From an uncultured Rhodocyclaceae bacterium (GTDB taxonomy: Bacteria > Pseudomonadota > Gammaproteobacteria > Burkholderiales > Rhodocyclaceae): DNA of 64,000 nt. Positions 1 through 64,000 of this stretch are shown one piece after another; the first letter of the stretch is position 1, and each line of letters begins with the position of its first letter. The stretch is taken from assembly GCA_907163075.1 (NCBI GenBank), contig CAJQTY010000001.1, forward strand, positions 2,976,001-3,040,000, given 5' to 3'. The position numbers were made by a program, and so were the translations under genes. The notes under the pieces were generated by a model, which made no database searches, was not told the origin of the DNA, and saw only the letters and a program-made list of their open reading frames with translations.

Positions 1-76
1 AAGCGCCAGTGCGCGGTGCGGGAATGCACGGCAAGGCTTGATGGCGGGGATCAGGCATGGGCCGCTTGGGCTGGCG

Positions 77-1924
77 CTATTGCCGCGTCAGTTGGGCGTA
101 GAGCCGAGGCAGGCGGACGGGCAGGTCTTCGGGTTTGCGGATGACGGTGTAGCCGGCCGGGCCGAAGATGTAGGGCAGGTAGGCGCCGCCTTCGCGGTCG
201 ACGGTCACGCAGAAGGGCTGCAGCCCGAGGCGGCGGGCTTCGTGGATGGCCATCCGGGTGTCTTCGATGCCGTAGCGGCTATCGTAGAGATCCAGATCGT
301 TCGGCTTGCCGTCGGAAATGAGCAGCAGCAGGCGGCGCGCCGCCTGCTGTTCGACGAGAATGCGCGAAGCCTGGCGCAGGGCGGCGCCCATCCGTGTGTA
401 GTAGCCCGGTTTGAGCGCCAGGATGCGACCGCGGGCCGGGGCGTTGTAGCGCGCCGAGAAATCCTTGATCAGGTGGAAGCGAACGTTGTGCCGCTTGAGC
501 GACGAGAAGCCGTAAAGGCCGAAGCGGTCGCCGGTGGTGCTCATCGCTTCGGCGAAGAGCAGCAGGCTTTCGCGGATGACGTCGATGATGCGGTGCGAAT
601 CGCTGACCCAGTTGTCGGTGGACAGCGAGAGGTCGGCCAGCAGCAGGCAGGCCAGGTCGCGTTCGCAGCGCGCCTGGGCGAGATAGGCGCCCTGGCCGGG
701 GGTCTGTCCGCTGCGGTGCTGGAAATTGCGGTCGGCGATGTTGCGCACGCAGTTGTCGAGGTCGAGTTCCGGCCCGTCCTGCTGAGCCTTGAGCCAGCGG
801 CGTGCCGGCGCCAGGGCGGCGAACTGCTGGCGCAGGCGCCGTGCGGTTTTCCTGAGCGCTTCCGGCAGTTCGGCGGGTGCGGCGTCGCCGGCGATCATCG
901 GCTGCAGGCGGCAATGGTCGGCGAGTAGCACGCCCTTGCGGTAGTCCCATTCGGGGAGCGGCAGGCCGGGGCCGACCGGGTTGTCGTCCTCGGCGGCTGA
1001 AGGCAGGTCGAGGTCGAACTTGACGCGCGAAACGCGGGTCTGCGTGTCGCGCGCGATCGAGAGCTGATCCATGTCCTTCGCCGCATCGGCATTTGGTTCG
1101 TCGTCGTCGTCGAAGGCGCGGTTGACACGCACGTACTCACCCCAGGAGAGCAGGCTTTCGGCACGGAAGACGAGCAGGAAGGGGCTGTCGTTCTTCGGCG
1201 TTTCGACCTGCTCGGCCTTGTGCGCCTGGTTTTTCACGGAATCGCTGCCGCCGCCTTCGCCGGCCGGGGCGTCGCCCGGCTGGGCATCGGTGCGCGCGGC
1301 AGCGAGCGGCGAACTCGCCAGCCACAGCGGGATCGGCTGCGGCGGACGCGATTCGCGGTGGAACAGCGGCGGTAACAGCTTGACGCTGCCCGGCTCGCGC
1401 AGCGCCTGGCGCAGCGCATTTTCCTGCATCGCCTCGTCGTCGCGCATGGCGTCCGGCGCGATTCGCGTGCGCAGGTGCGCCGCCAGCAGGCGCTCGTAGC
1501 GCGCCTTGAGGCCGGGGAAATGGCGCAGGGTGGCCAGCGTCGCGTACTGGTTGCGCGCGTGCCAGGGCAGTTGCGGCGCCTCATCGCAGGCCGCCAGCGC
1601 GGCCAGCCACAGGTAGAGGTCGCGATTGAGGGCGCGCTCCGGGAAAACGGCAATCTCCGGCGGCAGGCGCAGCGTTTCGGCGTCGAGCCGGGCCAGCGTC
1701 GCCTTGTCGCCGCTACCGGCGATGCGCTGCATCAGGCGGCGGTGCGCGCCGTGCGTCTCGGTGGTGGCCGCCGCCACTTTCAGTCCGGGGTCGCCGCCGA
1801 AGGCGCGGAAAAGGATGCCAGCGACCTTTTCGACATCCTTGAGCGCCACCGCCGCCTCGGGGAAATGCCCGCCGGCGGCTTTGGTCGCCCAGGAATGCCA
1901 GATCTTGCCGACAAACTCTTCCAT
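77..1924 (-). CDS. norD: NorD, vWA-domain activation protein of nitric oxide reductase
   Basis: A 615-residue cytoplasmic protein. NorD works with the MoxR-type ATPase NorQ to mature or activate the NorCB nitric oxide reductase, probably at the step that installs the non-haem iron. The N-terminal 400 residues are a helical region with an acidic stretch near 271-285. The C-terminal von Willebrand A domain starts near residue 425 and has an intact MIDAS motif DLSLS (431-435) and a later ISDGKPND motif. It is the last gene of the minus-strand nor cluster and is set apart from the preceding polyferredoxin gene by a 150-base gap holding a long inverted repeat. The start ATG at 1924 gives the usual family length. 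Identification is firm. Confidence 0.93.
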   Translation of the reverse strand: MEEFVGKIWHSWATKAAGGHFPEAAVALKDVEKVAGILFRAFGGDPGLKVAAATTETHGAHRRLMQRIAGSGDKATLARLDAETLRLPPEIAVFPERALNRDLYLWLAALAACDEAPQLPWHARNQYATLATLRHFPGLKARYERLLAAHLRTRIAPDAMRDDEAMQENALRQALREPGSVKLLPPLFHRESRPPQPIPLWLASSPLAAARTDAQPGDAPAGEGGGSDSVKNQAHKAEQVETPKNDSPFLLVFRAESLLSWGEYVRVNRAFDDDDEPNADAAKDMDQLSIARDTQTRVSRVKFDLDLPSAAEDDNPVGPGLPLPEWDYRKGVLLADHCRLQPMIAGDAAPAELPEALRKTARRLRQQFAALAPARRWLKAQQDGPELDLDNCVRNIADRNFQHRSGQTPGQGAYLAQARCERDLACLLLADLSLSTDNWVSDSHRIIDVIRESLLLFAEAMSTTGDRFGLYGFSSLKRHNVRFHLIKDFSARYNAPARGRILALKPGYYTRMGAALRQASRILVEQQAARRLLLLISDGKPNDLDLYDSRYGIEDTRMAIHEARRLGLQPFCVTVDREGGAYLPYIFGPAGYTVIRKPEDLPVRLPRLYAQLTRQ

Positions 1925-1966
1925 GATTCTTCCTGTTCAGAGAGTCAGGTGGAGGAAAACTCTTTC

Positions 1967-2063
1967 AACGCAGAGAGCGCTGAGACGCAGCGAACGCAGA
2001 GGGAAAGTCATTGCGATCATTTCGTCTTTCTCCGCGCCCTCTGCGTCTCTGCGCTCTCTGCGT
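1967..2063. repeat. Imperfect inverted repeat between polyferredoxin gene and norD
   Basis: The left arm starts CGCAGAGAGCGC and the right arm ends GCGCTCTCTGCG. The arms are near-perfect complements over about 26 bases, except for a 9-base insertion in the left arm, and are separated by about 30 bases. The motif is built of CGCAGAG units, a type of intergenic repeat I associate with Rhodocyclales genomes. It could fold into a long hairpin in the nor transcript and attenuate norD or protect the upstream mRNA. No T-run follows, so it is not a standard terminator. Confidence 0.7.
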
Positions 2064-2073
2064 CGAAGGCGGC

Positions 2074-3072
2074 TCACGGCGCTCGCTCCCCGCCTTCGTC
2101 CTCAGTCGCTCCCAGTTGCCGTAAACGCTTTAGCGTCGCGGCGTTGAACCCGGCCTCGTTCTGGCGGGCCGCTTCGCCGCTGACCCACGTCAGCAGCGCG
2201 CCCTGCGGCTTGTCGCGATTGGCTGTTGCGCAGGCCGACAGGCACTGGCCGCACTGGGTGCAGGCGAACATCCAGCGTTTGACGTTGCGCGGTTTCAGGC
2301 GCATCGGGCAGATGGCGTCGCAGGCGCTGGTCTTGCCGCCAACGCAATCGGCGCAATCGTTGAGGCGTTCGCGGTCAAAGCCGACGACCATGGCCTTCTT
2401 GTTGCCGATCCAGGCGATGCTCTGCCAGATGCCGATGGCGCAGGCGTAGCGGCAGAAGAGATGGCGGGCGAAGAGAAATTCGCAGCTCAGTAGCGTCGTC
2501 GCGACGCCGAGAAAGATCACTTCGTACTTGTGCAGGCTGAAGTCCAGCAGTCCGCCATAGACCTGCAAGGGCGGCATCAGGTAGGTGAGAAAGACGACGG
2601 CCCAGGCCAGGGCAAAAACGATGGCAGATGGCACGACGAGCAGCCAGTAGCGCGCATCGCGCACGGCCGGCGTGCCATCCGCTTCCCACGGGGCGGTGGT
2701 TTTCTTGTCCCAGATCGAGTGTTTCCCGGTGGCGCGCAGCATCAGCCGGTTGATCGTTTCGACCACCGAGAAGTGCGGGCAGAGCCAGCCGCAGTACAGC
2801 CGCCCCCACTTCCAGGCGACAGCCAGCACCAGGGCGAGCGCGCCGAGCAGGGGCAGGAAGATGTAGAGCAGCACGTTGCCGGCGGCGGTCAGCGGCGAGA
2901 CGTTGCCGGCCATGAAGTCGTCGATGCCGACGTGCCATTCGAAGGTCAGGAAGTAGGCGTGCGCCTGCGTCAGGTCGTAGCGCAGCAGGTCGAAAATCGG
3001 CGTGATGGTGAACAGCACGAAGAAGCCCATCTGCGTCAGCAGGCGACTGCGCTGAACGGTCGCCTGCTTCAC
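2074..3072 (-). CDS. Membrane 4Fe-4S polyferredoxin (NapH/CcoG-like) in the nor cluster
   Basis: A 332-residue membrane iron-sulfur protein. The start is taken as GTG at 3072, overlapping the upstream stop by four bases (GTGA); the frame stays open further 5', but that part lies inside the upstream gene. Several membrane segments carry the cysteine motifs YCGWLCP and FCRYACAIG, typical of the NosR/NapH/CcoG/RdxA group. A C-terminal soluble part has two ferredoxin-like clusters: CADCVGG...CDAICP and CTQCGQCLSAC, the second lacking the usual proline after the last cysteine. By family it could pass electrons from the quinone pool or help assemble a metal centre. Its place between norQ and norD suggests a role in NO reductase function, but this is inference. 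Confidence 0.8.
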   Translation of the reverse strand: MKQATVQRSRLLTQMGFFVLFTITPIFDLLRYDLTQAHAYFLTFEWHVGIDDFMAGNVSPLTAAGNVLLYIFLPLLGALALVLAVAWKWGRLYCGWLCPHFSVVETINRLMLRATGKHSIWDKKTTAPWEADGTPAVRDARYWLLVVPSAIVFALAWAVVFLTYLMPPLQVYGGLLDFSLHKYEVIFLGVATTLLSCEFLFARHLFCRYACAIGIWQSIAWIGNKKAMVVGFDRERLNDCADCVGGKTSACDAICPMRLKPRNVKRWMFACTQCGQCLSACATANRDKPQGALLTWVSGEAARQNEAGFNAATLKRLRQLGATEDEGGERAP

Positions 3073-3479
3073 CGGGAGTCGAGCCGCGGGCCGAGCAGCG
3101 GGTAGCGGAAGGGTTTGCCGGCCATGGCGCGCGCCAGCCCGAGCATGCCGCAGACGACCAGTGTCGAATGCACGCAGGTGAAGTACATGATGACCAGCAC
3201 CCAAGTCCAGCCCCACTGCAGCCCGCCGAGGGCGACGAAGGCGGCGGTGAACACGCTGATCAGCGCACCGCCCCAGAGGCTGACGAAAAAGGTTTGCCGC
3301 AGGTGGTTGCGCGCCAGCAGCGGGGCGTCCGGATGTTTGCGCCAGAGCCAGAACAGCGCGGCAAAGGCGAGGCCGGGCAGGATCAGCAGGTTGGCCAGGT
3401 AGAGCGCTTCGGCGATGACCGCTAGCCCCTGTCCCGGTTCCTGCTGCTCGGTGCGGTGGCGGTTTTCGTTCATGCTCAT
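3069..3479 (-). CDS. Small multi-pass membrane protein of the nor cluster
   Basis: A 136-residue protein with a polar N-terminus (about 20 residues) and three probable membrane helices near residues 25-45, 65-87 and 92-113. The layout recalls small DUF4870/Tic20-like membrane proteins, but no family is recognised with confidence. It is coupled on both sides: its ATG overlaps the norQ stop (ATGA) and its own stop overlaps the GTG of the polyferredoxin gene. A second in-frame ATG lies two codons downstream. Co-translation with norQ and the polyferredoxin suggests that the two membrane proteins act together in NO reductase maturation or electron supply. Confidence 0.75.
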   Translation of the reverse strand: MSMNENRHRTEQQEPGQGLAVIAEALYLANLLILPGLAFAALFWLWRKHPDAPLLARNHLRQTFFVSLWGGALISVFTAAFVALGGLQWGWTWVLVIMYFTCVHSTLVVCGMLGLARAMAGKPFRYPLLGPRLDSR

Positions 3480-4282
3480 TGCCCGAAGGTGGCGCTGACG
3501 ATTTCGAGCAGCGCCTCGCTCGTTTCGAGGTCGTCGGTCAGGCTCTCGACAAGCGTGGCGCGACAGGCTTCGAGCGGGTGCAGGCCGGCCTTGATCAGCG
3601 TCGCGGCATAGACCAGCAGGCGCGTCGAGGCGACTTCCTCAAGGTCCCTGTCCTTAAGCGCGCGCAGGGATCGGCCGATGGCCACCAGGCGCCTGGCGGC
3701 GTCGGCGTCGATTCCTGTTTCTCCGATCAGGATGGCTTCCTCGCGCGCCGCCGAGGGGAAGTCGAAACGCAGCGACACGAAGCGCTGGCGGGTCGAGGGC
3801 TTGAGCCCCTTCATCAGGTTTTGGTAGCCGGGATTGTAGGAGACGATCAGCATGAAAGCGGGTGGCGCCTCGATCAGTTCGCCGGTGCGTTCGATCGGCA
3901 GCACGCGGCGGTCGTCGGCCAGCGGGTGGAGGACGACCGTGGTGTCCTTGCGCGCCTCGACCACTTCGTCCAGATAGCAGATGCCGCCTTCGCGCACGGC
4001 GCGCGTGAGCGGACCATCCGACCAGTAGGTGGCGCCGTCGCCGATCAGGTGGCGGCCGACGAGGTCGGCGGCGGTGAGATCGTCATGGCAGGCCACGGTG
4101 TAGAGCGGCAGGCCAAGCCTGGCGGCCATGTAGGAGACGAAGCGCGTCTTGCCGCAGCCGGTCGGCCCCTTGATGAGCAGCGGCAGGCGATTCTTCCAGG
4201 CGTATTCGAAAATCTCGATTTCGTTGCCGGTGGCGTCGTAGAAGGGTAGCCCGCGCGCCATGTGCTGTGTCTTGGTGTCCAT
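3476..4282 (-). CDS. norQ: NorQ, MoxR-type AAA+ ATPase
   Basis: A 268-residue AAA+ ATPase of the NorQ/CbbQ group, partner of the vWA protein NorD in activating nitric oxide reductase. It shows a Walker A motif GPTGCGKT (about residues 34-41), a Walker B motif CYLDEVVEA, and the YNPGYQN and LKPSTRQRF motifs of the sensor and arginine-finger region typical of NorQ/CbbQ. The start ATG at 4282 gives the normal family length; the open frame continues upstream but overlaps norF. It lies five bases after norF and overlaps the next gene by four bases. norQ and norD are in the same transcription unit but separated by two membrane-protein genes, an uncommon order. Confidence 0.94.
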   Translation of the reverse strand: MDTKTQHMARGLPFYDATGNEIEIFEYAWKNRLPLLIKGPTGCGKTRFVSYMAARLGLPLYTVACHDDLTAADLVGRHLIGDGATYWSDGPLTRAVREGGICYLDEVVEARKDTTVVLHPLADDRRVLPIERTGELIEAPPAFMLIVSYNPGYQNLMKGLKPSTRQRFVSLRFDFPSAAREEAILIGETGIDADAARRLVAIGRSLRALKDRDLEEVASTRLLVYAATLIKAGLHPLEACRATLVESLTDDLETSEALLEIVSATFGQ

Positions 4283-4287
4283 GAGGT

Positions 4288-4560
4288 TCAGCGAAGTCCT
4301 GTCCAGTAAGCGAGGGCGATCATCGAGAGCACGAAGGCCAGCCAGCCGACGATGAGCAGTTTCCACATTCTCGGCGCGTGGCGCAATTCCATGAAGTCGT
4401 AGATGACCAGGACGCCCTTGACCAGGGCCAGTCCGAGCATGAGGAAGGCGGCCGGCACGCTGGCGCTCTCCGCCATGCCGCTTTCGCCCAGCCACCAGGT
4501 AAGGCCGGTGGCCAGCAGAAGGAGGATCCAGGCGCGGTTTGCCGCAGTGTAGTAGCTCAT
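4288..4560 (-). CDS. norF: NorF, small cytochrome oxidase subunit IV-like membrane protein
   Basis: A 90-residue membrane protein with three predicted helices, resembling prokaryotic cytochrome c oxidase subunit IV and the NorF protein found next to NorE in denitrifiers. The motif VIYDFMELRHAP in the loop after the second helix is characteristic. The start ATG at 4560 is preferred because the open frame upstream runs into norE, which ends at 4572. NorF is not catalytic; with NorE it supports full NO reductase activity in some organisms. It sits between norE and norQ in one operon. Confidence 0.85.
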   Translation of the reverse strand: MSYYTAANRAWILLLLATGLTWWLGESGMAESASVPAAFLMLGLALVKGVLVIYDFMELRHAPRMWKLLIVGWLAFVLSMIALAYWTGLR

Positions 4561-4571
4561 TTTCGCTATCC

Positions 4572-5213
4572 TCAGCGCATGACGTAAACCAGCGGAAACA
4601 GAATGATCCATAGCAGATCGACCATGTGCCAGTAGGCGCCGCCGCTTTCCAGGACGTGATACGCGTCGCGGCCGTAGGCGCCGCGCCAGGTATTGGCCAG
4701 CAGCACGCCGAGAATCACCAGGCCGAGGATGACGTGCATGAAGTGGAAGAAGGTCAGCGAGATATAGAACATGTAGAAGGTGTTGGTCGACAGCGTGATT
4801 CCGGCGTCGAACTTGGCGGCGTACTCGAATACCTTGACGACCAGGAAGCCGAAGCCCCCGAGCATCGCCGCCGCCAGCCAGCGCACACCGCCGGCCTTGT
4901 CGTCCCGCTTGACGGCCTGAATGGCGCGCACGACGAACCAGCTGCTGGTGACCAGCAGCAGCGTATTGATGGCACCCGCGTTGAGATCCAGCGTCAGTTG
5001 CGAGGCGTTGAACAAGGCGACGTCGCGCGCACGCGCAAAGGCGTAGGACAGGAAGAAGACGGCAAAGGCCAGCAACTCGGCGAGAATGAAGAACCAGACG
5101 GCCAGGTCGCCGGGCAGGCGTCGCCGGCTGGCGCCCGAATCCTCTGTGGGAAAGGCGGGTTGCGGAGCGTTCACGGGCCCGCTGGCAGGGCTGGCAGGGC
5201 TGGCAGTCGACAT
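4572..5213 (-). CDS. norE: NorE, cytochrome oxidase subunit III-like protein
   Basis: A 213-residue membrane protein of the haem-copper oxidase subunit III family. After an Ala/Pro-rich tail of about 30 residues there are five hydrophobic segments. Typical motifs are LPGDLAVWFFILAEL, FEYAAKF, and the last-helix region GGAYWHMVDLLWIILFP. In denitrifiers NorE accompanies NorCB and improves activity without being catalytic. It is the first gene of the second nor transcription unit; a good ribosome site (AAGGA, seven bases before ATG) precedes it, and an FNR/DNR-type promoter lies at 5243-5283. Confidence 0.9.
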   Translation of the reverse strand: MSTASPASPASGPVNAPQPAFPTEDSGASRRRLPGDLAVWFFILAELLAFAVFFLSYAFARARDVALFNASQLTLDLNAGAINTLLLVTSSWFVVRAIQAVKRDDKAGGVRWLAAAMLGGFGFLVVKVFEYAAKFDAGITLSTNTFYMFYISLTFFHFMHVILGLVILGVLLANTWRGAYGRDAYHVLESGGAYWHMVDLLWIILFPLVYVMR

Positions 5214-5242
5214 TGAAACATCCTTCCGGGGCGATCGGGACG

Positions 5243-5283
5243 AGTATAGTCGACTAATTTACTCAAACATTGATACAGATTAA
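5243..5283 (-). promoter_or_regulatory. FNR/DNR-type promoter of the norEFQ operon
   Basis: Read on the minus strand, the palindrome TTAATCTGTATCAA (5270-5283) matches the FNR/DNR consensus TTGAT-N4-ATCAA, with a perfect downstream half. A -10 box TATACT lies at 5243-5248, which puts the start point near 5236 and the palindrome centre close to -41.5. That is the class II activator position. An anaerobic or NO-responsive Crp/Fnr regulator is therefore the likely activator. Confidence 0.7.
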
Positions 5284-5300
5284 ACCGCGCAAAAAAATAT

Positions 5301-5323
5301 GGCACCGACCTGGGGTCGGTGCC
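5301..5323 (-). terminator. Intrinsic terminator after norB
   Basis: A perfect 10-base stem, GGCACCGACC against GGTCGGTGCC, with a three-base loop. On the minus strand it is followed by ATATTTTTTT. It lies about 75 bases after the norB stop and just upstream of the norE promoter, so norCB and norEFQ form separate transcription units. Confidence 0.85.
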
Positions 5324-5398
5324 AAAAAGTCTAACGAGGTTCACAACGAATTAATATTACCCGACTGTGCTCTTGGAGTCTTGCGCTTTATTTACATT

Positions 5399-6790
<1,392 letters not shown>

Positions 6791-7222
6791 TCAGCCCTGG
6801 ACGTTGGGCGGCCAGTTGGCGTCGTTGATCGTATTGACGTGTTCCAGGAAGGCGGCGATGGCGTCCAGTTCCTCCTCCGTCAGGTTGAACTGCGGCATGC
6901 TGCGGCGGCCCGGGATACCTTCGACCGGGCGACTCTGGATGAAGGCCTTGACCGCCTCCTTGCTGCCCAGGCGGGCGACGACGTTGGCCAGTTCGGGAGC
7001 GAAATAGGCGCCTTCGCCCATCAGCGTGTGGCAGCCGACGCAGTTGCGGGTCTCCCAGATATGCTTCCCGGCGGCGACTTGCGGGGTGATGTTCTGCCGC
7101 ATGTCGCGTTTCGGGTATTGCTGTATGGTGTCGAAGGTGAGCGCCAGGAACAGGAAGAAGAAAAATGCCGTTCCCCCGAAGAAAATATTGCGCGCCATCG
7201 ACTTTGAAAAAGCGCCACTCAT
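6791..7222 (-). CDS. norC: Nitric oxide reductase cytochrome c subunit NorC
   Basis: A 143-residue membrane-anchored monohaem cytochrome c, which feeds electrons to NorB from the periplasm. It has one N-terminal membrane helix (about residues 10-30), then a single haem site NCVGCH near residue 60. A distal methionine is likely in the RRSMPQFNLTEEE segment, which is conserved in NorC. The ATG at 7222 is chosen because GGAGG lies seven bases upstream and the length fits the family; the longer open frame upstream covers the promoter. First gene of the norCB unit. Confidence 0.96.
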   Translation of the reverse strand: MSGAFSKSMARNIFFGGTAFFFFLFLALTFDTIQQYPKRDMRQNITPQVAAGKHIWETRNCVGCHTLMGEGAYFAPELANVVARLGSKEAVKAFIQSRPVEGIPGRRSMPQFNLTEEELDAIAAFLEHVNTINDANWPPNVQG

Positions 7223-7262
7223 GGAAATACCCTCCATTGTTGTAGAAAAATGATACCTGCCC

Positions 7263-7303
7263 ATTATCGACAGCCGCTGCGCCGCAACATTGATGTAGGT
7301 TAA
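7263..7303 (-). promoter_or_regulatory. FNR/DNR-type promoter of norCB
   Basis: On the minus strand, TTAACCTACATCAA (7290-7303) matches TTGAT-N4-ATCAA with a perfect downstream half. A -10 box GATAAT lies at 7263-7268, placing the start near 7256 and the palindrome centre near -40.5. The arrangement is the same as that upstream of norE, so one Crp/Fnr-type activator probably controls both nor units. Confidence 0.7.
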
Positions 7304-7444
7304 AAACCAGCGGGATAGCCGCGCGCCTTGAGCCAAGGCCGTTGCCCGATCGCCACCCGTTCGGCCGGTACGCATTGCCACATCCGCCGCCGCGCGGGAT
7401 ACTGGCGGGCGTGTGCCCTTGCCGGCCGTTCTCCGGAGTCCGTT

Positions 7445-7885
7445 GTGCGCTTCTTCCTACGCTGTTTCTTCGCCTGTCCCGGCCTGGCCTTGCTGCTCGC
7501 CGTCTCGGCTCACGCCGGGCAGGTCGTCTGTTACTACACCTACGGCGGCGAAACGAAGCCGCTGGTGGCGCGGCCGGTGTCGTCGCCCTACGCCGTCAAG
7601 AGTGTTCAGGTCGGTTCCTACTTCCAGTTCCGCGTCGTCTTCCAGGACCAGCCGGCCGACATCGCGTCGGTCAAGGTCTACACCTACGCCGACCGCGATG
7701 ACGGCCCGGTGCTCATTCACCAGGCGACCTACCGCTATCCGCCGGCGCCCCAGGGTGCCGCGTCCTATGGCTTCAGCGGCCTGCACGCGGTGTACGAACC
7801 GCGGCGTGACGGCGAACTGCAGTACTGGTGCGAAATGGCGCCGACCGGCGCACGCCGGAAATCCGCAGCGCAGGTGGCGCGATGA
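7445..7885 (+). CDS. Secreted protein of unknown function
   Basis: A 146-residue protein with a probable signal peptide (FFLRCFFACPGLALLLAVSAHAG), so it is likely periplasmic. The GTG at 7445 is chosen as start because GGAG lies six bases upstream and the signal peptide begins there; the frame is open further 5' without a ribosome site. Two cysteines in the mature part (VVCYYTYGG and YWCEMAP) could form a disulfide. No domain is recognised. Its stop overlaps the ATG of the next gene (ATGA), so it is co-expressed with the CapA-like phosphatase. It may be absent outside close relatives. Confidence 0.75.
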   Translation: MRFFLRCFFACPGLALLLAVSAHAGQVVCYYTYGGETKPLVARPVSSPYAVKSVQVGSYFQFRVVFQDQPADIASVKVYTYADRDDGPVLIHQATYRYPPAPQGAASYGFSGLHAVYEPRRDGELQYWCEMAPTGARRKSAAQVAR

Positions 7886-8844
7886 AGCGCTTGCTGCTGG
7901 CGCTGTGCGCCGCGCTCGGTCTTTCCTCCGTCCTCGCCGAACCGGTGCGACTGGTTTTCGTCGGCGATGTCATGCTCGACGACGGGCCGGGGCGGGTGAT
8001 CGCCTCAGGGCGCGATCCGCTGGCGCCGTTTGCCGCGCAGTTGCGCGATGCCGACTTCACCATCGGCAACCTGGAATGCCCGATCGCCACGGTCGGCCAG
8101 CCGCTCGACAGCAAGATTTTTTCCTTCCGCGCCGACCCGCGCGTGCTACCGCTGCTCAAGGGGCGCTTCGATGCGCTGGCGGTGGCCAACAATCATTCGG
8201 GCGATTACGGCAAGGCGGCCTTTGTCGAAACCTTGAGCCACCTCGATCAGGCCGGCATCCGCCATTTTGGCGGCGGCCGCGACCTGGCCAGCGCGCACGC
8301 GCCGCTGTGGATCGAACGGCAGGGTCTACGCATCGCCGTGCTCGGCTACAACGAGTTCAAGCCCCGCTCCTTCGAGGCTGGCGCCGATTACCCCGGCATC
8401 GCCTGGAGCGAAGACAGCCACGTAATCAGCGACATCCGCGCCGCCCGTGCCGCCGGCGCCGATCTGGTGATCCCGTTCATGCACTGGGGCTGGGAGCGCG
8501 AACCCGAGCCGAGCGAGCGTCAGCGGCAACTGGCGCGGAGCATGATCGACGCCGGCGCCGACGTCGTCATCGGCGGGCATCCGCACGTGACGCAGGGCGC
8601 CGAGTACTACCGCGGCAAGCTGATCGTCTACAGTCTCGGAAACTTTGTCTTCGACGGCTTTGAACTGGCGGCGGCCAAGCGCGGCTGGTTGTTGCGCCTG
8701 ACGCTTGACCGCCAGGGGCTGCTCGCCTGGGAGACGGCCGCCGCGCAGATGGATGATGAGGGAACGCCGCACCCGCTGCCGGGAGAACCGACGCCCTGCG
8801 GCAAACGCGGCGACACGCGCGTGCGCCAGTGCGCCAACCCGTGA
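7882..8844 (+). CDS. CapA-family metallophosphatase-like protein
   Basis: A 320-residue secreted protein with an N-terminal signal peptide ending near SVLA-EP. It belongs to the PGA_cap/CapA family, calcineurin-like metallophosphoesterase relatives linked to poly-gamma-glutamate synthesis. Motifs seen are FVGDVMLDDG at the start of the fold, IGNLECPI, VANNHSGDYG, PFMHWGWE and GGHPHVTQG. No other capsule gene is nearby, so a role in poly-gamma-glutamate production is doubtful; other phosphatase or cell-envelope roles are as likely. It is translationally coupled to the secreted protein upstream and converges with guaC. Confidence 0.85.
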   Translation: MKRLLLALCAALGLSSVLAEPVRLVFVGDVMLDDGPGRVIASGRDPLAPFAAQLRDADFTIGNLECPIATVGQPLDSKIFSFRADPRVLPLLKGRFDALAVANNHSGDYGKAAFVETLSHLDQAGIRHFGGGRDLASAHAPLWIERQGLRIAVLGYNEFKPRSFEAGADYPGIAWSEDSHVISDIRAARAAGADLVIPFMHWGWEREPEPSERQRQLARSMIDAGADVVIGGHPHVTQGAEYYRGKLIVYSLGNFVFDGFELAAAKRGWLLRLTLDRQGLLAWETAAAQMDDEGTPHPLPGEPTPCGKRGDTRVRQCANP

Positions 8845-8866
8845 AGCCGGCCGGCCGGGGCCGTTT

Positions 8867-9907
8867 TCAGGACTGCCCGAAAATCTCGTTCAACTGCTGG
8901 CTGACGCGGATGAAGGTCGTGCGTTTCGACAATTCCTTGAGCTGACGTGCGCCAACGTAGGTGCACGCCGAACGCACGCCGCCGAGAATGTCCTTCAGCG
9001 TCTTTTCCACCGGACCGCGATAGTCGAGCAGAACCTCCTTGCCTTCCGAAGCGCGGTACTCGGCGACGCCGCCGGAGTATTTTTCCATCGCTTCTCGCGA
9101 GCTCATGCCGTAGAAACGCATCTTCAGCACGCCGTCCTTTTCTACGATGTCGGAACCGCATTCATCGTGCCCGGCCAGCATGCCGCCGAGCATCACGAAA
9201 TCGGCGCCGGCGCCGAAGGCCTTGGCCAGGTCGCCCGGCGACGTGCAGCCGCCATCGGCGCAGATCAGCCCGTGCAGGCCGTGCGCCGCATCGGCGCACT
9301 CGATGATCGCCGAGAGCTGCGGGTAACCGACGCCGGACATCTTGCGCGTGGTGCACACCGAGCCGGGGCCGATACCGACCTTGACGATGTCGACGCCGTC
9401 GAGAATCAGTTCTTCGGTCATTTCGCCGGTGACCACGTTGCCGGCCATGATCGTGATCGCGGGGAAGGCCTTGCGCAGCTTGTGGACGAAGCCGATGAAG
9501 GCCTTGGTGTAGCCGTTGGCGACATCGACGCAGACGTTCTGGATGCGGTCGCCGGCCTGTTCCTTGACGCGGCAGAACTTGTCGTAGTCGGGCTGGGTGA
9601 TTCCCATCGAATAGAACGCGGGCGGCGATTCCGGCTGCTCGCCGAAGAAAGCGAGCAGTTCGGCGTCGTCGTAATGTTTGTGCAGCGCCGCGGAAAGTTT
9701 GTGCCTGGCCAGCACGCGCGCCATCTGGAAGGTTCCGGTGGCGTCCATGTTGGCGGCGATGATGGGGATTCCGTGGTATTTGTGTTGCGAATGCAGAAAA
9801 ACGAAATCGCGCGAGATGTCGACCTCGGACCGAGAAGTCAGCGTCGAACGCTTGGGGCGAATGAGGACGTCTTTGAAGTCAAGCTTCAGATCCTGTTCAA
9901 TGCGCAT
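8867..9907 (-). CDS. guaC: GMP reductase
   Basis: A 346-residue cytoplasmic enzyme of the IMP dehydrogenase/GMP reductase family. It converts GMP to IMP with NADPH and so returns guanine nucleotides to the adenine branch. It lacks the CBS domains of GuaB. Visible motifs are [12 protein letters not shown] near the N-terminus, the catalytic loop [20 protein letters not shown] with its active-site cysteine, and the phosphate-binding [12 protein letters not shown]. The MSSREAM segment follows, as in bacterial GuaC. Length and sequence fit the short GuaC type. Single gene, convergent with the CapA-like gene. Confidence 0.95.
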
Positions 9908-10063
9908 TGCCGTTTCCTATTCGGGTTGATCCTGAAGAATGCAATTTAACCACGGCGCGCACGGAGGACAACGCGAAAATTATCGGCTTTCTCGCGATGT
10001 CCGCTGCGTTCGCCGTAGCCGCCCCTGTTGGCTGCCCTCTGGCGGTGCTACGATTCGCCCCCG

Positions 10064-11065
10064 ATGCGTATCGAACAACTCCGACAAAACCTGCGCGCCG
10101 TCGGCGCCAAGCCGTGCCACGAGCAGCGCGTGCTGCGCGCCTGGCTGCAGGCGCGCGCGCTCGACAGCGGGGCGCGCCGGCAGCGGCCCGATGATTTTCT
10201 GCCGCTCGGCGTGCGCACCGCCCTGCCGACGATTGCCACCGAACTTGACGGGCTGGCGCGCCTGCGCTCCGAGCACCCCGGGCGCGATGGTTCGGCGCGC
10301 CTGCTGGTCGAACTCGCCGACGGACAGACGGTCGAGAGCGTGCTGCTGCCGCGTGACGGCGTCTGCGTTTCAACCCAGGTCGGCTGCGCCGTCGGTTGCG
10401 TTTTCTGCATGACCGGCCGCGACGGCCTGCTGCGCCAGCTCGGCAGCGCCGAGATTGTCGCCCAGGTGGTGCTGGCGCGGCGCCAGCGACTGGTCAGGAA
10501 AGTGGTGTTCATGGGCATGGGCGAGCCGGCGCACAACATGGACAACGTGCTCGAAGCGATCGAGCTGCTGGGCACGGCGGGCGCCATCGGACACAAGAAT
10601 CTGGTCTTCTCGACAGTCGGCGACCGGCGCGTGTTCGAGCGGCTGCCGCTGGGCACGGTCAAGCCGGCGCTGGCACTCTCGCTGCACACGACGGACGGCG
10701 AACTGCGCGCCCGCCTGCTGCCGCGCGCACCGCGCATCGACCCGGCCGAACTCGTCGAACTCGGCGAACGTTACGCCCGCACCACCGGCTACCCGATCCA
10801 GTACCAATGGACGCTGCTGGAAGGCGTTAACGACGGCGACGTAGAAATGGAGCGTCTGATCGAACTCCTCGCCGGCAAATACGCGATGATGAATTTCATT
10901 CCCTACAACACGGTCAATGGGCTCCAGTTCAGGCGCCCGGCATGGCAACGCGCCGCCGCGCTGGCCGGCCGCTTGCAACGGCAGGGGATTGTCACCCGCT
11001 TGCGCGATTCGGCCGGGCAGGACATCGACGGCGGCTGCGGACAGTTGCGCGCTCGTTCACTCTGA
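10064..11065 (+). CDS. RlmN/Cfr-family radical SAM methyltransferase (probable paralogue)
   Basis: A 333-residue radical SAM protein related to RlmN, which methylates C2 of A2503 in 23S rRNA and A37 of some tRNAs, and to Cfr (C8 methylation). The cluster motif CAVGCVFC has the CX3CX2C spacing. Both extra catalytic cysteines appear conserved: one seven residues before the first cluster cysteine (CVSTQVGC) and one near the C-terminus (DGGCGQL). The GMGEP and STVG motifs of the family are present. It stands alone, whereas the housekeeping rlmN of betaproteobacteria normally lies near ndk, pilF or hisS, so it is probably a second copy with its own RNA target. The start ATG at 10064 was chosen by family alignment. 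Confidence 0.85.
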   Translation: MRIEQLRQNLRAVGAKPCHEQRVLRAWLQARALDSGARRQRPDDFLPLGVRTALPTIATELDGLARLRSEHPGRDGSARLLVELADGQTVESVLLPRDGVCVSTQVGCAVGCVFCMTGRDGLLRQLGSAEIVAQVVLARRQRLVRKVVFMGMGEPAHNMDNVLEAIELLGTAGAIGHKNLVFSTVGDRRVFERLPLGTVKPALALSLHTTDGELRARLLPRAPRIDPAELVELGERYARTTGYPIQYQWTLLEGVNDGDVEMERLIELLAGKYAMMNFIPYNTVNGLQFRRPAWQRAAALAGRLQRQGIVTRLRDSAGQDIDGGCGQLRARSL

Positions 11066-11086
11066 TCGTCCGGCGCCAGGGCCTGT

Positions 11087-11836
11087 TCAGGGAGCGCCGG
11101 CGAGTGCCGCGCAGAGGGCGGGAAAAAACGCCGAGGCCCCGGTCCGAATCGAATAATCGGCGAATTCGCTGAACGGCGTTTCGTTCGGGTTGACCTCGAC
11201 GATCAGGGCGCCGCCCTCCTTCGCCAGCACGGGCAGGCTCGCTGCCGGCTGGATGACGGCCGAGGTGCCGACCGAGAAGAAGACGTCGGCGGCGAACGAC
11301 GTTTCGGCGGACAGCGACAGCAGTTCGCCGTCGAGCGCTTCGCCGAACCAGACGACGTCGGGACGCACCCGCGCGCCGCAGGACGGGCACCGGTGCGGCG
11401 CCGGCTGCCCGAGCGGCCACGGGGCGACGAACCCGCAGTGCTGGTGGCAGCGAATGCGCAGGGCGCTGCCGTGAATCTCCAGGACATTTGCGCTGCCGGC
11501 GGCCTGGTGCAGCCCGTCGATGTTCTGGGTGATGACGCTTACCCGGGCGCGCGGCAGCAGGCTCTCGAGCCGGGCGATTCCCTCGTGCCCGGCATTGGGC
11601 CGGGTGTCGGCGAAGAGCGCGCGCATTCCTTCATGCCAGGCCCAGACCTTGTCCGGATCGTTCTTGAAGCCGTAGATGCTGGCCACCTCCATCGGGTCGA
11701 CATTGGCCCAGAGGCCGGTGGCGCCGTCGCGGAAGGTCGGGATGCCGCTGTCCGCCGAGAGGCCGGCACCGCTGAAGACAACGACATTGTCAGCTTTGGC
11801 CAAGGATCTCCGGAGATTTTCGATGCTCTTGTTCAT
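11087..11836 (-). CDS. Sir2-family NAD-dependent protein deacylase
   Basis: A 249-residue sirtuin that removes acyl groups from protein lysines using NAD. Motifs in order are GAGLSADSGIPTFRD (NAD binding), TQNIDGLHQAAG, EIHGSALRIRC with the catalytic histidine, two zinc-binding cysteine pairs (C..HC near 130 and CPSCGA near 152), RPDVVWFGEAL and VGTSAVIQPAA. The CobB-type Tyr and Arg that confer desuccinylase activity are not at the usual spot (GATGLWAN in that region), which suggests plain deacetylation. Single gene, convergent with the RlmN-like gene. Confidence 0.93.
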   Translation of the reverse strand: MNKSIENLRRSLAKADNVVVFSGAGLSADSGIPTFRDGATGLWANVDPMEVASIYGFKNDPDKVWAWHEGMRALFADTRPNAGHEGIARLESLLPRARVSVITQNIDGLHQAAGSANVLEIHGSALRIRCHQHCGFVAPWPLGQPAPHRCPSCGARVRPDVVWFGEALDGELLSLSAETSFAADVFFSVGTSAVIQPAASLPVLAKEGGALIVEVNPNETPFSEFADYSIRTGASAFFPALCAALAGAP

Positions 11837-11931
11837 TGAACTGGCTCCCGTGGAGACTGGTTTCTCTCCACTTATCGGATTACACTGAGGCTTCGCCTGC
11901 GTTCGCTGGCAATCTCACGAGGAGCATGATC

Positions 11932-12057
11932 ATGGGCAAGGCAAAGGAAAGCAGCAAGGAAGCGAAGAAGGCACCGGCAAAAACCCCGAAGGAAAAGAAG
12001 GCGGCAAAACAGGCCAAGAAACACGGCTCGGATACTACGCCAATCGTTGCCCGTTGA
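11932..12057 (+). CDS. Small lysine-rich protein
   Basis: A 41-residue protein, about 35 percent Lys, beginning MGKAKESSKEAKK and ending TTPIVAR. The start at 11932 has AGGAG seven bases upstream; another ATG two codons earlier is too close to that site. Similar short Lys/Ala-rich proteins occur in betaproteobacteria as conserved hypotheticals, but I cannot name the family. The charge suggests binding to nucleic acid or ribosomes, or disorder. It stands alone, divergent from the sirtuin gene. Confidence 0.65.
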   Translation: MGKAKESSKEAKKAPAKTPKEKKAAKQAKKHGSDTTPIVAR

Positions 12058-12085
12058 GTCGGTTCCGCGTCGCCTGGCGCGGCGT

Positions 12086-12571
12086 TTACTTCACGTCGAA
12101 GTCGAAACGGGCAGCGACCTGATCTTCGATGACGACCTGGAGTTGCCTGTGCCCGGCGGGTTCGCTCGGGCCGATCGCCCATTCGCCGTGGATTTTCCCG
12201 TCAACCGGCACCAGTTGCCGCTGGCTGACCTGATTACGCCGCTGCTGCGGGACAATCAGGCTGGCGCCCGAGGGATCGGACGCCGGCCTGGCACTGGGCG
12301 ATAGCGGCAGCAGGTATTCTTCGCGCACACTCAAACTGCGTTGCCGGCTGCGCACTTCGATAATCCAGCCGTAGCGTTGCCCCTGCCGGTGCGGAACCAC
12401 GTCGGCGGGCGTAAAAACCAGTTCGTCCGGATTGCCGGCGTTGAACAGGCCGAACTCGGCACTGACGATTTCGAGCGGGGCTGTTGACGGCTCTGCGGCC
12501 GCAGCCGGCGGCGCGGCAAAGGAAATGCCCGCGAGCAGGGCGGAAATCAGGATCAGCATCTTGCACATCAT
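12086..12571 (-). CDS. Secreted hypothetical protein
   Basis: A 161-residue protein with a clear signal peptide (LILISALLAGISFAAPPAAAA), so it is probably periplasmic. The mature part is rich in beta-type residues; ITFAPADV-like segments and a FDFDVK end suggest a small beta-sandwich. Nothing is recognised by family. Two consecutive Met codons at 12571 and 12568 leave the exact start open. It lies between the small Lys-rich gene (convergent) and the diguanylate cyclase gene (120 bases away, same strand), and may be its downstream partner. Confidence 0.7.
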   Translation of the reverse strand: MMCKMLILISALLAGISFAAPPAAAAEPSTAPLEIVSAEFGLFNAGNPDELVFTPADVVPHRQGQRYGWIIEVRSRQRSLSVREEYLLPLSPSARPASDPSGASLIVPQQRRNQVSQRQLVPVDGKIHGEWAIGPSEPAGHRQLQVVIEDQVAARFDFDVK

Positions 12572-12691
12572 GTGCGACTCCAGAAGTAGCGAAGGGCGTG
12601 TCGCCCAACTTTACCGGAGAACGGGCTCCGGCAGAACCGCGATGGCGGTTCCGGTGGCAGCGGCCGCCGGCGCGCGTTCTTGCCGTGGCGG

Positions 12692-14728
12692 TCAGGGAAC
12701 TGGCTTGTGGTAAAAGCGGATCTGGTTGCGCCCGGCCTCCTTGGCTTGATACATGGCTGTATCGGCCCACTTGAGAACGTCGTCCTGGCTGGCGTCGCGG
12801 TGGGTAAACATGGCCACGCCGATGCTAACCGTGCATTGATGTTCGATTCGGACCGGGGCATTCCCGTCGCGTGCGATCGTCAGCCGATAGGGCTCCGATA
12901 CGCAGAGACGGATTTTTTCCGCAACGACTCCGGCGTGTGCCGCCGATTCGTTCTCATCCGCGCTCAGATCGGTCAGCATCACGACGAACTCATCGCCGCC
13001 GAAGCGGACCACCGAGTCCATCTCGCGCACGCAGGTGATCAGGCGCTTCGCCGCCTCGATCAGCAGCAGGTCGCCGGCATCGTGCCCGTGCGTGTCGTTG
13101 AGCGCCTTGAAGTTATCCAGATCGAGGAACATCAGGGCGCCGTGGCAGGCGTTCCGCTTGCTCGCCGCCATCGCCTGTTTCAGGCGGTCGCTGAGCAGGC
13201 GACGGTTCGGCAGGCCGGTCAGTTGATCGTAAAAGGCGAGTTGCCTGATTTCCGCCTCGGCCCGCTTGCGTTCCGTGATGTCGAGAATGACGCCGATCTG
13301 TCCTGCTACCCGGGTTGTCGAATCGCTGAAGGTCGCCTTGTTGAACATCACCTCGTGCCGCGTGCCGTCGGCATAGACGATTGGAGCCTCGTAGGTCTGC
13401 ACACCCGGATTGTTTATCAGATCGCGGTCGGCGTTATCGTACTTTTCGGCCAGGTCCGCCGGCCAGAGGTCGTACACGGTCTTGCCGATGAACTGTTCCC
13501 GCGACATGCCGACGTAGCGTTCGAATGCCTTGTTGCTTCCAATGTAGACGCCCGTTTTGTCCTTGTAGAAGATGGGCGAGGGCACCGCATCCATCAAGAC
13601 CTGCTGGAAGCGCAGGGTGTTTTGCAGGGCCGTTTCGCGTTGTCCCAGGCTTTCCAGCAGCCGGTTGAAGCCGCCGATGAGTTTGCCGATTTCATCGTCG
13701 CTGGCGACCGGCAGGGGCTGTGCGGGCTGGTTGGTACCCGACAGAGTGGCCAGCGTCTTGATGGTGGACAGCATTGGCGAAAGCTCGCGGCGCAAGACCC
13801 ACCTGGTCAGGACGCCGGCCAACAGCGTCGGGAACACGGTGGCCAGCAGCAGGTGCCGCTTCATGTCGTGGATCAGGGCAAAGGCTTCGTCGGTGGGGAG
13901 TGCGGCGACAATGAACCAGTCCACCACGGGAATGCGTTTGGCCGACGCCAGCACTTGCGCGCCAGACGCGTCTACGGTTATCCCGCTTTCATCGCTGCCA
14001 TGAACGAAACTGTCGAACAAGGGGTTGTCGCCGGGCGCCGGCAGAGGCTGCATGACGCGGTTCCTCCCGGTCACGGTGATGATCATCCGGCTCTTCGGGT
14101 CGACCAGAAGGTAGTAACCCGTGTTGTCATAGCGGCTGTCGGTGATCTGGTCCAGGAAATTGGCTTTGCTCAGGTCGGTCAAGCCCGCCAGGGCACCGAT
14201 GATCGAACCCTGGGCATCGCGAATGGGGACCGCCATGCGGAAAGTCGGCGCCTGCAGTCTCTTGTCCATGACCGGCGCCCCGATCGTGGACTTGCCCTCC
14301 CTCAGCGCGGCGGCAACGCTGTCCTCGTCCATGAGATTGACCGCCGCCTGATTCACCGGTTGCGGGAGCTCGATAATCGCGCTGCCATCGAGTTTCAGGA
14401 TGGTGATGCCGGCGTTGAAGCGGACGAGAAGAGACGGGCGCTGTTCAAGGAATTCGGTCAGCGCCTTGCGGTCGAGCAGCAACTCCGGGCCAAGCATTTC
14501 GGCTGCTTTCCCGAGTGCTCCCAGCCGGTCGGTCAGTTCTCGATTGACCTCGGCCGCCCGGAATGAAACCGTCGAGAACTGCTGTTCCCCGAGCACGCCC
14601 TGCATGTCCTCACGTAGCTTCCGGCTGACGTAGAAGCCCAGGGTCCCGGTGCAGACCAGAAAAATGATCAGCGTGAAAAGCGTGACTCGGGTTCTGAGCG
14701 AGTGCAGACTGAAGAGATTCGAGCCCAT
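12692..14728 (-). CDS. Membrane diguanylate cyclase (dCache-HAMP-PAS-GGDEF)
   Basis: A 678-residue sensor that makes cyclic di-GMP. The layout is a membrane helix (about 14-34), a periplasmic dCache-type sensor region to about 290, a second helix near 292-312, HAMP-like linker, PAS domain (about 370-500) ending in GVILDITERKRAE, then a GGDEF domain. The catalytic motif is intact (RFGGDEFVV), and the inhibitory I-site REMD lies five residues before it, so feedback control by the product is likely. There is no EAL domain. It stands alone on the minus strand, and its ligand cannot be read from sequence. Confidence 0.93.
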   Translation of the reverse strand: MGSNLFSLHSLRTRVTLFTLIIFLVCTGTLGFYVSRKLREDMQGVLGEQQFSTVSFRAAEVNRELTDRLGALGKAAEMLGPELLLDRKALTEFLEQRPSLLVRFNAGITILKLDGSAIIELPQPVNQAAVNLMDEDSVAAALREGKSTIGAPVMDKRLQAPTFRMAVPIRDAQGSIIGALAGLTDLSKANFLDQITDSRYDNTGYYLLVDPKSRMIITVTGRNRVMQPLPAPGDNPLFDSFVHGSDESGITVDASGAQVLASAKRIPVVDWFIVAALPTDEAFALIHDMKRHLLLATVFPTLLAGVLTRWVLRRELSPMLSTIKTLATLSGTNQPAQPLPVASDDEIGKLIGGFNRLLESLGQRETALQNTLRFQQVLMDAVPSPIFYKDKTGVYIGSNKAFERYVGMSREQFIGKTVYDLWPADLAEKYDNADRDLINNPGVQTYEAPIVYADGTRHEVMFNKATFSDSTTRVAGQIGVILDITERKRAEAEIRQLAFYDQLTGLPNRRLLSDRLKQAMAASKRNACHGALMFLDLDNFKALNDTHGHDAGDLLLIEAAKRLITCVREMDSVVRFGGDEFVVMLTDLSADENESAAHAGVVAEKIRLCVSEPYRLTIARDGNAPVRIEHQCTVSIGVAMFTHRDASQDDVLKWADTAMYQAKEAGRNQIRFYHKPVP

Positions 14729-14924
14729 TGTGTTCTATGCCGTTGAAAAGCCCGCTCCGTCGATACCGGCAAATGTTCGCTGACTGCACATCGAGCCGGC
14801 GAATATCCGGTGTTGACGCGATTCGGTATGGATTGCCAGGAACTCTATCATTTTAGCAAGGGCAGCAATACAGGAAGCCACGCTTGAAGAACAGGCATGG
14901 CGAGCCGGCAGCACGCGGCGTTGT

Positions 14925-15257
14925 TCAGTGCGGCAGGCCGTGCTCGGGCCGCCCGCGCAAGTCCAGCTTGATCACCAGGACGCGGCTGCCGAGCAGGACG
15001 ATGCTGCCGGCGCTGCGGTCGTTGCCGGTGTCGCTGTATTCAAAGTCATAGACGCGGCGCAGGCGCAGGCGCCCGTCGCCGTCGCGTCCGAGGCCGATGC
15101 GCTTGATCGCCACGGTGTCGTCGAGCAGCAGCAGATTCTCTGAGTTGCAGGCGGCTTTGGTTGCCGATACCGCTATTTCGCGCACATCGAGGCTGTCGTA
15201 CCAGAGCCAGCCGACGGCGGCCAGCAGCAGAAGCCCGAGCAGATCGAGTAAATCCAT
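14925..15257 (-). CDS. DUF3301 family protein
   Basis: A 110-residue protein with one N-terminal membrane helix (DLLGLLLLAAVGWLWYDSL) followed by a small basic domain. The helix-WYDSL-REIA start, the conserved cysteine in AACNSENLLLLDDTVA and the RRVYDFEYSDTG segment are typical of DUF3301. These are short inner-membrane-anchored proteins of unknown function in beta- and gammaproteobacteria. It lies just upstream of a thioredoxin-like gene on the other side of its own stop, with no clear operon partner. Confidence 0.85.
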   Translation of the reverse strand: MDLLDLLGLLLLAAVGWLWYDSLDVREIAVSATKAACNSENLLLLDDTVAIKRIGLGRDGDGRLRLRRVYDFEYSDTGNDRSAGSIVLLGSRVLVIKLDLRGRPEHGLPH

Positions 15258-15303
15258 ATGTTCCGCCTGAAGAGCGTGGCGCCGCCCGGGAGCGGCCTGG
15301 CCG

Positions 15304-15633
15304 TCAGGCCGGGTCGATCAGGGCCAGCGCCTGCTTGATCGCTTCCGCATCGGCGGGGCGGACCAGGCGCTCGACTTCACTGCCCTGGCGCATGAAAATC
15401 AGCGTCGGCCAGAGCTTCACGCGAAAAGAGCGCCCCAGGCGGCGTCCCGGGCCGTCTTCGATCTTCACGTGGCCGACCTCGGGATGCGTGGCCAGGGCCG
15501 CGACGATCAAGGGCTGCGCGGCCATGCAGTGAGTGCACCAGGAGGCGCCGAATTCGATCACGACGGGTGTTTCAAGGGCGTCGATTTCTTCGCGTGAGGG
15601 TTCGTTTTCGGCAAAGCGGGGGTTAGCTTCCAT
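15304..15633 (-). CDS. Thioredoxin-like protein with a WCTHC active site
   Basis: A 109-residue thioredoxin-fold protein without a signal peptide, so cytoplasmic. The active site WCTHC differs from the usual WCGPC of thioredoxin and is closer to the redox motif of thioredoxin-like helper proteins; the cis-proline is in LWPTLIF. The start ATG at 15633 gives a normal thioredoxin length, the open frame upstream running into the HDOD gene. It follows the HDOD gene by 20 bases and is probably co-transcribed. The Cys-Thr-His-Cys motif suggests a redox potential different from thioredoxin, but the client is unknown. Confidence 0.85.
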   Translation of the reverse strand: MEANPRFAENEPSREEIDALETPVVIEFGASWCTHCMAAQPLIVAALATHPEVGHVKIEDGPGRRLGRSFRVKLWPTLIFMRQGSEVERLVRPADAEAIKQALALIDPA

Positions 15634-15653
15634 GGTTTCTCCAGTACGCTCGG

Positions 15654-16529
15654 TCAGGCGAACACCGCCATCATTTCCTGTGTATCGGCCTTGATCTCGG
15701 CTTGCAGTTCGCTGAATTGATGGCGCACGATCTCGAGTTCGGCGGCTTTCGGGTCGATACCCTGATGCAGCAGTTCGAAACTCGTGCCAGCCAGGATATT
15801 GGCGACATGGACGATGTCGGACAGGGTGCGCACGGCGGCTGGCGCCTTGCGCAGCTGGTCGTGGTCGATCGTGGCGTTGACGATCTCGTCGGGCAGGCCG
15901 AGGACGCCGAGCAGCGAGACGCCAATGCTCTCGTGCCAATTCAGGATGAGGTATTTCACGCTATCCGGACGGCAACGCAATTCCGGATACTGGGCGGCGC
16001 GGTAGAGCATGTAGAAGGCGCCGAGATCGTGCACCAGGCCGGCCAGCAAGGCTTCGTCCGGATTGATCTGGGTCTGGGTGCGCGCCAGGATGCGCGCCGC
16101 CGCCGCAGTCTGGACGGTGTGATCCCAGAGGATGTGCGTCAGCTCGCCGAACTCCGCCATCTCCTTCGAACGCCTGAGTTGCCCCATGGCGATGGCCAGC
16201 GCGGTGGTGCGCACCAGGTCGATCCCGAGGCGGCTGATCGCTGCCAGGAGGTCGCGCGCTGGCGGGCTGTTGCGATTGTAACGGACGGAATTGGCCAGGT
16301 TCATCAGCTTGGCGGCGATCAGCGGCTCCATGCCGACGATCTGGGCGACGCGCGCGGTAGGCAGGTCGGGTTGCTGCAACTTCTTGTGCAGGTGCAGGGC
16401 GGCGTCGAAATCGGTCGGGAAAAGGACTTCGCCGGCCAATTCCCGGGCAATGTCCTCGAGCATCTGGAAGCGCTGGGCGTTGAGCGCATGGCCGACCTTG
16501 TCAGCACCTGCGTCTTGACGGGTATTCAT
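15654..16529 (-). CDS. HDOD domain signalling protein
   Basis: A 291-residue cytoplasmic protein of the HDOD family, a non-catalytic relative of HD phosphohydrolases found in bacterial signalling. The region ARVAQIVGMEPLIAAKLMNLANS is typical of the HDOD start, and GLVHDLGAFYML holds the HD-like motif. The start is uncertain: the ATG at 16529 gives a normal N-terminus, and another ATG at 16601 is also open. No ribosome site clearly decides. Upstream of the thioredoxin-like gene in the same direction. Confidence 0.85.
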   Translation of the reverse strand: MNTRQDAGADKVGHALNAQRFQMLEDIARELAGEVLFPTDFDAALHLHKKLQQPDLPTARVAQIVGMEPLIAAKLMNLANSVRYNRNSPPARDLLAAISRLGIDLVRTTALAIAMGQLRRSKEMAEFGELTHILWDHTVQTAAAARILARTQTQINPDEALLAGLVHDLGAFYMLYRAAQYPELRCRPDSVKYLILNWHESIGVSLLGVLGLPDEIVNATIDHDQLRKAPAAVRTLSDIVHVANILAGTSFELLHQGIDPKAAELEIVRHQFSELQAEIKADTQEMMAVFA

Positions 16530-16597
16530 GAATGGCTGGCTTGTGTGATTTATGAAGCGTTGAGTCCTTGATTCGTTGAGTACGAACGGGAAAACCC

Positions 16598-17704
16598 TCA
16601 TCCTATGCTTATTTTATCGCCATACCCGGTCATTTCCAGATAACCGCGGCCGATTTCCTGGCCGTTTTCCTCCGCGCGCACGGCGCCTTCCCAATACACG
16701 GCGCCGGTCGAGCGGCGGCTGTCCAGTTCCTGGTCGTCGAACAGCGCGCGCAGATGGATGTCACGGGCGCCGATGCGCACGCGCCATTCAACCGGGTAGG
16801 TGATGCCGGTGCGGCTTGAACGCCAGCGGCGCAGCGCTGCAAAGGCGATGTCAGCGGGCGCCAGCGCCTGGGCGCCGCCTGCCGCCGGTCGGAGAGTGGC
16901 GGCGGACCACAGCGCTTCGCCATCCTGGCGACGCAGGCGGAAGGCCATCAGCGCGCCGCCGTCGTCCAGGTTGAGGCCGATCCAGTCCCAGCCCTGCGCG
17001 CCTGCCGGAAGCAATTCGCTTGACCATTCGTGATCGAGCCAGGCCGTGCCGGTGACGGTTTGCAGGCGGCCGTCGAGCGTCACCGTACCGCTCACCGCGA
17101 GCTGCGGACGGCTGTAGTAGTAGCTGGCGTGGCGCGCGTCGGCCGCCTTGGTGCTGAATCCGGCGACGCCGTTGAGCAGGGGCGGGCCTTCGGCGACGAG
17201 GCTCAGTGCGTAGGCAAAATCATGGCCGCGAACCTCGGCCAGGTAGCGCTCGTCGTCCTGCTCGAAACGCCAGCCGTCAATCCATACCGCGGTGTGGCCG
17301 GTGGCAAAGCCGGCACGGCCGAACCCGCTGCGCGTCATGCGCTGGTCGTGGCGCAGGCGGCCGAGGCGCGGGTCGGCGATGGCGGCGTGGGCGAGGATCA
17401 GCTGACGCGGCGCAAAGGCGCTCGGATTGTCTTCGCCGACGCCGCTGCGGACACGAAAGAATGTGCTCTGGAAGCCGAGCGGGCTGCCGTCCGGCAGGCG
17501 CAGCCAGCCGGTGGCGTACCACCACTCGGTGCGGAAATCCGGGTGCGCGCCGTGATCGAAGGGGAAGACCAGCGTGTGGCCGGGGCGCACGGCGGCAAAC
17601 TCGACCGCTTTTGCCGTCTCTGCTGCGGGCGCGGCACGGCAGGCGTCGACGCGCAGCGCCGACAGGCCGGCCAGGGTCAGGAGAAACGCGCGCCGGTCGA
17701 TCAT
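16598..17704 (-). CDS. AttH-like lipocalin/hydrolase of an AttEFGH-type system
   Basis: A 368-residue exported protein with a twin-arginine-like N-terminus (MIDRRAFLLTLAGLSAL). It belongs to the AttH/carotenoid 1,2-hydratase-like lipocalin family, with motifs DFRTEWWYATGWL, GFQSTFFRVR, LAHAAIAD and GTAWLDHEWSS. AttH proteins travel with an ABC transporter of the FtsX type; here the permease and ATPase genes lie just upstream in the same operon (13-base gap). The substrate is unknown. Start ATG at 17704 is where the signal peptide begins. A role in lipid or pigment handling in the envelope is plausible but not shown. Confidence 0.88.
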   Translation of the reverse strand: MIDRRAFLLTLAGLSALRVDACRAAPAAETAKAVEFAAVRPGHTLVFPFDHGAHPDFRTEWWYATGWLRLPDGSPLGFQSTFFRVRSGVGEDNPSAFAPRQLILAHAAIADPRLGRLRHDQRMTRSGFGRAGFATGHTAVWIDGWRFEQDDERYLAEVRGHDFAYALSLVAEGPPLLNGVAGFSTKAADARHASYYYSRPQLAVSGTVTLDGRLQTVTGTAWLDHEWSSELLPAGAQGWDWIGLNLDDGGALMAFRLRRQDGEALWSAATLRPAAGGAQALAPADIAFAALRRWRSSRTGITYPVEWRVRIGARDIHLRALFDDQELDSRRSTGAVYWEGAVRAEENGQEIGRGYLEMTGYGDKISIG

Positions 17705-17717
17705 TCCGTTGCCTCGC

Positions 17718-20210
17718 TCACCAGTCTTCCCGCACCGCCAGCACGGCGTCCTGGCGCATCGCCTGGCGACCGGCAAGGACCGCCGCCAGAGCCGCCAGCA
17801 CGATCAGTCCGGCGGCGAAGAGGGCCAACGAGCCCCACGGGATATGCACATCCATGCTCCAGTGGAAACTCTGCCGATTGACCACCTCGATCAGCACCAG
17901 GCCGATGGCGGCGCCGGCCAGCAGCCCTCCACAGACGCCGACACCCGCCGCCAGGGCGCCTTCCTGGGCCAGCATCCAGCCGATCTGGCGGCGCGTCAGG
18001 CCGAGGTGGCGGAGCATGCCGAACTCGCGCCGGCGGGCCGCCGCCAGTGCCGCGAAGCTGGCCGCCACACCGGCCAGGCCGATGCCTACGGCGACCGCCT
18101 CGAGCAGGTAGGTGACGGCGAAGGTGCGGTCGAAAATACGCAGGCTGATGGCGCGGATCTCGCCCGGATAGGCGATCTGCAGCGCGCCGGGATCGCCGGT
18201 CGCGGTCAGCGCCGCGGCCACCTGGCCGGGCACCGCGCCGGCGGCAAGCTCAATGGCCGCGTCGTTGGCCAGGCGGTCGCCGGTTAATCGCCGATAGCCG
18301 TCGAGATCGATCATCACGGCGCCGGTCTGCCGCGAATAATCGCGCCATACACCGGCGACGTGCACGCGCACCGGGTGCCCGGCCAGCGGCAGTTCAACCT
18401 GCAGGCCAGGTTGCCAGCCGTAGATATCCTGCATGGCTTCGGAAATCCAGATCGCCGGTCCGGCGGCGCCGGTGTGCGTGGCACCGACCAGCGGCAGTTC
18501 GCGTCCGTCCGGCGACACGGGCCGCGCGATCAGGGCCACTGGCGGCTGCCCGGCCGCCAAACGCAGGCTGTCGTGGCGGGTGAAGCTGACGCGGCCGACA
18601 CCGGGCACGGCAGCAATCCGCGCCTGCAGCGCGGCATCCAGATAGCCGCCGGAGGGCCCGCTGCTGGCGCGCAGGTAGAGGTCGGCAGGCAGGATCTGGT
18701 TCAGCCACTGGTCCACCGAATCGCGGAAGGAGGCGACCATGATCGCCATCGCCGCGGCCAGTGCGACGCTGGTCAGTACGCCGGCCGCTGCCGCCACCGC
18801 GTGTCCCGGCGCCGCGCTCAGGCGGGCGGCCGCGAGGCGGGCCGGCACCGGGCCGCGCTGCGGCAGCAGCCGGGCGACGCCGGCGGCCAGCGCCGGCAAC
18901 AACATCACGCTGCCTCCCAGCAGGCAGCTTACCGCCAGATAGCCGCCGAGCGGCAGGCCGTCCAGCGGCGGAATCCTGCACGCCGCCAGGCTGGCCAGCA
19001 GCAGGGCGACTCCCGGCCGCGGATGCCCATGCCCGCCGAGCAGCGCCGCCTCGTCGCCGGCCTTCAGCGCCTGCGCCGGCGAGACGGTGGCGGCTTCGCG
19101 CGCCGGTAGCCAGGCACCGGCGACACCGGCGAGCACGCCCAGGGCCACGTAAATGGCCGTCACGGCGGGCTGGAACTGCAGTTGTGGTTTGAGCCCGGAA
19201 AAGTAGCCGGCGCCCAGATCGCCGCCAAGCACGGCGAGCATCGCCCAGGCCAGGCCGTGGCCGAGCGCGACGCCGGCGACGCCGCCGGCCAGCCCGACCA
19301 GCGCGCCCTCGGCCAGCAGCCAGGCGAACAGGCGGCGGCGTGCCAGCCCGATGGCGCGCAGGAAGGCGAACTCGGTGCGCCGCCGCACGACGGAGAGGGC
19401 TTGCGCCGAAAAGACGAGAAAGCCGCCGGTCAGCAGCGCCATGGCGGCCAGCATGGTCAGGTTCACCCGGTAGGCGCGCGACAGGTTGGCGGCTTCGTTC
19501 TCGGCCGCGGCCGGCGCCTCGATCAGCACTCCGGCGGGCAGCCGGGCTTGCAGATCGGCACGCGCCACTTCAGGCACGACGCCTTCGGCCAGGCGCAGGT
19601 CGACGCGCGAGAGGCGCCCGAAACGGGCGAAGTGCTTCTGCACGGCGGCGATGTCCATTAGCGCCAGGCGGCGGTTATCGGCGGCGCCGGGCAGGTCACC
19701 GGCCACGCGCAGCTCCAGGAGCCGGCTGCCGGCCTGCAGGCGCAGGCGGTCGCCTGGCCGCACGCCGAACGCCGTTTGCGCCGCCGCGCTAAGGAAGAGC
19801 GCGTCGTCGGCCAGCGTGGCGAAACGGTCGGCGCCCGGCGCCGGCCGCGGCAGCAGCGCCGGCGTCACTCCGGCCAGCGCGAACACGTCGACGCCGAGCA
19901 GTTGCAGCGTCTCCTGGCGGCCGGCGAGCTTCGCCTCGAAGTCGATCACGGGACTGGCGGCCAGCACCTCGCGGCGGGCGGCGAGCATGGCATAGAGGTT
20001 TTCGTCGAAGCCGCCGCGCGGCCCGACCACCTGCAGATCGGCTTCGCCGGCCAGCGCACGCAGGCCACGCCCGAACTCCGCCAGCGCCGCCTCGTGCACC
20101 GCCTGCACGGCCATGCCGAGGGCGACGCCGAGAACGATGGCGGCGAATGAAAACAGCGTGGCTACCCGCCGCCGGGCGAGCGAGCCGAGAAAGACTGGCG
20201 CCAGCCTCAC
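17718..20210 (-). CDS. FtsX-type ABC permease, fused AttF/AttG-like
   Basis: An 830-residue inner-membrane permease with two FtsX/MacB-like halves. Each half has one helix near its start, a large periplasmic domain and three clustered helices, with a further pair of helices between. It resembles the LolC/MacB-like permeases that extract or move lipids and lipoproteins rather than pump solutes. The start is taken as GTG at 20210, overlapping the upstream ATPase stop by four bases (GTGA). The open frame extends further 5' but there it is the ATPase in another frame. Operon ATPase-permease-AttH is the AttEFGH layout with F and G fused. Confidence 0.87.
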   Translation of the reverse strand: MRLAPVFLGSLARRRVATLFSFAAIVLGVALGMAVQAVHEAALAEFGRGLRALAGEADLQVVGPRGGFDENLYAMLAARREVLAASPVIDFEAKLAGRQETLQLLGVDVFALAGVTPALLPRPAPGADRFATLADDALFLSAAAQTAFGVRPGDRLRLQAGSRLLELRVAGDLPGAADNRRLALMDIAAVQKHFARFGRLSRVDLRLAEGVVPEVARADLQARLPAGVLIEAPAAAENEAANLSRAYRVNLTMLAAMALLTGGFLVFSAQALSVVRRRTEFAFLRAIGLARRRLFAWLLAEGALVGLAGGVAGVALGHGLAWAMLAVLGGDLGAGYFSGLKPQLQFQPAVTAIYVALGVLAGVAGAWLPAREAATVSPAQALKAGDEAALLGGHGHPRPGVALLLASLAACRIPPLDGLPLGGYLAVSCLLGGSVMLLPALAAGVARLLPQRGPVPARLAAARLSAAPGHAVAAAAGVLTSVALAAAMAIMVASFRDSVDQWLNQILPADLYLRASSGPSGGYLDAALQARIAAVPGVGRVSFTRHDSLRLAAGQPPVALIARPVSPDGRELPLVGATHTGAAGPAIWISEAMQDIYGWQPGLQVELPLAGHPVRVHVAGVWRDYSRQTGAVMIDLDGYRRLTGDRLANDAAIELAAGAVPGQVAAALTATGDPGALQIAYPGEIRAISLRIFDRTFAVTYLLEAVAVGIGLAGVAASFAALAAARRREFGMLRHLGLTRRQIGWMLAQEGALAAGVGVCGGLLAGAAIGLVLIEVVNRQSFHWSMDVHIPWGSLALFAAGLIVLAALAAVLAGRQAMRQDAVLAVREDW

Positions 20211-20860
20211 ACGCACAGCCCGTCGGCGGTGAGGTGCAGGATGCGGTCGGCGGTTGCCGCGGCATCCTGCGAATGGGTGACCAGGATGCCGATGGCCCCG
20301 GCCTGGCGAATGCGTTCGGCAAGCAGCGCCAGGACTTTCGCGCCGTTGCCCGGGTCGAGGTTGCCGGTCGGTTCGTCGGCCAGCACCAGTCGCGGGCGAT
20401 GAACCAGCGCGCGGGCAATCGCCACCCGCTGCATCTCGCCCCCGGAAAGCTCGCGCGGCCAGCTGGCGGCGCGATCGCCCAGACCCACGGCCGCCAGCAG
20501 CCGCTGCGCCGGTTCGTCGGCCGCCGCGCCATCGACGCCCTGCAACCACAGCGGCAGCGCCACGTTCTGGCGCACGCTCAGGTGCGGCAGCACATGGAAG
20601 GCCTGGAAGACGAAGCCGAGCTTGTCGCGGCGCAGGCGGGTCAGCGCGTCTTCGTCAAGGCCGGCGTAGTCGCTGCCGTCAAGCGCCAGCCGCCCGCCGT
20701 CGGGCCGGTCCAGTCCGGCGATGAGGTTGAGCAGGGTCGATTTGCCGACGCCGGATTCGCCGACGATGGCCACGTATTCGCCGGCGTGCAGTTTCAACGA
20801 CACATCGCGCAGGACGACGCGGCCGTTGAACTGGCGGGAAAGGTTTTCGATTTCGAGCAT
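20207..20860 (-). CDS. ABC transporter ATPase, LolD/AttE-like
   Basis: A 217-residue ABC ATPase of the LolD/MacB group. It has Walker A GESGVGKST (about 34-42), the signature LSGGEMQR, Walker B LVLADEP followed by TGNLD, and a switch histidine in LVTHSQD. First gene of an operon with the fused permease and the AttH-like protein. It energises the permease; the substrate is unknown. Confidence 0.92.
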   Translation of the reverse strand: MLEIENLSRQFNGRVVLRDVSLKLHAGEYVAIVGESGVGKSTLLNLIAGLDRPDGGRLALDGSDYAGLDEDALTRLRRDKLGFVFQAFHVLPHLSVRQNVALPLWLQGVDGAAADEPAQRLLAAVGLGDRAASWPRELSGGEMQRVAIARALVHRPRLVLADEPTGNLDPGNGAKVLALLAERIRQAGAIGILVTHSQDAAATADRILHLTADGLCV

Positions 20861-20985
20861 GGAAAGCGGTTGACGGCAGCCTCAGGGGGAAAGTTGCGGC
20901 GGCGACGGATCGTGTATCTGTTCAGACTCAAGGCTCGGGCGCATCAACGATCCATGGATCGATGCTCTGAACGCTCATCCTTCGC

Positions 20986-21876
20986 TCACCGTACCCCGTC
21001 CACAATCAGGTAATCGAGCACCACACCGGCAAAAATGCTGGCGCCTAGCCAGTTGTTGTGCAGGAAGGCCTTGAAGCAGCGCGCCGGTTCGCGCTGCCGG
21101 ATCAGTGTGAAGTGGTATCCGGCAATCGCGGCGGCGCCCGCCAGCCCGGCGTAAAAGGCCCAGCCCCGGTCCAGCTGCGCGCCGACCCAGGCGATCAGCG
21201 CCAGCGTGACGGCATAGCACAGCATGACGGCGGCGACGTCGAAGCGGCCGAAGGTGATGGCCGAGGTCTTGATGCCGATCTTCAGGTCGTCGGCGCGGTC
21301 GACCATCGCGTATTCGGTATCGTAGGCCATCGCCCAGAAAACGTTGGCCAGCAGCAGCAGCCACGCGGTCGCCGGAATGCCGCCGGTCTGCGCGGCGTAG
21401 GCCATCGGGATGCCGAAGCCGAAGGCGACGCCCAGGTAGGCCTGCGGGACGGCGAAAAAGCGTTTGGTGAAGGGGTAGCTGGCCGCCAGGAACAGCGCTA
21501 CCACCGACAGGCAGACGATGTACCAGCTGCGGAACGGCAGGATCAGGCAGAAGGCGCAAATCACCAGCGCGCCGAACAGGGTCAGCGCTTCGCGTGGCGT
21601 CACCTTGCCGGCGGCCAACGGGCGTTCTCTGGTGCGCGCCACGTGCGGGTCGAAGTCGCGGTCGGCGAGATCGTTGATCACGCAGCCGGCCGAGCGCATC
21701 AGTACGGTGCCGAGCACGAAAATCCAGACCACCATCCAGCTCGGCCGCCCATGCGCGGCAAACCACAGCGCCCAGAGTGTTGGCCACAGCAGGAGCAGGA
21801 TGCCGATCGGCTTGTCGAGCCGCATCAGTCGTTCGTAGAGGTCCAGTTTCTCAAGTATTTTTTGAGTGGTTGCCAC
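20986..21876 (-). CDS. ubiA: 4-hydroxybenzoate polyprenyltransferase
   Basis: A 296-residue integral membrane prenyltransferase, which joins a polyprenyl chain to 4-hydroxybenzoate in ubiquinone synthesis. Two aspartate-rich motifs are present: NDLADRDFD (Mg-diphosphate binding, first loop) and [12 protein letters not shown] (second). About eight membrane helices. The start is taken as GTG at 21876, which fits the family's N-terminus ([16 protein letters not shown]). The frame remains open for 120 codons upstream, without signs of coding. Single gene divergent from the chemoreceptor; the ubiC partner is not adjacent. Confidence 0.93.
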
Positions 21877-22229
21877 AGTCAGGCCGCAATCAGGGAATTT
21901 TCGGGAAGGCGATAGTATGGCAATACTGCGCGAAAGAGGCGAGTCCGACGCCAGTCCGGCAGGCCGAGCGAGAACTGCCGCGAATCGATTTCGCGCCGGA
22001 ACGGCGACAGGAAACCCGATTTTCATAACCATGCTATGATGAAGGCAACTCGTTGGACGAGGGCGTGATTTCCTGCCCGGGCCAGGCGGCCGGGCGCTCA
22101 TGCGTCCAGCAGGGTCGTAGCGGCGGCCGACGGCCGCCGAGGGGGTTGCAGGCGTCCCGGAATCCAGCGGACAGCTTGATGTCGGTTGGATTGCCGGATT
22201 CGATTCGTGGTGACGGAAAGGAGTCCGAC
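21877..22229. other. Divergent intergenic region between ubiA and the chemoreceptor
   Basis: About 350 bases without a gene. It holds a 19-base GC-rich palindrome CGGCGGCCGACGGCCGCCG at 22121-22139, about 90 bases before the chemoreceptor start, and a GGAG ribosome site just before that start. The palindrome could form a hairpin in the leader. No riboswitch consensus was found. Confidence 0.5.
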
Positions 22230-23846
22230 ATGACATTGCGTCAAAAGGCGTGGGCTTTGTCTATTCTGGTCCTGGTTGCGCTGATCGGGCAGATGCTGAT
22301 CGGCCTGTGGGTGATGCGCGAAGCGAGCGACAAGGACAACCGCGCACGGATCAAGCAGTTGATGCGCAGTACCTACCTGACCATCGTCCAGATGGAGAAC
22401 ATGAGTGCCAGTGGCGCGCTGCCGGAAGACCAGGCCAAGGCGATCGCGACCAAGATCCTGCGCGAAAACAAATATCACGACTCCGAGTATTGCTACGTCG
22501 TCGACGAGAAGCTCAATTTCGTCGCCACGCCGCTCGACCCGCAACTGCACGGCACCAGCTTCAATGATTTCAAGGACGCGCAGGGCGTTAGCGTCGGCGG
22601 GCTCGCCGTCGCGGCGCTTGAGAAATCGAGCGGCGCGTTGACCGAATACGCCTGGAACACCCTACGCGAGGGCAAGGTCGTCGACCTGATCTCGGTCGCC
22701 CAGCGCACGCCGCGCTGGGGCTGGATCGTCGGCAACGGCATCAGCATGGCCGAAGCCGATGCCCGGTTCTGGAGCAACGCGCAATGGCAGTTGCTGATCT
22801 GCCTCGCCGTCGCGGTGGTCGTCGGCGTGCTGCTGATAGCCTCGGTGCGCCGCATCCTGGGCGATCTTGGCGGCGAGCCGGCGGTGGTCCGCGAACTTGT
22901 GCACTGCGTCGCCGACGGCGACCTGCGCGGAGCCGACGGCGGCGGCGAGGAATCGGACAGCATCTACGGCTCGGTGCTGCGCATGCGTCAGGCCTTGCGT
23001 TCGGTCATGACCCGGCTCGTACAGGCCGTCGAAACGTTGCACCGCACCAGCGACGATATCTTCAGTCGCGCGCAGAACAGCGATCAGCTGATGGAAGCGC
23101 AGGGCGCCGCGGCCAGCCGCATCGCGAGCACCACCGAGCATTTTGCCGAGCAGACGCGGGTTGGCGCCGAGCAGGCGCGGACGGCGCGCTCGCAGAGCGA
23201 AGAGGCGACGCGCATTTCGGCGCAAGGGCAGACGCTCATCACCGCGGCCGTGCAGCGCCTGAACGAAACCGAGCAGTCCGTCGGTGAGACGCAGGCCGGC
23301 ATCGACGATCTGGCACAGCGCGTGGTCAGCATTTCGGCGGTCATCGCCGTCATCCGCGAAGTCGCCGACCAGACTAACCTGCTCGCCCTCAACGCGGCCA
23401 TCGAGGCCGCCCGCGCCGGCGAACAGGGACGCGGTTTCGCCGTCGTCGCCGACGAGGTGCGCAAGCTGGCCGAGCGTACGAGCACGGCGACGCGGCAGAT
23501 CGGCCAGACCATCGAGTCGGTGCAGGAAAGCAGCCAGAACGCCAAGTTGCGCATGGACGACATGGTCGTCCAGCTGAAAGAGGCGATCCGGCAGGCCAAG
23601 GAAGGCGGCGACGCGGTCACGGCGATCCGTGACGAAACGGAAGCCACGGCGAGGGTGGTCGGCGATATCGGCCAGGCGCTCGCCGAGCAGGTGGAGGCGG
23701 CACATGTCATCCGCAGTGATGCGGATCAGGTGGCGCGTTCATCGGCCGGAACGCTCGACGCGGCGCACGGCACGGTCAACGCGGCGCGCGCGATCAAGGA
23801 CTTGTCGAAAGAGCTCGAAGACCTCGTCGCGCGCTTCCATCTCTGA
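22230..23846 (+). CDS. Methyl-accepting chemotaxis protein with a single Cache sensor
   Basis: A 538-residue chemoreceptor. It has a membrane helix at about 10-30, a periplasmic sCache_2-like sensor (motifs [17 protein letters not shown] and [17 protein letters not shown]), a second helix near 190-210, a HAMP-like linker, and a cytoplasmic coiled coil with the conserved hairpin tip [19 protein letters not shown]. It passes a signal to CheA/CheW; no CheR-docking pentapeptide is visible at the C-terminus. The start ATG at 22230 has GGAG seven bases upstream; the frame is open further 5' without a ribosome site. Single gene. Its ligand is unknown. Confidence 0.95.
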
Positions 23847-23901
23847 GCGTGCGCCGCCGGCCGATGCGAGCTGCCTTCGGGCTTGCCCGGGAAGGCGGCT
23901 G

Positions 23902-23940
23902 GCGCTGGTCGCCGCGCAGTTCGGCCGCCAGCGCCTGCAG
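23902..23940. repeat. Direct repeat of the 3' end of the MFS-acyltransferase gene
   Basis: Thirty-nine bases that match 24071-24109 with a single mismatch. The second copy is the last 13 codons of the MFS-acyltransferase gene, up to the base next to its stop codon. The 130 bases between the copies hold a REP-like palindrome. This is either the scar of an insertion or rearrangement at the gene's 3' end, or the remnant of a longer ancestral C-terminus. Confidence 0.8.
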
Positions 23941-23947
23941 CTGCGGC

Positions 23948-24022
23948 GTAGGGCGGATGAGCGTAGCGTTATCCGCCGAATGGGGCTCAGACGGCGGAAG
24001 GCGCTGCGCTTTTCCGCCCTAC
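23948..24022. repeat. REP-like palindromic element
   Basis: Seventy-five bases starting GTAGGGCGGA and ending TCCGCCCTAC, the exact inverse. Inside are two further hairpins (GGCGGA..TCCGCC units). Very similar GTAGGGCGGAT..ATCCGCC elements are scattered intergenic repeats in many proteobacteria. Located between convergent genes. Confidence 0.7.
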
Positions 24023-24067
24023 CCGCCCTTGGCATAAGTTCCAGACAGCGTGCCGTGCAACACTACA

Positions 24068-26011
24068 CTAGCGCTGGTCGCCGCGCAGTTCGGCCACCAG
24101 CGCCTGCAGGCGCTCCGGCGTCGCCAGCTCGGGCGCCACCGGCGCGCCGGCCACCAGGCCGATCTTCGAAAACGGTCGCAGGTGCGAGGGGCGGCTCATC
24201 GCCGGTCCGTCCTTGCGGCTGAAAAAGCTGCCCCACAAGCCGCGCAGCGCCATCGGGACGACCGCGACCGGCGTGCGCGTCACGATGCGCTGGACGCCCG
24301 GGCGGAAAGGCAGCATGTCGCCTGTGCTGGTGATGCCGCCTTCGGGAAAGATGCAGACCAGGTCGCCATCGTCGAGCGCCCGCGCCACCTCGTCGAAAGC
24401 GCGCTCCATCAGCGCCGCGTCTTCCTTGGCCGGGGCGATCGGGATGGTGCGCATGTGACGGAAGATGAAGCCGATCAGCGGCATGCGAAAAATGCGGTGA
24501 TCCATCACGAAACGGATCGGTCGCCGGCTCGCCGCCGCGATGACGATCGGGTCGACAAAGCTGACGTGGTTGCAGATCAGCACCGCCGGCCCCTCGTGCG
24601 GAATATGCTCGAGCCCTTTCTGTTCCAGGCGGTAGATCGAGTGGATGAGCAGCCAGGCGACGAAGCGCAGCATGAACTCGGGAACCAAGCTGTAGATGTA
24701 GACGGCGACCAGCGCATTGCACAGCGCGGCGAGGCCGAACAGTACCGGGATCGACAGTCCGTTGCCGAGCAACCCGGCGGCGGCGAGCGCGCCGGTGACC
24801 ATGAACAGCGCGTTGAGGATGTTGTTGGCGGCGATGATGCGCGCCCGATGCTCGGGTGCGCTGCGCAACTGGATCAGCACGTAGAGCGGGACGATGAAGA
24901 AGCCGCCGAACAGGCCGAGCGCGAAGAGGTCGAAGAGGACGCGCCAGGTCTCGTGCAGCGCCAGCAGGCGGCCGATGGCCAGCGGCGCGCCGTCCGGCAG
25001 CAGCGCCGGCGAGGCAAAAACGAGGTCGAGGCCGAACAGCGTCAGGCCGATCGAGCCGAAAGGCACCAGGCCGATTTCGACATGCTTGCCCGAGAGCTTC
25101 TCGCAGAGCATCGAGCCGAGGCCGATGCCGACGGTGAAGATGGCGAGCAGCAGCGTCACCGACGTTTCGTCGCCGCCGAGCACGTTTTTGGCATAGACCG
25201 GGAACTGGGCGAGGAACAGCGCGCCGTAGAGCCAGAACCAGGAGATGCCGAGAATCGACAGGAAAACGGTGCGGTTCTGGCGCGCAAAGCCGATGTTGCG
25301 CCAGGTTTCGGAAAACGGATTGTGGTTGATCTGCAGTTCGGGCGCCGGCGCCGGGGCCGGCGGAATGCGGCAACTGGCGAGAAAGCCGGCGGCCGCCACC
25401 AGCAGCCCGGCGAAGGCCACCCAGCTCGGGTGCCCGCCGACGCCAGCGAGCAGGCCGCCGGCCAGCGTGCCGACGAGGATGGCGACAAAGGTTCCGGTTT
25501 CGACCAGCGCGTTGCCGCCGACCAGTTCCTCCTCGCACAAATGCTGCGGCAGGATGGCGTACTTCACCGGCCCGAACAGCGTCGAGTGCAGCCCGAGCAG
25601 GAACAGTGCGCCGAGCAGTACTGCCAGGCTGTGCATGAAGAAGCCGAGCGCCGCGACGCCCATGATCACCATCTCGAGCACCTTGACCAGCCGCGCCAGC
25701 CGCGACTTGTCGTACTTGTCGGCGAACTGCCCGGCGCTCGCCGAAAAGAGGAAGAACGGCAGGATGAAAATCCCCGCCGCCAGGTTGGTCAGCACCTCGG
25801 GCGCCAGTGTCGTCCAGCTTGCCGCGTGGAAGGTCAGGATTACCACCAGTGCGTTCTTGAACAGGTTGTCGTTGAAGGCGCCGAGAAACTGCGTGATGAA
25901 AAAGGGCGCGAAGCGGCGGGTTTTGAGCAGGGCGAACTGCGAGTGTGGCAACTGCGGCAACTGCGGCAACTGCGGCAACTGCGCTTGCTGCGCTGTCGGT
26001 TCGGAACTCAT
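24068..26011 (-). CDS. MFS transporter-acyltransferase fusion (lysophospholipid transport and reacylation)
   Basis: A 647-residue inner-membrane protein. The first 420 residues are an LplT-like major facilitator domain (FFITQFLGAFNDNLFKNALV is the family start), and the C-terminal part is a PlsC-type acyltransferase with NHVSFVD (HX4D motif) and FPEGG. It resembles the Aas/LplT pathway that flips and reacylates lysophospholipids, but without the AMP-binding domain of Aas, so the acyl donor must come from elsewhere. The start ATG at 26011 has AGGA six bases upstream; a GTG lies one codon earlier. The N-terminus has four QLP repeats encoded by perfect 9-base repeats. Confidence 0.9.
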   Translation of the reverse strand: MSSEPTAQQAQLPQLPQLPQLPHSQFALLKTRRFAPFFITQFLGAFNDNLFKNALVVILTFHAASWTTLAPEVLTNLAAGIFILPFFLFSASAGQFADKYDKSRLARLVKVLEMVIMGVAALGFFMHSLAVLLGALFLLGLHSTLFGPVKYAILPQHLCEEELVGGNALVETGTFVAILVGTLAGGLLAGVGGHPSWVAFAGLLVAAAGFLASCRIPPAPAPAPELQINHNPFSETWRNIGFARQNRTVFLSILGISWFWLYGALFLAQFPVYAKNVLGGDETSVTLLLAIFTVGIGLGSMLCEKLSGKHVEIGLVPFGSIGLTLFGLDLVFASPALLPDGAPLAIGRLLALHETWRVLFDLFALGLFGGFFIVPLYVLIQLRSAPEHRARIIAANNILNALFMVTGALAAAGLLGNGLSIPVLFGLAALCNALVAVYIYSLVPEFMLRFVAWLLIHSIYRLEQKGLEHIPHEGPAVLICNHVSFVDPIVIAAASRRPIRFVMDHRIFRMPLIGFIFRHMRTIPIAPAKEDAALMERAFDEVARALDDGDLVCIFPEGGITSTGDMLPFRPGVQRIVTRTPVAVVPMALRGLWGSFFSRKDGPAMSRPSHLRPFSKIGLVAGAPVAPELATPERLQALVAELRGDQR

Positions 26012-26251
26012 CACGTTTCCTCGCGAATGTCGTTGAACGGGCTGGGACTCATCGCCGTGGATGATACCCGCTCGGGGCGCCAGGGGCTTGGCCGATCGAC
26101 TTCCGCCGCGCGTGCGGAATGGCGAGACGCGCCGGGAGCCGCGTCGTTAGGACATCTTCTCGGCGCGCATCCGCTGTTTGCTGGATTTCTTGAGCGAAAT
26201 TCTGCCAGCAAGGCTTTCGCCGGTCGCTGCCGTGCGGTAGCCGGCGTCAAC

Positions 26252-27040
26252 TCATGAGCCGTCTGGGCGAATCGTGGCGACGGCGGCTCTGATCGGCAGC
26301 GGCGAGACGTCGGTCGGTTGCTGGAACGGGTTGCCCTGGATCAGCACGATGGCCGCCGTCGGTGCGGCGGCGAGCGCGAAGAGCAGGATCGAGACAAAGG
26401 CGGCGCGTGGCCGGTCGACGTGCACCACGGCGATCGAGAGCAGGGTGAGCAGCCCGAGAAAGGCCATGCCCAGCCATTTCAGCGGGTTGACGTGGGTCTG
26501 GCTGAGGGCGATGCGCTGATCGCGCTCGTCGCGGATATCGCTCGCCTTGCGCAGCATCAGTCCATGCACGCTGTCGCCCGCGGCGCGGGCGAATTCCGGG
26601 CTGGCAAGCAGGACGAGCAGGGCGTCGGCGCGCTCCAGCACGTCGCGGCTTTCGACGCGCCGGGCGAGCAGCGGCCATTCGTCGGCGCTGGCCAGGGCAT
26701 AGCCGACCAGGGCCTGGCGAAGGCGCGTTTTGAGTTCGGCGGGGAGCAGTTCGGACAAGGTGGCAATGCTGTGCAGCGAGTCGGCTTCCCGGTAGACCGA
26801 TTTCATCGCGCGGTCGTGCGCGCTCCACGTGTCGTTGGCAAGAAAGGCCAGCGTCAGGCTGAACAGCACGCCGATGATGTTGATGAAGGGCGGCGCCACA
26901 CCGTGCAGCGAACGCGCCCAGGGCGCCCAGCGCGAGCCCTGGAGGAACCACTGGATGGCGGCCACCGCGGCGAAGGTGCCGAACACCGCCATGAACGCGT
27001 AGCCGTAGTGATCGTAGGTTTGCCAACTGGTCTGAAGCAT
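26252..27040 (-). CDS. DUF4239 (bestrophin-like) membrane protein
   Basis: A 262-residue protein with two N-terminal helices (about 15-33 and 50-68), a central soluble helical part and two C-terminal helices (about 187-205 and 214-233). It fits the DUF4239 bestrophin-like family, with HDRAMKSVYREADSLHSIA after helix 2. Function is unknown in the family, although an ion channel has been suggested from the fold. Single gene, with about 100 bases to the hydrolase gene upstream. Confidence 0.8.
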   Translation of the reverse strand: MLQTSWQTYDHYGYAFMAVFGTFAAVAAIQWFLQGSRWAPWARSLHGVAPPFINIIGVLFSLTLAFLANDTWSAHDRAMKSVYREADSLHSIATLSELLPAELKTRLRQALVGYALASADEWPLLARRVESRDVLERADALLVLLASPEFARAAGDSVHGLMLRKASDIRDERDQRIALSQTHVNPLKWLGMAFLGLLTLLSIAVVHVDRPRAAFVSILLFALAAAPTAAIVLIQGNPFQQPTDVSPLPIRAAVATIRPDGS

Positions 27041-27144
27041 CGCTTCCTGCGTTTCGAAATGGTCCGCGGAGCGAATGACATTACATTAAGCGCCAGCCGT
27101 TTGACAAGTTCCCGGAAATATTCGCCAAAGGGGCCGGCGCAAGC

Positions 27145-27984
27145 TCAGGCGGCTTCGAGCAGTTGTTCCAGTTCGCCGGCGAAGCGCTGCGGCGCGAAGA
27201 GGTGCGGGCAGTGGTCGGCGCCCTCGTAGAAACTCAGCCGCGCCTGCGGAATCTGTGCGGCGACGTAGCGTGCCGTCGCCTCCGTGTAGAAATTGCTCTG
27301 CGTGCCGTAGGCGAGCAGGACGGGCACCCGGATGGAAGGCAGCACGTCGCGGAAATCGGCTTCGACCAGGGTTTTCCAGATGGCGATGGCGGCCGCCGGG
27401 TCGATTTCGCGCAGGGACTCGCGCACGGCACGCCAGCCCGAGGTGTCGCGCAGGTAGGTGGCGCGCGCCTTGTCGTTGAGGCCGAGGGCGATCAGGCGCA
27501 GTACGCTTTCGCTAAAGTCCGCGTCGAGATCGTCGGTCAGCCGCTGCGCGCGGACCGCGTCGAAGTCGCCGTAGATGCCGCCGTCCCAGCCGGCGTCGGT
27601 GAGCAGCTTGGGCGACTGGTCGATGAAGGCCAGGTGCGAGAAACGTTCCGTGCCGAAATCGCGGATGCACTGCCACAGCGTCAATGCGCCCATCGAGTGG
27701 CCGACGGCGGCAATCCGATCGATGCCGTAGTGGTCGAGCAGGTTGATGACGTCGCGCGCCAGGCGCCGGATGTTTGGTTCCCGGTTGACGCTCAGCGGAT
27801 GGCCGCCGTGGCCGCGCGCGTCGGGGCGCAGCAGGCGATGGCGCGGCGCCAGCGGCTCGAGCAGCGGCGCCCAGACGGCGTGGCTGGAAGTCCAGCCGTG
27901 CAGCAGCAGAAGCGGCGTGCCGCTTCCCGACAGGCGAATGTGAAGTTGCTCACCGTCGTCGGCGCGTATCGTGTCGTGTTGCAT
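27145..27984 (-). CDS. Alpha/beta hydrolase
   Basis: A 279-residue cytoplasmic hydrolase. The nucleophile elbow is GHSMG (serine near 94), the oxyanion motif LLLLHGWTSSH lies near the N-terminus, an acid may be in LAYGTQSNFY and the histidine is in GADHCPHLF. The ATG at 27984 has GAGGAG before it, better than the ATG at 28053. The substrate cannot be told; the family includes lipases, epoxide hydrolases and haloperoxidases. Confidence 0.87.
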   Translation of the reverse strand: MQHDTIRADDGEQLHIRLSGSGTPLLLLHGWTSSHAVWAPLLEPLAPRHRLLRPDARGHGGHPLSVNREPNIRRLARDVINLLDHYGIDRIAAVGHSMGALTLWQCIRDFGTERFSHLAFIDQSPKLLTDAGWDGGIYGDFDAVRAQRLTDDLDADFSESVLRLIALGLNDKARATYLRDTSGWRAVRESLREIDPAAAIAIWKTLVEADFRDVLPSIRVPVLLAYGTQSNFYTEATARYVAAQIPQARLSFYEGADHCPHLFAPQRFAGELEQLLEAA

Positions 27985-28116
27985 CTTTGGCTCCTCAGCA
28001 CCGGTAAAGCCGGCAATCGGAAATATACCATTGTCCCAATTGCCGTCTGGCATGAGTTCGGCGGCGGCGGATTTTGAGGCCGGCTTCGACGCGCGGCGAG
28101 TGCGTTATCATTGGGG

Positions 28117-28839
28117 ATGGTCAAACGACTCCTTGCTCCGCTAATTGTGCTGATGGCTTTTCAGCTCACCGCCTGCGCCACCCGCGTCGGTGCCGGCGGT
28201 CAGAAGGAAACGCGTTTTGAGCCGCGCTATCTGGCCAAGACCGAGATCGACCGCGTGATCGATGCCGACCGCGCCGAAGTGCTGGCCGGGCTGCGCCGCA
28301 TCGCGGAGAAGCTGTACAAGCGCAACCCGAGGGAGTGGAAAAAGACCGGGCTGCCGAGCATGGAGGCGGCGCTCGATCGGCTGTTCGCCGGCAGCGTCGA
28401 TTTTCCCGAGCTGGAAGGCCGCCGGGAGGGCGCCGCCGCGCTGTTCGCCTTCAGCCCGAACTACCAGGGCGACCGCGTGCTGGGCGTGATGGCCGGGCTG
28501 CTCGGCATGGTCTACGCCGCCTTCGAGCACAAAACCGAATTCTACGTGCTCGACGATCTGAACGAGCAGAAGCTCTACAATTGCGCTCGCAACATCGAGA
28601 TCGCCATCTGGAAGATGTCGTCGACCCGCATCGGCCACGGCGAGGCGCTGCTGCTGTCCAATGAACTGGATAACAACAACCCCAATCTGAGCTTCGAGCG
28701 TGAATTCGGTCGTGTCATCGGTCTGCTGGACCTGCTCTCCAAGATCGTCGCCGACAAACGGGGACGATCGATCACGCGTTTTACACAAAGCATGGCGATG
28801 GCCGTTTTTCTGCCGGTCAGCGCTTTAGGAATCAAATGA
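28117..28839 (+). CDS. Lipoprotein of unknown function
   Basis: A 240-residue protein with a lipoprotein signal: hydrophobic start and lipobox LTAC with the cysteine at 20. The ATG at 28117 fits this; upstream sequence has no clear ribosome site. The rest has no recognised domain, but includes a segment GVMAGLLGMVYAAFEH that may touch the membrane and a C-terminal MAMAVFLPVSALGIK. It overlaps purN by four bases (ATGA) and so is co-expressed with it; this is a frequent neighbour arrangement in betaproteobacteria. Confidence 0.82.
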   Translation: MVKRLLAPLIVLMAFQLTACATRVGAGGQKETRFEPRYLAKTEIDRVIDADRAEVLAGLRRIAEKLYKRNPREWKKTGLPSMEAALDRLFAGSVDFPELEGRREGAAALFAFSPNYQGDRVLGVMAGLLGMVYAAFEHKTEFYVLDDLNEQKLYNCARNIEIAIWKMSSTRIGHGEALLLSNELDNNNPNLSFEREFGRVIGLLDLLSKIVADKRGRSITRFTQSMAMAVFLPVSALGIK

Positions 28840-29492
28840 AATCCATCGTGATTCTCATCTCCGGCCGCGGCAGCAACATGGCCTCGCTGCTCGACGCCGT
28901 CGCTTCCGGCGCGCTGCCGGTGCGCGTCGCGGCGGTACTCTCCAACCGCGCCGAGGCCAAGGGCCTGGAAACGGCGGCGGCGCGCGGAGTGCCGACGCGC
29001 GTGCTCGATCACCAGCGGTTCGCCGACCGCGCCGCCTTCGATGCGGCCATGGCCGAGGCCATCGACGAGTTCTCGCCCGACCTCGTCGTGCTTGCCGGCT
29101 TCATGCGGATTCTCAGCGACGGCTTCGTGCAGCGTTACGCCGGGCGCCTGGTCAACATTCATCCGTCGCTGCTGCCGTCGTTTCCCGGTCTGCACACGCA
29201 CCGGCGCGCACTCGAAGAGGGTGTGCGGGTGCATGGCTGTACGGTTCATTTCGTGACGCCGGCACTCGATCACGGCCCGATCATCCTGCAGGCGGCGGTG
29301 CCGGTGCTCGACGGCGATGATGAAGCGACGCTCGCCGCGCGCGTGCTGACGCAGGAGCACCAGGTTTATCCGCTGGCCGTGCGCTGGTTTGCCGAAGACC
29401 GCCTGCGGCTGAGCAATGGACGGGTCGAGTTCGCTGTGGCGCAGGACGATAGCGGCGTATTGATTGCGCCACGGGCGAGACGCCCGCACTGA
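28836..29492 (+). CDS. purN: Phosphoribosylglycinamide formyltransferase
   Basis: A 218-residue enzyme that transfers a formyl group from 10-formyl-tetrahydrofolate to GAR in purine synthesis. Motifs are ILISGRGSNMASLLDA (GAR phosphate binding), the catalytic NIHPSLLPSFPGLHTH with Asn and His, and the VTPALDHGPII region with its Asp. Coupled to the upstream lipoprotein gene and followed by the DUF3108 gene after a 7-base gap. Confidence 0.97.
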   Translation: MKSIVILISGRGSNMASLLDAVASGALPVRVAAVLSNRAEAKGLETAAARGVPTRVLDHQRFADRAAFDAAMAEAIDEFSPDLVVLAGFMRILSDGFVQRYAGRLVNIHPSLLPSFPGLHTHRRALEEGVRVHGCTVHFVTPALDHGPIILQAAVPVLDGDDEATLAARVLTQEHQVYPLAVRWFAEDRLRLSNGRVEFAVAQDDSGVLIAPRARRPH

Positions 29493-29499
29493 GGGTGGC

Positions 29500-30516
29500 A
29501 TGCCGGTCGCCCTGCTTATCGCCTTTGCCGCGTCGATCGGTCTGCACGTCGCCGCGCTGTTCGGGCCGGAAATCGACCTGTCGACCGAGCCCGAATCGCT
29601 GCCGCTGATCGCCGAGCTCAAGCCCTTGCCGCGGCCGCAGCCGGAGCTCGCGCCCGAAGTCGAGCCGGCGCCTGCGCCCGTCCCGGCGAGAAAGCCCGTC
29701 CCCAAGAAAAAAGCCAAACCGGTGACCAGCGCCACGCCAGTGCTGAGCGTGCCCGACTCATCGTTACCGGCCGCCGCCGTCGAGCACATCGCGCAAGCCA
29801 CTGAAGCGGCTGCCACGCCGCTGCCGGAAGCCTCGCCTGAGCCTTCGGTAGTGACCCCGGCGGCGGAATCCGCGCCGGCCGAAACGCGTTTGCCGCCGCG
29901 CGGAAAGATTGTCTACCGCGTCGATCGCGGTGATTCGAACTTCGAGATCGGCGTCGCGCGGCACGAATGGGATATTGCCGACGGCCGCTACCACCTGAGT
30001 TCGGTGGTTGAAACCACCGGCCTGGTGTGGCTGTTTAAGGCCTACCGCATCGAGATGGAGAGCCATGGCGTATTGACGGCTGCTGGTCTGCAGCCGGAAA
30101 GTTTCGCCATCCGGCGCAACGGCCAGGAGACGAAGGAAAAGGCCTGGTTCGACTGGGCGAACATGAAAGTCCGCGTCGGCGACCGCGCCGAGCAGGCGCT
30201 GGATTACGGCGCGCAGGATCTGCTTTCTTTCAACTACCAGCTTGGCTACATGCCGCATCCCGAGGCCGGCGGCACGCTGCCGATCGCCACCGGCAGGAAA
30301 TACGGGGTGTACCGCCTTGAAGTGCTGGGCGACGAGGAAATCACCGTGCCCGCAGGCACTTTGCGTACGTTGCATCTTCGCGCGCCAGGCGACAATACGA
30401 CCGAACTGTGGCTGGCTTATGATTATTTGCTGCTGCCGGTTAAAATCCGCCATGTCGATGCCAAGGGCGACAGCTTTGTCCAGGTCGCCACCGAAATCCA
30501 ACTGAGTTTACCCTGA
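29500..30516 (+). CDS. DUF3108 domain protein
   Basis: A 338-residue protein with one N-terminal membrane helix (MPVALLIAFAASIGLHVAAL), a Pro/Ala-rich linker with a TonB-like look (residues about 30-130), and a C-terminal DUF3108 domain of beta type beginning near GKIVYRVDRGDSNFEIG. The family is periplasmic and of unknown function. The start ATG at 29500 has GAGGGTG before it. Its stop overlaps the rsmB start (TGATG), and the purN-DUF3108-rsmB order is common in betaproteobacteria. Confidence 0.87.
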   Translation: MPVALLIAFAASIGLHVAALFGPEIDLSTEPESLPLIAELKPLPRPQPELAPEVEPAPAPVPARKPVPKKKAKPVTSATPVLSVPDSSLPAAAVEHIAQATEAAATPLPEASPEPSVVTPAAESAPAETRLPPRGKIVYRVDRGDSNFEIGVARHEWDIADGRYHLSSVVETTGLVWLFKAYRIEMESHGVLTAAGLQPESFAIRRNGQETKEKAWFDWANMKVRVGDRAEQALDYGAQDLLSFNYQLGYMPHPEAGGTLPIATGRKYGVYRLEVLGDEEITVPAGTLRTLHLRAPGDNTTELWLAYDYLLLPVKIRHVDAKGDSFVQVATEIQLSLP

Positions 30517-31772
30517 TGCGCTTTACGCCTGCACTGTTCAACCACACCGAAGCGCTTGTGTCCGAGTTGCTGCGCTCCACTTTCCCCGCCGACCTGGTGG
30601 TCTCGCGCTATTTTCGCCAGCATCGCGAACTCGGTCACGGGGACCGCGGTTTCGTCGCCGAAACTGTCTATGCCGTACTGCGCCGCAAGCGCTCGCTGTC
30701 GGCGCGATGCCTTGATGATGTGACTTCCCGCCGTTTGCTGCTGGCCGCTCTGGCCTGCGTGAATGGCTTGAACCGGCGTGAACTCGATATCGTTCTGCAT
30801 GAAGCCGAAGGCAAGTGGCTGGCGCTGGCCAAGGCCGTCAAGCTGGAGGATCTGCCGCCGGCGGTTCGCCTCGATCTGCCGGACTGGCTGCACGACACGC
30901 TGGCTGCGCAGTTCGACGCCGGCGTGCTGGAGGCGCTGGCTACCGCCCTCAACCAGCCGGCGCCGCTCGATCTGCGCGTCAACCCGCTGCACGCCGAGCG
31001 TGACGCCGTGCTCGCCCGGCTCAACGCCGACGGGCTGGCGGCGCAGGCCTGCCCTTATTCGCCGCTCGGCATCCGCCTGGCCGGAAAGCCGGCGCTGGCC
31101 AAGCATCCTCTGTTTGTCGACGGCAGTTTCGAGGTGCAGGATGAGGGTAGCCAGCTGCTTGGCTACCTGTTGCAGCCGAAACGCGGCGAGATGGTCGCCG
31201 ATTTCTGTGCCGGCGCCGGCGGCAAGACGCTCCTGCTTGGCGCCCTGATGCGGTCGCAAGGCCGGCTTTATGCCTTTGACGTGGCCGAGAAGCGACTGGC
31301 CAAACTGAAGCCGCGCCTGGCGCGTTCCGGGCTGTCGAATGTGCATCCGGTGCGCATCGAGTCGGAAAACGATATCAAGATCAAGCGCCTGGCCGGCAAG
31401 CTCGATCGTGTGCTGGTCGACGCGCCGTGTTCCGGGCTCGGTACGCTGCGCCGCAATCCCGACCTGAAATGGCGGCAGTCGCCGGAGAGCGTAGCCGAGC
31501 TGACGATCAAGCAGGCGGCGATCCTGCACGCGGCGTCGGCTTTGGTGAAGAAGGGCGGACGCCTGGTCTATGCCACCTGCAGCTTGCTCGATGCCGAGAA
31601 TGAATCGGTGGTTGCGGCCTTCCTTGCGGCGCATCCGGATTTTGTGTCGGTGGCGGCCGATGAGACGCTGCGCCGGCAGGACATTGCGGTCGAGTGCGGC
31701 GAGCGGCTCCGCCTCGTGCCGCACCGCCATGGGACCGATGGCTTTTTTGCCGCGTTAATGGAACGTCGATGA
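30516..31772 (+). CDS. rsmB: RsmB-like 16S rRNA cytosine methyltransferase
   Basis: A 418-residue SAM-dependent RNA (cytosine-5) methyltransferase of the RsmB/Sun family. An N-terminal NusB-like region is followed by the methyltransferase domain with the SAM motif DFCAGAGGKTLLLG, the DAPCSGLGTLRRNPD motif and the catalytic cysteine in VYATCSLLDAEN. RsmB methylates C967 of 16S rRNA. Because it sits away from fmt/def, where the housekeeping rsmB usually is, it might be a paralogue. The start overlaps the previous stop by one base, and its own stop overlaps the next gene by four. Confidence 0.88.
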   Translation: MRFTPALFNHTEALVSELLRSTFPADLVVSRYFRQHRELGHGDRGFVAETVYAVLRRKRSLSARCLDDVTSRRLLLAALACVNGLNRRELDIVLHEAEGKWLALAKAVKLEDLPPAVRLDLPDWLHDTLAAQFDAGVLEALATALNQPAPLDLRVNPLHAERDAVLARLNADGLAAQACPYSPLGIRLAGKPALAKHPLFVDGSFEVQDEGSQLLGYLLQPKRGEMVADFCAGAGGKTLLLGALMRSQGRLYAFDVAEKRLAKLKPRLARSGLSNVHPVRIESENDIKIKRLAGKLDRVLVDAPCSGLGTLRRNPDLKWRQSPESVAELTIKQAAILHAASALVKKGGRLVYATCSLLDAENESVVAAFLAAHPDFVSVAADETLRRQDIAVECGERLRLVPHRHGTDGFFAALMERR

Positions 31773-33073
31773 GCGAGAAACAGATGTTTGCATTGCTCCA
31801 TCAGTTATGGGGCGATTTTCGCCAGCCCGAGTTTTACTGGCAGGTGCTGGGCGTAGCGTTGATTCTGGTGATTGCCTGGTGGTTGTCGTCGCATGTGCGC
31901 AAACACCACAGCACCTACGACCGATCGACGCGGAGCGCCTTGCAGGCCTTTGGCAGCGGTAGCCTGAAACGCATTTCGTTCCCCCTGATCGCCCTGGTGC
32001 TCGTGCTGATACTGCGCAAGACGCTCGTGCTGCTCGGGTGGGGGCACCTCAGCCTGTTGTTCCTGACCGGGCCGCTGCTCGTCTCATGGGCGCTGGCCAG
32101 GATCCTGGTTTATGTGCTGCGCTCCGTATTCCCCCTCGGCGGTTTCCTCAGGAATTCCGAGCGCCTGATTACGGCGGCCATCTGGGGATGGATGATTCTC
32201 GACATCACCGATCTCGCCGATCCGCTGATTGAAATGCTGGAGCAAGTCAGGTTCCGCATCGGCAAGCAGACGCTCGATCTGTGGATGCTGGTTCATGGCA
32301 GCGTCACGGTCGGCGTCACGCTGCTCCTCGCGCTGTGGATCGCCAGTCTGATCGAGAACCGCCTGCTCGCAGCCCAGCAGATGGACGGCAATATTCGCGA
32401 GGTTCTGGCGCGGCTGGCCAAGGCCAGCCTCTCGGTGATCGCTCTGCTGGGCAGTCTGTCGCTGGTCGGTATCGACATTACGACCCTCTCGGTATTCGGT
32501 GGCGCCCTGGCCGTCGGTCTGGGCTTTGGCCTGCAGAAGATCGCCAGCAACTATGTGAGCGGTTTCATCATTCTGCTCGACCGGTCAATCCGTCTGGGCA
32601 ATCTGATCGCCATTGATGCCACGACAGCCGGAACGGTAACCCAGATCACCACCCGCTTTACCGTGCTCAAGACGCTGACCGGGACCGAGGTGATCATTCC
32701 CAACGAGTACCTGGTTAGCAATATCGTGCGCAACCAGTCGTTTACCGACCCGCGCGTGCGCGTCCCGCTGCTCGTTCAGGTGGCCTATGACACGAATCTG
32801 GAGAAAGCCATGCAACTGATGGTTGAAGCAGCGCGGCAGCAGCCCAGGGTACTGGCCGATCCGGAGCCGGGTGTGCTGCTCACCGATTTTGCGGAAAGCG
32901 GCATCAATCTGGAACTCGGCTTCTGGGTGGCCGACCCGCAAGCCGGTACCGGTGGCGTACGCTCGGATATCTGCCTGTCAATCCTGAAAGCATTCCGCGA
33001 GAACAGCATCGAAATACCGTTCCCGCAGCGCGAGATCCGCGTTCTTCGGCGCAATGAGGTCACGCCGGCCTGA
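31769..33073 (+). CDS. MscS-family mechanosensitive channel
   Basis: A 434-residue membrane protein with about five N-terminal helices and a C-terminal MscS channel domain. The pore helix region is GGALAVGLGFGLQKIASNYVSG and the cytoplasmic vestibule begins with FIILLDRSIRLGNLI. It opens under membrane tension to release solutes in osmotic downshock. The gene overlaps rsmB by four bases (ATGA), so it ends this operon. Confidence 0.93.
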   Translation: MSEKQMFALLHQLWGDFRQPEFYWQVLGVALILVIAWWLSSHVRKHHSTYDRSTRSALQAFGSGSLKRISFPLIALVLVLILRKTLVLLGWGHLSLLFLTGPLLVSWALARILVYVLRSVFPLGGFLRNSERLITAAIWGWMILDITDLADPLIEMLEQVRFRIGKQTLDLWMLVHGSVTVGVTLLLALWIASLIENRLLAAQQMDGNIREVLARLAKASLSVIALLGSLSLVGIDITTLSVFGGALAVGLGFGLQKIASNYVSGFIILLDRSIRLGNLIAIDATTAGTVTQITTRFTVLKTLTGTEVIIPNEYLVSNIVRNQSFTDPRVRVPLLVQVAYDTNLEKAMQLMVEAARQQPRVLADPEPGVLLTDFAESGINLELGFWVADPQAGTGGVRSDICLSILKAFRENSIEIPFPQREIRVLRRNEVTPA

Positions 33074-33088
33074 TTACCGCCGATCAGG

Positions 33089-33188
33089 CAAAAAAATCCC
33101 GCGCCGGTTCGGTGCGGGATTGAAAGTCCCATCATTGGCGATGGGTCAGGGAGGGTCAAACATTGCCAGCGGGGGGCGCTGAAGCAAC
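33089..33188 (-). ncRNA. Candidate small RNA (about 100 nt)
   Basis: On the minus strand a possible promoter (CAGACA, 17 bases, TACTAT at 33195-33200) points to a start near 33188. The transcript would fold as hairpin CAGCG-CGCTG, an unpaired C-rich stretch with CCCTCCCTG, hairpin CCCATC..GATGGG (33128-33145) and then a strong terminator hairpin (33096-33120) with seven Ts. No coding frame explains this terminator. The C-rich loop could pair with ribosome sites. The promoter is only a moderate match, so this is a candidate only. Confidence 0.4.
33096..33120 (-). terminator. Intrinsic terminator on the minus strand
   Basis: Stem ATCCCGC against GCGGGAT with further pairing (CCG..CGG) in the loop. 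On the minus strand it is followed by TTTTTTT. It points away from the MscS gene, and the small protein gene at 33319 has its own terminator, so it probably ends a separate short transcript. Confidence 0.75.
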
Positions 33189-33278
33189 ACGACCATAGTA
33201 GGGCGTGGCCGGTCGCGTGTCTGTGGTGCGTGTTCGGCGTTTACGTGACGGTCTGTAACACGCGTGATCCAGAAAAAA

Positions 33279-33311
33279 GCCCGCGCTGTGGCGAGCTCTG
33301 GAGCACCGGGC
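33279..33311 (-). terminator. Intrinsic terminator after the small membrane protein gene
   Basis: On the minus strand, GCCCG pairs with CGGGC around an inner GCTC..GAGC stem-like loop, then TTTTTT follows (33273-33278). It begins seven bases beyond the stop of the small open frame at 33319-33513, which supports that frame as a real gene. Confidence 0.6.
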
Positions 33312-33318
33312 GGTTGAT

Positions 33319-33513
33319 TCAGTGATGCCGGTCCCCGTCTTTTCCTTTCTCTCTCCAGCGACGAAAGCCGAACCAGACGAGAGAGCACGGCGCGGCAATC
33401 AGCAGCGCCTTGATGATTTCCATATGACCGTCGGCGAGAAGATCCCAGGCAACAATCCCGACGAAGATGCCGATACCTTCGGCAACCGGGAATGTCGTGT
33501 GGGGTGCGGGCAT
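33319..33513 (-). CDS. Small membrane protein
   Basis: A 64-residue protein, MPAPHTTFPVAEGIGIF..., with one or two membrane segments (about 10-27 and 35-50) and a charged C-terminus RRWREKGKDGDRHH. The ATG at 33513 is preferred because the residues before it do not look like protein. No family recognised. A terminator follows at once, and the gene is isolated between mscS (other strand) and the two-component system (250 bases upstream). Confidence 0.55.
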   Translation of the reverse strand: MPAPHTTFPVAEGIGIFVGIVAWDLLADGHMEIIKALLIAAPCSLVWFGFRRWREKGKDGDRHH

Positions 33514-33763
33514 GGTATTCAAGCTTCCGTTTTCCCAACAGAAATACCAGCGTCGATGGAGAAGGCAAGCGCTGCGCTCGGGCGTTCGCTTCCAGGACTC
33601 AGATCGGGACTTGCCTCGGCAGCAAACAAGTATTGTCGGGCATCGGCGAGGAAGCATTCGCGAATCTGATTGAACTGGAACATGTCGAGCATCTCCATCG
33701 GTCTATTGTCATCGGATCAGACAATGTTAGATGGCGGCGGCGGGTGTGTCTTTAGCGCCTTCG

Positions 33764-35176
33764 TCAGCTTTGCGTGACGCTGTGTAACAGTGGCCAGCTC
33801 AGCGTGAAACGCGCACCGCCGAGCGGCGATTCGTCGGCGGTCGCCGTGCCGCCGTGCTGCTCCAGAACCAGCCGCACGATGGCCAGTCCCAGGCCGTATC
33901 CGCCGGTGGCACGGTCGCGCGAGCGGTCCAGTCGGGTGAAGGCGGAGAACACGCGCTGGCGTTCTTCGGGCTTGATTCCGATGCCGTCGTCGTCGACGTG
34001 GATGCGGATGTGGTCGCCGACGACTTCGGCGCTGACGGTGATCCTGGACTCGGCGTACTTGAGCGCGTTGCGCAGAAGATTGGTCAGGGCATAAGGCATG
34101 CTTTTCAGGTCGAGGTCAACACGCTGCGCTTCCGGCAAGGCACTGCTGTCGACGCTCAGTTTGAGCGAGCGGCCGAGAATGCGCATCGATTCGACTTCCT
34201 CTTCCAGCCAGGGCGCCAGTTCAACCGACGTCAGATGCAGCTCCGGCTGTTCGCGCTCGAAGCGGGCGTAGGTGAGGCTAGAGTCGATCAGGTTGTCCAG
34301 TTCGTCGAGATCGACTTCCATCATTTCCCAGAGGCGTCCGCGTTCGGCTTGTTCGTCGGTTTCCGTCAGCATTTCGAGGGCGAAGCGCATGCGCGCGATC
34401 GGTGTGCGCAGCTCGTGAGAAATCGCGCTCGACAGTTCCTTCTGCGTGGCGATCAGGCGCTGGATGCGTTCGGCCATGCCGTTCAGAGTTTCAGTCAGCA
34501 GTTCGAAGGCGCCGCTGCGCGCCTGCGGGGCGCGCGTCTCGAAGTGGCCTTCGCCAAGCGCCCGCGCCGTCTGGCGTAGCGCCTCAAGGTCGCGCCAGAC
34601 GGGGCGCACCCAGAACCAGACGGCGATGGCCAGGCACAGTCCGATCAGGCTCCAGGTCAATAGGCGGATACGTAACTCGAGCGGCAGCGCGCGCGGCCGG
34701 TCCGGATTGGCGTCGGGCGACAGCGGTCCGACCACGAGGATCTGAGGCGTTTGTTTCAGACGGTGATAGATGATGTCGCCATCGGCGTCTATGGCCAGAT
34801 CCCCGTCGTCGAGCTTTTCCGCCTGCTTGGGTGGAAGTTTCAGGGTCCAGCGCTCGACGATATCGAGTTTGTAGGCAAACTTGTAGTCAAGTTCCTTGAT
34901 CGCTCTGGGCCATTCGGAACGTGGCCGGCGAAACAGGTCTTCTTCGATGAGGAAGATGGTGCCGCGCATGAAGCGGCTGGTGTAGTCGTCGGTAATGCCT
35001 TTGAGGGATGTCGAAATGACGAAATCCGCGAAGAAGGCGATGGCGACAAAGGAACCCATCACCAGCAGGTAGAAATTCAGGAACAGGCGCGACAGGCTGT
35101 AGCGGCCTCGCCAGGGGGCCGGCTTGTAACGCCCGAGGATGTTCAGCAGCCGGTTGTTGCGACTATTGCCAGTCAT
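33764..35176 (-). CDS. Sensor histidine kinase, RstB-like
   Basis: A 470-residue membrane kinase. One helix near 30-52, a periplasmic sensor of about 125 residues, a second helix near 175-195, HAMP domain, dimerisation domain with the phospho-acceptor in SSAISHELRTPIARMRFALE, and an ATPase domain with NLLRNALKYAE (N box), DDDGIGIKPEER (G1) and GGYGLGLAIV (G2). It resembles RstB/OmpR-class kinases. The start ATG at 35176 overlaps the response regulator by 14 bases, so the pair is translationally coupled. Confidence 0.92.
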   Translation of the reverse strand: MTGNSRNNRLLNILGRYKPAPWRGRYSLSRLFLNFYLLVMGSFVAIAFFADFVISTSLKGITDDYTSRFMRGTIFLIEEDLFRRPRSEWPRAIKELDYKFAYKLDIVERWTLKLPPKQAEKLDDGDLAIDADGDIIYHRLKQTPQILVVGPLSPDANPDRPRALPLELRIRLLTWSLIGLCLAIAVWFWVRPVWRDLEALRQTARALGEGHFETRAPQARSGAFELLTETLNGMAERIQRLIATQKELSSAISHELRTPIARMRFALEMLTETDEQAERGRLWEMMEVDLDELDNLIDSSLTYARFEREQPELHLTSVELAPWLEEEVESMRILGRSLKLSVDSSALPEAQRVDLDLKSMPYALTNLLRNALKYAESRITVSAEVVGDHIRIHVDDDGIGIKPEERQRVFSAFTRLDRSRDRATGGYGLGLAIVRLVLEQHGGTATADESPLGGARFTLSWPLLHSVTQS

Positions 35177-35882
35177 GCTTGCTGAACAGGTAGCCTTTGC
35201 TGCGAACCGTCTTGATGCGTGTCGGGTTTTCGGGGTCATCGCCCAGTTTGCGGCGAAGTCGCGATATACGGGCGTCGATCGAGCGGTCAAGGCCATCGAA
35301 GCCGATTCCGCGCAGTTGCTGGAGAAGATCGTCGCGCGACAGGATAGTGCCGGCGTGCTGGGCGAGCAGCCAGAGCAGATCGAATTCGGCGGTGGTCAGG
35401 TCGATCGCTTCGTCGCCAAGATGCGCGCTGCGCGTGGCCTGGCTGATGCGGAAACTGCCGAAGGCAAGTTCGGCGGATTCCGCCGATTCAGGGTTTTCTT
35501 CCGTCGTACTGACCGTGCCCGGCGCGCGCCGCAGCAGGGCCTTGATGCGCGCCAGCAGAAGACGGGGCTGGACCGGCTTGGCGATGTAATCGTCGGCGCC
35601 AAGTTCGAGGCCAAGAATCTGGTCGAGGTCTTCGTCGCGGGCCGTCAGCATCACGATCACGCCATTGTATTTCTCGCGCACGGCGCGGCAGACCTCGAAG
35701 CCGTCCTTGCCGGGCAGCATAACGTCGAGGATCACGAGATCTGGATCGTCGGCCAGTATGCGGGCTTCGGCCGTGTCGCCGCGGGCTTCGATGGTCGCTT
35801 CGAAATCGTTCTTGCGCAGGTATTCGGCGGTCAGCTTGGCCAGGCGCTCATCGTCTTCGACGAGTAGGATGCGTGTTTTCAT
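35163..35882 (-). CDS. OmpR-family response regulator, RstA-like
   Basis: A 239-residue DNA-binding response regulator. The receiver has the acidic pocket in LVEDDERL, the phospho-acceptor Asp in LVILDVMLPGKDG, the Thr in VMLTARDED and the Lys in DYIAKPV. The winged helix has LTTAEFDLLWLL and VRSKGYLF, typical of OmpR/PhoB regulators. It precedes and overlaps its kinase gene and is divergent from the desaturase gene with 180 bases between, which could hold a shared control site. Confidence 0.93.
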   Translation of the reverse strand: MKTRILLVEDDERLAKLTAEYLRKNDFEATIEARGDTAEARILADDPDLVILDVMLPGKDGFEVCRAVREKYNGVIVMLTARDEDLDQILGLELGADDYIAKPVQPRLLLARIKALLRRAPGTVSTTEENPESAESAELAFGSFRISQATRSAHLGDEAIDLTTAEFDLLWLLAQHAGTILSRDDLLQQLRGIGFDGLDRSIDARISRLRRKLGDDPENPTRIKTVRSKGYLFSKHDWQ

Positions 35883-36061
35883 GGCTCAATGATAGCGGGT
35901 TGGAGGCGCGGGATTGATGTCCCTTGAAAATATACACAATGCGACCGCGCAGAGGTAAACAAAATCCGCCGCCGCGTGTCGTCCGCATGGCGATCGATCA
36001 ACGCTTTCTACGGCTTGGGCAAATGGCTTAGAATTCCCGGCTTACGGGATCGGGAGTGTGC

Positions 36062-37225
36062 ATGTACGCGGGAATCGTTGATTGGCCCTGGTGGGCTTAT
36101 GTTGCGGCGACGCTGGGCTTGACCCATGTAACGATCGTGGCGGTGACCATCTTCCTGCATCGGCATCAGGCGCATCGTGCGCTCGATCTGCATCCATTTC
36201 CGGCACACTTCTTCCGTCTGTGGCTGTGGCTGACGACCGGCATGGGCACCCGCGAGTGGGCCTCGATTCATCGCAAGCATCACGCCAAGTGCGAAACGCC
36301 CGACGATCCGCACAGCCCGCAGGTGTATGGCATCAACCGTGTGCTGTGGGGCGGGGCCTTTCTTTACGTCAAGGAAGCGCGCAACGCGGAAACGCTCAGG
36401 CGCTACGGTCACGGCACGCCGGATGACTGGATCGAGAACCATCTTTACACGCCCTGGCAGAAGCTCGGCGTGGTGATCATGCTGGCCACCGACATCGCGC
36501 TCTTCGGTCTTCTGGCGGGAGCGCTGATGTGGGCCGTGCAGGTGGCCTGGATTCCGTTCTGGGCGGCCGGCGTGATCAACGGACTCGGGCATTTCTGGGG
36601 CTACCGCAATTTCAGTTCGCCCGATGCCAGCACCAATATTTTTCCGCTCGGGATTCTGATCGGCGGCGAGGAACTGCATAACAATCACCATACCTATGCG
36701 ACATCGGCAAAACTTTCGAACAAGTGGTACGAGTTCGATCTGGGCTGGTTGTATATCCGCATTCTCGCCGCGCTGAAACTGGCGCAGGTGAAGAAAGTGG
36801 CGCCCGTTCCGCTGCTCGGCGCCCTGCGTCCGAGCGTCGATTTCGAGACCGTGCAGGCGGTAATCGCCAACCGTTACGACGTTCTCGCCGGCTACGGCAA
36901 GTCCTTGAAGCAGATGTACCGCGAAGCCCTGGCCGGTGCCCAGGACCGCCGGCAGTTCAAGGGGTTGAAACGCTGCCTGGTGGTCGAAGCCAGCGCGGTG
37001 CCCGAGGAGTTGCGCGGGTCTCTTGAGCAGCTCCTGAAACAGAACAGCGCGCTGCAAACCGCGTACGCCATGCGCGAAGATCTGGTGGCGCTCTGGGCAC
37101 GTTCGAACGCCTCGCGCGAACAGCTCATCAAGGAACTGCAGGAGTGGTGCCGGCGCGCGGAAGACTCGGGCGTTCGCCAGTTGCAGGAACTTTCGCTGCG
37201 CCTGCGCAGCTATTCGCTGGCCTGA
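36062..37225 (+). CDS. Membrane fatty acid (acyl-CoA/acyl-lipid) desaturase
   Basis: A 387-residue membrane desaturase that inserts a double bond into acyl chains using di-iron and O2. Three histidine boxes are present: HRHQAHR (box 1), HRKHHAK (box 2) and HNNHH (box 3, in GGEELHNNHHTY). Four to five hydrophobic segments. The C-terminal 110 residues are helical and charged, longer than the minimal desaturase. The start ATG at 36062 has GGGAG before it; a GTG two codons earlier is also possible. Followed by dsbB after 12 bases, same strand. Confidence 0.92.
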   Translation: MYAGIVDWPWWAYVAATLGLTHVTIVAVTIFLHRHQAHRALDLHPFPAHFFRLWLWLTTGMGTREWASIHRKHHAKCETPDDPHSPQVYGINRVLWGGAFLYVKEARNAETLRRYGHGTPDDWIENHLYTPWQKLGVVIMLATDIALFGLLAGALMWAVQVAWIPFWAAGVINGLGHFWGYRNFSSPDASTNIFPLGILIGGEELHNNHHTYATSAKLSNKWYEFDLGWLYIRILAALKLAQVKKVAPVPLLGALRPSVDFETVQAVIANRYDVLAGYGKSLKQMYREALAGAQDRRQFKGLKRCLVVEASAVPEELRGSLEQLLKQNSALQTAYAMREDLVALWARSNASREQLIKELQEWCRRAEDSGVRQLQELSLRLRSYSLA

Positions 37226-37237
37226 ACGGGGCAAGTC

Positions 37238-37726
37238 ATGCGTCTGTCCAACCGCATTGCCTTTTCCGCGCTGGCGGTCGCCGCGCTCGGGCTGCTGGCG
37301 GCCGGCCTGATCCTCGGTGAACTGGCACGCCTGCAGCCCTGCTACCTGTGCAACTTCCAGCGCCTGCTCTATATTCTGGCGGCTTTTTTTGCCCTGTGCG
37401 GCGTGCTGTTGCCGGGATGGCGCCGGGTATGGGCGGCGCTCGTCGCCCTGACGGCGCTGGGTGGGGTAATCACCGCCGTTCAGCAAAGCTGGATGCAGTA
37501 TGCGCCGCAGGAGGCGATCGAATGCGGCTTCGGCGATCCGACGCTGGTCGAGCGCATCGTTGACTGGCTGGGCGGGCAGTGGCCATCGATGTTCATGGTG
37601 ACCGGTTTCTGCACGAACAAGGAGTGGATTTTTCTTGGCCTTTCGCTGGCCAACTGGTCGGGCGTCTGTTTCTTGTTGTTATGCGCCGCGGCGCTCGGTT
37701 TACTGTTTCGGCGCGAGATCGGTTGA
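37238..37726 (+). CDS. dsbB: Disulfide bond formation protein B
   Basis: A 162-residue membrane protein that reoxidises DsbA and passes electrons to quinone. Four helices and two periplasmic cysteine pairs: CYLC after the first helix and C..C in the second loop (ECGFGDPTL and GFCTNKEW). The PCYLCNFQR segment and the helix arrangement fit DsbB well. It follows the desaturase gene by 12 bases and may be in its operon. Confidence 0.93.
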   Translation: MRLSNRIAFSALAVAALGLLAAGLILGELARLQPCYLCNFQRLLYILAAFFALCGVLLPGWRRVWAALVALTALGGVITAVQQSWMQYAPQEAIECGFGDPTLVERIVDWLGGQWPSMFMVTGFCTNKEWIFLGLSLANWSGVCFLLLCAAALGLLFRREIG

Positions 37727-37865
37727 TGACCTTATGGCGCGTCTCCGGCAGGACGGTCTGCCGTGACGCTCATGAACCGCAGCGCGTCCGTTGATTCGCT
37801 CCCGATCGCGGTAAAACCGCGCTTGGAGTCGAGAGCCACGGCCGGATCGTCGGTGCGATCGACGC

Positions 37866-38645
37866 TCAGCGCGGCATGAAGCTGACCCGCCCGTCGCTTT
37901 CCAGTGCCTGTAGCGGGTATTGATAAAGGGCCGAGAGGCGGTCGACGGTCAGCATCGCGCGCACTGGCCCGGTTTCCGTCTTCCCATCGCCGTGGATGAG
38001 CAGCGCCCGGTCGCAAAAGCGCCAGGCCAGGGCCGGTTCATGCAGCACCATGGCTACCGCCGCGCCGCAATCGCGCGCCGCGCCGGCAAACAGTTCGAGC
38101 ATGGCGATCTGGTGTTTCAGGTCGAGGTGGGCAATCGGCTCGTCGAGCAGAAACAGCCGGGGTGCCTGCGCCAGCAGTGTGGCAATCGCCAGGCGCTGGC
38201 GTTCGCCACCGGAGAGCGTCTGGATGTCGCGCTGTTCGAACTCGGCCAGATCGACCGCGGCCAGCGCGTCGCGGACGATCTTTGCGTCCTTCTCGGTCTC
38301 CCAGCCCCAGCGGTCGAGGTGTGGATGACGGCCGACCAGCGCCGTTTCGAGAACCGTCGAAGCGAAGGCGTCGCCGCGCGCCTGCGGTAGCCAGCCACGG
38401 ATGAGCGCGCTCTTGCGCGCGCCGAGCGCGGCGTAACTGGCGCCGCCGATGCGCACCTCGCCGGCCTGCGGCGCGCGCAGCCCGGCCAGTACGGAAAGCA
38501 GGGTCGATTTGCCGGCGCCGTTGCGTCCGAGGATGGCCAGGCGTTCGCCGGCGTGCAGCGTCAGGTCGAGATCGCGGCAGAAGCTCTGGTCGCCGATGCC
38601 GACGCTGAGTTTGCGCGTTTCGAGAAGAGGGGCGTCGCGGTTCAT
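37866..38645 (-). CDS. btuD: Vitamin B12/iron-siderophore ABC ATPase
   Basis: A 259-residue ABC ATPase of the BtuD/FecE type. Walker A GRNGAGKST, signature LSGGERQR, Walker B LFLLDEPIAHLD and the switch histidine in VLHEPALA. Third gene of a btuB-btuC-btuD unit under a cobalamin riboswitch, which makes corrinoid the likely cargo. It starts one base after the btuC stop. No periplasmic binding protein (BtuF) gene is in this unit. Confidence 0.9.
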   Translation of the reverse strand: MNRDAPLLETRKLSVGIGDQSFCRDLDLTLHAGERLAILGRNGAGKSTLLSVLAGLRAPQAGEVRIGGASYAALGARKSALIRGWLPQARGDAFASTVLETALVGRHPHLDRWGWETEKDAKIVRDALAAVDLAEFEQRDIQTLSGGERQRLAIATLLAQAPRLFLLDEPIAHLDLKHQIAMLELFAGAARDCGAAVAMVLHEPALAWRFCDRALLIHGDGKTETGPVRAMLTVDRLSALYQYPLQALESDGRVSFMPR

Positions 38646-38646
38646 T

Positions 38647-39636
38647 TCAGCGCCTCCGCTGCGAATCGCGGGTGAGAAGAAACAGGAAGGCCGGCACGCC
38701 GATCAAGGCTGTGAGCACGCCGACCGGAAGCTGCTGCGGCGCAATCACGGTGCGCGCCAGCGTGTCGGCAATCACCAGTAGGCTGCCGCCGGCTAGCGCC
38801 GAGGCCGGCAGTAGCAGGCGCTGGTCATTACCCACGGCCAGACGAACCAGGTGCGGAACGATCAGCCCGATGAAGCCGATCGAGCCGGCCTGCGTCACGG
38901 CGGCGGCCGTCGCTAGCGAAGCCGCCAGATAGACGCCGCGGCGCAGGCGGTTGACCTGGACGCCAAGCGTCTGCGCCATGTCCGCACCGCGCGTGAGCAG
39001 GTTCAACTCCCGTGAAAACGGTAGCGCCAGCAGCAGGACGGCGGCCAGCACGCCGAGCACCAGCCCGGGGTCGTTGGCCTGCGAAAGGTCGCCCATCAGC
39101 CAGAACAGCATGCCGCGCAACTTTTCATCGGGCGCGATGGAGAGCATCAGCGCGACCATGGCGCCACAGCCGGCGGCGACGATGACGCCGGTCAGCAGCA
39201 GGCGCGTCTGTGTCCAGCTTCCGTCACCGTGCGCCAGACCGAAGACGACGAGCATGGCGGCGAGCGCGCCGAGAAAGGCCGAACCATTGATGCCGGCAAG
39301 GCCGAAGCCGAACAGGAGGGCGACCAGTGCGCCGACTCCGGCACCGCCGGAAATGCCGAGAACATAAGGGTCGGCCAGCGGATTGCGCAGCAGTACCTGG
39401 AGCAGCGAACCGGCCAGCGCGAGCAAGCCGCCGCAAGCGAAACCGGCGAGCGCGCGCGGCAGGCGCAGGCTGCGCACGACCTCGCCGGCCATGCTCTCTT
39501 GCGTACCGAACAGCGCAGATACGACCTCGCTGATTGGAATGTTGATGCTGCCGGCCATCAGCGCCAGCGCGATGCTCAGCACCGCCAGCCCGGCGAGGGC
39601 GGCGAGAATGAGCAGGGCGCGGCGGCGGGTGGGCAT
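38647..39636 (-). CDS. btuC: Vitamin B12 ABC permease
   Basis: A 329-residue membrane permease of the BtuC/FecCD family with about ten helices. Motifs SLRLPRALAGFACGGLLALAG and LLRNPLADPYVLGISGGA near the N-terminus, and GSIGFIGLIVPHLVRL before the last helices, are characteristic. Seven bases after btuB and one base before btuD. Pairs with BtuD to import corrinoid from the periplasm. Confidence 0.92.
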   Translation of the reverse strand: MPTRRRALLILAALAGLAVLSIALALMAGSINIPISEVVSALFGTQESMAGEVVRSLRLPRALAGFACGGLLALAGSLLQVLLRNPLADPYVLGISGGAGVGALVALLFGFGLAGINGSAFLGALAAMLVVFGLAHGDGSWTQTRLLLTGVIVAAGCGAMVALMLSIAPDEKLRGMLFWLMGDLSQANDPGLVLGVLAAVLLLALPFSRELNLLTRGADMAQTLGVQVNRLRRGVYLAASLATAAAVTQAGSIGFIGLIVPHLVRLAVGNDQRLLLPASALAGGSLLVIADTLARTVIAPQQLPVGVLTALIGVPAFLFLLTRDSQRRR

Positions 39637-39642
39637 GCGGGT

Positions 39643-41619
39643 TTAGAAGTCGTAGCGTCCGGAAACGAAGAAGCTGCGGGCGTCTGCGGGGTAGTAGTAG
39701 GTGTCGTTGTAACCAGCGGAATAGCCGGCCAGGGGCGCATACTTTTTGTCCAGCGCATTGATCAGCTTGGCCGTGATCTTCCATGGCTTGACGTTCCACA
39801 CCGCCTGCAGGTCAAGCGTGGTGTAGCCGGCGAGCATTCTCTGGGCGTTGGCGAAATCACTGCCGTAACGACGTTCGCCAACGTAGCGCGCGGCGGCCGA
39901 ATAGCTTCCGCTGCGGCCGGTGTTCCACGTCAGCTGGGCGCTGGCCAGGTTGCGCGGCACCAGAGGCACTTCGTTCCCCGAGTACACTCCGCTGCGAAAG
40001 CTGGCGTCGGTGTAGGCATACGAGGCCTTGACCTGCCAGGCGTCGGAAATCCTCCAGTCAGCCTCGAGTTCGGCACCCGTGCGGCGCGTCGGGTCGAAAT
40101 TGACATTGGCGTACAGCGAACCGTCGTAGCCGATTTCGTCGGTCAGATCGAGTCGATATACGGATGCCCGCAGGTTAGCGGAGCCGAGGGCGACACTGCC
40201 GCCAAGTTCGTTGATCGTGCCGTGCTGCGGTTTGAGGTCGCCGGCAAAGACAGGTGCGTAAGTAAAGGCATCGTAGCCGAACAGTTCGTCGACGTTGGCG
40301 AAGCGGAAGGTGGTGCCGGTTTTCCCGTATACGCGCCAGCCGTCCACGGCGTAGGCCAGTCCGATATCGTAGGCGCCCTGTGTGCGTGTCGAATCACCTT
40401 GCATGGCGGGCGCGGGCGACCAGCCTCCGGCGTAGGCGTCCTGATTCGCCTCCTGTTTCATGCGCTCGGTACGTCCGCCAAGAGTGAGGCTCAGGTTCGG
40501 TGTAAACTTCGTGATGTTCTGCAGATAGAACGCCGAGCTTTCCTGCGATGCGCCCTGATTGGCAAAGCCGGTGTTGTCCGACGTCACTTTTCCGTCGTAG
40601 TAGTCGAAGCCAAATACCGTTTCGCTGGGCAGCGACGCCAGGCCATGGCGCCAGCGCAGGCGCGGGGTGAAGGACGTGGTTTCGCGGATACGGTCGCTGG
40701 CCGTGTCGCCGAAGGAGGAGAAATATTTCGCGGCGAGGTTCTGGTGCTCGAAGGCTAATTCTCCCTCCAGCGTTAGCCGGTCATCCAGCCGGTATGAAAC
40801 GCCGGGACGAATGCGGTATCCGTCGCGATCTTCCGTATTTCTCGGCTCTCGCGTACTGCGCGGATCATCATGATAGGCGGCACTGAAGATGGAACCCGGA
40901 AGCCCGTTGGACTCCTTGTAAACGGCAAAGTCGGCGAAGACTTCGCCGCGCTCGAGCAGCAGGCCGACGCGACCACTGGCGGTCTTCTGATCCTGCTGGC
41001 TATTGTCGCGATAACCATCGGCGGCGGCATAGTTGACGAAGAGGTTGTAGTAAGCCTTGTCGTTGCCATTGGCCAACTGCACATCGGCGCCGCGGTAGCC
41101 GTAGCTACCCAGAGTGGCGGTCACGCCGGCCACCGCGAGGCCGGACTTGTTGGTGATGATATTGATCACGCCACCCGTCGCACCGTCTCCGTAGAGCACG
41201 CTTCCCGAACCGCGGATGATCTCGATGCGTTCCACGTTTTCCAGCGGGATCGACGACCAGATGATGCTGCCCATGTCGACCGGATTGACGCGCAGGCCAT
41301 CGACCAGGATCAGGGTGTTGCTGGTGGCTGTCGAGCCGAAGCCGCGCATATCGACCGTGGCGTTCCGCCCCATGGTGCCGCCCAGCTGTTTAACATCGAC
41401 CCCCGCGCGCGTGCTGAGCACGTCGGGAAGGTTCTGTGCCGGCGTGTTGCGGATGTCCTGGCGGGTAATTACGCTGATGTTGGCCGGCACGCTCGGGTCG
41501 GCTTCGCTGAAACGGGTGGCGGTGACGACGATGGTTTCTGTCTCCTTGTCGGCGGCGCCGGCCGGAAACGCGGCGAGCAGCGCAAGAGCGCCGGCCGTCA
41601 ATGAACAACGTGGATGCAT
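39643..41619 (-). CDS. btuB: TonB-dependent outer-membrane receptor, BtuB-like
   Basis: A 658-residue outer-membrane receptor. It has a signal peptide (about 1-22), a TonB box ETIVVTATR just after, a plug domain (about 30-150, with VEIIRGSGSVLYGDGATGGV-like ending), and a 22-strand barrel ending in an aromatic residue (VSGRYDF). Cobalamin uptake is indicated by the B12 riboswitch upstream and the btuCD genes downstream. The start ATG at 41619 matches the signal peptide. Confidence 0.9.
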   Translation of the reverse strand: MHPRCSLTAGALALLAAFPAGAADKETETIVVTATRFSEADPSVPANISVITRQDIRNTPAQNLPDVLSTRAGVDVKQLGGTMGRNATVDMRGFGSTATSNTLILVDGLRVNPVDMGSIIWSSIPLENVERIEIIRGSGSVLYGDGATGGVINIITNKSGLAVAGVTATLGSYGYRGADVQLANGNDKAYYNLFVNYAAADGYRDNSQQDQKTASGRVGLLLERGEVFADFAVYKESNGLPGSIFSAAYHDDPRSTREPRNTEDRDGYRIRPGVSYRLDDRLTLEGELAFEHQNLAAKYFSSFGDTASDRIRETTSFTPRLRWRHGLASLPSETVFGFDYYDGKVTSDNTGFANQGASQESSAFYLQNITKFTPNLSLTLGGRTERMKQEANQDAYAGGWSPAPAMQGDSTRTQGAYDIGLAYAVDGWRVYGKTGTTFRFANVDELFGYDAFTYAPVFAGDLKPQHGTINELGGSVALGSANLRASVYRLDLTDEIGYDGSLYANVNFDPTRRTGAELEADWRISDAWQVKASYAYTDASFRSGVYSGNEVPLVPRNLASAQLTWNTGRSGSYSAAARYVGERRYGSDFANAQRMLAGYTTLDLQAVWNVKPWKITAKLINALDKKYAPLAGYSAGYNDTYYYPADARSFFVSGRYDF

Positions 41620-41785
41620 GTCAGATATCTCCCGATGGCCGGCAAGCGTCCCCGCAAGCCGGCGAACAAAAAATCGGAACTGCGTACGGGAGACAAATCG
41701 GTCGAGAAGAACGCGGACGTTGGCAAACGGCTTCGATCATTTCGTGTCCGCCTCCCCGCGGCACTTCCGTCACATTGCGCGAAGG

Positions 41786-41935
41786 CCGGTATCCGGGCTC
41801 ACGAGTCTTGATGCGTCGCCTTCCCAGGTTGTTCTCCCAGTGGCTTACCGACGCACCCACACTCGCTTACCGTTGCGGGGGCAGCACAGGCATTGTGTCT
41901 TGCCGACACGAACCTGTTTCCCGTTTAACCGCTGC
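41786..41935 (-). promoter_or_regulatory. Cobalamin riboswitch upstream of btuB
   Basis: Read on the minus strand, the conserved elements appear in order: AACGGGAAACAGGT, AATGCCTGTGCTGCCCCCGC, ACGGTAAGCG, the B12 box TAAGCCACTGGGA, CTGGGAAGG and a closing GAGCCCGGATACCGG. It lies about 170 bases before the btuB start in the same direction. It should shut off btuBCD expression when adenosylcobalamin is abundant. Confidence 0.93.
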
Positions 41936-42096
41936 AGAAAAAGTCGAAAAATTACAAATTCTGCGTTGCGGCACCTTGCGCGTTTTTCCGCTCTTTGCCA
42001 GCCGCGGAACTCCGGATTATAGCGCAAAGCGCCTTGAAATCGCATGCCAGGATGCAAAGTGTGAAATAAATCACATTTAAAAACAATGCTTAGCCC

Positions 42097-42126
42097 TTGA
42101 CTTGACTTGGTTTTTGAAATTATAGT
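42097..42126 (+). promoter_or_regulatory. Sigma-70 promoter of zapB-zapA
   Basis: A -35 TTGACT (42097-42102), an 18-base spacer and a -10 TATAGT (42121-42126). The start point would be near 42133, the first base of the zapB-like start codon. There is no ribosome site in between, which suggests a leaderless message. Confidence 0.6.
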
Positions 42127-42132
42127 CCGGGC

Positions 42133-42339
42133 ATGGTTAACGAACTCAATGCGCTCGAGAGTAAAATCGCCCAAGTGGTTTCGCTTTGTCGCGCGCTACG
42201 CGCGGAGAATGCCCAGCTGAGGCAGCAGCTTGCCAGCGCCGAGGGCGATAAAAGGGGGCTTTTCGAACGCATGGAGGCGGCGCGTAGCCGGCTTGAGCAA
42301 CTTGCCGAGCAGTTGCCGGAAGCCAAATCCACCGTTTGA
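42133..42339 (+). CDS. ZapB-like small coiled-coil cell-division protein
   Basis: A 68-residue, all-helical, strongly charged protein with heptads of hydrophobic residues (MVNELNALESKIAQVVSLC..., then ENAQLRQQLASA). It fits the small coiled-coil (TIGR02449-type) proteins that precede zapA, and may stabilise the Z ring with ZapA like ZapB. No ribosome site precedes the ATG, and the promoter places transcription at the start codon. Its stop lies nine bases before the zapA ATG. Confidence 0.8.
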   Translation: MVNELNALESKIAQVVSLCRALRAENAQLRQQLASAEGDKRGLFERMEAARSRLEQLAEQLPEAKSTV

Positions 42340-42347
42340 ATGTGACC

Positions 42348-42692
42348 ATGCCCAACGAAGCCAATTATCTCGACATCACGCTGCTCGGCAAGGAATACCG
42401 CGTGGCCTGCCCGCCGGAAGAGCGCGAGGCGCTGCTTGTCACCGTGGCCTATGTGGATGAAAAGATGCACGATATTGCCGAAAAGACGAAGAGCAATATG
42501 GCCGAGCGCATCGCCGTCATGGCGGCACTGAATATCGCACACGAGCACCTCTCCCGGACCCATCAAAACAGCGAAACGCAGCAGATTTCGGGGGCAGAAA
42601 CAGGGCTGGACTTCGGCGCAGTTAAGCGTAGAATTTCAGACATGGAGGCGAAACTTGAAGCGGTGCTGGCACCGCAGGAAAAGTTGCTTTAA
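42348..42692 (+). CDS. zapA: Cell division protein ZapA
   Basis: A 114-residue protein that bundles FtsZ filaments. The N-terminal domain begins YLDITLLGKEYRVACPPEE, followed by EALLVTVAYVDEKM and a helical tail with AERIAVMAALNIAHE. Typical ZapA length. The ATG at 42348 was chosen; a GTG two codons earlier is possible. 6S RNA follows directly, as in most betaproteobacteria. Confidence 0.92.
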   Translation: MPNEANYLDITLLGKEYRVACPPEEREALLVTVAYVDEKMHDIAEKTKSNMAERIAVMAALNIAHEHLSRTHQNSETQQISGAETGLDFGAVKRRISDMEAKLEAVLAPQEKLL

Positions 42693-42699
42693 GCCTCTG

Positions 42700-42888
42700 A
42701 CTGTTGTTCCCTGCGGTGTTTGTCAAGGCCATATATTCCTTGAACCAATATCCATTGGCGTCGGTCGCGAACCATTGAAGCTGCTGTTGTGCCTGCCCCA
42801 TACGCCGGGTGTGCCTGATGCAGAAGGGAAGTGACCCAACTGAACTCCGGTTCAGGATGCCGGCCTAACGGCATTCGCGGGGACATTC
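42700..42888 (+). ncRNA. ssrS: 6S RNA
   Basis: About 185 bases directly after zapA, the normal place for ssrS. The closing stem is formed by TTCCCTGCGGTG (from 42707) and CATTCGCGGGGA (to 42883). Between them lie a CCTTGAACCAATATCCATTGG stretch and a GGTTCAGGATGCCGG stretch typical of the proteobacterial 6S central bubble. It binds sigma-70 RNA polymerase and lowers transcription in slow growth. Exact ends are estimates. Confidence 0.82.
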
Positions 42889-42892
42889 ATTC

Positions 42893-42922
42893 AACGGCCC
42901 GGAAGTTTCCTTCCGGGCCGTT
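42893..42922 (+). terminator. Terminator after 6S RNA
   Basis: A perfect 13-base stem AACGGCCCGGAAG / CTTCCGGGCCGTT with a TTTC loop, followed by TCCCTTTA. It lies just after the 6S RNA and before selO. The symmetric stem might also slow transcription from the other side. Confidence 0.8.
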
Positions 42923-43005
42923 TCCCTTTATGCCTGCGCGTTACCGGGAACTTGTCACCGTGCGGCGTGCCCAAAAGTAACTTCCTTTTGCCGGCCACCA
43001 TCCCA

Positions 43006-44559
43006 ATGCTCTATTTCGATAACCGCCTGCTGCGTGAGTTGCCGGGCGACGACGACACGCGCAATCATCCGCGCCAGGTGCGCGGCGCGCTCTGGTCGGC
43101 GGTAATGCCGACGCCGGTGGCGGCGCCGCGCCTGTTCGCCCACTCCCGCGAAATGGCACAACAGCTTGGTGTGGACGAGCACGATCTGGCGTCACCGCCG
43201 TGGGTCGAGGCGCTTGCCGGCAATGCGCTGCTGCCGGGGATGGCGGCCTATGCCACATGCTACGGGGGACACCAGTTCGGCAATTGGGCGCGGCAACTGG
43301 GTGACGGCCGTGCAATCTTTCTCGGCGAGACAATCAACGGCGCCGGAGAGCGCTTCGAACTGCAACTCAAGGGCGCCGGACCGACGCCGTATTCGCGTCG
43401 CGCCGATGGCCGCGCCGTCCTCCGTTCCTCGATCCGGGAATTCCTGTGCAGCGAGGCCATGTATCACCTGGGCGTGCCGACGACGCGCGCGCTATCCCTG
43501 GTGGCGACCGGCGAAGCGGTCGTCCGCGACATGTTTTACGACGGTCATCCGGTCGAGGAGCCTGGGGCCGTGGTCTGCCGCGTGGCGCCATCGTTCATTC
43601 GCTTCGGGCATTTCGAACTGCCGGCCTCGCGCGGCGATGAGGCGCTGCTCCGCCAACTTGTCGATTTCACCATCGCGCGCGATTTTCCCGACCTCGCGGC
43701 GGCGCCGGACGAACGCCTGGGGCGCTGGTTCGTAGAAATTTGCGAGCGCACGGCGCGGCTGATGGTGCACTGGATGCGCGTCGGCTTCGTGCATGGGGTG
43801 ATGAACACCGACAACATGTCGGTACTCGGACTGACGATCGACTATGGCCCCTATGGCTGGGTGGACAACTTCGATCCGGCGTGGACGCCGAATACGACGG
43901 ATGCCGACGGCCGGCGCTATTGTTTCGCGCGACAGCCCGAGATCGCCCGCTGGAACCTCGAGCGCCTGGCCGAGGCGCTGGCCGTCATCGCCCCGGAGGC
44001 CGGCGAACTGGTGCTCGGTCTGGCGCATTACGACGACGTCTACGCCCGTGAGTTTCGTCGCGCCTTTGCCGCCAAGTTCGGGTTCGCCGCGTGGCGCGAC
44101 GAAGACGCGGGGCTGATCGAGGACGTTTTCGGCTTGCTGCAGCAGGCCGAGGTCGATATGACGCTGTTTTTCCGTCTGCTCGCCGCTATCGATGTCGAAG
44201 CGCCCGACCTGGATATTCTGCAGGAGGCTTTCTATCGCCAGGAACTATTTGAACGGCATGCCGGCGATTTCGTCGCCTGGCTGCAACGCTGGGCCGCGCG
44301 CGTGCGCTCCGAGGGCGAGCCGGCGCTGGCGAGGGTGGCGCGCATGAACCTCGTCAACCCGCGCTATGTGCTGCGCAATTGCCTCGCGCAACAGGCCATT
44401 GATCGGGCGCAGCAGGGCGATCTGGCGATGATTCACGAACTGCACGAGGTGCTGCGCAAGCCCTATCAGGATCAGCCCGGCCGCGAGGCTTTTGCCGCGC
44501 GGCGACCCGAGTGGGCGCGGCACAAGGCCGGCTGCTCGATGCTTTCCTGCAGTTCCTGA
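43006..44559 (+). CDS. selO: Protein adenylyltransferase SelO
   Basis: A 517-residue pseudokinase-fold enzyme (YdiU/SelO) that attaches AMP to Ser, Thr or Tyr of target proteins and responds to oxidative stress. Motifs [35 protein letters not shown] and [14 protein letters not shown] are typical. The C-terminus ends CSMLSCSS; eukaryotic SelO carries selenocysteine near this point, here a cysteine. The start ATG at 43006 fits the family; the frame is open further upstream but lies in the terminator region. Single gene. Confidence 0.95.
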
Positions 44560-44653
44560 GCAGGCCTGTCGCATCCATAAATGTAGTAGACACTGAAGAG
44601 AGAACGTTTGCGGACAAGGACAAGGACTTGCTCCTCGACTTTTAAAGTCAGGT

Positions 44654-45265
44654 CTAGGCTTGCGTTGCCTGGCTTGGCGCCAATAGCATCGCCAGCGCGC
44701 AGTCGCTCAGTTGATCGAGAGAAAGACTGCCGTCCGCCCGGTACCACTGCACGCTCCAGTTAAGCATGCCAAAGAGCAGGAGGCGTACCGGCGGCGCTGA
44801 ACTCTTCAGCTTTCCCGCCGCGGCGAGTTCGTCGAGCGTGGCCTGCCACGGCTTCTGGTAGCGGTCGGTAATGGCTGCGATTTCAGCGCGCGCGGTGGCA
44901 TCGAGCGAGCGTGATTCGTAGAGCAGCATCGGCGTCTGGCAGTCGCCCTCGAGCAGGTTGCTCAGATGCGTGCGGATCAATACGCGCAGCCGCCGCTCGG
45001 CGTCGTCGATGCCATCGCTGGCCGCAAGCAGTCGGCGGTAGCCGGTTTCCAGCCCGTCGGCCATGGCTGCCTTGAGCAGATCCTGCTTGCTGCGGAAGTG
45101 GTAGAAGGGGCTGCCGGAACGCATGCCGACGGCGTCGGCGATGTCACGCGTGGTGGTCGCGTCGAAGCCCTTGGCGACGAACAGACGCGCCGCGGCACGC
45201 AGTAATTCTTCGCGCCGGTTGGGTTCGAGTAGCGCCGTGTTTCGAGCTTTGCGTCCCCGCGCCAT
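44654..45265 (-). CDS. TetR-family regulator linked to fadH
   Basis: A 203-residue repressor. The helix-turn-helix is TTTRDIADAVGMRSGSPFYHFRSK, with an N-terminal KARNTALLEPNRREELLRAAARLF. The C-terminal ligand part is variable. It starts four bases after the fadH stop, so it is probably in that operon and may repress its own unit through a palindromic operator upstream of fadH (47365-47374). An acyl-CoA ligand is plausible but not shown. Confidence 0.9.
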   Translation of the reverse strand: MARGRKARNTALLEPNRREELLRAAARLFVAKGFDATTTRDIADAVGMRSGSPFYHFRSKQDLLKAAMADGLETGYRRLLAASDGIDDAERRLRVLIRTHLSNLLEGDCQTPMLLYESRSLDATARAEIAAITDRYQKPWQATLDELAAAGKLKSSAPPVRLLLFGMLNWSVQWYRADGSLSLDQLSDCALAMLLAPSQATQA

Positions 45266-45269
45266 GGTC

Positions 45270-47348
<2,079 letters not shown>

Positions 47349-47361
47349 TTAAAATATAAGC

Positions 47362-47377
47362 AAGCAAGCGCTTGGTT
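47362..47377. promoter_or_regulatory. Palindromic operator upstream of fadH
   Basis: AAGCAAGCGCTTGGTT with a perfect core palindrome CAAGCGCTTG (47365-47374), about 60 bases before the fadH start. On the minus strand a possible -10 TATATT lies just downstream (near 47355), so the palindrome would overlap the promoter. Such palindromes are typical TetR sites, and a TetR gene lies in the operon. Confidence 0.55.
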
Positions 47378-47486
47378 AATTATTCGCGATGACGCCATGA
47401 AATGCAAGAAAATCAGCGGGATGTGTTTCGTCCAGGCCAACCAAAGGGAGCCGGTTAGACGCGACGCCCTTGATTTTCAGCGGACG

Positions 47487-49754
47487 CTAGCCGGTGTTCA
47501 TCGACTCCAGTGCGCCACTGAGCGCGCGCTCGAAGATTGATTCTTCGTGCACAATCCTCGCCTTGCCGTCGCGAATCTGGCGCGCCAGTGCTTCCGGGGC
47601 GATCGAGATGGCTTTCGCCGAACGATGGTTGCTGAAGAGCAGGATACCGCGCTGCGGGCTGATCCAGTTGAGGCGTTCGCGGGAGGTGTTATTCTCTTCG
47701 TCGCGAAACTCCACCCAGTCGCCGCGCTTGAGTTTGCTCACCAGGCGGAAGATTTCACGATCGTCGGCACGCCACACCGGGCTGGCGCCAACCAGGATGA
47801 CATCTTCCACCTCGACGCCGTGGTCGATGCTGCGCGTCACCAGCAGGTCGCCCTCGGCAGCCGGGCTGAACGCTGCGGCCGGCTCGGCGGGCACCACGGC
47901 GACGCTGGCGGCCGGGGCTGGCGGGTCGCCTTTCAGCGCCGACGAGTGGAGTTGCACCAGGGCATCGAAGAAGGCGCTGCGCTGGGCGGCGCCGGCGCCG
48001 ACACTGTCCAGGCCCTTGTTGAGCTTCGCCAGCAGGCCGGGCAGCAGACCGATCAGCCGGAGCCGCTCGTCCGGAGATTTTTTCGCGCCGACGCTCCACG
48101 CCAGGTCCCGCATGGCCTCGTTGGCGGCTTGCCAGTCCGCGTCGCTGTGCTCCCTGACGGCGATGGCCTGCAAGACGCCAACCCAGTGCTCGGCGAGGAA
48201 ATCGTCAATCAGCGGCGGCAGCACCGTGCCGTTGCGGAAGTCCTTGACGGCGCGTTGCGCCCGCTCCCAGCTCGCGCTTTCCTGTTCGCGCAGCATGACG
48301 ATATTGGCGGCGGTCAGGGCGGTGCTGCTTTCTTCGCTCTCCCGTTCATTGACGAACGCTTCGAGTTCGGCAAGCGCGCTGCCGAATACCTCAACATCGC
48401 TTTCAAACTTGGCCTGGATGCGGTCGACGAGCTCGGCGAGTTTGCGGTAGAGCGGATCGGACTCGTCAACGGAAACGCCCCAGCGAATGGAGACGCCCGA
48501 GATGCTGCCGAGGAAGCGGCGCGTCGGATGCTGGCGGTCGGCGAAAAAGCCGGGGTTGAGCATCGCCACCTTGAGCACCGGAATCTGCAGCCGGCTGATC
48601 AGCGCCTTGATCGCGAGCGGAATATGCGTGTCGTCGAAAATGAAGTCGAAAAGCATGGCGACAATATCGATCGTCACCGCTCCCAGGCCGCCAAGCTGCT
48701 GCGCGCCAGCCGAATCACCGACCATGCGCACCTGATTGACGATCCGGCCGCCCGCGTCGCCGCCCGGTGCCTGCTGGAGTTCGCCGAGCGAGGTCAGCAG
48801 CAACTGGTTGAGGCTGGCGCCATCGAGCGCCATGCCGTGGTGCGCGGCGCCGTCGCCAGCTGATGCCGCCGGCAGACGGCCAACGCGAGCCTGGCCAAGG
48901 CGTTGCAGTGCTTCGAGGATGTTCGCGCTGGTGAGCACGGCCGTTCCGTCGGCTGTCGCCGGCGCCTCAGCCACGACCGGCGTGGCGTTCGCCAGGCTGC
49001 CCGGCGGTTGTCCCGGATTGCCGGACGGCGTAGCTCTCCGGTAATTGCGTTTGAGATTGGGCAGGATGCCGCGTTCGATCAGATAGGCATTGATCTGCTG
49101 GTAGATCGGCGGCAAGGCCAGGTGCAGGTGCCGCTCAAGCCGGCGCAGCAGGAGTAGCCGCGCCTCGGCGTCGGAGCCGATCGTCGTGCAGGCGTCGGAA
49201 AGCGACTCGCAGACGATGGCCGGCGCCAGCGGATTGGCGCTGTCGAGCAGTTCGTCCTGACCGAGCAGGGCGGCGACCCGACGGTTAAGGGTATACAGCT
49301 CCTCGTCGCAGGACTCGGAAAGCTGCGCCGAAAACTCGCGAATGACGATGTGTTCGGAGAGGTCGGCGTCATCGAGCAACTGCAAGCCTTCGAAATCGGG
49401 AACTTCGAGCGCCGCCGGGCGCTGACCGCTCTTCTCGGCGTCCTGATTCTGGCAGCGTTCGGCGGCGGCGGAAAGTTCGCGGCGGAAGGTCTCGACCAGG
49501 CGCAACCAGTCCTTCTCGATATCGGCGCGCAGATCGAGATAACGCGTCTGCAGCAGACGTTCACGCGTCGAATCGGCGAGGACAAAAAGCTCTTCCGAAA
49601 CCGGCTTGGCAACGCCGCGGAGCCACAAGGTCAGGCCGTCGACCAGTTGATCGCGGCAGTCGGCGAGCATTCGCTGTCCCGGACTGCGGCTGCGCCCAAG
49701 GTCGTTGAGCGAAACCACCCGGCTTGCCGCCGAAGCCGAAGACAACTTGCTCAT
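47487..49754 (-). CDS. DUF1631 family protein
   Basis: A 755-residue, mostly helical cytoplasmic protein of the DUF1631 family, common in beta- and gammaproteobacteria and of unknown function. The N-terminal part begins VVSLNDLGRSRSPGQRMLADCRDQLVDG, and the last 130 residues (VSKLKRGDWVEFRDEENNTSRERLNWIS) recall a PilZ-like beta barrel that could bind c-di-GMP, though no RxxxR motif is obvious. The start is uncertain: ATG at 49754 has a weak ribosome site, and an ATG at 49919 is also open with poor codon use. Single gene. Confidence 0.82.
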   Translation of the reverse strand: MSKLSSASAASRVVSLNDLGRSRSPGQRMLADCRDQLVDGLTLWLRGVAKPVSEELFVLADSTRERLLQTRYLDLRADIEKDWLRLVETFRRELSAAAERCQNQDAEKSGQRPAALEVPDFEGLQLLDDADLSEHIVIREFSAQLSESCDEELYTLNRRVAALLGQDELLDSANPLAPAIVCESLSDACTTIGSDAEARLLLLRRLERHLHLALPPIYQQINAYLIERGILPNLKRNYRRATPSGNPGQPPGSLANATPVVAEAPATADGTAVLTSANILEALQRLGQARVGRLPAASAGDGAAHHGMALDGASLNQLLLTSLGELQQAPGGDAGGRIVNQVRMVGDSAGAQQLGGLGAVTIDIVAMLFDFIFDDTHIPLAIKALISRLQIPVLKVAMLNPGFFADRQHPTRRFLGSISGVSIRWGVSVDESDPLYRKLAELVDRIQAKFESDVEVFGSALAELEAFVNERESEESSTALTAANIVMLREQESASWERAQRAVKDFRNGTVLPPLIDDFLAEHWVGVLQAIAVREHSDADWQAANEAMRDLAWSVGAKKSPDERLRLIGLLPGLLAKLNKGLDSVGAGAAQRSAFFDALVQLHSSALKGDPPAPAASVAVVPAEPAAAFSPAAEGDLLVTRSIDHGVEVEDVILVGASPVWRADDREIFRLVSKLKRGDWVEFRDEENNTSRERLNWISPQRGILLFSNHRSAKAISIAPEALARQIRDGKARIVHEESIFERALSGALESMNTG

Positions 49755-50108
49755 GGCGCCGCTCTCGTTGAGTCGAGCCCTTGCGCGGTCGGGCGGCAAG
49801 GATCGGAAGGGCGCGTCCACGGAGCGCGCGCTGGCGATAAGCTTGTATTGCGCCGGAAACAATGCCTCATGATCAACCCCGCTTTCTGGTAGTTCCGCTG
49901 CCCTTGCCGTTCCGTTCATGCGGCGGTAGGCCGGTGACTTTGCGTCGCCGTCTTTCGACGGGTTTGCCCTGTTTCAGAGGCCGGTGCGGAAAACTGCGCC
50001 GGCCACGGTCAACTGAATCTTCCGAAACCATGTATCACCAAAGCTCTAAACTTCAACTTTGTCGCGATACGGAATGTTGTCCTAATACTATCGGAAAACT
50101 CAAGGAAA
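49755..50108. other. Non-coding stretch between the DUF1631 and queG genes
   Basis: About 350 bases. The first 165 bases would be coding if DUF1631 starts at 49919. The rest, 49920-50108, is more AT-rich (for example AAAGCTCTAAACTTCAACTTTG) and may hold the DUF1631 promoter on the minus strand. No structure or repeat is evident. Confidence 0.4.
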
Positions 50109-51230
50109 TCAAGACTGACCGCCACAAATTTGCGCCAGCGCCCAGCTTACGTGTTCGCGTACCAGGGCCGAGGGATGATCGCGCCGCGACGCCAGTGCCG
50201 CCCGTGTCGCCGCCGAGTTTTTTCCGTTGCCGAGCGCTACGGCGATGTTGCGCAGCCAGCGCTCGTATCCGATGCGGCGAATCGGGCTGCCGGCCAGCCG
50301 GCTCTCGAATTCCTGCTCGCTCCAGGCGAAGAGTTCGGTCAGCGGCGTCGCGTCCAGGCCGTGGCGCACCGCGAAATCCGGGTCGCCGATGCTGGCAAAC
50401 GCGTTCCACGGGCAGCACAACTGACAGTCGTCGCAGCCATAGATGCGGTTGCCGATCAGCGGCCGCAATTCCGCCGGAATCGAGCCAGCCAGCTCGATGG
50501 TCAGGTAGGAAATGCACAGGCGGGCATCGACCTCGTAGGGCGCGACGATGGCGGCGGTCGGGCAGGCATCGATACAGCGGCGGCAACTGCCGCAATGTTC
50601 GTCGATCGGCGCATCCGGCGGCAGCGGCAGGGCGGTGTAGATCTCGCCGAGAAAATGCCAGGAGCCCGCCCTGGTCAGCGACAAGGTGTGCTTCCCCCGC
50701 CAGGCGAGGCCGGACTGGCGGGCGAATTCGACCTCCATGACCGGCGCCGAATCCGAGAACACGCGGTAGGCGAACGGAGCGCCGCCGTTGGCCGCGACTT
50801 CATCGGCCAGGCGTACGGCCAGTTTCTGCAGCCGCTGGCGCACCGTCTTGTGATAGTCGCGGCCAAGCGCATAGCGCGCGATGTAGCCGAGGTCCGCGCT
50901 GGCCAGCACCCGCTCGCTCGCCGCCGCCGGCCAATAGGGCAGGCGCGCCGAAATGACCGACAGCGTGCCGGGCACCAGGCTGTCCGGGCGGGCGCGCAGC
51001 GCGGCGTGTTTGGCCATATAATCCATCCCGCCGTGACGGCCCAGTTCAAGCCAGCGCAGCAGTCCGGGCGTCGCGGCCGAAACGTCGGCGCGGGCGATGC
51101 CGATCCCGGCAAAGCCGAGTTCCTGGCCCCATTGCTTGATCTTACTGACCAGCGCGACCAAATCGACCTCGCCCCGGACGGCGGCCGATGCGCTCGTATC
51201 GGAGTTATTTTCGTGCATAGCCCGCATCAT
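50109..51230 (-). CDS. queG: Epoxyqueuosine reductase QueG
   Basis: A 373-residue cobalamin-dependent iron-sulfur enzyme for the last step of queuosine tRNA modification. Two 4Fe-4S motifs: CGSCRRCIDACP and CDDCQLCCPW. ARADVSAATPGLLRWLELGRHGGMDYM is the family N-terminal motif. The start is one of ATGs at 51230, 51227 or 51218; 51230 has GGTGG upstream. These starts lie within the first codons of the divergent tsaE gene, so the two genes overlap head to head. Confidence 0.93.
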   Translation of the reverse strand: MMRAMHENNSDTSASAAVRGEVDLVALVSKIKQWGQELGFAGIGIARADVSAATPGLLRWLELGRHGGMDYMAKHAALRARPDSLVPGTLSVISARLPYWPAAASERVLASADLGYIARYALGRDYHKTVRQRLQKLAVRLADEVAANGGAPFAYRVFSDSAPVMEVEFARQSGLAWRGKHTLSLTRAGSWHFLGEIYTALPLPPDAPIDEHCGSCRRCIDACPTAAIVAPYEVDARLCISYLTIELAGSIPAELRPLIGNRIYGCDDCQLCCPWNAFASIGDPDFAVRHGLDATPLTELFAWSEQEFESRLAGSPIRRIGYERWLRNIAVALGNGKNSAATRAALASRRDHPSALVREHVSWALAQICGGQS

Positions 51231-51749
51231 AGTCCACCCGCCGATCGTCCTGCTTTTGAGCCGCTGACGCTGTCCTTGCCGGACGAAGCGGCAACCATCG
51301 CCTTTGGCCGCCAACTGGCGCCCTTGCTGGTTCCTGGCGTGGTCGTCTGGCTCGACGGCGACCTCGGCGCCGGGAAAACCACCCTCGTTCGCGCCCTGCT
51401 GCGCGGGCTTGGTCACGGCGGTCCGGTGAAGAGTCCGACGTATACATTGGTTGAAGTTTACGTGGTTTCGAGCATATACTGGTATCACTTTGATTTTTAT
51501 CGTTTCAATGAACCAGAAGAATTTGATGATGCAGGACTTGGCGAGTATTTCAGGAAAGATGCGGTGTGCCTGGTCGAGTGGCCCGGGAAGGCGGCTGGCT
51601 ACGTGCCCGCGGCTGATCTCGAGCTTTTCTTTCACTTTGTCGGCGATCTGCCGAAATCGGGCCGTGCGCTTGAACTATTTGGCCGCAGCGAGGCCGGGCA
51701 GCAATGTCTGAGCGCACTCAAAAGCCGCTGGCCGGGCGCCGGGGACTGA
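51213..51749 (+). CDS. tsaE: tRNA threonylcarbamoyladenosine biosynthesis ATPase TsaE
   Basis: A 178-residue ATPase that acts with TsaB and TsaD to make t6A on tRNA. Walker A is GDLGAGKTT, followed by SPTYTLVEVY and YHFDFYRF, and the VEWPGK motif. The start is taken as GTG at 51213 with GGAG eight bases upstream; no ATG fits. It overlaps queG at the 5' end and amiC by 46 bases at the 3' end, so the queG-tsaE-amiC order is very compact. Confidence 0.9.
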   Translation: MHSPHHSPPADRPAFEPLTLSLPDEAATIAFGRQLAPLLVPGVVVWLDGDLGAGKTTLVRALLRGLGHGGPVKSPTYTLVEVYVVSSIYWYHFDFYRFNEPEEFDDAGLGEYFRKDAVCLVEWPGKAAGYVPAADLELFFHFVGDLPKSGRALELFGRSEAGQQCLSALKSRWPGAGD

Positions 51750-53011
51750 TCAAGTTCGCCGGGGCGTCGCTCTTTCTGCTGGTCACCCCGGTCGGGCGCG
51801 CGGCTGTCAACCGCGCGCCGGGTGTTCTGGCGGTGCGCGTATGGCCGGCCGCCGATTACACGCGGGTGGCCATCGAACACAATGCGCCGCTGAAATACAC
51901 GCAGTTCCTGGTCAAGAACCCGGACCGCCTGGTCGTCGATCTCGAAGGCATCGAGTTCAACGGCGTGCTGGAAAGCTTGTCCGACAAGATCGCGCCGGAT
52001 GATCCGAACATCAAGCTGCTGCGCGCCGGCCGCTTCAAGCCGGGCGTCGTGCGCCTGGTCATGGAATTGAAGAACGAAGTCAAGCCGCAGGTTTTCGTGC
52101 TGCCGCCGGTTGGCGAGTATGGCTATCGGCTGGTGCTCGACGTTTATCCGCTGCAGGCGCCGGACCCCTTGCTCCAGTTGCTGGAAAAGAACGATTCGCT
52201 GCTTGCCGATAGCGACCAGCGCGTTGAGAAGGCGCCGGAACCGGGCATCGAGATCAAGGCCGAGCGGCCGCGCTCCGGCAAGCCGGTGGTCGACCGCCTG
52301 GTCACCATCACGCTCGATCCGGGGCACGGCGGTGAAGACCCGGGCGCCGTGGGGCGCGGTGGCAGTTATGAGAAAAACGTGACGCTGGCCGTCGCCAAGC
52401 GCCTGAAGGCCAAGATTGACGCCGAGCCCAACATGCGGGCGGTGCTCACGCGCGATACCGATTTTTTCGTGCCGCTGCACATGCGGGTACAGAAGGCGCG
52501 CCGTATCCAGTCCGACCTGTTCGTGTCGATCCACGCCGACGCCTTTGTCCGCTCCGATGCCAACGGGTCGTCGGTCTTTGCCCTGTCCGAGAGCGGCGCG
52601 TCGAGTTCGGCGGCGCGTTACCTGGCGCAAAAGGAAAACGCCGCCGATCTGGTCGGCGGCGTCAATATCGATGTCAAGGATCCGATGCTGGCGCGCACCC
52701 TGCTCGACCTGTCGCAGACGGCGACGATCAGCGACAGTCTGAAGCTCGGCAAGGCCGTGCTCAAAGAGATCGGCGGCATCAACCGCCTGCACAAGGGCAG
52801 CGTCGAACAGGCCGGCTTCGCCGTGCTCAAGGCGCCGGACATCCCGTCGATCCTGATCGAAACGGCGTTCATCTCGAACCCGGAAGAGGAACGACGGCTC
52901 AACGACGACGCCTATCAGGACAAGATGGCCGAAGCGATTCTTTCCGGCATGAAGAAGTACTTCGCCAAGAATCCGCCGCTGGCCAAGTCGAAGCTGGCGC
53001 GGCTGGATTAA
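51704..53011 (+). CDS. amiC: N-acetylmuramoyl-L-alanine amidase AmiC
   Basis: A 435-residue periplasmic enzyme that splits the bond between MurNAc and the first alanine of peptidoglycan during cell separation. A twin-arginine signal (GRRGLIKFAGASLFLLV) at the N-terminus suggests Tat export, as for AmiC. An AMIN domain (about 40-150) targets the septum. The amidase_3 domain begins near 195 with zinc ligands in LDPGHGGEDPGA, YEKNVTLA and SIHADAF, and the catalytic Glu in LIETAFISNPEE. Overlaps tsaE by 46 bases. Confidence 0.95.
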   Translation: MSERTQKPLAGRRGLIKFAGASLFLLVTPVGRAAVNRAPGVLAVRVWPAADYTRVAIEHNAPLKYTQFLVKNPDRLVVDLEGIEFNGVLESLSDKIAPDDPNIKLLRAGRFKPGVVRLVMELKNEVKPQVFVLPPVGEYGYRLVLDVYPLQAPDPLLQLLEKNDSLLADSDQRVEKAPEPGIEIKAERPRSGKPVVDRLVTITLDPGHGGEDPGAVGRGGSYEKNVTLAVAKRLKAKIDAEPNMRAVLTRDTDFFVPLHMRVQKARRIQSDLFVSIHADAFVRSDANGSSVFALSESGASSSAARYLAQKENAADLVGGVNIDVKDPMLARTLLDLSQTATISDSLKLGKAVLKEIGGINRLHKGSVEQAGFAVLKAPDIPSILIETAFISNPEEERRLNDDAYQDKMAEAILSGMKKYFAKNPPLAKSKLARLD

Positions 53012-53049
53012 GCCCGTCGTTCCGGCGCCGGCATCAGCGGCGCCCCGGT

Positions 53050-55974
53050 TCAAGCCGCCGGCGGCGCGCTAACAAAGGCGGCGATATCCACCGCGTCGAT
53101 CTGCTCGGGCCGCATGAAACGCTCGGCGTAGTCGCGATAGACGCCGGAGCGCAGGAAGAGGTCGAACAGGTCGGGATCGATGTGCTGGTCCTTCTTCATC
53201 TGCGCCATGATCGCGATCGCTTCCGAAAGTGTCTTGGCCTTCTTGTACGGGCGGTCAACCGCCGTAAGCGCCTCGAAGATGTCGGCCACGGCCATCATGC
53301 GCGCCAGCAGGCTCATGTCTTCGCCGTGGAGACGCCGCGGATAGCCGGTGCCGTCCATCTTCTCGTGGTGGCCGGAGGACATTTCCGGAACGTTGCGCAG
53401 GTGTTTGGGGAAGGGCAGCCGGGAGAGCATGATGCAGGTCTGGATAATGTGCTCGTTGATTTTGTAGCGCTCTTCCTCCGACAGCGTGCCGCGCGCGACG
53501 CTAAGGTTGTGGAGTTCGCCCTTGTTGTAGAGCAGTTCCGGGACCTGCATCTTGAACCCCCACTCGTTGTCTGCCGGCATCTGGTCCTGGGCGCGCCGTG
53601 GCAGCAGGTGTTCCGGCTTGTCGGCAAGCAGCGGTTCGCTGACCGGCAGTTCCGGCGCCGGCGTTCGCTCCTTGCGTGCCTTCTCTTCGTTGGAGATACC
53701 GATCCGGTCGTCGAGGGTGCGCTGCCAGGTGCGCGCGGCGATCACCCGGAGACGATCCTGTTTTTCGGCCGCCATGAACTCGCCTCCCTCATTGCAGGCG
53801 GCGACGAAGGCAAAGTCGTCGTCGAGTTGCGCCACGGTGTCAGCCAGCATGGCGCGGGCAGCGGACTCCGCCGCGCCGCTGGCAATCGATTTCAGGCAGC
53901 CGATTTCGGCATCGCGCTTGAGCACTTCGAAGCGCATGCGGATTTCGTGGATGCGGTCGTAGAGAGTTTCCAGCTTGGTCGCCTTGTCGACCACGTATTC
54001 GGGCGTCGTCACCTTGCCGCAATCGTGCAGCCAGGAGGCGATGTGGATCGCTTCCCACTCGTCCTCGCCGAGCGTGAAGTCCTTGTAGACACCGCTGGTC
54101 TGCTCGCAGGCGGCGCGTGCCAACATCTTCGTCAGTTCCGGAACGCGGGCGCAGTGGCCGCCGGTGTAGGCGCTCTTGGCGTCGATGGCGCCGGCGATCA
54201 GTTGCAGCATGGCCTGAAACAGCAGCTTCTGGGCGTGGATCAGTTCCTTCGCTTCGAGCGATACGGCGGCCGAGCCGGAGAGCGCCCCGATGAAGCTCAG
54301 TCGGGCGTTGTCGGTTTCACCGGTGCGCAACAGCACCATGGCGCCGACGAGGTTTTGCTGGCGGTTGATCAGCGGCACGGCGATCGCATGGCTGGCGCCG
54401 CTGGCCTTGACCGCGTCGGCCAGGCCAAGGGCGTTGATGTCGGCGTCGGTCAGACGCGCCGAGCAGGCGGTGCGTGCCAGCATGGCGGCCTTGAGTAGGG
54501 GGCTGGCGGCCACCGCATCGGCGGCCGGGGCGCTTGGCGGCAGGGCGCTGCCGTCGGACTTGAGGCCGCTGGCGGGCAGCAGCTTCTCGTTGTCGGTCAG
54601 GTACAGCACGCCGGCATCGGCATCGGCGGCGGACAAGGTTTCGCGCAGCAGGCGCGGCAGGAGCCGGTCGAAATTGTGCTCCGCCGCGACGGCCATGCTG
54701 ATGTCGAGAAAGCGGCGAATCGTGCTTTTCATGCTGTCCATGGTCAGCGCCAGATCACCGACCTCGAGCACGCGGGATTCGACGCCGATCGCGTTCGAGA
54801 ATTCGAAGTGGCGGATCGCTTCGGCTTCGCCCGCCAGTTTGCGCAAGGGTTCCGAGACAGCGCGCGCGAGCCCCCAGGTGGCCGGAATCGCCACCAGGAT
54901 GACCAGCGCCATGGCAATGAACGAGTTGCGAAGAAGCAGGTGGGCGTCGGCCATCAGCTCACTGTCAGGAATGGCGGTGATCAGGAACAGCGGATTGGCG
55001 CCTTCGAGCGCGATCGGGCTGAGCGACACGTGCCATTCATCGCCCGCGGCGTTGAGCAGCAGGTTCTGACCCGTCTCCCCGTCCATGTTCTGGACGATGG
55101 GCGCCAGTTGCGCGAGGACCGGAACGGCAAGTTCGGCGAGCGAGGCGAGCACCGGTTTCCCATCGACAACCGTGGTCGCACTGATGATATTCGCCGCGTC
55201 CTTGTGGGCCAGGATTTTTCCCTCCCGATTGACCAGAACCATCTGCGTGCCGGGCGTTATCTTCTGGCGCGCCAGCGTCTGGTTCAGGGTTTCCAGGTCG
55301 ATGTCGGCGCCGATCACGGCGTCTCCCCGGAACGCCCGGTTGGCGATGGTGGTGCCGACTTTCCTGGTGGTGAAGAAGAGGTAAGGCGCGGTTTTGATCT
55401 GCCCGCTGGCGAGCCGCGCGGCCTTGTACCAGTCGCGGGTGCGCGGATCGTAACTGCGGGCATAATCCGGACGCTCGTCACGGCGCAGGGTGGACAGCGC
55501 CGAATCGAGAAAGATGAAGTGGCCGCGCGGCTTGTCGCCGACGTGCTCGATGCTTTGCACGATGAAACTCGCCTGTGGCGGGGCAGCGAAGTATTCGCGA
55601 TCGCCGTCGTTCCAGAGGCGCCGGAAGAGGAAGAAGTCCCCGTTCGCATAACCGACGTAGAGCGAGGTCAGTTCGGACGAATTGATCAGGGCCTCGCGCA
55701 TCACGCCAAGATTCTCCAGCCGTTGCTCAAGCGATCCGGCCTGGGTGATTGCGCCGAGTCGCAGCAGCCGGGCGGCCATTTCGGCCGGTCTGAAGAGGCT
55801 GGTAAATTCACGCTGCGTTTCGCGTCCGATGCGCAGGCTCAGCTCGCTGGCCGTCGAACTGAGGATGTCGCCGCTGATCTTGTAACCGAGGCTGCCGATC
55901 ACGCCGCCTATGATCAGCAGCAGTGCCAGAAAAAGTGTCGAGATGTGCGTATGGAGAGGAAAGCGGCGTGGCAT
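53050..55974 (-). CDS. Membrane HD-GYP phosphodiesterase (dCache-HAMP-GAF-HD-GYP)
   Basis: A 974-residue sensor that probably breaks down cyclic di-GMP. Two membrane helices (about 12-32 and 350-370) flank a dCache-type periplasmic sensor. Then come a HAMP linker, a GAF domain (about 430-580) and a C-terminal HD-GYP domain. The HD is in ASWLHDCGKV near 640 and HHEKMDGTGYPRRL near 870, with about 200 residues between them instead of the usual 60. Downstream motifs fit the HD-GYP group (VADIFEALTA, DRPYK). Metal ligands look intact. Single gene, divergent from the TIR operon. Confidence 0.9.
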   Translation of the reverse strand: MPRRFPLHTHISTLFLALLLIIGGVIGSLGYKISGDILSSTASELSLRIGRETQREFTSLFRPAEMAARLLRLGAITQAGSLEQRLENLGVMREALINSSELTSLYVGYANGDFFLFRRLWNDGDREYFAAPPQASFIVQSIEHVGDKPRGHFIFLDSALSTLRRDERPDYARSYDPRTRDWYKAARLASGQIKTAPYLFFTTRKVGTTIANRAFRGDAVIGADIDLETLNQTLARQKITPGTQMVLVNREGKILAHKDAANIISATTVVDGKPVLASLAELAVPVLAQLAPIVQNMDGETGQNLLLNAAGDEWHVSLSPIALEGANPLFLITAIPDSELMADAHLLLRNSFIAMALVILVAIPATWGLARAVSEPLRKLAGEAEAIRHFEFSNAIGVESRVLEVGDLALTMDSMKSTIRRFLDISMAVAAEHNFDRLLPRLLRETLSAADADAGVLYLTDNEKLLPASGLKSDGSALPPSAPAADAVAASPLLKAAMLARTACSARLTDADINALGLADAVKASGASHAIAVPLINRQQNLVGAMVLLRTGETDNARLSFIGALSGSAAVSLEAKELIHAQKLLFQAMLQLIAGAIDAKSAYTGGHCARVPELTKMLARAACEQTSGVYKDFTLGEDEWEAIHIASWLHDCGKVTTPEYVVDKATKLETLYDRIHEIRMRFEVLKRDAEIGCLKSIASGAAESAARAMLADTVAQLDDDFAFVAACNEGGEFMAAEKQDRLRVIAARTWQRTLDDRIGISNEEKARKERTPAPELPVSEPLLADKPEHLLPRRAQDQMPADNEWGFKMQVPELLYNKGELHNLSVARGTLSEEERYKINEHIIQTCIMLSRLPFPKHLRNVPEMSSGHHEKMDGTGYPRRLHGEDMSLLARMMAVADIFEALTAVDRPYKKAKTLSEAIAIMAQMKKDQHIDPDLFDLFLRSGVYRDYAERFMRPEQIDAVDIAAFVSAPPAA

Positions 55975-56329
55975 GGCGACGTCCCCGGTCAGTCAGGATG
56001 AAACATGGTACGCGCTACGGGAAGTTGCGGAAAAAAAAGATGCAGCGATTCTCTTCGATCTTGAACCGGAGCGGCGTTTGTGCCACAGTCCCATTGCCCC
56101 GCCGTTCTTGCGCTCGCGCCGGAACCTTGTGGCCGGCGTCGTACTCCAGTCGGGAGCTGGTTTCGATCAGGACCGGGATTCGGGCGCGAGTTCAGGCGTG
56201 AACTCGGGCGCAGAGTAGGACGCAGAGTCGGATGGATGGCAAGACATGCGGTGCGCGGCGTGACCCGTAATCCGATTGACGGCGACACGCCCCGGCCTCG
56301 ACGAATCGCCTGCTACGGAGACATTGAAA
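55975..56329. other. Divergent intergenic region between HD-GYP gene and TIR operon
   Basis: About 355 bases without a gene. Contains a perfect dyad (56188-56205, listed separately), a run of A's near 56030, and copies of a short CGCAGAGT-type repeat at 56209-56226. A GGAG site lies ten bases before the TIR start. No clear -35/-10 pair was found for either direction. Confidence 0.5.
56188..56205. promoter_or_regulatory. Perfect dyad upstream of the TIR operon
   Basis: GAGTTCAGGCGTGAACTC, a 7-base perfect stem with a 4-base loop, about 125 bases before the TIR start codon. It could be an operator for a dimeric regulator or an RNA hairpin in the leader. No regulator gene lies in the operon part visible here. 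Confidence 0.5.
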
Positions 56330-56893
56330 ATGGCAACCAGAGCTCCTTACGTTTTCATGTCCTACAAACACGAGCCGAATACCACCGGCGTCACCGAGCA
56401 GTTCTACAACCAGCTGCGCATGTACCAGAAGGGCCTTGGCCTGGCCGGCGTCTTCATGGACAAGGACAAGCTCGCGGCCGGCGGCGTCTGGCGTGCCGAA
56501 GTCCAGGCCGCGCTTGAGCAGACCACCCATTTCGTCGTCATGCTGACCAACGGCTACTGGCTGTCCGACGAATGCCACAAGGAACTGGCGTACGCCGTCG
56601 CCCGCTATCAGCAGGGCGGCGTCGAGGACATGCGCCTGCTCTTTGTCCAGGCGCAGAAAATCGAGGCGGATTTGCTCCTCTTCGACCAGGGCGCCGCCGA
56701 CCCGAACGTCGCCTTCGTCAACAAGGAGTTCGGCAAGGCAAAACTGGAAAAGGTCAGCGACCTCCAGTTTCTCGGGCCGTTCGACGCCTTCGCCCGCCTC
56801 GTCCGGCTGCCGTCGGAGCAGGACCCCCTGCTTGGCGATGCGTTGCACCAGCTGGTCCTGCGCCTCAAACCGACGCTGCAGCCGAAGGTCTGA
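56330..56893 (+). CDS. TIR-domain protein
   Basis: A 187-residue cytoplasmic protein made almost wholly of a TIR (TIR_2-like) domain. The start YVFMSYKHEPN (residues 7-17) and the later HFVVMLTNGYWLSDECHKEL (67-86) are typical; Glu85 sits where TIR NADases have the catalytic glutamate. There is no membrane helix or other domain. Bacterial TIR proteins often consume NAD or make signalling nucleotides in defence, so a role as effector is plausible. It is the first gene of a five-gene unit and is followed after seven bases by an unknown protein gene. The start has GGAG ten bases upstream. Confidence 0.85.
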   Translation: MATRAPYVFMSYKHEPNTTGVTEQFYNQLRMYQKGLGLAGVFMDKDKLAAGGVWRAEVQAALEQTTHFVVMLTNGYWLSDECHKELAYAVARYQQGGVEDMRLLFVQAQKIEADLLLFDQGAADPNVAFVNKEFGKAKLEKVSDLQFLGPFDAFARLVRLPSEQDPLLGDALHQLVLRLKPTLQPKV

Positions 56894-56900
56894 CGCGGAA

Positions 56901-57563
56901 ATGGGCAAGATCAGCTACGTGCAGCGCATGGCGTCGCAGCCGGCCGGCGGCGGCGAACCCCGCGAGCGATGCGTGCGCGCCCTGTGGGCCGAGGACGACA
57001 AGACGGTTCCTATCGTCCAGCTCTTTCAAACGAAGTTCGGTACCTACGCGCAGTACATCCGCCAGCACCACATCCGGCTGGCCGACTTCGACGTGTGCCC
57101 GCTTGCTGGCGAAGCCAGCCGCGCCGCCTACGATCGTGAAAAACTCGGCGACCTGGCGGCGGACGACTTCGTACTGTTCTTTTCCGACGCCTTCCAGCAA
57201 AAGGCCCCGGTGATCAGCAGCTTTTTCGGCAGTTTCACGCCAGAGGACCTGGCACAGGCCGATGCGCCGGTGTTCTGGCTCGGTGCCGCACAGCAGGTCG
57301 ACCTCGACCTGTGGACCGTCGGCGAAACGCCGATGAAAAGATTCCCGTGGAAGCTACTGCACCACGTTCCCCCCGGACGCTTCCGGCGCGAGGATCAGGT
57401 GGCGCTGGACGACGAGGTGGCGACGGCGGTCGGGCGCTTGCTCAAGGACGGGACGGCGACAGCCGCGGAGATTCCCGCAAGCGGTGACCGGCCTGCCGCG
57501 GGCGGTTTTTTCAGGCAGTTGATCGGTTTATTCAATTCTGATCGGAAGGCAAGCCATGGATAG
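56901..57563 (+). CDS. Protein of unknown function in the TIR-MoxR operon
   Basis: A 220-residue soluble protein of no recognised family. The middle has an alternating hydrophobic pattern (ADDFVLFFSDAF, DAPVFWLGAAQQVDLDLW), suggesting a Rossmann-like alpha/beta fold, perhaps a distant TIR or other nucleotide-binding relative. The C-terminus is Ala/Gly-rich and then amphipathic (FFRQLIGLF). Its stop overlaps the ATG of the ATPase by eight bases. It could link TIR and ATPase activity, or be a second effector. The start ATG at 56901 lies just after the TIR stop. Confidence 0.8.
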   Translation: MGKISYVQRMASQPAGGGEPRERCVRALWAEDDKTVPIVQLFQTKFGTYAQYIRQHHIRLADFDVCPLAGEASRAAYDREKLGDLAADDFVLFFSDAFQQKAPVISSFFGSFTPEDLAQADAPVFWLGAAQQVDLDLWTVGETPMKRFPWKLLHHVPPGRFRREDQVALDDEVATAVGRLLKDGTATAAEIPASGDRPAAGGFFRQLIGLFNSDRKASHG

Positions 57564-58737
57564 CTTCATCGGTTCCGGCGACTCGGCGGCGCTCAAGCGG
57601 ATACCGCCGCCGTGGGTAAATTCGAAGGGGCAGGCGGTTCTGAGCGAGCAAAGCCCCGGCCATCCCGCCGGCTACCAGGCCGACCCGGGCCTGGTCGAAG
57701 CGGTCAATACCGCCCTCATCCTGAACAAGCCGCTGCTGCTCACCGGCCGGCCGGGGACCGGCAAGAGCGAACTGGCCGAACGCATTGCCTGGGAACTCGG
57801 CATCGCGCCGGTGCTGCGCTTCGAGGCGCAGTCGCTGACCGAAGCGCAGGAGCTGTTCTACCGCTTCGACCTGGTCGGCCAGATGGCCGACGCGCAGCTC
57901 GCCTCGGCGCAAAAGCGCTCGCCGATGCCGGCCGAACACTTCCTCACGTTTGGCCCGATCGGCAAGGCCATCCTCTACGCCAACCCCGGACCCTACGCCG
58001 ATCTGCTCAACTATGACCGGCGCGCCGACGCCGGCGCCACGTGCGTTTCGGAGCTTTCCTCAGCGACCGCGATACCGGCGCCGGCTGGCGTCCTCGGCGC
58101 CACCGCCGCGGTCTGCGAAGCGCGGCGCAGCGTGGTGCTCATCGACGAGATCGACAAGGCCGCGCGCGACGTCCCGAACGATCTGCTGAACGGCATCGAA
58201 CGCATGGAATTCCGCATCCGCGACCTGCGCAACCGGCCGCTGGCGGCGCCCGACGACCCGCGCTTCCGGCCCGTTCTGGTCATCACCAGCAACTCCGAAC
58301 GCGATCTGCCCGAGCCCTTTTTGCGCCGCTGCGTTTTCTATCACATTCCCGATCCGACCCAGGACAAGCTGCGCGAGATCCTGCGCGCGCGGGTGCAGGG
58401 CCTGGCCATGCCGCCGTCCAGCGGCTCCGGATCGCCCGCCGACGAGGCGGCGCGTGCGCCGCTGCAACCCTTCTATGAGGCGCTGCTGTCCTTCTTTGTC
58501 GCCTTCCGTGACGATCAGGCGGCGCATACCACCTACACGCCGGGAACGTCGGAGCTGCTCGACTGGGTGCGCGTGCTGAAGCATCTCGACGCCAGTCCGC
58601 AGTCCGATCTCGCGGGCAACAAGGTGCTCCTCGAGCGCACGCTCAGTGCGGTGGTCAAGCACGGCGACGACGTCCGGGTGCTGCTCGACGCCTTCAAACG
58701 GCTGCGCAAGGTCGATCTGAGGCCGGTGCCCGCCTGA
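57556..58737 (+). CDS. MoxR-type AAA+ ATPase of the TIR/WD40 operon
   Basis: A 393-residue AAA+ ATPase. Walker A GRPGTGKS (64-71), Walker B VVLIDEIDK (193-201), sensor 1 SNSERD (245-250), and arginine finger region PEPFLRRC (252-259). It is longer than MoxR proper, with an insertion between Walker A and B (about 115-185), and lies in the McrB/MoxR part of the superfamily. MoxR ATPases act on vWA-domain partners, and the next gene has a vWA-like part. The next ATG follows its stop directly (TGAATG), so the two are coupled. Confidence 0.88.
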   Translation: MDSFIGSGDSAALKRIPPPWVNSKGQAVLSEQSPGHPAGYQADPGLVEAVNTALILNKPLLLTGRPGTGKSELAERIAWELGIAPVLRFEAQSLTEAQELFYRFDLVGQMADAQLASAQKRSPMPAEHFLTFGPIGKAILYANPGPYADLLNYDRRADAGATCVSELSSATAIPAPAGVLGATAAVCEARRSVVLIDEIDKAARDVPNDLLNGIERMEFRIRDLRNRPLAAPDDPRFRPVLVITSNSERDLPEPFLRRCVFYHIPDPTQDKLREILRARVQGLAMPPSSGSGSPADEAARAPLQPFYEALLSFFVAFRDDQAAHTTYTPGTSELLDWVRVLKHLDASPQSDLAGNKVLLERTLSAVVKHGDDVRVLLDAFKRLRKVDLRPVPA

Positions 58738-61700
58738 ATGGCCGCCACCGCCAGTCCGGCTGAAGAGAGTACGCGCTTTCGCTGGTTCAGCGGCGGCAGC
58801 GTGGACTCGCTGGTGATTTTCCTGCGCGAGCGGGGCTTCAGTGTCGGACCGTCGGAGGCCATCGACGCCGTGCGGCTCGTTCTGCACCTCGCCCGCCTAC
58901 AGCCGCCACCCGACCCGCAGCACCACGCCGAGTGGCTGGCGCCCAAGCTGCGCCCGGTCTTTTGCAAGAACCGCGAGGATCAGGAGCGGTTCGATGCGTT
59001 GTATGCCGAATGGGCGAGGGGCGAAATCTACCCGCCGGGGCGTGGTGTGCTGCCGGCTCCGGCGGGGGCTGGGGAGGCGACTGTCGCTGCCCCGCCACAC
59101 CGATCGCGCCGATCGCGCCGGGAAGTGCTGATCCTTGCCGTGCTCGTCATCGTGCTGGTTTTTCCGGTGTTTTTCTTCCTGCGCGATCGTCCGGCCAGCA
59201 CGGCGGTTCCGGCGCCGGCCCCGGTTCCAGCGACTAGCGTAACGGCGCCAGTTGACCGCGGCTCCGCCCCGGTGGCGCAGCGTGGGGAGGGGGAACGCTT
59301 CTACGGCTTTTTCCCCGCCGTGCGCTACAACCTGGAGCTGCGGCCGTGGGTCGGCGGCGGGCTGCTCGGCCTCGCCGCGCTCGGGCTGCTTGGCCTGGCG
59401 ATTCCCTTCGCCGCGCCGTGGCTCAGCCATTCCCGGCGCAGCGGGCGGCCGATCACGCTCGACGACAGCAGCCTGCGCCAGGAGGCCGCGCGTATCGTGC
59501 CGCCGCTGGCGCCCGCAGTCAGCGCCCGCCTTGAGCGCCACGTCTCCGGCCCGGCCGCGCTGCGCGACCGCCTGCAGCGTCGTCCGCCGCTGCACATCCG
59601 GCGCACCATCGACGCCACGCTGAGGAAACTCGGCGTGCTCCAGTTGCGTTACCGGGCGGCGCGACTGACGCCATCCTACCTGCTGCTGGTCGATGTCGCC
59701 GATGAGCAGGACCCGCGCGGCCGGATGTTCTACCACTGGGCGCAACGTCTGAAACGCCAGGGCATCGAGGTCGAGATCCGGCTCGTCCGCTACGACCGGG
59801 AGACGGGAAACGCACTGACCGTGCGCCCGCCGAACAGCGCGTGGAAACTGGATGGCGCCGACGGCGCGCCGCTCGACCAGCTGCCCGCACCGCCGGTGGG
59901 CCAGCGCCTGATCGTCGTGTCCGACGGCGACTTTCTCGTCGATCAGGCCGGGCACTGGCGCGACTGGGCGATCCGTGCCGGCTTTCGCCGCTGGCCCGAC
60001 CGCGCCGTGTTCACTCCGGTCGAGCCGCGCAGCTGGGGCGCGCGCGAAGACGCCATCGAACGCGCCGAGCGCAGCGCCGACCCCGGCTTCATCGTCCTCC
60101 CGCTCGACGAATCGGCGCTCGCCGCGTGGTCGGAACTGGTGGTCAGCGGCCGCCTGCCGGACTTCAACCTCAGCCGCCCGCAGCGTTATCCCCGCCTGCT
60201 CCGCGCCCTGGAAGACCAGGGGCTGGACGAGCAGTTGCTCGACGACGTGCCACCCTTCGAACGCGACGCCGAGCTCGCCGACCTCGTCGCCCAGCTCAAG
60301 CTCTACCTCGGCGAGAACGGCTACTACTGGCTGTGCGCCTGCGCCGTGCCGCCCATCGTGCGCTGGCAGATCACGCTGCTGCTGGGCGAGCAGTACCTGC
60401 TCAACGCCGGGGTCGACGAGGCGGATCTGCCCGACTTCATCAGCCGTTACTACGCCCGGCTCGCCAGCCTGCCCTGGATGCGCCGGCAGAAAATGCCTGA
60501 CTGGCTGCGCCTGGCACTGCTCGACAGCCTGCCGCCAGCCATCCAGCACGAGGTGCGGCAGGTCGTGCTGAGCCGGCTCGGCAAGCTCAAACCGTCCGCC
60601 GAAGGCCACGAAACCTTGCAACTGGAAGAACCGCCGGGCCCGCTCGGCCTGCGCCGCAAGCCGGTTGCCGACGGCGAAGCACCGCTGGCCGACACGCTCT
60701 ACCTCGGCTTCATGGACGGCCGCACGCCGCGCCAGCTCATGCTGCGCGCGCCGAGCGAGTGGTCGGACTGGCTGCAGCGGCTGCCGTCCAACCGGCGCCC
60801 CGGCTTATGGCGCGACTGGCTCGGCGCGCTGCGCGACCGCCTGCTGTGGCGCAAGGGCCTGAACTTTTTCGGCGCCTCGCGCCGCGCCTGGCTGGTTTTT
60901 TCGCTGGCCATGGCCCTGCTCCTTGGCGCCACCGCCTGGCTGGCTGCCGGTGATCCCGGGCAACTGGCACCGGCGCTGGGCGAGGTGCTTTACACTGAGC
61001 AGGGGCGGGCGGTCGCCTTTCCGCATCGCAGCCTGGTGCGCGTCGTCGCCTTCAGTCCGGACGGCCGCCGTGTGCTGACCGCCAGCGACGATCGCAGCGC
61101 CCGCCTGTGGGACGCCGCCAGCGGCGCTCCCCTGGGTGCTGCGATGCGCCACGACGATGCGGTTTATGCCGCCGCCTTCAGCCCGGACGGCCGCCGCGTC
61201 GTGACCGCAAGCCGGGATGCAAGCGCCCGCCTGTGGGACGCCGCGAGCGGCCTGCCCGTGGGTGACGTGATGCGCCACGGGGGTGCGGTTAATAGCGCTG
61301 CCTTCAGCCCGGATGGCCGCCGCGTGGTGACCGGCGGCGATGACCTGACCGCCCGCCTGTGGGACGCCGCGAGCGGCACTCCGCTGTGGCTTATGTTCCA
61401 CGAGGGCGCAGTCTGGGATGTCGCCTTCAGCCCGGATGGCCGCTACGTGGTGAGCGCCGCGAGCGACGACAACGCCCGCCTGTGGGACGCCGAGAGCGGC
61501 CGGCTGCTCGCTGAAATGCGCCATGGCGGTGAGGTGTACTCCGCCGCCTTCAGCCCCGACGGTCGCCGTGTGGCGACCGCCAGCGCGGATTTCAGCGCCC
61601 GTCTGTGGGACGCCGCGAGCGGCGCTCCTGTGGGCGCCGCGATGCGCCACGAGGGTGCGGTCTATAAGGCCGCTTTCAGCGCCGACGGCCGCCGCGTGCT

Positions 61701-63663
61701 TACCGCCAGCCGGGATTCCACGGCGCATCTATGGGACGCCGCGAGCGGGCGCCCGCTTGGCGAACCGATGCGCCATGCGGGCGAGGTCAACGGCGCCGCT
61801 TTCAGTGCGGATGGTCGCCGGGTCGCGACGGCAAGCATTGATGGTAGCGCCCGCCTGTGGGACGCCGAGAGCGGCGCTCCGCTGGGCGAGGCGATGCGCC
61901 ATGACGGCCAGGTCAATGCCGCCGTTTTCAGCCCGGACGGCCGCCGCGTGGCGACCGCCAGCGCGGATTACAGCGCCCGTCTGTGGGATGCGCCGCGTGC
62001 GGCGACGCTGGGTGCGGCGATGCGCCATGAGCGCCGGGCGAGCCGTGTCGCCTTCAGTGCGGACGGCCGCCGCGTGGTGACGGCCAGCGATGACCAGACC
62101 GCCCGTCTGTGGGATGCCGCGAGCGGCGCGCCGCTCGGCGCGGCGATGCGCCATGAGGGTGCGCTGACTGCCGCCGCCTTCAGCCCGGACGGCCGCCGCG
62201 TGGTGACCGCCAGCAGTGACCAGACCGCCCGCCTGTGGGACGCCGCCAGCGGTGCGCCGCTCGGCGAGGCGATGCGCCACGCGGTGACGGTCAACAGCGC
62301 CATGTTCAGCCCGGACGGCCGCCGGGTGGTGACCTCCAGCCAGGACAATACCGCCCGCCTGTGGGACGCCGCGAGCGGCCTGCCTCTCGGCGAAGCGATG
62401 CGCCACGACGGTGAGGTCAACAACGCCGTTTTCAGCCCGGACGGGCGCCGTGTGGCGACCGCCAGCGACGATTCCAGCGCCCGTCTGTGGGACGGCGAAA
62501 GCGGCCGCGCGCTGGGCGCCGCGATGCGCCACGAGGCGCCGGTCACTGATGTTGCTTTCAGCCCCGATGGCCGCCGCGTGGTGACCACCAGCCAGGACCA
62601 GAGCGCTCGCCTGTGGGACGCCGCGAGCGGCCTGCCGCTCGGCGAAGCGATGCGCCATGCCGGCACGGTGTACTACGCCGCCTTCAGCCCGGATGGCCGC
62701 CGCGTGGTGACCGCCAGCGCCGATCAGACGGCCCGCCTGTGGGACGCCGAGAGTGGCCGTCCGCTGGGCGCCGCGATGAGCCATGAAGACCGGGTCGTGT
62801 ACGCCGCCTTCAGCCCCGACGGCGCCGTACTGGTGACCGTCAGCGCCGACCAGACCGCCCGCCTGTGGGACGCCGCGAGCGGCCGTCCGCTGGGCGAACC
62901 GATGCGTCACGAGGGCCGGGTGTGGCACGCCGCGTTCAGCCCGGATGGCCGCCACCTGGCCACGGCATGGGGGTCGTATCCACCCGTGCCGGCGGCGGCC
63001 GTTGCTCCGCCACTCGCGCCTCCGGTGATGGTGGCGCCGCAGAATCTGCGCATTCCGGCCGGGACGAAGGCCGCCGGGGCCGCCGCCAGCAAGAAATCAT
63101 TGCCGTCAGCGCCAACCAGAACCGTGTCGCCTAGCGCGCCGGCCAAGGAGGCTGGCAAGCTCGATACTCCGCTACCCGCGTCCCCGCAATCCACTCAGCC
63201 GCCGCAAGACCTGCGACAAGTGCCTGGCGCTCCCGAGATTCAACCTCAGCAGCAACAGCAGATACAGCAGCAACCGCAGCAACCGCAGCAACCGCAGCAA
63301 CCGCAGCAACAACTGCTTCCCCGTTCCGCCCCGCAATCCAGCCAGTTGCCTGGCGCGCCACTCGCCACGCTGCATGATGTGCTGGGCGGCCTCATTCCTT
63401 CCGCCTTGGCCGCCACCGGCGATGCAGCCCCTGTCGTGCAGACTGAGGTGCCGGTCGGCATCGCTTGGCGCGGCGGCGCATTGCTCTGGCGCGTGCCGCC
63501 GAATCCCTTGCCGATGCCGCAACCAGGCCGCAGTGTTTCTCCGGGCCTGATCGCCATGCTCCATGCCGTGGCCGCGGGGGGCGGCGCGGTGCTGTTACTG
63601 GCCTTGGGCTGGCGTGCGCGGCGCCGGCTGGCGGCGCTGAGTGATGCGCAGGTGAATCCATGA
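58738..63663 (+). CDS. Large membrane protein: CoxE-like N-terminus, vWA-like domain, WD40 array, Gln-rich tail
   Basis: A 1641-residue protein. Residues 1-128 include a CoxE/vWA-associated N-terminal motif (GFSVGPSEAIDAVRLVLHLAR). Membrane helices lie at about 129-148, 205-228, 717-737 and 1612-1632. Residues 229-716 are soluble; 312-470 look like a vWA domain with a degenerate metal site (LLVDVADEQ for DxSxS) and IVVSDGDF. From about 766 there are 15 full and one partial WD40 repeats, most of 42 residues, with a consensus AFSPDGRRVVTASxDxTARLWD; they are nearly identical to each other. The tail (about 1410-1610) is Pro/Gln-rich. Basic residues before helices 1 and 3 and after helices 2 and 4 predict the WD40 array is periplasmic. 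Probably the sensor of the system. Confidence 0.9.
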   Translation: MAATASPAEESTRFRWFSGGSVDSLVIFLRERGFSVGPSEAIDAVRLVLHLARLQPPPDPQHHAEWLAPKLRPVFCKNREDQERFDALYAEWARGEIYPPGRGVLPAPAGAGEATVAAPPHRSRRSRREVLILAVLVIVLVFPVFFFLRDRPASTAVPAPAPVPATSVTAPVDRGSAPVAQRGEGERFYGFFPAVRYNLELRPWVGGGLLGLAALGLLGLAIPFAAPWLSHSRRSGRPITLDDSSLRQEAARIVPPLAPAVSARLERHVSGPAALRDRLQRRPPLHIRRTIDATLRKLGVLQLRYRAARLTPSYLLLVDVADEQDPRGRMFYHWAQRLKRQGIEVEIRLVRYDRETGNALTVRPPNSAWKLDGADGAPLDQLPAPPVGQRLIVVSDGDFLVDQAGHWRDWAIRAGFRRWPDRAVFTPVEPRSWGAREDAIERAERSADPGFIVLPLDESALAAWSELVVSGRLPDFNLSRPQRYPRLLRALEDQGLDEQLLDDVPPFERDAELADLVAQLKLYLGENGYYWLCACAVPPIVRWQITLLLGEQYLLNAGVDEADLPDFISRYYARLASLPWMRRQKMPDWLRLALLDSLPPAIQHEVRQVVLSRLGKLKPSAEGHETLQLEEPPGPLGLRRKPVADGEAPLADTLYLGFMDGRTPRQLMLRAPSEWSDWLQRLPSNRRPGLWRDWLGALRDRLLWRKGLNFFGASRRAWLVFSLAMALLLGATAWLAAGDPGQLAPALGEVLYTEQGRAVAFPHRSLVRVVAFSPDGRRVLTASDDRSARLWDAASGAPLGAAMRHDDAVYAAAFSPDGRRVVTASRDASARLWDAASGLPVGDVMRHGGAVNSAAFSPDGRRVVTGGDDLTARLWDAASGTPLWLMFHEGAVWDVAFSPDGRYVVSAASDDNARLWDAESGRLLAEMRHGGEVYSAAFSPDGRRVATASADFSARLWDAASGAPVGAAMRHEGAVYKAAFSADGRRVLTASRDSTAHLWDAASGRPLGEPMRHAGEVNGAAFSADGRRVATASIDGSARLWDAESGAPLGEAMRHDGQVNAAVFSPDGRRVATASADYSARLWDAPRAATLGAAMRHERRASRVAFSADGRRVVTASDDQTARLWDAASGAPLGAAMRHEGALTAAAFSPDGRRVVTASSDQTARLWDAASGAPLGEAMRHAVTVNSAMFSPDGRRVVTSSQDNTARLWDAASGLPLGEAMRHDGEVNNAVFSPDGRRVATASDDSSARLWDGESGRALGAAMRHEAPVTDVAFSPDGRRVVTTSQDQSARLWDAASGLPLGEAMRHAGTVYYAAFSPDGRRVVTASADQTARLWDAESGRPLGAAMSHEDRVVYAAFSPDGAVLVTVSADQTARLWDAASGRPLGEPMRHEGRVWHAAFSPDGRHLATAWGSYPPVPAAAVAPPLAPPVMVAPQNLRIPAGTKAAGAAASKKSLPSAPTRTVSPSAPAKEAGKLDTPLPASPQSTQPPQDLRQVPGAPEIQPQQQQQIQQQPQQPQQPQQPQQQLLPRSAPQSSQLPGAPLATLHDVLGGLIPSALAATGDAAPVVQTEVPVGIAWRGGALLWRVPPNPLPMPQPGRSVSPGLIAMLHAVAAGGGAVLLLALGWRARRRLAALSDAQVNP
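61046..62970 (+). repeat. WD40-coding tandem repeat array
   Basis: About 15 units, mostly of 126 bases (42 codons), each with the core TTCAGCCCGGACGGCCGCCG and CGCCTGTGGGACGCC. The units are highly similar at base level too, so the array is likely to gain or lose units by recombination and could be misassembled. Confidence 0.9.
63271..63309 (+). repeat. 9-base tandem repeat coding Gln-Pro-Gln
   Basis: Four perfect copies of CAACCGCAG (Gln-Pro-Gln) followed by a partial one, inside a longer Gln-rich stretch (63241-63318) of the WD40 protein gene. Such repeats change length easily by slippage, in whole codons, so the reading frame is kept. Confidence 0.85.
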
Positions 63664-64000
63664 GCGAGCCGGCACAGCCCAGTATCGATAACGCCGTGCC
63701 GGAACCGCAGGCAGACGGGTTTTGGGCACGTACCTGGCGCCTGACGGGTATTCTTGCCGGGCTGATCGTCGCGCTTCCGATGGTCATGGTTTTCGGCATG
63801 CTGCGTGGCCTGCGCTGGCTGGCGCGGATGCAGCCCGTCCTGGCGCGATTCGCTTGGCGGCTCGCCGGCTCGCCGTTGCCGGCTCGCCTGCTGGCGCTGG
63901 GCGGCATGGTCGCGGCGTTGACGCTGGCGCTGGTGGCGCTCGGGCTGGACGGCGCAACGGCCTGGGACGCGCGCATCGGCGTGCTGATCGGTGTCGGCGC
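63660..64000 (+). CDS. Membrane protein, cut by the window end
   Basis: The first 113 residues of a protein starting MSEPAQPSIDNAVPEP. Two membrane helices are visible (about 29-49 and 82-103). The ATG overlaps the WD40 protein stop (ATGA), so it belongs to the same unit. No family can be named from this part. The acidic N-terminus followed by a basic loop (RGLRWLARMQ) suggests the N-terminus may not cross the membrane simply. Confidence 0.75.
   Translation, partial: MSEPAQPSIDNAVPEPQADGFWARTWRLTGILAGLIVALPMVMVFGMLRGLRWLARMQPVLARFAWRLAGSPLPARLLALGGMVAALTLALVALGLDGATAWDARIGVLIGVG

Follow-up and report, generated by a model that had tools for sequence, protein, structure and literature searches.

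The last part of the analysed window, a 64,000-nucleotide stretch of DNA from an uncultured Rhodocyclaceae bacterium, carries five coupled genes starting at position 56330, all on the forward (+) strand, as are the features described below. Gene 1 (56330..56893) encodes a TIR protein of 187 aa, gene 2 (56901..57563) an orphan protein of 220 aa, gene 3 (57556..58737) a MoxR protein of 393 aa and gene 4 (58738..63663) a vWA/TM/WD40 protein of 1641 aa. Gene 5 starts at 63660 and runs past the window's end at 64000. Successive junctions consist of a 7-base gap, an 8-base overlap, TGAATG and a 4-base ATGA overlap, as originally described, and the assignment of TIR, MoxR and WD40 parts is borne out by Pfam matches to TIR_2 (1.1e-9), AAA_5 (2.4e-12) and WD40 (2.9e-135). 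The same five genes occur in the same order in five further genomes of the window's family. The gene set is thus confirmed as a real observation and, because the order recurs in five other genomes, the arrangement is more than chance. About 260 bases 3' of gene 5, a terminator-like hairpin precedes a run of eight T (L005:12772-12789); it is one of 18 hairpin-plus-T sites found, versus 6.7 in shuffled sequences. No sigma-70-like promoter was found.

Gene 5 had been listed as a further membrane protein. The membrane part of this description stands, but it is incomplete, since the full-length product (949 aa; L005:9660-12509, ending at window coordinate 66509) is a multi-TM protein with a C-terminal TIR domain (TIR_2, 4.5e-10; residues 803-901), the second TIR of the operon. 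The fifth protein is multi-TM and, in some genomes, TIR-tipped. In gene 1, Glu85 is invariant in all six orthologues, and we take it to be the candidate catalytic Glu of TIR NADases; together with a TIR_2 match above the cut-off, this residue makes gene 1 a putative NADase by sequence. Gene 3 is a MoxR-clade AAA+ ATPase with a canonical P-loop (GRPGTGKS). It is 38-63% identical to the MoxRs of five relatives, and the MoxRs of the six five-gene loci form one clade (support 100/100). In the alignments, the reading of gene 5 of L016 and of the MoxRs of L021 and L023 began at an in-frame non-start codon.

Gene 4 is built, in order, of an N-terminal domain, TM1-TM2, a vWA domain, a vWA-L-like domain, TM3, a WD40 array, a P/Q-rich linker and TM4. 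The N-terminal domain (approximately 58780..59022) is conserved in relatives and takes the label CoxE-like, by analogy, from iSTAND systems, in which the vWA protein starts with a CoxE-like 4-helix domain (PMC7159879, section 20). All four TM segments were assigned by hydropathy. TM1 (residues 130-148; 59125..59181) has clear K/R flanks in the window and L016 and weak ones in the remaining four orthologues, while those of TM2 (residues 208-226; 59359..59415) are just slightly uneven. The putative vWA domain (residues ~309-472; 59662..60153) is predicted to be cytoplasmic; the second-ranked match of its structure model is NorD from the complex with NorQ, the MoxR protein that partners it. The post-vWA domain (residues ~486-615; 60193..60582), strongly conserved in the family and helical in the structure model, is likely the vWA-L linker domain, a name given by position after PMC8195603 (section 6). 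TM3 (residues 719-737; 60892..60948) exceeds the threshold in five of six orthologues, and TM4 (residues 1604-1622; 63547..63603), followed by a short Arg-rich tail, in all six; the K/R flanks of both are uneven. Between them lie 16 WD40 blades, the last of which is partial (residues 762-1431; 61021..63030), predicted to be periplasmic. In a relative (L017), PASTA domains follow the TM segment. Gene 4 would accordingly have four inner-membrane crossings, with the WD40 blades facing the periplasm and the N-terminal domain and vWA part the cytoplasm. The propeller is thus probably located outside the inner membrane.

The 16 WD40 anchors of gene 4 include 13 full repeats of 42 aa. These average 69% identity (range 50-79%), which does not agree with the original description of near-identical arrays. 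Entropy and pN/pS were calculated from the 13 full-length repeats, excluding the incomplete final repeat and two others of 41 aa. Of the 42 blade columns, the five most variable include all four that are equivalent to selected codons of HET-E. These four have a pN/pS of 1.23, compared with 0.28 for the 35 columns that remain once the seven most variable are set aside. Blade variation thus clusters at positions whose equivalents in fungal HET-E are under diversifying selection. Moreover, in gene 4 of two Denitromonas species the N-terminal part is 95% identical and the C-terminal part (WD40, linker and TM4) 84%. The comparison of WD40 blocks between loci covered the 16 blocks called in the window, with one spurious block at TM3, one tie and the last blade missed, and just four recognised blocks for L025; L022 and L023 were left out.

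Gene 2, present in all six five-gene loci, was originally listed as an unknown protein, in agreement with the absence of any Pfam, NCBIfam or PADLOC match or of a match among PDB sequences at E 10. Its structure model is not usable (mean pLDDT 42.7); its alternating strands and helices are compatible with a Rossmann-like fold. Profile comparison (hhalign) with gene 1 gave a score of 26.5 and an E of 0.003 at a probability of only 10%, a score reached by none of 150 column shuffles. Control profiles gave E values of 0.029 (MoxR), 0.058 (Pfam-defined iSTAND set) and 0.69 (gene 5), and the match was weaker with a broader TIR set (0.068) and with the TIR portions taken from TIR-iSTAND proteins (0.45). 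Gene 2 lies in the 'third component' position and is possibly a degenerate TIR/Rossmann-like domain. Among 274 genomes of the class, only the window's copy was found. The sole other match of P0002 in 399 genomes of the order (G007) was rejected, as inspection by eye places it within the reading frame of a glyoxalase-like gene.

The five-gene system is rare and patchily distributed within one family. Gene 4 (60% or more) and full-length gene 5 occur in exactly the same six of 395 family genomes, Accumulibacter and Denitromonas being among the hosts, and in none of 19 other genomes of the same genus. L024 and L016 denote one and the same contig, as do L029 and L017. In four same-genus genomes carrying the upstream gene, homology with the window stops at points between 55661 and 56017; the system and the other flank are unmatched in these stretches (one only 3.2 kb long, at a contig end), and no clean empty site was found in them. 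With respect to mobile carriage, none of 78 pattern matches to gene 5 in viral contigs was confirmed, no gene 5 relatives were found in plasmids and gene 4 was not found in phages. Relatives of gene 4 with 25-31% identity are carried by four plasmids. Of six loci scanned, L022 alone adjoins a tRNA.

Taken together, the original interpretation is partly supported. We put the probability that the operon is a membrane-anchored MoxR-vWA conflict (immune) system at about one in two, and an envelope-sensing TIR immune system is the most likely prediction. A ligand, for instance a phage particle or ejection protein or some other envelope factor of foreign origin, would bind the diversified propeller face and thereby change the vWA part. 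The MoxR ring, with ATP, could then act as a threshold switch that remodels gene 2 and the TIR protein or sets them free from the complex, and the freed TIR would hydrolyse NAD+ or make an NAD-derived signal. Gene 5 may serve as membrane executor or second TIR, and the infected cell would in the end stop growing or die. The fully specified version would be a further type of MoxR-vWA system, a transmembrane immune receptor with a periplasmic WD40 propeller diversified blade by blade, as in a fungal NLR, and a MoxR-driven vWA switch acting on a TIR/pseudo-TIR pair and on a TIR channel in the membrane; it is offered tentatively and is doubtful in its entirety.

A role in the maturation of a membrane complex outside defence, of the CoxD-CoxE, NorQ-NorD or RavA-ViaA kind, with the TIRs merely as interaction modules, would fit the NorD-NorQ match of the vWA model and could have the multi-TM gene 5 as client. 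We consider it unlikely, given the two TIR genes in the operon, the patchy distribution within one family, the fast evolution of the C-terminal part of gene 4 and the trypsin-like, caspase and iSTAND modules of relatives; nor was a metalloenzyme gene noticed by eye at the loci. Alternatively, the propeller might sense neighbouring cells instead of phage, through their envelope factors or factors delivered by contact, the TIRs killing or arresting the cell in self/non-self or kin recognition. Bacteria such as Accumulibacter and Denitromonas, both among the hosts, grow in flocs or granules, and the predicted periplasmic sensor and a propeller variability like that of the fungal allorecognition protein HET-E are in line with such a role. 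Inspection of the loci by eye showed no gene for a secreted or contact toxin, however, and the present data do not distinguish neighbour from phage ligands; we regard this reading as rather improbable.

Least convincing is a split or decayed iSTAND system, in which genes 1 and 2 would be a broken TIR-iSTAND protein. Their combined length is 407 aa versus 427-462 aa for the TIR-iSTAND proteins of four relatives (the start of L017 trimmed by hand), and they occupy the same place. Yet gene 2 shows no match to the iSTAND part (hhalign E 0.4; 0.058 for the Pfam-defined set), all five frames are open in six of six genomes and the window's gene 2 shares 53% identity with that of L025, making such a decay very unlikely. 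Most predicted bacterial immune receptors are cytoplasmic. If the propeller indeed lies outside the inner membrane, the predicted immune system would represent a bacterial equivalent of a transmembrane receptor coupled to TIR. We know of no experiment showing how MoxR-vWA switches control TIR effectors, and none was evident from titles or abstracts among the papers listed; the system would offer a testable case for such control.

The original prediction likened the MoxR, vWA and TIR parts to NTP-dependent conflict systems but knew of no published named system with the membrane-anchored fusion and a TIR gene ahead of the ATPase. The five-gene clade is a variant, and not wholly new: its MoxR and vWA-type pair appears to fall within the ternary conflict systems built on MoxR and vWA (Kaur et al. 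2020, PMC7159879), gene 3 being of the MoxR-clade AAA+ type that characterizes them. The placement is near the iSTAND branch because in relatives the gene 5' of MoxR contains iSTAND, joined to TIR, trypsin-like, DUF4062 or (under the cut-off) EAD8 domains; caspase is also among the relatives' modules. Six of ten scanned genes of relatives have an iSTAND Pfam match, one (L037) under the cut-off. As in the iSTAND systems, where about 28% of vWA proteins have TM segments (PMC7159879), a MoxR accompanies a vWA-type protein that bears TM segments, judged by hydropathy, a conserved N-domain and variable C-terminal modules, and several relatives have TIR in the gene 5' of MoxR. Unlike them, the five-gene clade has a stand-alone TIR and orphan gene 2 with no TIR-iSTAND fusion or iSTAND at the locus, and adds the multi-TM TIR gene 5 and a WD40 array followed by a fourth TM. 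The window's proteins have no iSTAND match in Pfam, gene 2 is unmatched by iSTAND profiles, and PF19995 is absent from five of the six cassette genomes and lies on another contig in G756. No Pfam match named VMAP-C was found in the window's proteins, the presence of that model in the library not being established.

Compared by description, TERNS3 ternary systems (PMC8195603, section 6) also carry a third component with a new alpha+beta fold in a 5' gene, in most cases linked to TIR; there, however, vWA and vWA-L are separate genes and TIR is fused to TERNS3, whereas the window has one vWA/vWA-L-like protein and a separate TIR. Beta-propeller (bp) MoxR-vWA systems (PMC7159879, section 22) share the fusion of vWA and a C-terminal propeller in one polypeptide, but with about four blades against the 16 that lie beyond a TM segment in gene 4. 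The window's bpMoxR match is weak, at 24.2 bits below the cut-off of 27, its P-loop is GRPGTGKS rather than GXXXTAKS, and no TPR/propeller protein is found among the other genes of the set. According to PMC10907252, DGR-diversified MoxR/vWA sensors of Thiohalocapsa and others likewise place a vWA protein with a diversified C-terminal sensor beside MoxR and TIR/protease effectors; here, diversity lies in WD40 blades and no retroelement was noticed by eye at the five-gene loci. The fungal HET-D/HET-E NLRs, as presented in PMC1805685 and PMC2873952, are unrelated proteins with a NACHT ATPase and no MoxR or vWA, and provide an analogy only: in both, tandem WD40 blades vary at the same relative positions on a homogenised backbone.

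The five coupled genes predicted from window position 56330 onward were confirmed, as were the descriptions of the first three products. Gene 1 encodes a TIR protein (TIR_2, 1.1e-9), gene 2 a protein without a match in family searches, and gene 3 a MoxR-type AAA+ ATPase. Gene 4 encodes a 1641-amino-acid protein with WD40 blades, in which a vWA domain is well supported. Gene 5 crosses the window edge at 64000 and, read in the genome (where the window spans G000:C1:2976001-3040000), ends at window coordinate 66509. It has 11 hydrophobic segments and carries a C-terminal TIR domain (4.5e-10). Between the transmembrane part and this domain lies a conserved soluble region (approximately residues 431 to 800; L005:10950-12059 in the stretch holding gene 5), in which strand-like and helix-like stretches alternate by eye and for which no Pfam family was found.

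Scanning genome contigs with gene 4 devoid of its WD40 part yielded 18 loci, 19 of 105 matched stretches being confirmed; since the scan relied on two short peptide patterns, relatives without either were missed. Five loci, from Denitromonas halophila SFB-3, Zoogloeaceae G21618-S1, D. ohlonensis SFB-1, Dechloromonas sp. Dech2017 and an Accumulibacter MAG, share 57-59% identity across nearly all of the non-WD40 part. The genes grouped in the original prediction co-occur elsewhere, in the order TIR, gene 2, MoxR, gene 4, gene 5 at all five. Glu85 is invariant in all six gene 1 TIRs, and a TIR match is present in three of four scanned gene 5 products (window, L016 and L025), with no hit in that of D. 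halophila (L021). A tyrosine-integrase-like gene, recognized by eye, lies shortly 3' of the D. halophila system (L021:17547-18977) and was not seen at the equivalent place in L022.

Among 395 family genomes, 27 contain gene 5 matches, full-length in six only; in the remaining 21, the match lies in the TIR part. Gene 4 matches occur in 13 (six at at least 60%, seven at 31-35%), and the former six are the genomes with full-length gene 5, so that within this family gene 4 of the present type is accompanied by the corresponding gene 5 (6/6). Neither gene 4 nor full-length gene 5 was found in 19 other same-genus genomes. The gene preceding the system in the window (53050-55974) has a homologue in one same-genus genome (L086, G582:C2), which matches over its last two thirds alone and contains one internal stop.

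D. halophila and D. ohlonensis share 97-98% identity in TIR, gene 2 and MoxR and 92% in gene 5, compared with 95% in the N-terminal and 84% in the C-terminal part of gene 4. The first blades are still 94-96% identical; from alignment column 1001 onward, identity falls to 71-84%, linker and tail included. Between the window and L025 on the one hand and the other four loci on the other, identities of TIR (36-39%) and gene 2 (16-29%) are far below those of MoxR (57-62%). The TIR/gene 2 pair therefore changes more rapidly than the core, by divergence or by exchange.

Over 13 full repeats, the most variable of the 42 repeat columns are 8, 5, 25, 23, 7, 3 and 4. In the available text on Podospora HET-E, positive selection is reported on codons 7, 9, 25 and 27, with a conserved codon lying between the members of each pair (PMC1805685); columns 5, 7, 23 and 25 surround conserved V6 and D24 with identical spacing, on which the equivalence rests. 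At these columns pN/pS is 1.23, versus 0.28 for the 35 columns that remain after removal of the seven most variable, and their pN was reached by 1 of 300 random four-column sets. Of 15 genuine blocks in the window, 14 find their best match in the array to which they belong, as do 13 of 15 at L016 and 10 of 10 at L021, and one of four recognized blocks at L025. Judged from these repeats, most arrays, not all, evolve in concert.

The MoxRs of the six five-gene loci form a single clade (support 100/100) on a long stem, with that of L017, a more distant relative, nearest (unstarred support 88/89). More distant relatives combine MoxR with a protein resembling gene 4, which terminates in FGE-sulfatase, PASTA or caspase-plus-FGE-sulfatase domains. 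The gene 4 relative at L017 (L017:5607-9485) has WD40 and two PASTA stretches beyond its transmembrane segment, which supports an extracytoplasmic C-terminal part. In these more distant relatives, the gene 5' of MoxR encodes TIR, trypsin-like, DUF4062 or, under the cut-off, EAD8 domains. An iSTAND match was obtained in six of ten such genes scanned (under the cut-off at L037), and none at L027, L033, L034 and L038. Pooled C-terminal parts of the TIR-bearing L017, L019, L020 and L037 proteins match iSTAND as a profile (E 6.8e-20); taken singly, those of L017, L019 and L020 gave no Pfam iSTAND hit. Several conflict-type genes lie together at L018:12467-17870, where a protein with two TIR stretches occurs near a MoxR-vWA pair and, by eye, a TIR-like gene accompanies an ATPase/FGE-sulfatase-like gene. 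A putative diversity-generating retroelement lies beside the distant relatives of the system at L019:15804-17657 and L020:3950-6794, where a reverse transcriptase together with Avd-like and FGE-sulfatase-like genes was likewise recognized by eye.

The genes themselves, their TIR, AAA+ and WD40 domains and their co-occurrence are established from sequence. We propose that the blades would sense on the outer side, MoxR-vWA would act as a switch and TIR would give the output; topology, order of events, NAD chemistry and purpose are predicted. Patchiness, the variable sensor and kinship favour a candidate defence role.

The original prediction knew of no published named system that matches the membrane-anchored fusion and the TIR gene ahead of the ATPase. 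This gene set is not described in the literature texts read, although supplementary tables may list it; the wider family is the known iSTAND branch of MoxR-vWA ternary systems, following the available text of PMC7159879. Some bacterial WD40 arrays have been implicated in innate immunity (WRAP; PMC9218822, in the text available). Scanned proteins of the five-gene clade lack iSTAND; gene 2 gave no match to it in profile comparison, and it is absent from five of the six genomes, the sixth carrying it on another contig. The iSTAND2 and TERNS3 systems (PMC8195603, in the text available) show the third component to be replaceable, and gene 2 with the TIR may represent a further replacement of this component.
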